DNA of 28,785 nucleotides from a virus. Position numbers and translations under genes: made by a program. Positions 1 through 28,785 of the stretch are shown piece after piece. The notes below the pieces were generated by a model. That model saw only the letters and a list, made by a program, of their open reading frames with translations, was not told the DNA's origin and did no database searches. Location: IMG/VR virus record IMGVR_UViG_3300030419_006925, positions 75,397 through 104,181 of that record, one strand, 5' to 3'. Each line of letters opens with the position of its first letter. Position 1 is the first letter of the stretch.

Positions 1-1064
1 CCACGGATATATGTTAAAGCCTCAACTTCAATCTTGCCTTTCTCCATATACATCTCAAGGCTAGTGCGATCACTCATTAAAAATTTGAGATTATCTTGAA
101 TTGGCATTAACCATGGAAGCATTTTTTCCTCCATTGTTCCCGGCAAGAATCCTATATCTTTTCCGAGAGGCTGGACTGGTCGCGACACAATCAAACGATC
201 GTAGTGATTGTTATCCGCTCTCAACCCAATAGTTTGTTGTATTCCTGCTGCAATTGCACACAATGTTTTACCACTGCCGGCACGACCAACAAGGGTAACA
301 ATTTTTATATTTGGATCCATCAGCATATCTATTGCAAATGCTTGCTCTTTATTTCTAGCATCAATGTTCCAATCCGGCAATTTCTTGTGTATTATTCTTC
401 TCAAGGGTGCTCTATAATTCTGAAATCTAGCCAGCGCGGTCTTTTTTTCGTTTGCATTGGATATTAACATAATATATTGATTCGGATGCCAAACCCCTTC
501 GGTTTCCTCTTCTTCGATCAGGATTTCCTCATCATTGTAAAACCTTTCAATTATCTCATCATCAACCAAGTGATTAACAACCCCTGTATACAGTTCATCG
601 CTAGATGTCACAACCTTTTCAGTTATATAATCTTCGGTTTTGATTCCGATGGAATCGCAAATAACTCGCATATTGATGTCGCGTGACACAACGATTGATT
701 TTCTACCTGAATATTCGTTCTGTACAGCCAAGGCTGTTGCAATAATGGTGTGATCTGGAATCTTAATATTCAGATCTGGTGGGAATTGGGCATTCTTTAA
801 ACAGCCATAGGACATGACTTTTAAAATTCCTTTTCCTTTTTGTATCCTAACTCCATCTTGGAGATTTCCCCTCTCTCTTAGGGAATCTAATATTCGAATT
901 GTTTGTCGCGCATTTACCCCAACAGAGTCTTGTCGTTTTTTGTGCTTATCTATTTCCTCTAACACCTTCAGAGGGACAAAAACATCGTTCGTACCGAATT
1001 TATAAAGCGCACTTGAATCAGTTAGATAAACGCTCGTGTCTAAGACGTAATTCTTTTTCGCCAT
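1..1064 (-). CDS. phoH: PhoH-family ATPase with N-terminal PIN domain (partial, 3' end outside window)
   Basis: The translation begins MAKKNYVLDTSVYLTD, a PIN-domain start with the first acidic residue in 'VLDTS'. Further PIN acidic residues lie in 'VLEEIDKHK', 'IPDHTIIATA' and 'VSRDINMR'. A PhoH ATPase domain follows, with Walker A 'GRAGSGKT' near residue 265 and the typical 'SRPVQPLGKDIGFLPG' stretch. This PIN-PhoH (PhoH2/YlaK-like) arrangement is known for RNA-cleaving, ATP-dependent helicase-like proteins, and phoH is a very common phage gene. Start is ATG at 1064 with a weak AAGG upstream. About 354 codons are present and the C-terminus runs off the left edge. The family is certain; the role in infection is not settled for phages. 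Confidence 0.93.
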   Translation of the reverse strand, partial: MAKKNYVLDTSVYLTDSSALYKFGTNDVFVPLKVLEEIDKHKKRQDSVGVNARQTIRILDSLRERGNLQDGVRIQKGKGILKVMSYGCLKNAQFPPDLNIKIPDHTIIATALAVQNEYSGRKSIVVSRDINMRVICDSIGIKTEDYITEKVVTSSDELYTGVVNHLVDDEIIERFYNDEEILIEEEETEGVWHPNQYIMLISNANEKKTALARFQNYRAPLRRIIHKKLPDWNIDARNKEQAFAIDMLMDPNIKIVTLVGRAGSGKTLCAIAAGIQQTIGLRADNNHYDRLIVSRPVQPLGKDIGFLPGTMEEKMLPWLMPIQDNLKFLMSDRTSLEMYMEKGKIEVEALTYIR

Positions 1065-1108
1065 GTAATACCTTACTTACTTTTAAATAGTGTGGCAGGG
1101 GGAAATAT

Positions 1109-1351
1109 TTACTTTTTCGCCTTCTTAATTATATGCCAATCGAACACAAATACAATAGGTTTTTCACCCTTTTTATAGGGTACACCTTTTCTCCGGAGTT
1201 TGTCAACATCTTTCTTGTATATCATTTGTGCATCCCAGCCATCGGCCCCCCAACCATTCTTTGGTTTTACTATGCGCTCTTTCAGACGTACATGTACTGA
1301 AGGGCCAGCAAATGAACTAACAAGGACTATATCACCGACTTTATATTTCAT
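1109..1351 (-). CDS. small GDIV-family (SH3/KOW-like) protein
   Basis: The 80-residue protein starts MKYKVGDIVLVSS and is rich in beta-prone and charged residues, with a lysine-rich C-terminus. The opening 'VGDIVLV' is the signature shared with roughly ten other small proteins in this window, suggesting an SH3/KOW-like beta-barrel. The frame stays open upstream into the tRNA-Gly gene, but ATG at 1351 is the first start outside the tRNA and sits just before the conserved motif, so it is chosen. No clear ribosome binding site is seen. Function unknown. In KOW/SH3-type proteins such barrels bind nucleic acid or protein; whether that applies here is inference. Confidence 0.7.
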   Translation of the reverse strand: MKYKVGDIVLVSSFAGPSVHVRLKERIVKPKNGWGADGWDAQMIYKKDVDKLRRKGVPYKKGEKPIVFVFDWHIIKKAKK

Positions 1352-1363
1352 ATATATGTGGAA

Positions 1364-1438
1364 TGGAGCGGGAGACGGGATTCGAACCCGCGACATCCAC
1401 GTTGGCAACGTGGGGCTCTACCGCTGAGCTACTCCCGC
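1364..1438 (-). tRNA. tRNA-Gly (anticodon GCC)
   Basis: A full cloverleaf reads on the minus strand. The acceptor stem GCGGGAG pairs with CTCCCGC, followed by discriminator T and an encoded CCA (1364-1366). The anticodon stem CCACG/CGTGG holds the loop TTGCCAA, giving anticodon GCC. The T-arm reads GCGGGTTCGAATCCCGT. It lies 4 nt from the tRNA-Asn gene, so the two are probably co-transcribed. Confidence 0.97.
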
Positions 1439-1442
1439 AAAA

Positions 1443-1519
1443 TGGCTGGGGCAGCAGGACTCGAACCTGCAACGGCCGGGGTAACAACCCGGTGCACCTG
1501 CCTGTGGCGCTTCACCCCA
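1443..1519 (-). tRNA. tRNA-Asn (anticodon GTT), copy 1
   Basis: The cloverleaf on the minus strand has acceptor TGGGGTG pairing with TGCCCCA (two G-T pairs), discriminator G and encoded CCA. The anticodon stem CCGGG/CCCGG holds the loop TTGTTAC, anticodon GTT. The T-arm is GCAGG TTCGAGT CCTGC and the D-stem is GCGC/GTGC. Its body is unlike the second tRNA-Asn at 1843-1918, so the two are not a recent duplication. Confidence 0.95.
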
Positions 1520-1542
1520 GTATACGACTTTTCTGCCATGGA

Positions 1543-1620
1543 CTAGGTAAGTCGACAACCTTTGCCTACGTGACGATCGGCAACCACGTCCTGCTTATAA
1601 AGCGAGCAGAACAGCGCTAA
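1543..1620 (+). pseudogene. possible Nudix-like N-terminal remnant (tentative)
   Basis: Plus-strand translation of this gap between tRNA-Asn and the next gene ends ...YVTIGNHVLLIKRAEQR followed by a stop. The 'V...GNHVLLIKRAEQ' pattern looks like the first strands of a Nudix hydrolase fold, but no Nudix box follows and no start codon suits it. It is on the opposite strand to all genes here. It may be a relic of a displaced gene or chance similarity, being only about 25 residues. Confidence 0.18.
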
Positions 1621-1622
1621 TA

Positions 1623-1814
1623 TTAAGCAGTTCTATCGTACAGTACTTTAAGATCTTCTGATGTTGTAGATCTCAGGCTGGCCAATTCATGCTTAAGTCT
1701 TGCGACGTCATCCTTGAGGTCGCTGACGCTCATAACTAAAGAAACAATCTTATCATTTTGAGTACTAATCGTCTTCTTTAGAGCCGAGACCGTTTTTGCT
1801 GAAGTATCAGGCAT
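1623..1814 (-). CDS. small coiled-coil protein
   Basis: This 63-residue protein (MPDTSAKTVSALKK...) is dominated by heptad-like spacing of Leu/Val/Ile from about residue 10 to 50 ('IVSLVMSVSDLKDDVARLKH'), typical of a coiled coil. Start is ATG at 1814, preceded at good spacing by GGAG; an upstream start would run into the tRNA-Asn gene. It sits between two tRNA genes. No enzyme motif is visible and no function can be assigned. Small coiled-coil proteins are common in phage genomes as structural spacers or regulators. Confidence 0.7.
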   Translation of the reverse strand: MPDTSAKTVSALKKTISTQNDKIVSLVMSVSDLKDDVARLKHELASLRSTTSEDLKVLYDRTA

Positions 1815-1842
1815 ATTTTTCTCCTTTTTTGAAACGTTTAAG

Positions 1843-1918
1843 TGGCTGCCCCTCGCGGGCTTGAACCGCGGACCCAATGATTAACAGTCATTTGCTCTGC
1901 CAACTGAGCTAAGGGGCA
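1843..1918 (-). tRNA. tRNA-Asn (anticodon GTT), copy 2
   Basis: The minus-strand cloverleaf has acceptor TGCCCCT pairing with AGGGGCA, discriminator G and encoded CCA. The anticodon stem AATGA/TCATT holds the loop CTGTTAA, anticodon GTT. The T-arm is CGCGG TTCAAGC CCGCG and the D-arm reads AGCTCAGTTGGCAGAGC. It is a second, sequence-divergent tRNA-Asn with the same anticodon as the gene at 1443-1519. Confidence 0.97.
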
Positions 1919-1923
1919 AAAAA

Positions 1924-2178
1924 TCATTTATCAATCCAGACCACGGTATAGTCATCACCAGATGGCGGATCAACATTTTTTATAGTTTTTTCATTGTAAC
2001 TAAGTGGTAATATGCAAGATTTGAGAACCTTAATGGCCACTAATCCGCGATTGGCGCCTGTCACCCATGGCAACTTATCATTCACACATTCAGACGATAC
2101 AACTGCTTGCGTCGTTGTGGGGTACCAAAAATTTTTATGTCCGATTTCAGACAAATAACATCTAATATAATCATTCAT
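1924..2178 (-). CDS. hypothetical protein (84 aa)
   Basis: The protein starts MNDYIRCYLSEIGHKNFWYP, has three Cys and ends in 'DDYTVVWIDK'. No known domain is recognised. Its ATG at 2178 lies six bases after the -10 hexamer of a strong sigma70-type promoter (2185-2213), so transcription would begin at or next to the A of the ATG and the mRNA would be leaderless. There is no ribosome binding site upstream, which fits that reading. It directly precedes the tRNA-Asn gene at 1843-1918, so the promoter may also drive the tRNAs. Confidence 0.65.
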   Translation of the reverse strand: MNDYIRCYLSEIGHKNFWYPTTTQAVVSSECVNDKLPWVTGANRGLVAIKVLKSCILPLSYNEKTIKNVDPPSGDDYTVVWIDK

Positions 2179-2184
2179 ATCAAT

Positions 2185-2213
2185 ATTCTAACATCGTATG
2201 CTATTGTTGTCAA
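2185..2213 (-). promoter_or_regulatory. sigma70-type promoter, leaderless arrangement
   Basis: On the minus strand TTGACA (2208-2213) is followed after 17 nt by TAGAAT (2185-2190). Six more bases lead to ATG at 2178, placing the expected +1 on the start codon. The match to consensus is 11 of 12 hexamer bases. Confidence 0.6.
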
Positions 2214-2710
2214 CTAAAATTCCATAAATAATTTTTCCAGATTGGACTGATTTGTTGTTTTTTTATGTTTCTCAGTAAACTGGCTTTTGGTCGGAATGGT
2301 TTTCTAATCAGCTTCATTCCGGATTCTTTTGGGGTCTTATTTCCCTTCTTCTGATTACATTTCTTGCATGCTGTCACTAAATTTGTCCAAGTATTTTTAC
2401 CACCGCGAGATTTAGGAATAACATGATCCATTGTTAGCTTTTCTGGTCCAAAGTGGTTTGAGCAATATTGACATTGATTATTATCTCTCCACAGCAAGTT
2501 TGCTCTATTACAAACAACCGTGTTGAATCTAAACTTCACATATCTATTTAAAACGATTACTGCTGGCAATTTAAAATTTTTTGTTACTGAGTGGATTTCT
2601 TTCGAGTAATTTTCTAACGTTTTGGCTTTACCAACCAAACACAAAACGAGAGCTTCGACTGCATCAATGACGTCAATCGGTCTGTAAGAAGAATCTAGTT
2701 TTAGCGTCTT
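2210..2710 (-). CDS. HNH endonuclease
   Basis: From ATG at 2710 the 166-residue protein starts MKTLKLDSSYRPIDVIDAVEAL, the usual start of this phage/bacterial HNH family. The HNH core follows with zinc-binding pairs CQYC (80-83) and CKKC (115-118), catalytic 'DHVIPKS' (D95, H96) and the central Asn of 'NTWTNL'. All key residues are intact. The frame is open to a GTG at 2755 that overlaps the upstream stop (TAG/GTG), so a 181-residue form is possible; family alignment favours the ATG. Such proteins occur as free-standing homing-type nucleases or packaging-associated nickases. With no terminase nearby, a mobile or host-DNA-attacking role is equally possible. Confidence 0.88.
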   Translation of the reverse strand, partial: KTLKLDSSYRPIDVIDAVEALVLCLVGKAKTLENYSKEIHSVTKNFKLPAVIVLNRYVKFRFNTVVCNRANLLWRDNNQCQYCSNHFGPEKLTMDHVIPKSRGGKNTWTNLVTACKKCNQKKGNKTPKESGMKLIRKPFRPKASLLRNIKKQQISPIWKNYLWNFS

Positions 2711-2754
2711 CATAGTTTCCACAATATAACTATAATTCACATTTGCGTCAAGCA

Positions 2755-3264
2755 CTATCTTCCGGAATGTTTATATTTATATCTGATCGGAGGTGCCTCT
2801 GACTTTTCAGCGTTTTCCTTGGCGCGCTTAACTAATTCCGAAGACGCGGCAACCTTTTCTTCTCCACCAATTCCCCACAACAATTCAACACCCATTTCTT
2901 TACATAGCACTACCTCTGGGGTGTTATCCTTTCCTCGATCGCCGCCGTTAGCAAAATATGTTGGTTTATGTCTGCGGATTGCGTCACAAACGGTTCCATC
3001 TGAATCGTCTACCGAATCCACCACAATAACCCCCTTTATAGAATCGAGGATTTCATGGCGAGATTTAAAATCCATAAAATTAAATCCCTTTTTTCGATGT
3101 AACCATTCATCTGAATTGGCAATCACTATTACATCTCCAAATTTTGCAGCTTCGCGAATCATACGAATGTGTCCAACATGCACAGGATCAAATCCACCGC
3201 TAACCATCACTGTTGGTTTATCTTTTTCTTCTGACTCATCAAACATGTTTTTATGTATAACCAT
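2755..3264 (-). CDS. cytidylyltransferase-like nucleotidyltransferase (RfaE2/TagD type)
   Basis: The 169-residue protein contains 'VSGGFDPVHVGHIRMI' (residues 21-36) with the HxGH signature at H29-H32, and 'ANGGDRGKDNTPE' near residue 105, as in heptose-1-phosphate adenylyltransferases and glycerol-3-phosphate cytidylyltransferases. It should transfer a nucleotidyl group to a phosphorylated substrate; the substrate cannot be read from the sequence. Start is ATG at 3264, with GGAG seven bases upstream, overlapping the preceding gene by 14 nt. The C-terminal 'PPIRYKYKHSGR' is a basic tail beyond the fold. A second HxGH domain is present in the fusion protein at 7183-9474. Confidence 0.88.
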   Translation of the reverse strand: MVIHKNMFDESEEKDKPTVMVSGGFDPVHVGHIRMIREAAKFGDVIVIANSDEWLHRKKGFNFMDFKSRHEILDSIKGVIVVDSVDDSDGTVCDAIRRHKPTYFANGGDRGKDNTPEVVLCKEMGVELLWGIGGEEKVAASSELVKRAKENAEKSEAPPIRYKYKHSGR

Positions 3265-3754
3265 TTCTCACTCCATATTCTGTTTTTTTGTATCCTGCTT
3301 TGAGAAGTATATCATGTAATGTGGCTGGTGATAAGTCACATCTTTCAAATATTTTAATTTTCTTCCAATCGATTACACACGATATTCGTAAAGCATAAGA
3401 TATCCATTCGCTACAATACCATCTATTTTTTTGTTTTATACGAAAAGGTAAAAATTGTGATAAAATCATCCCTATCCAATCATATCCGCAACCTCTTGTC
3501 AAATCATAAAATTGCTCAATTATATCGTGTTGCTCTTTTGTTACTTCTATTTCGATAAAATCCCACTCTAGAGGATTATAAAGTAAATTTTTTCTACTTG
3601 AAACTTTCGCCTTCATAAATGGGCTGATGCTAAGCCAAGTTTCCGCATCGCTTAAAATTAATTCTGCGTGGCTATAGGGGCTCTTTGTCCATGTTCGCAC
3701 AATATTATTGATAAAGTCTCCCTTACCTTTGAAAAATGCGATCCATATTTTCAT
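3251..3754 (-). CDS. permuted NlpC/P60-like (YiiX/papain-like) amidase or peptidase
   Basis: The 167-residue protein begins MKIWIAFFKGKGDFINNIVRTWTKS, then 'YSHAEL' with H29, and much later 'RWYCSEWISYAL' with C114. His before Cys, with the Cys at a helix start, is the order of the circularly permuted NlpC/P60 (YaeF/YiiX, C92-like) superfamily. Members act on amide, acyl or peptide bonds, in some cases of lipids or cell wall. The substrate here is unknown. No signal peptide is seen, so it may act in the cytoplasm or need a holin. Start is ATG at 3754 with GAGGAG about 11 bases upstream. The gene overlaps the nucleotidyltransferase by 14 nt, implying coupled expression. Confidence 0.72.
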   Translation of the reverse strand: MKIWIAFFKGKGDFINNIVRTWTKSPYSHAELILSDAETWLSISPFMKAKVSSRKNLLYNPLEWDFIEIEVTKEQHDIIEQFYDLTRGCGYDWIGMILSQFLPFRIKQKNRWYCSEWISYALRISCVIDWKKIKIFERCDLSPATLHDILLKAGYKKTEYGVRNGYT

Positions 3755-3822
3755 TTACAAAGTACGCTCCTCATTAATATTTATTGATATATTCTTAAAG
3801 TATACCAAAATTATTTATTTTT

Positions 3823-4068
3823 TTATACTTTCGAAACAATGTGGACCAAATCCGAAGGCAATGCCTCCACCATTACATCTCTTAGCCAAAGTACCGTTAC
3901 TCTATCTTGACTAAACGAGCCGTCAGAATCATAATAGAATGCATAAAAATTACGTGTAACTCCTATAACAATACCTATCATTGGCTCATCATCATACCAA
4001 GCAATTACATCGTTTTCACGTACAATGTCTCCGATCTCAAATCTTGTATGCTCGTCGTCGTTACCCAC
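3823..4068 (-). CDS. small GDIV-family (SH3/KOW-like) protein
   Basis: The 81-residue protein contains 'FEIGDIVRENDVIAWY', then 'MIGIVIGVTRNFYAFYYDSDG' and 'VTVLWLRD', the GDxV - GIVI - aromatic/V-W order of the family repeated across this window. It ends 'DLVHIVSKV'. The start appears to be GTG at 4068; immediately upstream is TATAATATGTGGG, nearly the same as TATATTATGTGGG before the paralogue at 25838-26071. No ribosome binding site is seen. Function unknown; a single beta-barrel is inferred from the pattern alone. Confidence 0.68.
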   Translation of the reverse strand: MGNDDEHTRFEIGDIVRENDVIAWYDDEPMIGIVIGVTRNFYAFYYDSDGSFSQDRVTVLWLRDVMVEALPSDLVHIVSKV

Positions 4069-4089
4069 ATATTATATAGGCGTTAATAT

Positions 4090-4290
4090 TTACTTTCTTT
4101 TGCTGACTTCTTGATGCAGATATTCTACGTTTTTTCTTTTCTGTTCCACTACCAATTGAACCTCTTCTGTGGGTAAATCATACTCTTCTTTGATTTCCCA
4201 TAATGCATCTTCTATAGAATCTTGTATTTCTGGTGTGTAGTGTAGGTTTTTCGTCGCATCATTATCTTTTTTCTTAAACCAATTAAACAT
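4090..4290 (-). CDS. hypothetical protein (66 aa)
   Basis: The small charged protein starts MFNWFKKKDNDATKN and contains 'QDSIEDALWEIKEEYDLP' and 'VQLVVEQKRKNVEYLHQEV', which should form two amphipathic helices. No known family is recognised. ATG at 4290 lies only 14 nt downstream of the tmRNA 3' end, so it may be transcribed with the tmRNA and released by processing. No good ribosome binding site is seen. Confidence 0.6.
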   Translation of the reverse strand: MFNWFKKKDNDATKNLHYTPEIQDSIEDALWEIKEEYDLPTEEVQLVVEQKRKNVEYLHQEVSKRK

Positions 4291-4302
4291 AATACTATTG
4301 AT

Positions 4303-4663
<361 letters not shown>

Positions 4664-4671
<8 letters not shown>

Positions 4672-4873
4672 TCGATTTTTTAGTGATTACACCAATTGGA
4701 TTGTGATTTTCATCATCTAACCAAATTAGTGTTTCTTTACCTTTTTTTACTTTCTCGGCAAAAGTGAAACTAATTTCCTTTGCCGCTTTCTTCAAAGCAG
4801 CATCCTCGCTGCTATGTTTGCTAACAAGATCACCTTGAATATAGTGACCATTCCATTTGTATAATTTCCACAT
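4664..4873 (-). CDS. hypothetical protein (69 aa)
   Basis: The protein starts MWKLYKWNGHYIQGDLVSKHSS and carries a helix 'SEDAALKKAAKEISFTF' followed by strands 'KETLIWLDDE' and 'PIGVITKKSRG'. This beta-alpha-beta layout with a leading aromatic strand resembles the 71-residue protein at 11289-11504, though identity is low. The start codon overlaps the upstream stop (TAATG), so translation should be coupled to the redoxin lipoprotein gene. Its last codons overlap the tmRNA 5' end. Function unknown. Confidence 0.68.
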
Positions 4874-5496
4874 TATAAACCGTCCTCGATTGTTTGCCTT
4901 ACATGTTCTTCACTAAAACCAACATGTGCTGAATAAAATTTCATGTCTCTCCCAATATAAATATATGTAGGAAAACCTCCCAGCAGATATCCTTCTATGC
5001 CTACTCCATCGGGATCAAGCATTTTGTCTCTAGAGCCTTGCAATATGGGTGCTGATGTAATGTTGTGATCTGTCACCCAAGTATCAATTTCATACTCGGA
5101 AGGCTCTTGAACCGGAGTATTTCCATCGATAAGCACGGTCACAAATTGAAATCCTTCATCTTTATAATCATCGTGTATTGGTTGTGCGTACATGCCAGCC
5201 ATCTGACATGGATAGCACCACGCTGTGGAAAAGTCCAAAAGAATTACATCGCCCTCATGTTGATATAGATCCCAAGTTTCTCCATTTTGATCTAATAAGC
5301 GAAAATTACAAGCCTTATCGCCGCGATTAATATGTTGGCAATCATCCCCCGGAATAACACCCACTGGTTCCAGTGGTGGTGGTGGGGGTGAGGTGCTGTT
5401 AACAGTCCCTGTATCTATCTTGTTACTTGTTTCTACTTTGCCCGGAGCGCATGCTGTCGCTGCGGATAATCCGATCATAAAAAAGAGCTTTTTCAT
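4873..5496 (-). CDS. TlpA/ResA-like thioredoxin-fold lipoprotein
   Basis: This 207-residue protein has a short signal peptide (MKKLFFMIGLSAATAC) ending in a lipobox-like ATAC with C16, then a Pro-rich linker (six Pro, 37-44). A redoxin domain follows: 'FRLLDQNGETWDL', 'DVILLDFSTAWCYPCQMAG' with active-site C94-x-x-C97, and cis-Pro in 'GGFPTYIY' (P176). Proteins of this form reduce disulfides on the outer face of the membrane. The linker and the 'GDKACNF.LLDQNGETW' wording recall lipoproteins of Myxococcota-type bacteria, so the gene may be host-derived. ATG at 5496 has GAGG eight bases upstream. A lipidated redoxin is unusual cargo for a phage. Confidence 0.88.
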   Translation of the reverse strand: MKKLFFMIGLSAATACAPGKVETSNKIDTGTVNSTSPPPPPLEPVGVIPGDDCQHINRGDKACNFRLLDQNGETWDLYQHEGDVILLDFSTAWCYPCQMAGMYAQPIHDDYKDEGFQFVTVLIDGNTPVQEPSEYEIDTWVTDHNITSAPILQGSRDKMLDPDGVGIEGYLLGGFPTYIYIGRDMKFYSAHVGFSEEHVRQTIEDGL

Positions 5497-5671
5497 ATAT
5501 ACCTCATAAATAAATAGCCTTTTTTATAAAAAAATACCATTCGGTTGTGGATCTTTTGCTCACCACAGCTAATCTACAGTTTATTTTATTTTACCTCGCT
5601 GGCTTGGTTGCTCATAATAGATACGGAGCCACCGTTACTAAGTATATTTCACACCGAATGAGTTTGTGATT

Positions 5672-6019
5672 TCAAATATCGTCTGAAAAGTATTTTTCTA
5701 CTTTGTATTTTTTGCTTATTCTTCCAAATTCTCGATATGTTAGACCTAAAAATCTAGCAGCATCTTTTTTAGATTTGGTTGCTGAAATAGCAAATTTTAA
5801 AATTGCTTCTTTAATAATATAGTCTGATCTCTTCCATATGTCAAATCCATATAACCTGTGATTAATATTTGCTGCTGATAGTTCAAATTTAATTGCTATG
5901 AGATCTTCAATTGACAAATTGCCAATGTAGGTTAATATACTATCATTAATTTTATTTTGATCTTTTAATTTTACAATTATGCTTTTACTGTCAGTAGTAA
6001 TATTTCTTTTTGCTTTCAT
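5672..6019 (-). CDS. Fis-like helix-turn-helix DNA-binding protein
   Basis: The 115-residue protein ends with 'AILKFAISATKSKKDAARFLGLTYREFGRISKKYKV' (broken here by function, about residues 75-110), the layout of the Fis-type C-terminal HTH: helix, 'KKDAARFLGLT', recognition helix 'REFGRISKKY'. The N-terminal half has no recognised domain. ATG at 6019 is chosen; a GTG at 6028 in frame is an alternative. A strong promoter at 6047-6074 would give a leader of about 20 nt. A transcriptional or nucleoid role is likely; its target is unknown. Confidence 0.75.
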   Translation of the reverse strand: MKAKRNITTDSKSIIVKLKDQNKINDSILTYIGNLSIEDLIAIKFELSAANINHRLYGFDIWKRSDYIIKEAILKFAISATKSKKDAARFLGLTYREFGRISKKYKVEKYFSDDI

Positions 6020-6046
6020 AACTGTCACAAGCAGAACACATTTAAA

Positions 6047-6074
6047 GTATAATCATGATTTTTTGATTTGTCAA
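6047..6074 (-). promoter_or_regulatory. sigma70-type promoter upstream of Fis-like gene
   Basis: The minus strand carries TTGACA (6069-6074), a 16-nt AT-rich spacer and TATACT (6047-6052). The hexamers match consensus at 11 of 12 bases. Expected transcription start is near 6040, about 20 nt before the ATG at 6019. Confidence 0.62.
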
Positions 6075-6101
6075 GCAACAATTTTAAGTTTTTTTATTCT
6101 A

Positions 6102-6371
6102 TCAATCACCACCGGTAAGGACCAAAGCCTCCAGCACCACCGGCGGAATTTTTACAAAACCTGAATCTTCGTCACCCAACGACTGCAAGTATGAAATAAC
6201 AGCAACCGCGATGCCATCGGCTTGTTCTTGAATTGCAATTGCCGGATCTGGTGGATATTCACCGTCACTGTTTAGCCGGCGGTTGGCCATGTAGCTATCG
6301 TGAGCATCTGTTTTCCCCAAGGCTTCTCCGAGGGCGGCTTTAAAAGTGTTCATGTCATCAAGTTCGGACAT
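6102..6371 (-). CDS. hypothetical protein (89 aa), virion-like context
   Basis: The protein starts MSELDDMNTFKAALGEALGK and ends 'VKIPPVVLEALVLTGGD'. A central 'AIAIQEQADGIAVAVISYLQSLG' should be helical. ATG at 6371 with AGGAG seven bases upstream is chosen. It follows the acidic protein at 6386-7186 by 14 nt and is probably co-transcribed with the ligase/nucleotidyltransferase gene. Small proteins that pair a helix with a C-terminal hydrophobic segment next to structural genes are often head or neck parts, but nothing here proves it. Confidence 0.68.
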   Translation of the reverse strand: MSELDDMNTFKAALGEALGKTDAHDSYMANRRLNSDGEYPPDPAIAIQEQADGIAVAVISYLQSLGDEDSGFVKIPPVVLEALVLTGGD

Positions 6372-6385
6372 CAAAATCTCCTATT

Positions 6386-7186
6386 TTATAATTCTAATTC
6401 TATATCTTCTTCGCCAGCCATTGGTTCCTCAGCGGCTGGCTCTTCTGATTTTGCCATATCATAGGCTTGATTTGTAGGCTCTTCTACAGTATCAGCCAAT
6501 TCGCCCTCAAATTTGTCGAAATAAAGCTTGAGATTTGCAATCAAATAATCGTAAAACAATTCTTGATCTTCACTATCAGAAAGTAACTCATATGAATCAA
6601 TAATGCTGGTTTCTATTTTCTTGAATGATTGATATGCCATGTTGCGGCCGGTCTCATCGCCGTCGACGCCGGCCCCAAATTCTTCACGCTCATCGGGCAT
6701 ATCCTCTTCTTCTTCCGCCTTTCTTTCGGCGTCCGTCCTGATATCAATAAATTTATCATCTACCGCTTCGTCACCAACAGTAATTTCAATTTCCTCGTCC
6801 ATTTCAACTTCGGTTATCTCAACTTCTTCTTCTCCGCCGGCCTGAGTATTAATTTTGGCAGGAGTTAGTGTGTTGACGACCGCGTTAATAATATGAGACC
6901 GAAAAGAATCTCTTTGCTCAGAATTTGTTGTTAAGGACTTGTAATCTGTTTCTAAAACTGGTATAATCTTTTTAAGGAGTTCCTCCAGAACATTAATCCC
7001 TGTTGATTTGTTGGGGGTCGGATCTACATCCGGGGTACTGGCCTCGGTCAAATCCTTGAATTCGAAATCCAATAAATCTTGAATAACGCTTCTTAATTGA
7101 TCTTCTTCGTTCAGCTTTTTCTGCTTGACATGGCGAATCAAATGCCTTATATTTTCTCTAAGAATCTTTTCTTCGTTTTGGTTCAT
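6386..7186 (-). CDS. acidic virion-associated-like protein (266 aa)
   Basis: The protein starts MNQNEEKILRENIRHLIRHV, a helical basic N-terminus ending 'KKLNEE', then a long acidic part rich in Glu/Asp (residues 120-165 and 235-266, ending 'GEEDIELEL'). A helical domain at about 180-235 contains 'SFKKIETSIIDSYELLSDS'. No enzyme motif is seen. The length of the N-terminal helix and the acidic, low-complexity body recall scaffold or prohead-core proteins. The start overlaps the upstream stop as ATGA (7183-7186), so it is coupled to the large fusion gene. The role is inferred from composition and context only. Confidence 0.75.
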   Translation of the reverse strand: MNQNEEKILRENIRHLIRHVKQKKLNEEDQLRSVIQDLLDFEFKDLTEASTPDVDPTPNKSTGINVLEELLKKIIPVLETDYKSLTTNSEQRDSFRSHIINAVVNTLTPAKINTQAGGEEEVEITEVEMDEEIEITVGDEAVDDKFIDIRTDAERKAEEEEDMPDEREEFGAGVDGDETGRNMAYQSFKKIETSIIDSYELLSDSEDQELFYDYLIANLKLYFDKFEGELADTVEEPTNQAYDMAKSEEPAAEEPMAGEEDIELEL

Positions 7187-9474
7187 TGCATAATGCCTCT
7201 TTCCATAATTAGTCTAATAACTTCATCAATCGTGCTTAAATCAACATTTTCTCTTCTAATCAGCATACTTCTTTTCTTTTCCTTTTCATTCTCATCTTCG
7301 AAGTCTCTTTTACCCCAAGGTCCGTTATTTGCCCCGGGCGCGCCTTCGACACCACCACCGCCTGCAACGCTTAATTCTTCTAATTCTACCTTGGGTGGAG
7401 CCTTGCCTAATATATCGAATAAGGTCTTGATTTTATCAGCAGGAACAAATTCAGAAAGTTCATCATATGCTTCTTTATTGTTGGGATCGTCGACCAAATC
7501 GGATATTAAATCGCGCATCGTTGTCGCACTAAAACCCTCACCTCCTCGACTCAAGGCTGGCACGGCATACTCTTCGCCGGATAGTAACTCAATCCCACTC
7601 TTGACATGTTTTTCTTTATCTACGCCGGCCCAGCGCATCCAGTCAGGATTTCCCCTCTTGTCGGCTTTATCACTAGCACCCAATATGACACTATCTCCCT
7701 CTTCTAATGGAAGAGGGCTTCTTTCACTAATATATTCATATGCTACTGTGATTGGTGATCTCATTTCTTTTGAGGCTACTTCGAATTCAACATTTGGCAG
7801 CGATGCAACTTCCGGAAAAAGCGCTTTCCAAAGCTCTATAGCGTGTTCTTCGTCAATGGGAGTGCCATCTCTAAGTTGTCTCTGCGCGTTCATGGGGGCC
7901 GATATCACAACATATACTTTATCCGCTTTCTCTACCCCGTCACCAGTCGCATATCTGCGCACCATATCTGCATGTCCTGCGTGTGGTGGTTTAAATGCGC
8001 CCGGAACGATTGCGAATGTCGTTGATGCCATGGCCTCTGAATCTTCAACTGGGTCTGCATCTTCATCATCAATTAATTCGAATTCAAAATCGTCTTCGTC
8101 TTCTTGCAAGCCATTTACATAGCTTAGAATCGTGTTATAAATTGTTTTCTCTGCGTTTTCTTCCGAAACTATATCTACGATAGGGATTCCACTCAAAACG
8201 TCTTTGTAGACCATATCAGGCAGTTTTTCAAACTTATGATTTGCCTTATTTGCTTCATTGATCCAAGCTTGGAGTGGTTTTGTAATTTTGACATCTTCTG
8301 AAATAATAATTGTAAAATCTTGGTTGAGGTGTTCCGAAACATGTTGCCCATGAGTAGATTCAAGACCTTGTACGATAAAGTCTCCGGTAAGTTTTACTAG
8401 AAAGTCTTCTAGGCCTCTCAAAACGACACCTTCATGTTGACTTAGAGAGCCGGCTTCGCTGGTAAGCACATCTTTCACTGCCTGTCCCAATAATCGTGTT
8501 GCATGATAAAATATGCCACCATTAATGGCGTCATTTATATCGGCTTCGTCTCTGAGATATTCATTTAGCGGGATTCCATCATCTGTTGCGCTACGCATGA
8601 CGGCCATATACACCTCTTTGCTTAGCGCGCCCATTGATTTTCCATCTTTTCGACGTGTAATTTTCCTGTCTTTGGGGTGTTCCACTGTTTGGAGCCATTC
8701 TCGCAACGTTGCTCTCTTGATATTGCCTTCGGCAATTTGTATTTCGACAACTAAATCGAGCACACCTTCAAGATCTAACTCCATCTCTGGATCATACTCC
8801 ACGGGCACATCTCCATAAACTTTAAAGTTATATTTGTGAGCAATGGGGCCCACCTTTTTGATAATGCTTTCTAATGCATTGTGGCTATATGGAATTTCTA
8901 TACCACTCGCCTTTATTGGTTTTCCGTTAGAATCAACCGGCCTTGGTAATCCGGGCCGATCCATCGAGGTTCCATTGCGTACTCGCCAAGCTTGAGCTTT
9001 TTTTTCGTAAAATTGATTAATACCATGAATTGCTAAAATGTTGTCACCATACTCATGAACATTTGATTTACCTTCAATGTATTCTGTATTGAAGTACTTT
9101 GTTGGATCATCCCACAGACCTAGATTAACTAACTCATCTCTAATATTTGGAATTGCCTTATTAAAGATCTTCAACACCTTTTCAATAGCCACGGGCATAC
9201 CATGGCCTTTTGGCCATTTTCTATAAGCGGAGATCGCGTCAAAGCCAACAACAGATGCGATCTCGCTAGTTCCACGATCCATGCGAAACTCTTTTTGTCC
9301 ATCATCATTTGTGATCAACTTTATACTGGTGTTGATACCGTCCCATTTTACACTACCGGCAATTTCACCAGCAGCTAATTGTGTGGCTGCATTATTGATG
9401 TAGTCGACTAAATCCTGACCGGTTTTGATATCGTCAACATCAAATGGGTGGGCCATATGTCCCGGGGTACCCAT
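7183..9474 (-). CDS. fusion of ATP-dependent-ligase-like nucleotidyltransferase and HxGH cytidylyltransferase-like domain
   Basis: The first ~400 of 763 residues carry covalent nucleotidyltransferase motifs. Motif I is 'SVKWDGINT' (K43, D45, G46), a motif III-like 'NTEYIEG' is near 129-135, and motif IV 'HEGVVLRG' is at 347-354. This is the ligase/capping-enzyme fold, which charges a lysine with AMP or GMP. After an acidic linker (456-480) comes a second enzyme: 'VPGAFKPPHAGHADMV' (490-505, HxGH at 498-501) and 'FSATTMRDLI', typical of nucleotidylyltransferases such as NMNAT or cytidylyltransferases. A Gly-rich linker and a helical tail 'STIDEVIRLIMERGIMQ' end the protein. ATG at 9474 overlaps the upstream stop (TAATG). 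Phage proteins with a 'VKWDG' ligase-like core are known, but their substrates are not. A nucleic-acid or NAD-related repair role is inference. Confidence 0.82.
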   Translation of the reverse strand: MGTPGHMAHPFDVDDIKTGQDLVDYINNAATQLAAGEIAGSVKWDGINTSIKLITNDDGQKEFRMDRGTSEIASVVGFDAISAYRKWPKGHGMPVAIEKVLKIFNKAIPNIRDELVNLGLWDDPTKYFNTEYIEGKSNVHEYGDNILAIHGINQFYEKKAQAWRVRNGTSMDRPGLPRPVDSNGKPIKASGIEIPYSHNALESIIKKVGPIAHKYNFKVYGDVPVEYDPEMELDLEGVLDLVVEIQIAEGNIKRATLREWLQTVEHPKDRKITRRKDGKSMGALSKEVYMAVMRSATDDGIPLNEYLRDEADINDAINGGIFYHATRLLGQAVKDVLTSEAGSLSQHEGVVLRGLEDFLVKLTGDFIVQGLESTHGQHVSEHLNQDFTIIISEDVKITKPLQAWINEANKANHKFEKLPDMVYKDVLSGIPIVDIVSEENAEKTIYNTILSYVNGLQEDEDDFEFELIDDEDADPVEDSEAMASTTFAIVPGAFKPPHAGHADMVRRYATGDGVEKADKVYVVISAPMNAQRQLRDGTPIDEEHAIELWKALFPEVASLPNVEFEVASKEMRSPITVAYEYISERSPLPLEEGDSVILGASDKADKRGNPDWMRWAGVDKEKHVKSGIELLSGEEYAVPALSRGGEGFSATTMRDLISDLVDDPNNKEAYDELSEFVPADKIKTLFDILGKAPPKVELEELSVAGGGGVEGAPGANNGPWGKRDFEDENEKEKKRSMLIRRENVDLSTIDEVIRLIMERGIMQ

Positions 9475-9740
9475 TACTCATCCCCCACAGACTCTTCTAA
9501 TATCTGCAGCTTTTCTTGCAAAACGGTAACTTCTGTTTGCATTTTTCTAGCGTATCGTTTAACTTCTCGTAAATGCTGTTTAGCTAGCGACATTCTTCTT
9601 TTTTCAGTTAAGGTTCGAGGTTTAAGATTGGAAATAATTTCCTCTAAACCTTGAATGTAAGTAAAAATTGTTTTTTCATCTAAGCTTTCATTAAGAAAAC
9701 TCTGCCAGTCTGAATTTAAAGACACCTCGGCGCCCTCCAT
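9474..9740 (-). CDS. coiled-coil protein, possibly 5'-extended by a frameshift
   Basis: The 88-residue ORF starts MEGAEVSLNSDWQSFLNESL and then has a long Lys/Glu/Leu-rich helix ('MSLAKQHLREVKRYARKMQ'). The 'DWQSFLNES' part resembles the W-x-x-F-L-x-E pattern of the ENWR-tagged proteins. The same frame stays open upstream as 'IELKKLKQKFILDLLWLQQ' without ATG, GTG or TTG. A better start, ATG at 9828 behind AAGGA, lies in another frame and would join it after loss of one A in the A5 run at 9809-9813. So the real gene may span 9474-9828 with a frameshift. Function unknown. Confidence 0.65.
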   Translation of the reverse strand: MEGAEVSLNSDWQSFLNESLDEKTIFTYIQGLEEIISNLKPRTLTEKRRMSLAKQHLREVKRYARKMQTEVTVLQEKLQILEESVGDE

Positions 9741-9844
9741 TTGTTGAAGCCATAATAAGTCGAGTATAAATTTTTGTTTAAGTTTTTTGAGTTCAATTCG
9801 AGTCTCAATTTTTGGATTTCCCTCTCATGGAGATTGTTCCTTTA

Positions 9845-10699
9845 TTAAAAATGTTTTTTAAGCACAGAAAGAATAGCTTCTTTAAGCTTATCTTCATCTA
9901 AACGTCGTCCACCAGTGTCGCGACCAGCAACCCGATCGGGCGAATCTGTTTTTGACTGCTCTTCGAGTTCCTCTTCTTCCTCTTCTTCCACAGCTTCTGC
10001 GACAGCAGCCACCTCTTCTTCCTCTTCCTCTTCTTCCTCTGGCTCTGGGACAGGTGTTCTCTGATGTGGCTTCCGGCGGTCTTGCGCTCTTGGCGCTACG
10101 CCTGCAACTTCCTCGATTTCTTCCGAGGCCTCTTCGACCACTTCGTCGCCGTCGGCGGCTTCTTCCTGCACCTCTCCTGTGCCATTAAATTCATCAAATT
10201 CTTGAAGAGAATTAAATTTAAATCCCCATGCCTCTGAAAGCAGGGTGGATAATTCCTTGTTTTTCCAATCTTTTGTTGACATCTTGTTTTCTCCCTTTTG
10301 TAGATGTTCAAAGTAAATAGTCGTCTTTATGCTGTCTTCCCAATCTCGGAAGCACATATTTCCAACTTCGTAAGCTTCTCGCTCCATTTCTCGCAAATGT
10401 TCGTCGTTTTGAGCGTATCCTTCACCCATTTCTCCCACATGTTCAAAGTCACCACGGCAGTTTTGTGTGTGATGCACCAATTCGTGCGAAAGCGATCGCA
10501 TAACGTCTTTTGGGTGACGATTTGTAATGTACAAGGTAACGGATTTCGCCGCGGGGTCATAAAAGGCCGTTTTACCAAGAGGGTTCCTTGCGTTTGTTGA
10601 GTCGCCCTTTAAAAAAAGCTTCGGAGGATCTTCGAATCCCATTCTCTCTTGAGCAAATGGCATAAATTTCCTGATTAATGGCTTAAGTGTATCAATCAT
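9845..10699 (-). CDS. zincin metalloprotease-like protein with acidic C-terminal tail
   Basis: The N-terminal domain has 'SLSHELVHHTQNC' with HExxH at H72-H76 and a downstream acidic cluster 'HLREMEREAYEVGN' (101-114) that could give the third zinc ligand. This is the zincin fold of many phage and bacterial peptidases. From about residue 140 the protein changes to 'MSTKDWKNKELSTLLSEAWG' and then a Glu-rich, Pro-containing low-complexity region to residue 255, ending 'KLKEAILSVLKKHF'. The internal ATG at 10282 has GGGAG about eight bases upstream, so a separate 145-residue product may be made from the same frame. ATG at 10699 overlaps the upstream gene by 8 nt. A virion-maturation or host-attack protease is possible. 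Confidence 0.78.
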   Translation of the reverse strand: MIDTLKPLIRKFMPFAQERMGFEDPPKLFLKGDSTNARNPLGKTAFYDPAAKSVTLYITNRHPKDVMRSLSHELVHHTQNCRGDFEHVGEMGEGYAQNDEHLREMEREAYEVGNMCFRDWEDSIKTTIYFEHLQKGENKMSTKDWKNKELSTLLSEAWGFKFNSLQEFDEFNGTGEVQEEAADGDEVVEEASEEIEEVAGVAPRAQDRRKPHQRTPVPEPEEEEEEEEEVAAVAEAVEEEEEEELEEQSKTDSPDRVAGRDTGGRRLDEDKLKEAILSVLKKHF

Positions 10700-11039
10700 T
10701 ATCTAAAAATACCTCTTGTTGTTCCTTTGAGTACCAAATATATTCTAAATAGTTTCCAAATGGATCTTTTACATAAACTCCCACAGTTCCATCACGATGC
10801 TTCACTGTGATGCCCTGATTTCGGGGCAAGTCTTCATAATTTTCTACCAATATTGCGAAATGGGCTGCTTTATAGTGTTTCTTATCGATCAGCGCAATAT
10901 TCGTGTTAGCCAATTTAATGCGAATATATTTTTTATCTCGAAAAGAGATAATCCCGTTTAATTTTTTGACATACCAGTTTTCAGCTTCCTTTAGATCATC
11001 CACTAGGATAGCAATATGATCAACAACTGACGGACTCAC
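10692..11039 (-). CDS. VOC-fold (glyoxalase/bleomycin-resistance type) protein
   Basis: This 115-residue protein starts 'SPSVVDHIAILVDDLKEAENWYVKKL' (split by the reader at residue 20) and has the paired beta-alpha-beta modules of the vicinal-oxygen-chelate superfamily. Candidate metal ligands are H8 ('DHIAI'), H60 ('AAHFAI') and E99 ('NYLEYI'), with the usual 'VKDPFGNYLEY' end. The set fits a metal-dependent lyase, dioxygenase or drug-binding protein; which one cannot be told. Start is GTG at 11039 with GGAG upstream, overlapping the previous stop as GTGA. The family is clear; the purpose in a phage is not. Confidence 0.85.
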   Translation of the reverse strand: MSPSVVDHIAILVDDLKEAENWYVKKLNGIISFRDKKYIRIKLANTNIALIDKKHYKAAHFAILVENYEDLPRNQGITVKHRDGTVGVYVKDPFGNYLEYIWYSKEQQEVFLDND

Positions 11040-11296
11040 TGGGCACTCTCCTGTTCGTTTTTGACGAGCTTTAGGTTCATTGTAAAAAACTCCAACTCGG
11101 TATGAGGCTCGTTTATCGGCATAACTTTTGAAATTGAAACTATTCGATCTGATCGGATTTGATTTCCAATTTCAACCAATATTCCATAATTTGAGTCCCA
11201 ATTATTTGTGGTCCTATTCCAAGTCGTCCATTCTACTATATCACCAACTTCAAACTTTGTAGAGCTTAAGACGCCGAACTCTTCCTTTTTAATCAT
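11036..11296 (-). CDS. small GDIV-family (SH3/KOW-like) protein
   Basis: The 86-residue protein has 'FEVGDIVEWTTWNRTTNNWD', then 'YGILVEIGNQI', 'IVSISKVMPIN' and 'FFTMNLKLV'. The motif order GDIV, GILVEI and a final hydrophobic strand is that of the small barrel family found throughout the window. ATG at 11296 overlaps the preceding gene by 8 nt, and its stop overlaps the VOC start, so it sits in a tight operon. Role unknown. Confidence 0.72.
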   Translation of the reverse strand: MIKKEEFGVLSSTKFEVGDIVEWTTWNRTTNNWDSNYGILVEIGNQIRSDRIVSISKVMPINEPHTELEFFTMNLKLVKNEQESAQ

Positions 11297-11504
11297 TGTA
11301 ACTTACTAGCCAAGAGCAGATCCCGTCTTTCAAATATTTCTCTAAAACATCTTTAGCATCATCTTCTTTAGAAAAAGGTCCGATTATCTTAGTTGTGGGC
11401 GCGCCCTCACTATCGTCCAGCCACTTTAAAAGAAAAGTTCTATTGCCAGACGTAGAAGCTTCTCCGGCAGAATTGTGCGAAAAGTATTTTCTCTTTGTTG
11501 ACAT
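11289..11504 (-). CDS. hypothetical protein (71 aa)
   Basis: The protein starts MSTKRKYFSHNSAGEASTSG, then 'RTFLLKWLDDSEG' and a helix 'SKEDDAKDVLEKYLKD' before a last strand 'CSWLVSYND'. The strand-helix-strand order is similar to the 69-residue protein at 4664-4873, which carries 'SEDAALKKAAKEI' in the same place. ATG at 11504 follows the minus-strand segment TATAATGAAGC by about 15 nt. No family recognised. Confidence 0.62.
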   Translation of the reverse strand: MSTKRKYFSHNSAGEASTSGNRTFLLKWLDDSEGAPTTKIIGPFSKEDDAKDVLEKYLKDGICSWLVSYND

Positions 11505-11532
11505 ACTCTAAATAGAGCAGCTTCATTATATG

Positions 11533-11688
11533 TCACACAATAAGTGTATTATTTTTCTTATAATAAAAGCTCAACAATACAGCCAATAGAGTAACTGTAG
11601 TAAATTCGAATCCTACGAATGCATAACTAAACCAAGCACACACCACAGTAAGCAGCAGCTTCCAAAAATAATTAAATTCAAATAACAT
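11533..11688 (-). CDS. small membrane protein (51 aa)
   Basis: The minus strand encodes MLFEFNYFWKLLLTVVCAWF then 'SYAFVGFEFTTVTLLAVLLSFYY' ahead of a KKNNTLIV tail, giving two predicted membrane segments with a lysine-rich cytoplasmic-type end. Its ATG overlaps the stop of the upstream gene exactly (TAATG, 11688), strong evidence of coupled translation. Length and hydrophobicity resemble phage small membrane or pinholin-type proteins, but no function can be given. It is the only gene in the gap 11505-11687. Confidence 0.62.
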   Translation of the reverse strand: MLFEFNYFWKLLLTVVCAWFSYAFVGFEFTTVTLLAVLLSFYYKKNNTLIV

Positions 11689-11981
11689 TAATCATATCCT
11701 GTGTGGATTATTTCATCCTTTTCAATCTCTACTAAATGACCATCGAAAGTATATATTAAAATGCGATCGGGGGAGACGACCTCTTCTTCGCTTATCACAA
11801 AAGCTTTTACTCCTCTTCTGATCCTAATAAATCTTTTTTTAGCTGGGTAGTAACAATACAGAATTCCACCTTGGCCTCTTATCGCTATTTCTGGTAGTAA
11901 AGTGTCTTCTTCTTCTAGCTTGCCAGAGATCTGTCTCAATGCCAATTTTAGTTTTTCTTTAATATCATCGTAATCGCTCAT
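11688..11981 (-). CDS. hypothetical beta-rich protein (97 aa)
   Basis: After a helical N-terminus (MSDYDDIKEKLKLALRQISG) the protein has strands 'GGILYCYYPAKKRFIRIRR', 'VKAFVIS', 'RILIYTFDGHLVEIEKDEI'. It lacks the GDIV start but its strand-rich basic second half may be a related barrel. It overlaps the GDLV gene upstream by 17 nt and the small membrane protein downstream by one base. No known family. Confidence 0.65.
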   Translation of the reverse strand: MSDYDDIKEKLKLALRQISGKLEEEDTLLPEIAIRGQGGILYCYYPAKKRFIRIRRGVKAFVISEEEVVSPDRILIYTFDGHLVEIEKDEIIHTGYD

Positions 11982-12237
11982 CAGAATAATTAGAATTTAA
12001 GAGCACTAAAAAGGGCTTTCTGTTGTTTCTATTAATCTGCACGATGTTCAAAATATACGAATTATTTAACTCTTGGAAAATATCTCCTTCCTTTTCCATA
12101 AAAAAATCTTTATCATATGATGTCCATTTTATATTAAAAGTAGTCTCATCGTGAGCAATCACAATTCCCACTTTTAATGGTTTTTCATGAGAAGGAGGGG
12201 AAAACGCTACTAAATCTCCGGTCTTAAAGGTCCACAT
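11965..12237 (-). CDS. small GDLV-family (SH3/KOW-like) protein, probable leaderless mRNA
   Basis: The 90-residue protein starts MWTFKTGDLVAFSPPSHEKP and continues 'KVGIVIAHDETTFNIKWTSY', the complete family signature (GDLV, GIVI, IKW). It ends in a basic/aromatic tail. The ATG at 12237 lies six bases after the TATATT of a promoter (12244-12271), so the transcript should begin at the start codon. There is no ribosome binding site, in agreement. A tight overlap of 17 nt with the following gene implies an operon. Confidence 0.72.
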   Translation of the reverse strand: MWTFKTGDLVAFSPPSHEKPLKVGIVIAHDETTFNIKWTSYDKDFFMEKEGDIFQELNNSYILNIVQINRNNRKPFLVLLNSNYSDERLR

Positions 12238-12243
12238 AAATAT

Positions 12244-12271
12244 AATATAACATAAAGTTTATTATGTGCAA
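12244..12271 (-). promoter_or_regulatory. sigma70-like promoter, leaderless arrangement
   Basis: The minus strand has TTGCAC (12266-12271), a 16-nt spacer, TATATT (12244-12249), then six bases to ATG at 12237. The -35 is weaker than those at 2208 and 6069, but the six-base -10 to ATG distance equals that at 2185-2178. Confidence 0.45.
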
Positions 12272-12592
12272 CTAAAACATTTTTGACCAAGCCATAGCAA
12301 TACCCATCATGGTTTGAACTGCCATAAATATTGCAATCGACTTTGTTTTAAAAGTCTTTAATACTTCTATCTCTTGAAGTGCGTTTTTGAGTTGTGGCGG
12401 AGACGCCACATCATCCATCTTCTCTTTCCAAGTTTTTAAATCTTGAACTCTATCTTCTTTGGCCTTTAACTCTGTAAGCTGGCTTTTCACATCTTGTAAT
12501 TCTGCGCGCAAAGCTTCTATTCCGTTTGCCATTGTTTCCAACTGTTGTAACACTAATTTGGAATATGTCTCCCATCCATTTGAATCCGACAT
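12272..12592 (-). CDS. coiled-coil protein with C-terminal membrane segment (holin/XhlA-like layout)
   Basis: The 106-residue protein has a long heptad region ('QLETMANGIEALRAELQDVK', 'QLTELKAKEDRVQDLK') followed near the C-terminus by a hydrophobic segment 'SIAIFMAVQTMMGIAMAW'. A cytosolic coiled coil plus one C-terminal membrane anchor is the layout of XhlA-type lysis accessory proteins and of several phage membrane proteins. ATG at 12592 is chosen because GGAGG lies eight bases upstream; a GTG at 12607 is also in frame. A lysis role is suggested, not shown; no endolysin is beside it. Confidence 0.68.
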   Translation of the reverse strand: MSDSNGWETYSKLVLQQLETMANGIEALRAELQDVKSQLTELKAKEDRVQDLKTWKEKMDDVASPPQLKNALQEIEVLKTFKTKSIAIFMAVQTMMGIAMAWSKMF

Positions 12593-12616
12593 CTGAACTA
12601 CCTCCACTGTTCTTAA

Positions 12617-13315
12617 TTAGTTGGACGGAGGGCATTCGATCCGCTGTAAATTGTACTGGCCATCATTATTGATAACTTTATCGATGACTAGTTCAAAATT
12701 TAATGGTTTAATGTCGTTTATTTCTGGATTGTCGCAAACTTTTGCCAATACATCATCAATGTTCTTTTGAGAGTCCTCGTAGTATTCGATTCGGTTTATG
12801 TTAGACTTTCCGTCGGGCATTATCTTGTTGTTCAACATCTTTACTATGACGTCACCTTTTGATTCCCCTGCAGTAGCTATTGGTCTGATCATTGATGAAT
12901 CGATCCCTATTTCATCAAGATAATCTAAAATAGGTCCCAAAGACTTGCCGCGGCGCGCCGTGAGAATATATGTTTTAGAATTCTCCGGAAAATTTCGTAA
13001 GATATCGGTTACTAACGTAATCTCAAAAGGATCTTTAACAATGGAAAAATCACTTAGATCTATTTGATACCCTGCGTCGACTAGTCCATCGACTGCATCG
13101 AAAGCGTCTATGCCTTCTTCCTCTGCCGCGGCATTCATATACTCTTCGAATTCTTTCTGGTCCCGCAGGGTGGCAGTCGACCCGTCGGGCGCTTTAACCC
13201 GTGTTTCTGACTCCGTATGGGCTATTGTTTCATCAAAGTCGAAGATACGAAGAGTTGTGATGGGCTCTTCTGGCTGTGTGACAAACTTCCGCCAATTTTC
13301 AAATATAGGTTCCAT
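12617..13315 (-). CDS. HAD-superfamily phosphatase-like protein with ENWR N-terminal tag
   Basis: The 232-residue protein starts MEPIFENWRKFVTQPEEP, the ENWR tag. A HAD phosphohydrolase follows: motif I 'IFDFDETIAHTE' (D26, D28), motif II 'TYILTARRG', the lysine in 'ESKGDVIVK' and motif III-like 'EYYEDSQKNI'. It should hydrolyse a phosphate ester or anhydride. A large insertion between motif I and II (about residues 37-100) may be the substrate cap. The start overlaps the upstream gene by exactly 17 nt. The tag is separable from the enzyme, which begins at about residue 20, so tag and enzyme look like joined modules. Confidence 0.85.
   Translation of the reverse strand: MEPIFENWRKFVTQPEEPITTLRIFDFDETIAHTESETRVKAPDGSTATLRDQKEFEEYMNAAAEEEGIDAFDAVDGLVDAGYQIDLSDFSIVKDPFEITLVTDILRNFPENSKTYILTARRGKSLGPILDYLDEIGIDSSMIRPIATAGESKGDVIVKMLNNKIMPDGKSNINRIEYYEDSQKNIDDVLAKVCDNPEINDIKPLNFELVIDKVINNDGQYNLQRIECPPSN
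13290..13315 (-). repeat. ENWR-tag coding block, divergent copy
   Basis: This 26-nt start of the HAD-like gene ends in TTGAAAATTGGCG like the other copies but differs in the first half (MEPIF against MKLLL). The upstream gene stops inside it, as in the copies at 15657, 16270 and 22818. Confidence 0.6.
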
Positions 13316-13589
13316 ATTTTGTGTTTCGCAATGCGCATTCGATAAAAGTTGCTTGTGGCTTAAAGCCGTAGAATCGAATGTCTTCTAAAATATAAGTAGT
13401 ATTTTTAAAGGCTGGGTGCATAATGCGAAATGGTGTTTTTGAAGGCACTACCACTTTGGGGCCCCATTTAACTTGAGCTTGTGGTTCGTCTGTAGTGGTT
13501 CGGAGAACTCCTCTAAACGTGGCTGCTCCATGTTGCCCGTCGATATATCGGGAATCGTCGTTTGAAAAATAATATGAACTAATAATCAT
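13299..13589 (-). CDS. hypothetical protein (96 aa)
   Basis: The protein begins MIISSYYFSNDDSRYIDGQH and has mixed strands ('AQVKWGPKVVV', 'TTYILEDIRFYGF'), ending 'RNTKYGTYI'. A carbohydrate-binding or tail-associated fold is possible but no family is recognised. ATG at 13589 has AAGGA seven bases upstream. Its last codons lie inside the ENWR tag of the downstream HAD-like gene, whose tag supplies its stop codon. Confidence 0.68.
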   Translation of the reverse strand: MIISSYYFSNDDSRYIDGQHGAATFRGVLRTTTDEPQAQVKWGPKVVVPSKTPFRIMHPAFKNTTYILEDIRFYGFKPQATFIECALRNTKYGTYI

Positions 13590-13598
13590 TTTTATCCT

Positions 13599-14387
13599 TT
13601 ATGCTACAACTCCGGGCATGAAATCTCTAAATTTCTCCGCCCCAAGTTTTAGTAATTTTCTTTTAAGTTTCTCGGCTTTGTTTTGAGGAGTTTGGCCAAA
13701 TAATTTGCCAAAAAAACCCGGCTCTTGAAAGAGAGGCTGAATCTCTTTTTCAAAGAAGCTATCTAAATTATAACTTAGTTCTTTGTAAAAGTCAACAGTA
13801 TTTTGATCTTTATATCCTTTATCTATAGAATCAATACCATGTACGATACAATCATCATCCTTGGGTTTTGTTTCTGGGTTTGACCAATCATCAAACGTCC
13901 CCTTGTAGGGATCGGTTGAGTCTGGTACTTCATCGTCGGTCTGTGCGTCTATTTTGTTCCATCGCGATTGTGCACCCGGAGAAACATCATCTCGATCTGC
14001 GGTTACGTAAAGATCGTTTTCTGCCGCAAACCCTAATAAAGCGTCATAAAGCTGTTTGCCGTAACCTCTTCCGATGGATCTCTTGACTGACCATGTACCA
14101 GCACAATTTCCCCCCGAGCCTCCCATGCTCGGTGCGGCCTTTGACATTGCAGGGTTATAAACTGCCCAAATATAACCAACAACTGCTTTGTCGTATAAGG
14201 CCTTATCAAAAAGCTTAATGGTAAAGTCATCAATTGACTCAGCGTTTGATAGTTCAGATTTTATGAACCCTAAGTCTGCAATTGCAAGCTTGATGTTATA
14301 TCCGGGTTCGTAATCTACATAAACTCCCAATAATTGCTTTTCTTGTTCATTCAGGTGTTTTCGCCAATTTTCAAGTAGGAGTTTCAT
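13599..14387 (-). CDS. GNAT-like acetyltransferase with ENWR N-terminal tag
   Basis: The 262-residue protein starts MKLLLENWRKHLNEQ, the tag. From about residue 20 it has a GNAT-like domain with the acetyl-CoA signature 'KRSIGRGYGKQLYDALLGFA' (102-121) in motif A position and a preceding 'TWSV' strand. The later part ('DSIDKGYKDQNTVDFYKELS' and a Lys-rich end) is beyond the GNAT core. Members transfer acetyl groups to amines; the target is unknown. Start overlaps the LamG gene stop as ATGA. The GNAT call rests on motif A only. Confidence 0.72.
   Translation of the reverse strand: MKLLLENWRKHLNEQEKQLLGVYVDYEPGYNIKLAIADLGFIKSELSNAESIDDFTIKLFDKALYDKAVVGYIWAVYNPAMSKAAPSMGGSGGNCAGTWSVKRSIGRGYGKQLYDALLGFAAENDLYVTADRDDVSPGAQSRWNKIDAQTDDEVPDSTDPYKGTFDDWSNPETKPKDDDCIVHGIDSIDKGYKDQNTVDFYKELSYNLDSFFEKEIQPLFQEPGFFGKLFGQTPQNKAEKLKRKLLKLGAEKFRDFMPGVVA
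14362..14387 (-). repeat. ENWR-tag coding block, copy A
   Basis: The 26 nt from ATG to GGCG are identical to copies at 15657-15682 and 16270-16295, although the proteins following are unrelated. Coding starts at the ATG (14387). Confidence 0.85.
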
Positions 14388-15646
14388 TTATTTTTTTCCC
14401 AACTTGGCAATGCTGTCGGATATCCGCCACCCGAACTTCCAATCGCAGCAAAAGTTCCGTGATTTTCGTTTCCTGAGTAATCTTTGACGGTGGTTCCGTC
14501 GCCCTCATTGAATTTCCAATATCCCACAAGCCCGCTTTCTCGCGATAAATCCAAATATCTCTTATCGGTATTATAAACGTCCGCAACCCAATCAGCATCC
14601 TTTGCTGTGTCAAAAATGGCTACCTGATCAAGAGCACAAGCCCATCCGTTGTTATAACTATCATCTACATTACGAGCACCAAAATACATACCGCCAGTCG
14701 AGCCGCCTGTGGTATTCCAATTGATGGTGTCTGTATCGCGAAGCACACCGTTAACATATACTTTACGAGCCGCGCCAGAAGATGTATCTGCACGGTCATC
14801 ATATGTTACTACCATATGATACCAAGTACCATCTGTTTTTAGATTCCAGTAGCTACCGTCTTGAACTAGCAATGATTCTTCTACTGGGGTGTCCATATTA
14901 ACCCATGCCGTCTTCATATCATTTGAACCAACACCGAAGTATGATTGGCGCTTTCTATAGATACCAAACCCAAATCGTTCACTATTAGAATGTTTCCTAC
15001 CAAACGCAAGCATAGTATTTCCCACCTCATCTGGCCTAACCCAATAAGAAACAGTAAACCCTAAATTAAGATTATAATCATCAGGGTTAAAGTCAGTTGT
15101 TACGTAACTTCGCGATGCGGTACCGGTATTTCCGCCAAATGATAGTGAATAATTATTTAGACTATATCTTTTCTTGCTACGACCCGGCTTGCGCCGGTAT
15201 GCTAACAGATTATCGCGTTTAAACATTTCCATTGCGCGGTCAAAATCTAAATCAGCCAACCTTTGATTAAGGGGATCCGATAACCAACTGTCCCAATCAA
15301 GTACCTGAAGAGAAGATTCACGATTTTGGATTATAATTCTTATTTCTTCAAGCTTTTCGTCCTTTTGACGCCGATCTTTTATTTGAGCCAATAAAGTGTC
15401 AAACTGTTTATCCCATTTTTGTTCTACTAATTTTTCTTTTCTTTGAATATGTTTCTGGCGAAGACGTTCGGTTTCCCGCTGCTCTATAAGGCGTTTAGCG
15501 CGCGCCGCAGCCTCTTGCTGTTCGCGAGCTTCAGCTTCTATTTTGGCAACTCGGGCAGCTTCCTCCTTAGCTTCCAGTTCAGCTTCGCGCTGGCGCCTTC
15601 TTTCCAACTGTTTTTGTTTACGCCTCATGTAATCTATAGTTATCAT
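14384..15646 (-). CDS. coiled-coil plus LamG/concanavalin-like lectin protein
   Basis: Residues 1-110 are a highly charged coiled coil (Arg/Gln/Glu-rich, 'EARVAKIEAEAREQQEAAAR'). From about 170 a jelly-roll appears: 'NYSLSFGGN', 'LNLGFTVSYWVRPDE', 'WYHMVVTYDDRA', 'YVNGVLRDTDTINW', 'DQVAIFDTAKD' and 'GLVGYWKFNEGDGTTVKDYS', the LamG_3-type order. Such domains bind glycans. A coiled-coil stalk with a lectin head suggests a fibre or virion decoration that recognises host surface sugars. The ATG at 15646 directly follows, in frame, the TAG stop of the orphan tag ORF (15647-15682), so amber read-through or mutation would add the ENWR tag. Confidence 0.85.
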   Translation of the reverse strand: MITIDYMRRKQKQLERRRQREAELEAKEEAARVAKIEAEAREQQEAAARAKRLIEQRETERLRQKHIQRKEKLVEQKWDKQFDTLLAQIKDRRQKDEKLEEIRIIIQNRESSLQVLDWDSWLSDPLNQRLADLDFDRAMEMFKRDNLLAYRRKPGRSKKRYSLNNYSLSFGGNTGTASRSYVTTDFNPDDYNLNLGFTVSYWVRPDEVGNTMLAFGRKHSNSERFGFGIYRKRQSYFGVGSNDMKTAWVNMDTPVEESLLVQDGSYWNLKTDGTWYHMVVTYDDRADTSSGAARKVYVNGVLRDTDTINWNTTGGSTGGMYFGARNVDDSYNNGWACALDQVAIFDTAKDADWVADVYNTDKRYLDLSRESGLVGYWKFNEGDGTTVKDYSGNENHGTFAAIGSSGGGYPTALPSWEKNK

Positions 15647-15682
15647 CTACATTCCTCGCCAATTTTCAAGTAGGAGTTTCAT
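15647..15682 (-). CDS. orphan ENWR tag mini-ORF (MKLLLENWRGM)
   Basis: The minus strand encodes MKLLLENWRGM and stops at TAG (15647-15649). The next codon is the ATG of the LamG gene in the same frame. Its first 26 nt equal the tag blocks of two neighbouring genes. Either a tag that lost its gene, a leader peptide coupling translation, or the first exon-like part of a protein read through an amber codon. Whether it is translated is not known. Confidence 0.45.
   Translation of the reverse strand: MKLLLENWRGM
15657..15682 (-). repeat. ENWR-tag coding block, copy B (orphan)
   Basis: Identical over 26 nt to 14362-14387 and 16270-16295. The upstream gene ends within it at TGA (15666-15668), the overlap being 17 nt. 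Confidence 0.85.
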
Positions 15683-16295
15683 CTGGCTCTCCTTTGGTTG
15701 GCTTGAGAACGGCATATGGAACAATCTTTTTGTTTGTTAGGGCGCCAGTTTGTCTGGTCTGTCCGCTAACATGTGCTAAACCGCCATCCGGCAATTCTAG
15801 CACTACGGATGGCTTGTCTATCGAGTCAGACTCCTTAAACATATCCACCCATCTTTGATAGCTAGATTCTTTGGGATAACTTTTTCCAGATGCATCTGGA
15901 TCGGTTGTACGTCCTTTGAAAAATTTATATATTTCATCATGAACTTGTTCAGATGTCATACCTTTTTCATACATTTCAATAATATCATGAACTTGTGCAT
16001 GATTGTGTATATTTTTCATTTGCGATAGTGGTAGATTTTCTATGGTCGCAGAACTCAATGCTTTCGCAAAGTCTTCCGCGGAGAGTAAATAAGGATAATT
16101 ATCTTCTATCACTTTCTTGTTCAATCCGGGCCATCTCTGTGTTATATAACTGTCACCTTCTTCAATTGATGTATTTATTTCTTCTCCCCACTCTTGACTT
16201 GCAGCCGCGGCAGACCATGGAGATGCAGAAAGATAGGTAAACCCATCCGTAGATTCAAGCAAATACTGCCGCCAATTTTCAAGTAGGAGTTTCAT
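15666..16295 (-). CDS. hypothetical ENWR-tagged protein (209 aa)
   Basis: The protein starts MKLLLENWRQYLLESTDGF, then a mixed helical domain ('YPYLLSAEDFAKALSSATIE', 'NIHNHAQVHDIIEMYEKG') and a C-terminal 'VVLELPDGGLAHVSGQTRQT' then 'GALTNKKIVPYAVLKP'. The 'VSGQTRQ' segment faintly recalls ParB-like 'GhTR' loops but is not enough to name a family. ATG at 16295 is chosen since it begins the tag; the frame is open further upstream. It overlaps the small membrane protein by 17 nt and its own end ('DETPT') lies in the next tag. Confidence 0.78.
   Translation of the reverse strand: MKLLLENWRQYLLESTDGFTYLSASPWSAAAASQEWGEEINTSIEEGDSYITQRWPGLNKKVIEDNYPYLLSAEDFAKALSSATIENLPLSQMKNIHNHAQVHDIIEMYEKGMTSEQVHDEIYKFFKGRTTDPDASGKSYPKESSYQRWVDMFKESDSIDKPSVVLELPDGGLAHVSGQTRQTGALTNKKIVPYAVLKPTKGEPDETPT
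16270..16295 (-). repeat. ENWR-tag coding block, copy C
   Basis: Identical over 26 nt to 14362-14387 and 15657-15682. The small gene upstream stops within it (16279-16281). Confidence 0.85.
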
Positions 16296-16422
16296 CAGAT
16301 TGTTCTTCTTCTTGTTCGCAAATCTCGGGTTCACAATTTTTAGCTTCCCTATGGTCCTTAGTTGTGACAAATGCGACAACACTCGCACAAGCAAACCATA
16401 TTATAAATAGATCAATGGCCAT
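16279..16422 (-). CDS. small membrane protein (47 aa)
   Basis: The minus strand encodes MAIDLFIIWFACASVVAFVT followed by a charged tail with two Cys ('AKNCEPEICEQEEEQSDETPT'). One N-terminal membrane segment (3-20) is clear. The last residues DETPT are encoded by the first bases of the downstream ENWR tag, an overlap of 17 nt, the same end as the protein at 15666-16295. ATG at 16422 has only a weak ribosome site. Function unknown. Confidence 0.55.
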   Translation of the reverse strand: MAIDLFIIWFACASVVAFVTTKDHREAKNCEPEICEQEEEQSDETPT

Positions 16423-16440
16423 GTCTTGTGTCCATAAGTT

Positions 16441-16689
16441 TCATTTAATCTCTTCCACGGAATCTTCCATTAGATCATCAAAATCAGTACGCAACTTGAT
16501 CATCGAATTAAACTGCGCCCTTTTTCTTTCCAATACAAGCGAGCCTTGTGGTCTGACAAGTTCTCCAGAAACCTCCACACTCTCGAAATCGATCTCAGTT
16601 CTTTCTTTATAAACAACTTTTGGTTCTTTTTTTGTGTCATCGTTAGCGTGTGCAATTCCAGAAATCAAAAATAATATAACATATCTCAT
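16441..16689 (-). CDS. secreted protein with signal peptide (82 aa)
   Basis: ATG at 16689 starts MRYVILFLISGIAHANDDTK, a short signal peptide with cleavage after AHA. The mature part has 'EIDFESVEVSGELVRPQGSL' and 'LERKRAQFNSMIKLRTDFDD', ending acidic. This 'GELVRPQG...R.F..LI..R.DF' wording recalls small periplasmic proteins of myxobacteria-like genomes, from memory only. Start overlaps the upstream gene stop as ATGA. It is likely periplasmic; function unknown. Confidence 0.72.
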   Translation of the reverse strand: MRYVILFLISGIAHANDDTKKEPKVVYKERTEIDFESVEVSGELVRPQGSLVLERKRAQFNSMIKLRTDFDDLMEDSVEEIK

Positions 16690-16838
16690 AACCAGTAATA
16701 TCCTACCGCGATACCAACTGCAAACGCGCATGTTTTAGCGAGACTGTATAGGACATAATCCTCTAAGTCACCATTGAGCAAGGCTAATTGTTTGCATCTT
16801 GCCCACGTACTTCTCATTAAATCTCTTGGTGTACTCAT
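16686..16838 (-). CDS. small membrane-anchored protein (50 aa)
   Basis: The minus strand encodes MSTPRDLMRSTWARCKQLAL then 'LNGDLEDYVLYSLAKTCAFAVGIAVGYYWL' (read in two parts), so a basic N-terminus is followed by one C-terminal membrane segment. ATG at 16838 has GGAG seven bases upstream, an excellent site. Its stop overlaps the start of the secreted protein gene by ATGA. A tail-anchored membrane peptide; function unknown. Confidence 0.68.
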   Translation of the reverse strand: MSTPRDLMRSTWARCKQLALLNGDLEDYVLYSLAKTCAFAVGIAVGYYWL

Positions 16839-16852
16839 TTTTTCTCCTGTTT

Positions 16853-17107
16853 TTAAGAATTGTTTACAATATAATTAACAACCTCTTCTCCATTCGGCAA
16901 TCTTCCGAGTGTTTGTTTGTCAAAAATTGTTTCACCGTCAGCCTTAATTTCAAAGACATCATCATGCCTTAATATCAGTTCAGGCGATTTTTCTACTATT
17001 AAGTGTAGCGAATTTATTAGACTTAATCTTTGTATAATGTCTATTTCAATATTTTCGCTATATTCCATATTTTCGTGCGTAGGTGCATATTCAATTGTGA
17101 TTTTCAT
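16853..17107 (-). CDS. Rdx/SelW-like protein lacking the CxxC motif
   Basis: Residues 39-80 ('EKSPELILRHDDVFEIKADG', 'ETIFDKQTLGRLPNGEEV') match the second half of the Rdx (SelW/SelH/SelT-like) family, in which a 'G.FEV..DG..IFSK...GRFP' stretch follows the redox strand. The first strand 'MKITIEYAPTHENMEYSEN' fits the 'IEYC..C' strand but the Cys-x-x-Cys/Sec is replaced by 'APTHE'. So the fold may be kept while the redox chemistry is lost. A binding or decoy role is possible. Start is ATG at 17107, behind GGAAT. Confidence 0.6.
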   Translation of the reverse strand: MKITIEYAPTHENMEYSENIEIDIIQRLSLINSLHLIVEKSPELILRHDDVFEIKADGETIFDKQTLGRLPNGEEVVNYIVNNS

Positions 17108-17110
17108 TTT

Positions 17111-18286
17111 TTATTCCGTTCTAATCTTGTTAAAGGCAATACTGTAAGCTGTGTTGCCGCCAGTATCAGTCAAGGGTGTTTTTATTTGAGTCCAATTAAC
17201 CATATCTGTGCTCTTGGCGAGATAGCCTGCACCACCGACGAGCCACCAAGTGCTAGCGCCATCATATCTCACACATTGCCATGTTCCATTGCTGCCGTCG
17301 GCATTTGCGACCTGAATCTCAGTCCACGAAGCTGCATTATCTGAACTATACCACACGTATCCGTCTGCGCCAGCTATAACCCAATTGTTATTGCCATCAG
17401 AATCAACACCATACATCAGGCGAGTCGGATCCCCAGAGGGTAAACTCATAACACCCCACTCGGTTGCGTCACCGGATCCGGTGATATGCTCCATTCTATC
17501 ATAATACCCCACTGCAACCCATTTATCATTTCCGTAAGCAACGTCCCACAAAGCTCGGCTTTCACTATGGTTTGCGCCGCTTGTCCCTGTTGTTCCATAA
17601 CGTGTCGTCCAATCTGCAGCATCACCATCGCCGCCCGTGGTACTACTAAAGACCCGTCCCGTATTTGAAACTGCCACAAACAGAGGGCTTGTGGTGCTGT
17701 GATTGAAGCCGATGCCCGTGATGATTTTAGAGGTTGCCAGATCACCATTAATCGGCCGACGCCCATACCAGTCGCCGCCAGTTGTTATGGTTTCACTACC
17801 GTCGCCGAAAAAGCTGGCATATTCAGCATCATTTCCTACAAGAGTAAATGCTGCGATGCCGCTTGCTGGGGCTGTTGAGCCTGAGTGTCCATAAACAATG
17901 TCGTATGCTGCCTCACCGGTGGGATTAACCTCGGTCCAGTCGGCCGAGCCCGTCGGAGTGACGGTTGCAACCCTTATTGGTCGACCCGTTTTATCATTAC
18001 AGATTACCCATGTTTCTGTTCCATCTGGCAATCTACCAAAGGCAATATTTCTTTGCTTGTCGGCGCTTCTGCTATTTGATTGATATGAGGACCACGATCC
18101 ACTAGCAAAACCTTCAGTAGTACTAATCAGAGTCCAATTTCTTTGTCCAGAAACCACCGCAACCGTTGGTGCTGCTTCTGCTGCGGCTTTCTCAATCCCC
18201 GAGATTTTTGCAATACTGTCAGCAGCCACACCGCTTACTTTTGCGATATCGCCTATGTTAATGCCGGTAAGTTTCGAAATGGCCAT
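17111..18286 (-). CDS. beta-propeller fibre-like protein with KISGV N-terminal repeats (paralogue 1)
   Basis: The 391-residue protein begins MAISKLTGINIGDIAKVSGV and 'AADSIAKISGIEKA', a degenerate repeat I.KI.GV, then about five propeller-like blades with 'D.ASWTEI', 'STDMVNWTQI' and 'FGRLPDGTETWVICNDK' (BNR/sialidase-like Asp-box wording). Such phage propellers are typically virion surface or fibre components that bind host glycans or proteins. It lies beside a paralogue (18312-19442) in the same orientation, 25 nt apart, with its own AGGAA site. The structure is inferred from repeats. Confidence 0.78.
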   Translation of the reverse strand: MAISKLTGINIGDIAKVSGVAADSIAKISGIEKAAAEAAPTVAVVSGQRNWTLISTTEGFASGSWSSYQSNSRSADKQRNIAFGRLPDGTETWVICNDKTGRPIRVATVTPTGSADWTEVNPTGEAAYDIVYGHSGSTAPASGIAAFTLVGNDAEYASFFGDGSETITTGGDWYGRRPINGDLATSKIITGIGFNHSTTSPLFVAVSNTGRVFSSTTGGDGDAADWTTRYGTTGTSGANHSESRALWDVAYGNDKWVAVGYYDRMEHITGSGDATEWGVMSLPSGDPTRLMYGVDSDGNNNWVIAGADGYVWYSSDNAASWTEIQVANADGSNGTWQCVRYDGASTWWLVGGAGYLAKSTDMVNWTQIKTPLTDTGGNTAYSIAFNKIRTE

Positions 18287-18311
18287 AAAATATTTTTCCT
18301 AAAATTTATAA

Positions 18312-19442
18312 TCATAAAGGCAGATAAACATCGGGTGCCGCATCTAGTGCGTCTTTGCTACCTACGTTAGAAGCAATCTCAGCCCACGAATCTCCTCCAT
18401 CGGTACTTACAAACGTATCCCCTGTATAACACGTAGCCACCCAAGTCGTACCGTCAGTTGAGACTGATGAGAGGGTGCCATGTGTCGTGGTGCTAAAATC
18501 AGCCCCATTCTCGTCCATGGTGATCGTTTTTCCGCTCACATCGAATGTCCACTTCTTTTGTTGGCCAACCACCACAACGCGGCCAGCGGCTGCAGCCACA
18601 TGAGTTTGCTGATCAAAAGCCTGAGCGCTATTATTTAAAGTGGTTTCTGTCGACCAGTCGGTCAGGTCTGAGGCTGCTGCCGAATACACTGTAGCATCGC
18701 TCGCATCCACACCGGCAACTAGTGTACTGTTTGTATATACCAAAGCTCTGATATTGCCCGGATCGGCATTGCTGGAATCTACCAAGGTGTGTTTTAAGCT
18801 CCATGTGCTACCATCATTTGTAGATTCGTAAATCCTATTTTCCTGAGCGAACCACCAGTTTCCAGCACCATCCGAGGCAAGAGCATAGATTGCCGTAGTA
18901 TTAATATCATCGACCCCAGACACATCTATTTGAGCCCAACTAGAGCCGTCAACAGATCTCATAATCGCCTGAGTACCCATTTTCCCTACAGAAATCCAAA
19001 CATCGTTACCCCACAGTACTGCAAACCTGCGCGCAGGAAAGTTGTTTCCGGCCGAATCTTGACTTACGCCGGTCCATGGTCCAGTTGTGGGATCGTCGTG
19101 ATATGCAATTTCACAAGCATCTGTAGCATATGTTGCCACCCAAAGAGCATCGCCATTGCCATCCTTGCCGTACGCAACGTGAATATGATCGTTTCCACCG
19201 CTTGGATTTGGGCTACTGCCGCCGGCGAAAGCATCGTAGGTCGACCAGCCGCCACTAGACGCTGAGATCTCAGCAACAGGAATATGTGAAACATTTCGAT
19301 CATCATGAACCATAACCCATCGAGTAGCACCTTCAGACGGAGTTGTGCATCCAACAAATGCCGAAATTGATGATTTTGTAACACCATCGATTTTAGCGAT
19401 ATCTGCGGCAGCAACGCCATTTATTTTCGCAAAATCAGCCAT
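18312..19442 (-). CDS. beta-propeller fibre-like protein with KINGV N-terminal repeats (paralogue 2)
   Basis: The 376-residue protein starts MADFAKINGVAAADIAKIDG, 'VTKSSISAF', the same repeat as its neighbour, then blades with 'SVDGSSWAQID', 'STNDGSTWSLKHTL', 'STDGTTWVATCYTG', 'STDGGDSWAEIAS'. The Asp-box pattern S-T-D-G-x-x-W is repeated at least four times, so a beta-propeller is likely. It has a GGAG site ten bases before ATG at 19442. The two proteins share the N-terminal repeat but little else, so they may be alternative adhesins sharing one attachment module. Confidence 0.8.
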   Translation of the reverse strand: MADFAKINGVAAADIAKIDGVTKSSISAFVGCTTPSEGATRWVMVHDDRNVSHIPVAEISASSGGWSTYDAFAGGSSPNPSGGNDHIHVAYGKDGNGDALWVATYATDACEIAYHDDPTTGPWTGVSQDSAGNNFPARRFAVLWGNDVWISVGKMGTQAIMRSVDGSSWAQIDVSGVDDINTTAIYALASDGAGNWWFAQENRIYESTNDGSTWSLKHTLVDSSNADPGNIRALVYTNSTLVAGVDASDATVYSAAASDLTDWSTETTLNNSAQAFDQQTHVAAAAGRVVVVGQQKKWTFDVSGKTITMDENGADFSTTTHGTLSSVSTDGTTWVATCYTGDTFVSTDGGDSWAEIASNVGSKDALDAAPDVYLPL

Positions 19443-19463
19443 TTATTGTTCTCCTGTCGTTTG

Positions 19464-19709
19464 TTAATTGTCGTATGGATCTTCGTTTTTTTTATTTCTA
19501 ATAATAGATGATGCTTGTAGCATATCTTGTGGATCTACTTCTTTAAGTATGAGATTTCCTGTTTTTGGTTCATAATACATCCCAATCAAATCTCCTTTAG
19601 TGACGTTGGTTAACTCTTCTTCTGTGATAGTTAACTTCCCGTCGCTGCGTTTAACTAGTGCAGTTAAAATACTAAACAAGTATTCTGGATCGTTCAAATA
19701 TTCACTCAT
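19464..19709 (-). CDS. hypothetical protein (81 aa)
   Basis: The protein starts MSEYLNDPEYLFSILTALVK, then 'LTITEEELTNVTKGDLIGMY' and 'GNLILKEVD'. Residues 45-65 form a strand-turn-strand ('KGDLIGMYYEPKTGNLILKE') that resembles cyanophage-type small proteins. ATG at 19709 overlaps the upstream stop as ATGA and has AGGA upstream. It lies between the large 842-residue gene and the fibre genes. No function can be given. Confidence 0.68.
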   Translation of the reverse strand: MSEYLNDPEYLFSILTALVKRSDGKLTITEEELTNVTKGDLIGMYYEPKTGNLILKEVDPQDMLQASSIIRNKKNEDPYDN

Positions 19710-22234
19710 CTTCTTCCTAAAAATCCTTTCCATGTATTCACAAGGTGTTCGTCTAAATTTTGTTGTTGGCTAGCTGGCAAACGCGCATTGAGGGTTTGTT
19801 TCATCGTCCAATCAAATATATTGCTTAATCTGTCTTCGTCGTCCATATCTCCAGTAACCAATTCTCTAAATACTTCGATTACTGCATCTGGCGTGTCTTG
19901 ATTGACTATAAACTCAATTTCATATGTAACAACGTATCCAATGTGTTCACTACCAGAGATATCTGCGCTAGAGCCGTTAAGATCAACATTGTACTCAATT
20001 CCTAGTTCGTCCTTCGCTGGTTTAAGCAATTCTTGGCGAATCATCACTCTCCAGCCGGTAGAATTCAATATATCGGCCAAAACTTGCGGATTTACACCCA
20101 ATTCTTCGGGATCAAAGTCGTGTGAGGTTGATGCTGTTGACTCATATGAGTCCTCTGGGTGTTCTCCATCAGTCCGGACATCCCATTCATAAGAACCAAG
20201 GTCATTGTTGTCGATATCGTTAACCAATTTAACATAACCACCACCTTCAAGCCAGTTTTCCTGTTTCAAGAATGTTCTAAGGATTTCTTTATATTCTCTC
20301 CAGTGATCGTCTATTTTCTGATCGAGATTGAGGCAAAAGTCATTAAGACCATCCGGATCATAGAAAATGGCGCCTTCACCCGAAATTTCAGGATGTTGCA
20401 TATTGAGTCGACAGGCAAAAACCACAGCATCAGGCCCGTTTGATACTCTTAGATAATTGATCCACGAATTGTCGGTGTCAAAAAGAGACCCATATCGATC
20501 ATTCATGTAATCAAATGCATGCATAGCTGTTGGATATGAATTGGGAGTTCTAACAAACTCATCTTGGGGGATTTGTATGTGAATTTCTGCTTGCGCAGTA
20601 ATATATAAGCCGCCATCACCATCATCTTCGACATCGGCTTCCACTTTTATCATAGCCCAGCGATTATTCCACTCTTCTAGTGCAGTTTCGACGTCTTGTT
20701 CCCAACGGCCGGCCATTCCAGAGATTGCATTTGAATCTAGCGTATCCTCAGTGTGGGAGTCCTGTTTCATGCTGCCAGTAAAGCCTTTAAAGTGATCTGC
20801 CCCTATTAATCTTGATACCAAGGCCCTTCTGCCCGCCGCACCGGCTGTATCTTCGTAAGAACCGCCAAAAATCGTTAATCGGTCTAAATTAACCTTACCA
20901 TCTTCTTTTGGCATGTTTTCTATGACTTCTTGCTGGTTTTCTCTCGCCCAAGCAATAACTCTTTCCACAAAACCGGGTATAGCTGCCCCGTAGACGCGTT
21001 TTTCCGGCACAGCTATCTCTGTACCCTCGTCGTAGCGTTTAGGGGTGTCTGTGTCGTAATAACGCACCTGACGAAGCCTTACGCGACTAACTGGCTCAAT
21101 CGAGCCGGCATCGCCGTATCTTTTGTCGTCATAAAATATTTCAATGCCACCTTGCATCTCTTCTTCGATTTCGTCCATGTCAAGATCGTCTCTGCCGCTC
21201 CATTTGTGTAAATCTTCGGTTTCAACGACATATGCAACGGCTCCATGGCCATGCGCTTCGGCTACGGCGCACTTATAGTAAGATCCTTGCGTGGATCCGC
21301 GACTTGGAGGGCTATGACAAGAGGTAATGTTGTCAAAATCAGCCATTCTCATCACATCGACCGGATCTCGGGTCAAAATGATGGAATATTTGTCATTTGT
21401 GAGTTCTCCGATGTTCTTTTTGATATATCCGGCGTTTTCTTGCCAATATTTGGCTAATTCGGGCATTCTAGTGACTTTTCCGGCTTGAGCGTCCTCATAT
21501 CCGTTATAATACTTGTTTATCCAACCCATAGAAGAGGTTCCCATGTATAATTCGAGTCCATTTTGGATTTGGTAGTACCTTTTGAGTTGTTCGGTGGTAA
21601 AAGCGTCCTTTATTTGACCCATAGAGAAGGCTACACTATATCCAGCGGCGGTTGCCCGATCTTCATAGACATGTTTGGCGACTATTTGCCTCATTTCCTT
21701 AAAATCTCGCAATAATTTGTCTACTTTGGCGAAATATTTGCCGATTTTCATCTGAAACTTACGATTTACCTTCTTTGTGCGGTTCCCGCCCCCAAGATCT
21801 ATCAAATAGTCTATCATGGCTTGATCATTCTCAATTGAGTTCTCAGTCCACTCTCTTTGAGCCGAAACCATGCCTTTTTCCCAGTCAATAGTCAATCCGA
21901 GCACCTGATCTAGCTCTTGTACGAACTGACCAAGCTCAGATTGGGTATCCATTGTCGGAAAATTGATAATAAGGCGAGTTTTGCCGGCAAATAGCTGATT
22001 AAACGCTAAATCGTCCGGTTCGAGGTCGGCTAAAGTGTCAATTACGATCTGATATTCGTCTTCATCGAGTTCTCGAAGCAATTTTTCGCCATTTTCGAGA
22101 TAAATCTCTTGTTTTTTGTACCATTCGCGACTTTTCGAGTCTTTTGGAGGTTCTCCTTGCCCAAATCCGCGCCTTTCGTTTAAATTTGAGAGCAGTTTAG
22201 AGGTTTTTAGTAAGATTTCTTCATCATTTAACAT
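19706..22234 (-). CDS. large conserved-phage-like protein of unknown function (842 aa)
   Basis: It starts MLNDEEILLKTSKLLSNLNE and is mixed alpha/beta. A distinctive central block at about 285-336 reads 'IILTRDPVDVMRMADFDNIT', 'SCHSPPSRG', 'YYKCAVAEAHGHGAVAYVV', with paired Cys/His (C306, H307, C322, H328, H330) that could form a metal or active site. The later half is acidic and strand-rich ('DGGLYITAQAEIHIQIPQD'). The block looks conserved in phage proteins, but no function is known to me. It ends 'LVNTWKGFLGRR'. It is followed by a 4-nt overlap with the next gene. A virion or host-takeover role is equally likely. Confidence 0.75.
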   Translation of the reverse strand: MLNDEEILLKTSKLLSNLNERRGFGQGEPPKDSKSREWYKKQEIYLENGEKLLRELDEDEYQIVIDTLADLEPDDLAFNQLFAGKTRLIINFPTMDTQSELGQFVQELDQVLGLTIDWEKGMVSAQREWTENSIENDQAMIDYLIDLGGGNRTKKVNRKFQMKIGKYFAKVDKLLRDFKEMRQIVAKHVYEDRATAAGYSVAFSMGQIKDAFTTEQLKRYYQIQNGLELYMGTSSMGWINKYYNGYEDAQAGKVTRMPELAKYWQENAGYIKKNIGELTNDKYSIILTRDPVDVMRMADFDNITSCHSPPSRGSTQGSYYKCAVAEAHGHGAVAYVVETEDLHKWSGRDDLDMDEIEEEMQGGIEIFYDDKRYGDAGSIEPVSRVRLRQVRYYDTDTPKRYDEGTEIAVPEKRVYGAAIPGFVERVIAWARENQQEVIENMPKEDGKVNLDRLTIFGGSYEDTAGAAGRRALVSRLIGADHFKGFTGSMKQDSHTEDTLDSNAISGMAGRWEQDVETALEEWNNRWAMIKVEADVEDDGDGGLYITAQAEIHIQIPQDEFVRTPNSYPTAMHAFDYMNDRYGSLFDTDNSWINYLRVSNGPDAVVFACRLNMQHPEISGEGAIFYDPDGLNDFCLNLDQKIDDHWREYKEILRTFLKQENWLEGGGYVKLVNDIDNNDLGSYEWDVRTDGEHPEDSYESTASTSHDFDPEELGVNPQVLADILNSTGWRVMIRQELLKPAKDELGIEYNVDLNGSSADISGSEHIGYVVTYEIEFIVNQDTPDAVIEVFRELVTGDMDDEDRLSNIFDWTMKQTLNARLPASQQQNLDEHLVNTWKGFLGRR

Positions 22235-22237
22235 ATT

Positions 22238-22843
22238 TTACTCTTTCATTGACTTTGAGCCCCGACATTTCCACTTTTTGCGGGATAAATCGTTGGCACA
22301 TGGGGGGTTTTTACACTTTTTAATCTTTGCTGACCGTGCACAGTACGCATCACCCTTCTTTGTACCGGGTCTGATGCGATCTCCGCCACCTTTTGCCTTC
22401 CCAGCTTGACCATATGAGCGACATTTACCATTTACACGCTTGGCGAAGCGCTTTCCTTTGGAGGGTTTACACGGTTTCTTTTTTTTTTCGTCTAAAACTG
22501 CTTGAATTTCTTCATCAATAATAGCATCGATGGTCTCATCGATGTCTAAGGTCTCCGGATAATCGTCATCGCCGGGTTTTGCCTTCTTTTCTCCGGAACC
22601 CGCTTTAATTCGCTTCTTCTTCGCGGCAATATTAGCCCAAAGGCCCGGTTTTTTCTCTTCTTCAAGTTCTTCTTCTAATTTAGCATCATCAGTTTCATCA
22701 AGTATCTGCTGAATGCGTTTTGCTTGTCCAGCATGCATCTCGGACGCTTTTTTTAACTCACCAACAATGGTTTTAAGTTCTTCTTCGTGTTCTTTTGTGT
22801 GTGATTCGGCAAATAAGCGCCAATTTTCAAGTATCAGTTTCAT
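22238..22843 (-). CDS. basic ENWR-tagged protein with GLWANI motif
   Basis: The 201-residue protein starts MKLILENWRLFAESHTKEHE, then a coiled helix to about 65. 'KKPGLWANIAAKKKRIKAGS' (64-83) is a block common to phage and giant-virus proteins. The C-terminal 80 residues are strongly basic with paired Cys ('GKCRSYG', 'YCARSAK', 'CKNPPC', 'KWKCRG'), likely zinc- or nucleic-acid-binding. Such a protein could condense DNA in the capsid, an inference. Start overlaps the Nudix gene by exactly 17 nt, with the tag supplying that gene's stop. Confidence 0.75.
   Translation of the reverse strand: MKLILENWRLFAESHTKEHEEELKTIVGELKKASEMHAGQAKRIQQILDETDDAKLEEELEEEKKPGLWANIAAKKKRIKAGSGEKKAKPGDDDYPETLDIDETIDAIIDEEIQAVLDEKKKKPCKPSKGKRFAKRVNGKCRSYGQAGKAKGGGDRIRPGTKKGDAYCARSAKIKKCKNPPCANDLSRKKWKCRGSKSMKE
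22818..22843 (-). repeat. ENWR-tag coding block, copy D
   Basis: Differs from copies A-C by two bases (MKLIL against MKLLL). The upstream Nudix gene ends within it at TGA (22827-22829), the usual 17-nt overlap. Confidence 0.8.
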
Positions 22844-23291
22844 TTTTAGCCATCTCCAAAGCTTTCTCCAGTAAATAGATCGGAATTTCGGTATCTTCTA
22901 TGTCTTTTATATCATCAATTGTAGCCCATTTATAGTCATCATGTTCGATCTCACCAGTTTCAGGATTGGGTTTGTCAACATTTATCTCCCCAGACCACTT
23001 TTGAGTCATAAAATAATGTTTTTTATCGTTTTGAATTCCTAAAAACTTTAGATCACTAATTTTACAGGACAAATTAGCCTCTTCTTCTAGCTCCCTTATC
23101 GCCCCTGCTTCAATTGAATCATCATTTTCATCTATATGACCCCCCGGTAATGTCCATTGACCCTTTCGATCATCAATATTAGAACGTCGAATGATTAGAA
23201 ATTGTTCTTCGTCATCAAGGCAAGCGATGACACCTACTGTTTTTAACTCATTTTCTGTGAGAAACGAATTCCATTTGTTTTCTATCGACAT
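22827..23291 (-). CDS. Nudix hydrolase with W-x-x-F-L-x-E N-terminus
   Basis: The 154-residue protein begins MSIENKWNSFLTENELKTVG, then a Nudix domain: 'LPGGHIDENDDSIEAGAIRE' and 'LEEEANL' (48-74), with the R-E-L-E-E-E catalytic core at 66-71. One extra residue lies between G50-G51 and the first E. Nudix enzymes hydrolyse nucleoside diphosphates linked to another moiety. The N-terminal stretch resembles the ENWR tag in layout (W, then F-L, then E). Start overlaps the protease gene by 10 nt. Substrate unknown. Confidence 0.85.
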   Translation of the reverse strand: MSIENKWNSFLTENELKTVGVIACLDDEEQFLIIRRSNIDDRKGQWTLPGGHIDENDDSIEAGAIRELEEEANLSCKISDLKFLGIQNDKKHYFMTQKWSGEINVDKPNPETGEIEHDDYKWATIDDIKDIEDTEIPIYLLEKALEMAKNETDT

Positions 23292-24010
23292 GCCCTATAG
23301 TTCCGGACAGTTCCTCTACAAAAAGGTTGAATCGCTTCTTTTATATTTATAGCTTTTATTGGCGCAACCCAAATCATATTTTCATTAATCTGTATACTGG
23401 GGTAATATTCTACATCCACGCCATATAATACACCGATAATTTTGCCTTTTGTGTTATAAATCACCGAGCCAGAACACCCAAACCACCCATAAGTGTTAAC
23501 AATAAGCTGTGTTCCTGAGCCGGCCTCTTCCTCGTAGCCAGCTATTCTGCCATCGAAGCTCATTAACTTGTGGTGAGATGGGTATCCAGAATAGACTATG
23601 TCAGTGCCGATATCGTAATCTGATGTGGGCGCCCAAGACATGGGGGTGATTCCGATTAAATCGGGCTCTCCGTTTAGATATAGAACTGCAATATCGTGCG
23701 TTTTGCTAGAATACACTAATGTTGCCATAAGATTTCTTCCATCGTTGGAGATCAAATAGCCAGTTCCTATGGGTTTATCCGCGACGTGTTGCGCTGTGAT
23801 CACTATATTTATATCCTTGTATCGTATTACAGATCCGGATCCATGGCCTCCACCGGGCGGGATTACTTTGACTGCCGCACTCCTCACATTTCTTTCAACT
23901 GAACTCATAGCCTTGCTGATCTTCTCAATAGGCTTGGTCGGTTTATAATCGCCAGCATGCGCCGGAGTCAGCGTCAGCAGGGCAATCAGTATCAATTTTA
24001 AATATTTCAT
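23282..24010 (-). CDS. secreted trypsin-like serine protease
   Basis: The 242-residue protein has a signal peptide (MKYLKLILIALLTLTPAHA, cleavage after AHA), then a chymotrypsin-fold domain. The His is in 'VITAQHVAD' (H75), Asp in 'KTHDIAVLYL' (D106) and Ser in 'WFGCSGSVIY' (S180), a complete triad. It is close to DegP/trypsin_2 proteases without a PDZ domain. ATG at 24010 follows GGAA; a TTG at 24016 is in frame. The product should act in the periplasm or outside. It follows the VWA lipoprotein gene by 11 nt and may act on it or on host envelope proteins. Confidence 0.85.
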   Translation of the reverse strand: MKYLKLILIALLTLTPAHAGDYKPTKPIEKISKAMSSVERNVRSAAVKVIPPGGGHGSGSVIRYKDINIVITAQHVADKPIGTGYLISNDGRNLMATLVYSSKTHDIAVLYLNGEPDLIGITPMSWAPTSDYDIGTDIVYSGYPSHHKLMSFDGRIAGYEEEAGSGTQLIVNTYGWFGCSGSVIYNTKGKIIGVLYGVDVEYYPSIQINENMIWVAPIKAINIKEAIQPFCRGTVRNYRACR

Positions 24011-24021
24011 TTTCAAATTCC

Positions 24022-25086
24022 TTATGTTCCTGTATCGGCCGGCGCTTCGGGAGCGGGATAGTATCGATATCCAATCTCAACTAGCGTTGAGCCGGCTGGT
24101 ATAGATGTAAAATATACCGTGTTGTCTGTCTCTGAATAGTTCCACGTTGTCATGCTAGGCTCCCAAACTGAGCCATTGATAAATACCCGTACCGAATCTG
24201 CTATTGCTTGATGCGAGAGGACCCACGATTCGTGAGGTTCCACCGAGGCCGCAGCATCTGCCACGCCAGCGGTCCAGTCTTCTGCACATATATCGATGAT
24301 ATTGCCACCAAACGCGTTGGTTGCATCCATATAACGCGTACCCACATCAATTGGATTAACCCAGTCACACAAAGATTCCGTTGCGTCGTGATTAACGATA
24401 CTGGCCACAAACACAGAGCCCCCACGCAACCCTCCATACCAGCTTATAAAGTCATAAACATCAGAAAAATGATCATTACTCTGCTCTTCTTCATCCGAAA
24501 CAAAAACAACTAAAAGACCAGCATCTGGTCGCATCCATGTTCCAGAGTAGGAGTTATTCACAATATACTCATATACTGCGTCAAAACCCTCCTCCATACC
24601 GCCGCGGCCCATTGAAGAGTACATCGCCTCTGCATCGAGAATATCATCGCCGGGAACTAGTGGAAACTGGTTTTCAAGCACAGCGCGCCCCGGGTCGTTG
24701 GACATCATCGCTAGTCGCCAGCTAGTTGGCGGAAGCGCAAGCAACATTGTCTCTATTCCCGTCAGAAGTTGTGCATCAAACCGATGCATCGACCCAGAGG
24801 TGTCGATTACCCAGAGAATATCAATTCCATCTACAGTGTTTGGTTGTGTAAAGGAGTCAACCCATATAAGGCCTGGATCATCAAATCCGGTATCGATATA
24901 AACAGGCACTTCAACCTCAATATATACAGGAACTTCGACTTCCTCGGTCACAGTTTCTGTGACGGTAACCGTTTCGGTTTCTGTGACCACAACAGTTTCT
25001 GTTTTACCGGTTACAATTCCATAATCATACGTACATCCGATTACAAACAGCAGCGCTAGTAAAATTTTATTCAATTTTCGACCCAT
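24022..25086 (-). CDS. VWA-domain lipoprotein with MIDAS motif
   Basis: The 354-residue protein has signal 'MGRKLNKILLALLFVIGC' with a lipobox VIGC (C18), then a Thr/Glu/Val-rich repeat ('TETVTVTETVTEEVEVPVYI', read as short blocks). A von Willebrand A domain begins at about 86, with MIDAS 'DTSGS' (D95, S97, S99) and 'VVFVSDEEEQ'. A cysteine-containing C-terminal domain follows. Such lipoproteins bind protein ligands through a metal ion; this one would be displayed on a membrane surface. The wording resembles Myxococcota-type surface proteins, so host origin is likely. A role in excluding other phages or binding host partners is inference. Confidence 0.85.
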   Translation of the reverse strand: MGRKLNKILLALLFVIGCTYDYGIVTGKTETVVVTETETVTVTETVTEEVEVPVYIEVEVPVYIDTGFDDPGLIWVDSFTQPNTVDGIDILWVIDTSGSMHRFDAQLLTGIETMLLALPPTSWRLAMMSNDPGRAVLENQFPLVPGDDILDAEAMYSSMGRGGMEEGFDAVYEYIVNNSYSGTWMRPDAGLLVVFVSDEEEQSNDHFSDVYDFISWYGGLRGGSVFVASIVNHDATESLCDWVNPIDVGTRYMDATNAFGGNIIDICAEDWTAGVADAAASVEPHESWVLSHQAIADSVRVFINGSVWEPSMTTWNYSETDNTVYFTSIPAGSTLVEIGYRYYPAPEAPADTGT

Positions 25087-25109
25087 CTAGTAGTAAATAT
25101 GGCCTAAAT

Positions 25110-25286
25110 TTACTTTGTGTCTTTTAATAACACAAAACTCAGAAGAATCATATTAATGATTGACAGTATTTGAAGCTCATAATCATCAATAACAGCGCCA
25201 AAAACCAATAGAAAAATGTTGATTATCCAAGCAGCATAAATTATGCCGTGATAAATTCTTTTGAGCGATTGGAAAATTTTGCCCAC
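25110..25286 (-). CDS. small two-segment membrane protein (58 aa, GTG start)
   Basis: The minus strand encodes MGKIFQSLKRIYHGIIYAAW then 'IINIFLLVFGAVIDDYELQI' and 'LSIINMILLSFVLLKDTK'. Two hydrophobic segments (about 13-31 and 40-54) with basic N-terminus and KDTK end resemble the 51-residue membrane protein at 11533-11688. Start at GTG 25286 is the only usable start, after a stop in frame; no ribosome site is seen. The gene is 8 nt from the preceding gene's end. Confidence 0.5.
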   Translation of the reverse strand: MGKIFQSLKRIYHGIIYAAWIINIFLLVFGAVIDDYELQILSIINMILLSFVLLKDTK

Positions 25287-25293
25287 AAAGTAA

Positions 25294-25524
25294 CTACACA
25301 GCAGCAGAGATTAATTCCAAATCGTATACATAAAACTCTCTAGGCTCGCCGGCTTGAGTATCAAAGACATATACAGCCGGGAAGATTTTTTGTTGAGGAT
25401 TGTCAATCTCATAAATGACCACCCCAAGGGCTTCAGAAGACACACCATCCCAGCGCGTCTTGCTTATTTTAACAAGGTCGCCGGGCGCCCACGCGCGGGA
25501 AACTATTTTGATTGAATTTTTCAC
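25294..25524 (-). CDS. small GDLV-family (SH3/KOW-like) protein
   Basis: The 76-residue protein reads 'RAWAPGDLVKISKTRWDGVS', then 'ALGVVIYEIDNPQQ', 'FPAVYVFDTQAGEPREFYVY' and 'DLELIS', the family order GDLV - GVVI - VYVF. The start is GTG at 25524, with no convincing ribosome site. It heads a run of three GDLV genes separated by secreted and membrane genes. Function unknown. Confidence 0.68.
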   Translation of the reverse strand: MKNSIKIVSRAWAPGDLVKISKTRWDGVSSEALGVVIYEIDNPQQKIFPAVYVFDTQAGEPREFYVYDLELISAAV

Positions 25525-25543
25525 GACGAATTTTTTTAATTTT

Positions 25544-25834
25544 TTATTTTTTCCTAAAATTTTCTTGAATCGAGGAGTGATATTCTAACATTCCAGCGAG
25601 AATAGACAACTTAAGACCCACCTCTTCCATCCAAATTGGATTAACAGTCGAAGTAGGGTCACCTTTGTCGGATGTCCAGCGTACATGCCAAAAATAAACA
25701 TCATCCTCTTCGATAGATATTCGCCGGTCACGTCTAACCAGCAAGCCAACTTGGCCAGTAGCCAAATCGATTACCATATCGCCGACATTAAGTATAACAT
25801 CTTTGGCCTTTTCGCGCAAGTTACGAAGAGTCAT
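25544..25834 (-). CDS. small GDMV-family (SH3/KOW-like) protein, tandem paralogue
   Basis: The 96-residue protein has 'ILNVGDMVIDLATGQVGLLV', then 'VYFWHVRWTSDKGD' and 'EEVGLKLSILAG'. It matches the next gene (25838-26071) along its length: ILNVGDMV with ILHVGDIL, GLLVRR with GVLIER, FWHVRWTSDKG with VWEVYWNSERG. They are clear tandem paralogues. An extra helix (residues 80-96) follows the shared region. ATG at 25834 is 3 nt after the upstream stop. Function unknown. Confidence 0.75.
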   Translation of the reverse strand: MTLRNLREKAKDVILNVGDMVIDLATGQVGLLVRRDRRISIEEDDVYFWHVRWTSDKGDPTSTVNPIWMEEVGLKLSILAGMLEYHSSIQENFRKK

Positions 25835-25837
25835 GCA

Positions 25838-26071
25838 TTAAATATTTTTAAATATCAATAAATGGCCTACTTTAATCATATTAATTAATCCGCTTTCGGT
25901 ATAGAACGTTCCACGTTCGGAATTCCAGTATACCTCCCAAACCCATAATTCATAATGTTCGGGATATTCGCGGTAGGACAGATTATTTTTTCTTTCAATC
26001 AATACACCAATATCTTTGGACATAGTGTCATACAATATATCCCCCACATGTAAGATGATGTTGTCGCCCAC
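25838..26071 (-). CDS. small GDIL-family (SH3/KOW-like) protein, tandem paralogue
   Basis: The 77-residue protein starts MGDNIILHVGDILYDTMSKD and continues 'IGVLIERKNNLSYREYPEHY', 'ELWVWEVYWNSERG' and 'MIKVGHLLIF'. It is the partner of 25544-25834. The start is GTG at 26071, immediately preceded by TATATTATGTGGG on the minus strand, nearly the same as before the paralogue at 3823-4068. Those bases may be a -10 element. No ribosome site is seen. Confidence 0.7.
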   Translation of the reverse strand: MGDNIILHVGDILYDTMSKDIGVLIERKNNLSYREYPEHYELWVWEVYWNSERGTFYTESGLINMIKVGHLLIFKNI

Positions 26072-26086
26072 ATAATATATATGGAA

Positions 26087-26350
26087 CTAAATTTTAAGCC
26101 AGCCCTTTCGCTGCTCCTTACATGAAGAAATTATGACACTGATTGGCGCGCCCGTTTCTTCTACCTTGCAAGCGTTACTGGGGAGGAAGTACTCCCTAAG
26201 TTCCGGGTTAATATGCACATGTGGTCCGACTTGCGAATATTCGATTAGAGCCTCCGGCTCTGCAGAAGCTTCAGGGTCGACGGTTGCATCGAGAGGTTCC
26301 GCGGCAACCAACACGAATCCCAATAAGCTTATGGTGGTGATGTGTTTCAT
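26087..26350 (-). CDS. secreted protein with signal peptide (87 aa)
   Basis: ATG at 26350 starts MKHITTISLLGFVLVAAEPL, a signal peptide, then an acidic Ala/Glu/Pro region ('DPEASAEPEALIEYS') and a domain 'VGPHVHINPELREYFLPSNA' with two Cys ('NACKVEE', 'SSCKEQR') likely forming a disulfide. AGGA lies about ten bases before the ATG. It should be periplasmic or exported; no family known. Confidence 0.68.
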   Translation of the reverse strand: MKHITTISLLGFVLVAAEPLDATVDPEASAEPEALIEYSQVGPHVHINPELREYFLPSNACKVEETGAPISVIISSCKEQRKGWLKI

Positions 26351-26363
26351 TAATGTTATCCTA

Positions 26364-26624
26364 CTATACCTTAATCCGATCAATTATGTATGGATGTTGA
26401 ACTGATAGATCTTTATAAAGCTTTTTGAGCACCTGCTTAGATAGCTCACCTAGCTCGGTTTTAACGTCCTTTTTCTTAAGGAGTTTGAGTAACTCATCTG
26501 CAATAATGTCTTTAACGGCTTTTGATGAAAGCTCTCGCTTGACGATATCTTTTATGTCGGATTTGTCAGTTGCTGTCAACTCTTCCAAAATAATTTGCTT
26601 AAGTTCTGATTTTTTGATCATCAT
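26364..26624 (-). CDS. helical protein with KKSELKQIILEEL N-terminus (86 aa)
   Basis: The protein starts MMIKKSELKQIILEELTATD and is entirely helical and Lys/Glu/Leu-rich ('KDIIADELLKLLKKKDVKTE', 'LGELSKQVLKKLYKDLS'). An N-terminal K-x-x-L-x-x-I-I-x-E-E-L helix heads many marine-phage virion proteins, so this may be another packaging or interaction tag. ATG at 26624 overlaps the upstream stop as ATGA. Function unknown. Confidence 0.68.
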   Translation of the reverse strand: MMIKKSELKQIILEELTATDKSDIKDIVKRELSSKAVKDIIADELLKLLKKKDVKTELGELSKQVLKKLYKDLSVQHPYIIDRIKV

Positions 26625-26878
26625 TGGATTTCGTTCCCATCATAATTAGTTTGCTTATTTGGTTTTACCACATTAAGATGCATCCCACCCACCTCTGTTA
26701 TCTTATGTGTTTTAAACCAATACACTCGGTATACTCTCACGTCGGTTGTCCATGGTGATGTAAGCTTTTCAATTACAATTCCCATGCTGCCATGAAGATC
26801 GTCTGGGTAGTAATAATCTGGCGCATAGCTATAGCCTACAAAGTTAACCAAGTCTCCAACTTCAAAGCCATAACTCAT
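26621..26878 (-). CDS. small GDLV-family (SH3/KOW-like) protein
   Basis: The 85-residue protein starts MSYGFEVGDLVNFVGYSYAP and has 'SMGIVIEKLTSPWTTDVRVY', 'RVYWFKTHKI' and 'LNVVKPNK', the full GDLV - GIVI - VYW signature. Its ATG (26878) directly follows TATAAC on the minus strand. Upstream lies the zinc-ribbon gene by 11 nt. Function unknown. Confidence 0.74.
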   Translation of the reverse strand: MSYGFEVGDLVNFVGYSYAPDYYYPDDLHGSMGIVIEKLTSPWTTDVRVYRVYWFKTHKITEVGGMHLNVVKPNKQTNYDGNEIQ

Positions 26879-26889
26879 GTTATAACTAT

Positions 26890-27012
26890 CTATCGTCTCT
26901 TTTTCGTACTCTTAACTTCTCTATTAAGAAGCTTTGCGCATTCCGGGCATTTTGCTGGTAGGGTTATGACCATTCCTGTTCCGCAATGCCAACATGTGTA
27001 TTTGTACTTCAT
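26890..27012 (-). CDS. zinc-ribbon protein (40 aa)
   Basis: The minus strand encodes MKYKYTCWHCGTGMVITLPA then 'KCPECAKLLNREVKSTKKRR'. Two CxxC pairs (C7-C10 and C22-C25) form a zinc ribbon with a basic tail. The ATG (27012) has GGAG six bases upstream and overlaps the previous stop as ATGA, so the gene is convincing despite its size. Zinc ribbons with basic tails usually bind nucleic acid or polymerase; that is inference. Confidence 0.75.
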   Translation of the reverse strand: MKYKYTCWHCGTGMVITLPAKCPECAKLLNREVKSTKKRR

Positions 27013-27371
27013 GGGTCTCCTTTGTATTTGTTTAGTCTTCCAATTGTATGCACCCAATCTCTTGACATGTCCTTATTTGGCATGCTAATCCACCATATTC
27101 GCGCCATGTTCATTCTTGGGTAATCTACTCCGGGATCTTGCTCTCTTACTTCCTTGTCAAATAAGTCAATCACAACCGCCACACCTCCATGACATGTGCA
27201 CGTTACCAAGTCTCCGATGTGCAAGTCGTGCTGTGGTGGTTTCTCGAAAAAATCCTTCACTCTTTCTACAAAGCTCACATTTGTAATTATGTGAAATTTT
27301 TGGTGGCGGATTTTTTGAAGGTCGAATATTTGAATTTTTAGGCGCGGATCGAAAACGGGTTTAACCGGCAT
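27009..27371 (-). CDS. GDLV-family protein with N-terminal extension (120 aa)
   Basis: The family motif begins at about residue 51 ('LHIGDLVTCTCHGGVAVVID') and continues with 'ARIWWISMPNKDMSRDWVHT'. The first 50 residues ('PVKPVFDPRLKIQIFDLQKI') are not seen in the others, and ATG at 27371 has no ribosome site. A TTGACA (27384-27389) lies just upstream with no good -10, so a downstream GTG start may be the real one. It overlaps the zinc-ribbon gene by 4 nt. Function unknown. Confidence 0.62.
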   Translation of the reverse strand: MPVKPVFDPRLKIQIFDLQKIRHQKFHIITNVSFVERVKDFFEKPPQHDLHIGDLVTCTCHGGVAVVIDLFDKEVREQDPGVDYPRMNMARIWWISMPNKDMSRDWVHTIGRLNKYKGDP

Positions 27372-27407
27372 GTCAGGGATATGTCAAATCGCCGCGACAT
27401 ACATTCC

Positions 27408-27425
27408 GGGTAGGGGGGAGGGGGG
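27408..27425 (+). other. G-rich tract in intergenic region
   Basis: The plus strand has GGG TA GGGGGG A GGGGGG, able to form a G-quadruplex. The 27372-27579 gap holds no convincing gene and has repeated TGTCAAA elements near 27388 and 27433 around the tract. It may be a regulatory or replication site, or a transcription pause. Confidence 0.3.
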
Positions 27426-27579
27426 TACCTCTGTCAAAAAAACGTCAAATCATTTAGCGCAATCGTTGACATTCTTATTACATATACCATTCTTTAATAC
27501 ATAACTGTATACGTAAACAATCACTGGCGCGAAGCACATGACGATAGTGCAGGTTTCCCCTACTCTTTTTAATACTCTC

Positions 27580-27930
27580 TTAACTCTCGGCAATCTCATC
27601 GGACGTAAACAGATCTGTATCGATCATTTGTTTAATGTTATATATTGTTTCACTGTTCTCGCGCATCCACGTCGCAGCCGGAGCAGGCACGGATACAATG
27701 CGGCCCACGTCATCGCTGTCGGTCTGCACGTCAAGCAGTCCGTGAAGGATCAGCATGTCAACCGCAGCCGTCACATCGTCGGCATCCATGCGTAGCTTCC
27801 ATCCAAACTCTCGCACGTCCCAATATGAGAACGTCGGCAGCCAACTCTCAACAAAATGTAAAATATCGATCTCGGACTTGTTCAGCTTGGCGGTCAGTTC
27901 TGGCGTTTCGATGGTGTGGATGGTTTCCAT
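27580..27930 (-). CDS. winged-helix-like protein (116 aa)
   Basis: The protein starts METIHTIETPELTAKLNKSE and then has helices 'IDILHFVESWLPTFSYWDVR' and 'DADDVTAAVDMLILHGLLDV', followed by 'GRIVSVPAPAATWMRENSET'. Helix-turn-helix then a beta hairpin, with 'WDVREFGWKL...A.VDMLILHGLL', is the winged-helix layout of many regulators. ATG at 27930 has GGGGAA eight bases upstream. A transcription or replication regulator is likely. No further family is recognised. Confidence 0.65.
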   Translation of the reverse strand: METIHTIETPELTAKLNKSEIDILHFVESWLPTFSYWDVREFGWKLRMDADDVTAAVDMLILHGLLDVQTDSDDVGRIVSVPAPAATWMRENSETIYNIKQMIDTDLFTSDEIAES

Positions 27931-27973
27931 TCTATTCCCCTTAAGGTGAAGGCTAACTAAGTGGTTGATATTG

Positions 27974-28165
27974 TTAGGGTTTGCAAAACGCACTGCTGCG
28001 TGTCTCTCCCCCTACATCTATAATATAATCACCCTCGCACGCATGGCAAGGGGCAAATGTCAACGGAATGTCAAGAAAATGACCGCAAACCGGACATATT
28101 CTGACTTGACACGATAAAAGGGTTGTCGATAGAGTGTGTGTGCATATACTAAACACATAGCACAT
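27974..28165 (-). CDS. zinc-ribbon protein (about 63 aa)
   Basis: The frame carries 'VRICPVCGHFLDIPLTFAPC' then 'HACEGDYIIDVGGETRSS', a zinc ribbon with CPVC and CHAC pairs. The ribbon is compact, but residues 1-20 (MCYVFSICTHTLSTTLLSC) look unlike a real N-terminus and no ribosome site precedes ATG at 28165, so the true start may lie downstream. It is probably a small nucleic-acid-associated protein. Confidence 0.55.
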   Translation of the reverse strand: MCYVFSICTHTLSTTLLSCQVRICPVCGHFLDIPLTFAPCHACEGDYIIDVGGETRSSAFCKP

Positions 28166-28248
28166 TTAATACATACATAAACACACCACTATCAAACAAT
28201 AACAAAAACAATCACGTAGGCAAGTGCATAATCACCACCTAAACACAC

Positions 28249-28425
28249 TTATGTATGTTTTGTGTATAGATTGTTTACTACTACACACGCAACGGTCTGT
28301 AAAGTCTTTTTAGAGTTATTGTAAAGAGTATAGTTATCCTCCGACTTATCCACAACAATACATAACGCTCTGGTTTTACCGTCTGATAATGTTTTTCTTC
28401 TTATTAACTCTCCGACCTTAAACAT
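28249..28425 (-). CDS. small GELI-family (SH3/KOW-like) protein
   Basis: The 58-residue protein starts MFKVGELIRRKTLSDGKTRA, then 'LCIVVDKSEDNYTLYNNSKK' and 'VVVNNLYTKHT'. It keeps the 'FKVGEL ... IVV ... Y' order and is the shortest and most divergent member of the family. ATG at 28425 has AGGGA seven bases upstream and lies one base after the stop of the small membrane peptide. The upstream 83 bases beyond its 3' end are noncoding. Confidence 0.65.
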   Translation of the reverse strand: MFKVGELIRRKTLSDGKTRALCIVVDKSEDNYTLYNNSKKTLQTVACVVVNNLYTKHT

Positions 28426-28426
28426 C

Positions 28427-28528
28427 TCAATCCCTACTCTGCTGCAAACAATCGGCAACAGTTATAAATACAAATAATCCAAGTGCGACCACGGAGATCA
28501 ATGCATACAAAGAGACTAAAATGATCAT
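28427..28528 (-). CDS. tiny membrane peptide (33 aa)
   Basis: The minus strand encodes MIILVSLYALISVVALGLFV then 'FITVADCLQQSRD', a single membrane segment with a short polar tail. GGAGGG lies about ten bases before ATG at 28528 and the gene is tightly packed between its neighbours, which supports translation. Phage membrane micropeptides of this size often inhibit host functions or aid lysis; no function known here. Confidence 0.55.
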   Translation of the reverse strand: MIILVSLYALISVVALGLFVFITVADCLQQSRD

Positions 28529-28534
28529 GTCAGT

Positions 28535-28702
28535 TTACACCCTCCTTTTATAAGTATCCTCCGACTTCACAGGGACGCGCTCAAGTTGATAATGAGTCTC
28601 AAAGACAGAACGCACACCGCGCACTTCCTTCGCTACCTCATTGATCGCAACGATCATAAACATGACGCCAATAAATGCCGTCATAAAAATAAGAAACTCC
28701 AT
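28535..28702 (-). CDS. small membrane-anchored protein (55 aa)
   Basis: The minus strand encodes MEFLIFMTAFIGVMFMIVAI then 'NEVAKEVRGVRSVFETHYQL' and 'ERVPVKSEDTYKRRV'. One N-terminal membrane segment (3-20) precedes a charged helix. GGAGG lies about 13 bases before ATG at 28702. It is followed by the micropeptide gene after 6 nt. Function unknown. Confidence 0.6.
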   Translation of the reverse strand: MEFLIFMTAFIGVMFMIVAINEVAKEVRGVRSVFETHYQLERVPVKSEDTYKRRV

Positions 28703-28708
28703 AATGTT

Positions 28709-28785
28709 TTACTCACCTCCGGTATTGAGTTCTTTGGCTTGCTCCGTCATCTGAGCAATATCAGCAACGGTCAAGGGGTTTTCTT
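28709..28785 (-). CDS. C-terminal end of a gene (partial)
   Basis: The last 24 codons before TAA (28709-28711) read ENPLTVADIAQMTEQAKELN then TGGE. Its 5' part lies beyond the right edge. The fragment is helical and polar; nothing more can be said. Confidence 0.6.
   Translation of the reverse strand, partial: ENPLTVADIAQMTEQAKELNTGGE

Follow-up and report, generated by a model that had tools for sequence, protein, structure and literature searches.

A short N-terminal peptide shared by dozens of unrelated proteins of uncultured T4-like bacterial viruses

Read from sequence, the same short N-terminal peptide is found on dozens of otherwise unrelated proteins of uncultured T4-like bacterial viruses. 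The peptide, termed the tag here, very probably directs proteins of T4-like environmental phages to the capsid and marks them for processing. All features of the T4 signal that can be judged from sequence were found in the tag, without exception. Its pattern matches the address label of the T4 head, so the tag probably marks an arsenal of enzymes carried in the particle. The first-pass annotation of the DNA described below had already proposed a T4-like capsid-targeting role, and this proposal is well supported by the register of the tag, its use of Glu and not Asp, the gp21 protease, the head operon, and the modularity of the tag.

The tag in the window and in other viral contigs

The window, a stretch of 28,785 nucleotides, covers positions 75397–104181 of a 104,181-base IMG/VR virus record. 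Its open reading frames, read by eye, and their relatives point to a T4-like myovirus, of which the record is a fragment. Three tRNA genes (Gly and two Asn) and a phage-encoded tmRNA, whose tag peptide is ANNNLHFEQRLAA, lie at 1364–1918 and 4304–4671 on the minus strand.

Four window proteins, all encoded on the minus strand, contain ENWR from residue 6, as the annotation had reported, and the motif has no further occurrence anywhere in the 104-kb record. The HAD-like protein (12617–13315) carries the tag MEPIFENWRKFVTQ at 13274–13315, with Gln at the processing position; its relative in contig L034, 72% identical, reads MKLIFENWRKFVNE. The GNAT-like protein (13599–14387) starts with MKLLLENWRKHLNE at 14346–14387, and a relative at L124:11101–11874 bears MKEILTEWRKFLNE. 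The tag MKLLLENWRQYLLE of an unknown protein (15666–16295) is located at 16254–16295 and shows the full consensus. A longer open reading frame with a TTG start at 16394 was rejected for this protein, and 16295 was taken as the true start. The basic Lys/Cys-rich protein (22238–22843) begins with MKLILENWRLFAE(S) at 22802–22843, and near relatives of its family elsewhere have the N-terminus MKLILENWRLFTE or MNKIHNNWRLFLE.

Two looser forms noticed on first pass are likewise present, both on the minus strand. The Nudix hydrolase (22827–23291) carries MSIENKWNSFLTE at 23253–23291, and its relative in L074 bears MKLLLENWQEVLNE. An 88-residue coiled-coil protein (9474–9740) carries MEGAEVSLNSDWQSFLNE (SDWQSFLNE) at 9687–9740. 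The T4-like layout ascribed to the tag holds in its register, but the full motif W..[FY][LIV].E is present in only one of the four ENWR proteins of the window. The last position is Gln in the HAD-like protein, the second aromatic is His in the GNAT-like protein, and the basic protein is one residue short. N-terminal ENW is observed four times in the window genome versus 0.12 expected, and the relaxed motif W..[FYHL][LIVMFA].[EQD] five times versus 0.25 expected (P = 6e-6), a rate far above that in protein interiors.

A DNA pattern for MK[LF]hhENW, scanned over 2.9 million IMG/VR viral contigs, matched at least 120 stretches. A scrambled pattern (NEW for ENW) gave only six matches in total in the same viral collection. 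In 257 Gb of bacterial and archaeal genomes, the tag had two matches, both phage-like. On the collections scanned, the tag is phage-specific. The search across phages for the N-terminal tag and its fused domains, suggested in the annotation, returned at least 146 distinct tagged proteins, which fall into at least 90 unrelated body clusters (clustering at E 1e-3).

Among the matches listed, similarity between tagged proteins ends at residue 14, beyond which an acidic bias alone remains. Residues 9–14 played no part in the search, which did require W8. These six positions are occupied in turn by R (73%), a basic or polar residue, [YF] (89%), [LIVM] (about 90%), any residue, and E (76%) among the matches listed, where residue 11 is aromatic in 133 of 146 proteins and residue 12 aliphatic in 131 of 146. 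W8 is invariant in the looser tags as well. When the ENW proteins are set aside, 56 N-termini still have W..[FY][LIVM].E, versus 0.3 expected, and none has its Asp version; these N-termini are not a random phage sample because they were drawn from the same loci.

In most large tag genomes, a profile of the tag has 5–12 matches; five control contigs have none. The profile also found no match in Flavobacterium phage immuto or Microcystis phage Mel-JY01, the two isolates whose capsid proteins are closest. A tblastn search of isolates with the 20-residue consensus tag returned nothing useful, as expected from the insensitivity of short queries. Neighbouring pairs of tagged genes number 59, about twice the mean of 27 in shuffles. 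A partial literature search, including a query by the tag letters, found no earlier description of the ENWR tag.

Correspondence with the T4 capsid-targeting sequence

The T4 internal proteins IPII and IPIII carry the capsid-targeting sequence MKTYQEFIAE↓A, which is processed by gp21 (PMC9026906, PMC3012670). In the IPIII leader, targeting depends on residues 4 and 7 and processing on residues 8 and 10; a change of residue 10 to Asp stops processing while targeting is kept (PMC9026906). Both proteins show this sequence in the T4 record, and gp23 reads FLTE↓A, with cleavage points taken from the literature. W8, [YF]11, [LIV]12, and E14 of the tag correspond to Y4, F7, I8, and E10 of T4 with equal spacing and a shift of four residues. 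The probability of a chance match to the T4 register is about 1e-3 over ten offsets.

The position equivalent to the T4 processing site is highly selective. Among the matches listed, the ratio of Glu to Asp is 111:1 at residue 14, compared with 202:150 at residues 15–24 (P = 3e-21), and it is 72:1 when one of these proteins is taken per cluster. Across the entire collection, the full pattern has ten matches with Asp at this position, all genuine tags, versus at least 120 with Glu. The residue following Glu14 is mostly acidic, whereas the sites in T4 IPII, gp22, and gp23 have Ala; cleavage of the tag may therefore be less strict or occur elsewhere.

The tag phages encode a gp21-type (S77) prohead protease and a gp23-type capsid protein with a predicted cleavable propeptide, as T4 does. 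Of 31 tag contigs, many of which are short, 10 match the gp21 protease profile PF03420; among the eight longer than 115 kb, seven do. Among 24 control contigs picked by an unrelated 15-mer, all of which lack the tag, one passed the PF03420 cut-off, and none of the seven above 115 kb did so. The co-occurrence could partly reflect the simple T4-like identity of the tag phages. The profile gave nothing in the window's own 104-kb record, which is incomplete. Where T4 gp23 (FLTE) is cut, seven tag-phage capsid proteins read LL[RK]E, and the initial segment of the tag-phage proteases ends in LLTE or a similar sequence. Contigs L008, L113, and L141 have a tagged gene between the portal and gp21 genes, at the position of T4 gp67/68. 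A tagged gene of L016 lies at the contig end, behind the same upstream head genes. The T4 late-promoter motif TATAAATA was not found upstream of tagged genes.

The tag thus resembles the T4 signal as a short N-terminal peptide common to otherwise unrelated proteins, with both aromatics, the order aromatic-x-x-aromatic-aliphatic-x-Glu in the same register, and an L/I-x-E end without tolerance for Asp. It differs from the T4 signal in being four residues longer, in its hydrophobic-ENWR core, in having Trp for Tyr, and in the acidic residue after Glu. The tag rides on enzymes (Nudix, HAD, GNAT, DnaQ exonuclease, and zeta-like kinase), whereas the T4 signal is restricted to small internal proteins, and it has many more bodies and also a C-terminal form.

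Two other systems bear comparison. The injected anti-restriction proteins Ip1-3 of T-even phages are described as differing in their bodies and sharing only the leader, with several of them in each phage at variable loci (PMC12373910). Head-protein propeptides of phiKZ-like giant phages, including those of ejection proteins, are cut after Glu by a prohead protease (PMC9026906, PMC5694885, PMC7411985), but the descriptions give them several cleavage sites and do not present them as a single shared short tag.

Other sorting signals could share the form of an aromatic, an aliphatic, and an acidic residue. It is rather unlikely, though conceivable, that the tag binds another assembly target, such as the tail, the neck, a membrane-bound assembly site, or the replication compartment, in place of the prohead core, and that tagged proteins act in assembly or replication outside head packaging. 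The wide spread of the tag on enzymes would suit such a target, as would Glu-less C-terminal forms, which fit targeting without processing. Such a target leaves unexplained both why Glu is so strictly chosen over Asp at the P1 position of the protease and why the register agrees with that of a peptide proven to target the capsid, and the tagged family within the portal–protease operon also argues against it.

Modularity of the tag

The motif is also used as a C-terminal module and therefore acts as a peptide. An 842-residue protein of the window (19706–22234, minus strand) ends with the form NTWKGFLGRR, without Glu, at 19709–19738. In its family of about 800 residues, four members are tagged at the N-terminus but not at the C-terminus, and a dozen, including the window protein, bear W-[KR]-x-[FY]-[LI] at the extreme C-terminus. 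The member in L044 combines the C-terminal form with a weak N-terminal form. The N- and C-tagged sets are divergent, so the change of terminus may represent one or two events. Three further proteins end in the full tag, and the motif is enriched at C-termini. The C-terminal forms mostly lack Glu, as would be expected if targeting and processing are separable.

An orphan copy of the tag, MKLLLENWRGM followed by a stop, is encoded by an 11-codon open reading frame at 15647–15682 on the minus strand, in frame and directly before an untagged laminin-G-domain gene (14384–15646). The same arrangement is present at L105:3537, L082:2167, and L086:5885, and the DNA of these orphans (MKLLLENWRG[ILM] and a stop) is identical over about 29 bases. 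The orphan is a candidate leader peptide, read-through product, or cassette relic. A leader joined to the gene by stop-codon read-through was rejected; all four orphans are in frame, yet they represent just two gene contexts, and chance could account for this.

The tag codons differ synonymously. Among the matches listed, 120 DNA alleles encode the tag, and one 27-mer allele accounts for 26 of 173 copies. This common allele and the body-less orphans in the window, L082, L086, and L105 would agree with a conserved unit of DNA, a translation-start or recombination cassette that serves as a gene-swapping site and makes the peptide incidental. Such a cassette is very improbable given the 120 alleles with synonymous change, a conservation that tracks peptide chemistry, and the presence of the motif at C-termini too.

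The tagged bodies include Nudix, GNAT, DnaQ-type exonuclease, zeta-toxin-like kinase, HAD, 5'-nucleotidase, and M23 peptidase, and the majority match no Pfam family. The Pfam matches of the bodies included no T4 IP family. Identical types of body are also found with looser tags, with other N-termini, or untagged, and the length of the spacer between tag and enzyme differs within the HAD family. Of the domain labels given on first pass, Nudix is firm, with a Pfam NUDIX match (2e-19) from residue 18 and a confirmed Nudix fold, and HAD (E 0.09) and GNAT (E 0.011) are weak. A fold search with the HAD-like protein gave weak matches only (best E 4e-3), so its label rests on a DxDxT motif and weak profiles.

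One common tagged protein (CPPATQDLELNTKNR..., L067:4734–5168 and relatives) has distant homologues among phage proteins with the annotation high-potential iron-sulfur protein. The homologue in phage DSL-LC01 (OQ999401.1, 63051–63785) directly precedes genes that are annotated as capsid maturation protease.

The tag is outside the predicted enzyme fold in AlphaFold models of the Nudix and HAD-like proteins. In the window Nudix hydrolase, residues 1–10 have a pLDDT of 51, and most of the core is at about 90 or higher. In the HAD-like protein, whose model is of moderate quality overall, the tag helix (residues 3–13) is part of a block with a pLDDT of 42. An ordinary first helix conserved within each enzyme family, an alternative raised in the annotation and in line with the nearly invariant W and E of the Nudix family, is excluded by the occurrence of the tag on at least 90 unrelated body clusters, and bodies with other tags or none, the variable spacer, and the predicted position outside the fold speak against it as well.

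A second tag class and the proposed loading of the head

A second class of N-terminal tag is represented in the window by MMIKKSELKQIILEE at 26580–26624, in an 86-residue protein (26364–26624, minus strand). The pattern MK[IL]TKxxLKxIIxEE (typically MKITKxxLKxIIxEE) is observed at 40 N-termini versus 1.15 expected and ends in aliphatic-x-Glu. A wider form, MK[IVL]TxxxL[KR]x[IL]IxEE, occurs on unrelated small proteins at many loci (for example G000 422–1003 and 4284–5982). A variant with Cys for Glu starts a head-operon gene just after gp21. G000 also contains a long block (47000–75000) that, by eye, consists of surface-sugar genes: glycosyltransferases, methyltransferases, an epimerase, and two NeuB-like acid-sugar synthases.

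Flavobacterium phage immuto has N-terminal repeats of its own (L155:25061; L157:11675, 17631, and 18632). MKKQILSEQF[KR]RMQ[KF]LAGIITES occurs twice, and NF[DN]L[KR][KS]FL[VT]ENKLT occurs twice just before the terminase gene. These repeats are possibly the tag equivalent of this phage.

As a capsid-targeting signal, the tag would work as follows. Late in infection, the N-terminal 14 residues would form a short amphipathic helix, whose aromatics W8 and Y/F11 would dock on the prohead core. The attached protein would be brought into the prohead before shell closure and would thereby be present in the virion. A gp21-type prohead protease would cut after the Glu of [LIV]-x-E and free the body in the head. 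The body would be packed alongside the DNA and probably accompany it on injection.

We lean slightly towards a more general head-loading code, in which W-type N-terminal, second N-terminal, and cleavage-free C-terminal tags would be interchangeable and would load several to a dozen enzymes per phage, out of about 90 body types, into the virion for delivery before phage gene expression.

The genes of uncultured ocean phages are mostly unannotated. A readable address label, if true, would allow the proteins inside the head, which are probably delivered at the start of infection, to be listed from sequence alone. The catalogue would comprise about 90 body types, many of them unknown, compared with a handful in T4 research. 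The tags would also constitute portable 14-residue signals by which proteins, tagged at either end, could be loaded into T4-like heads.
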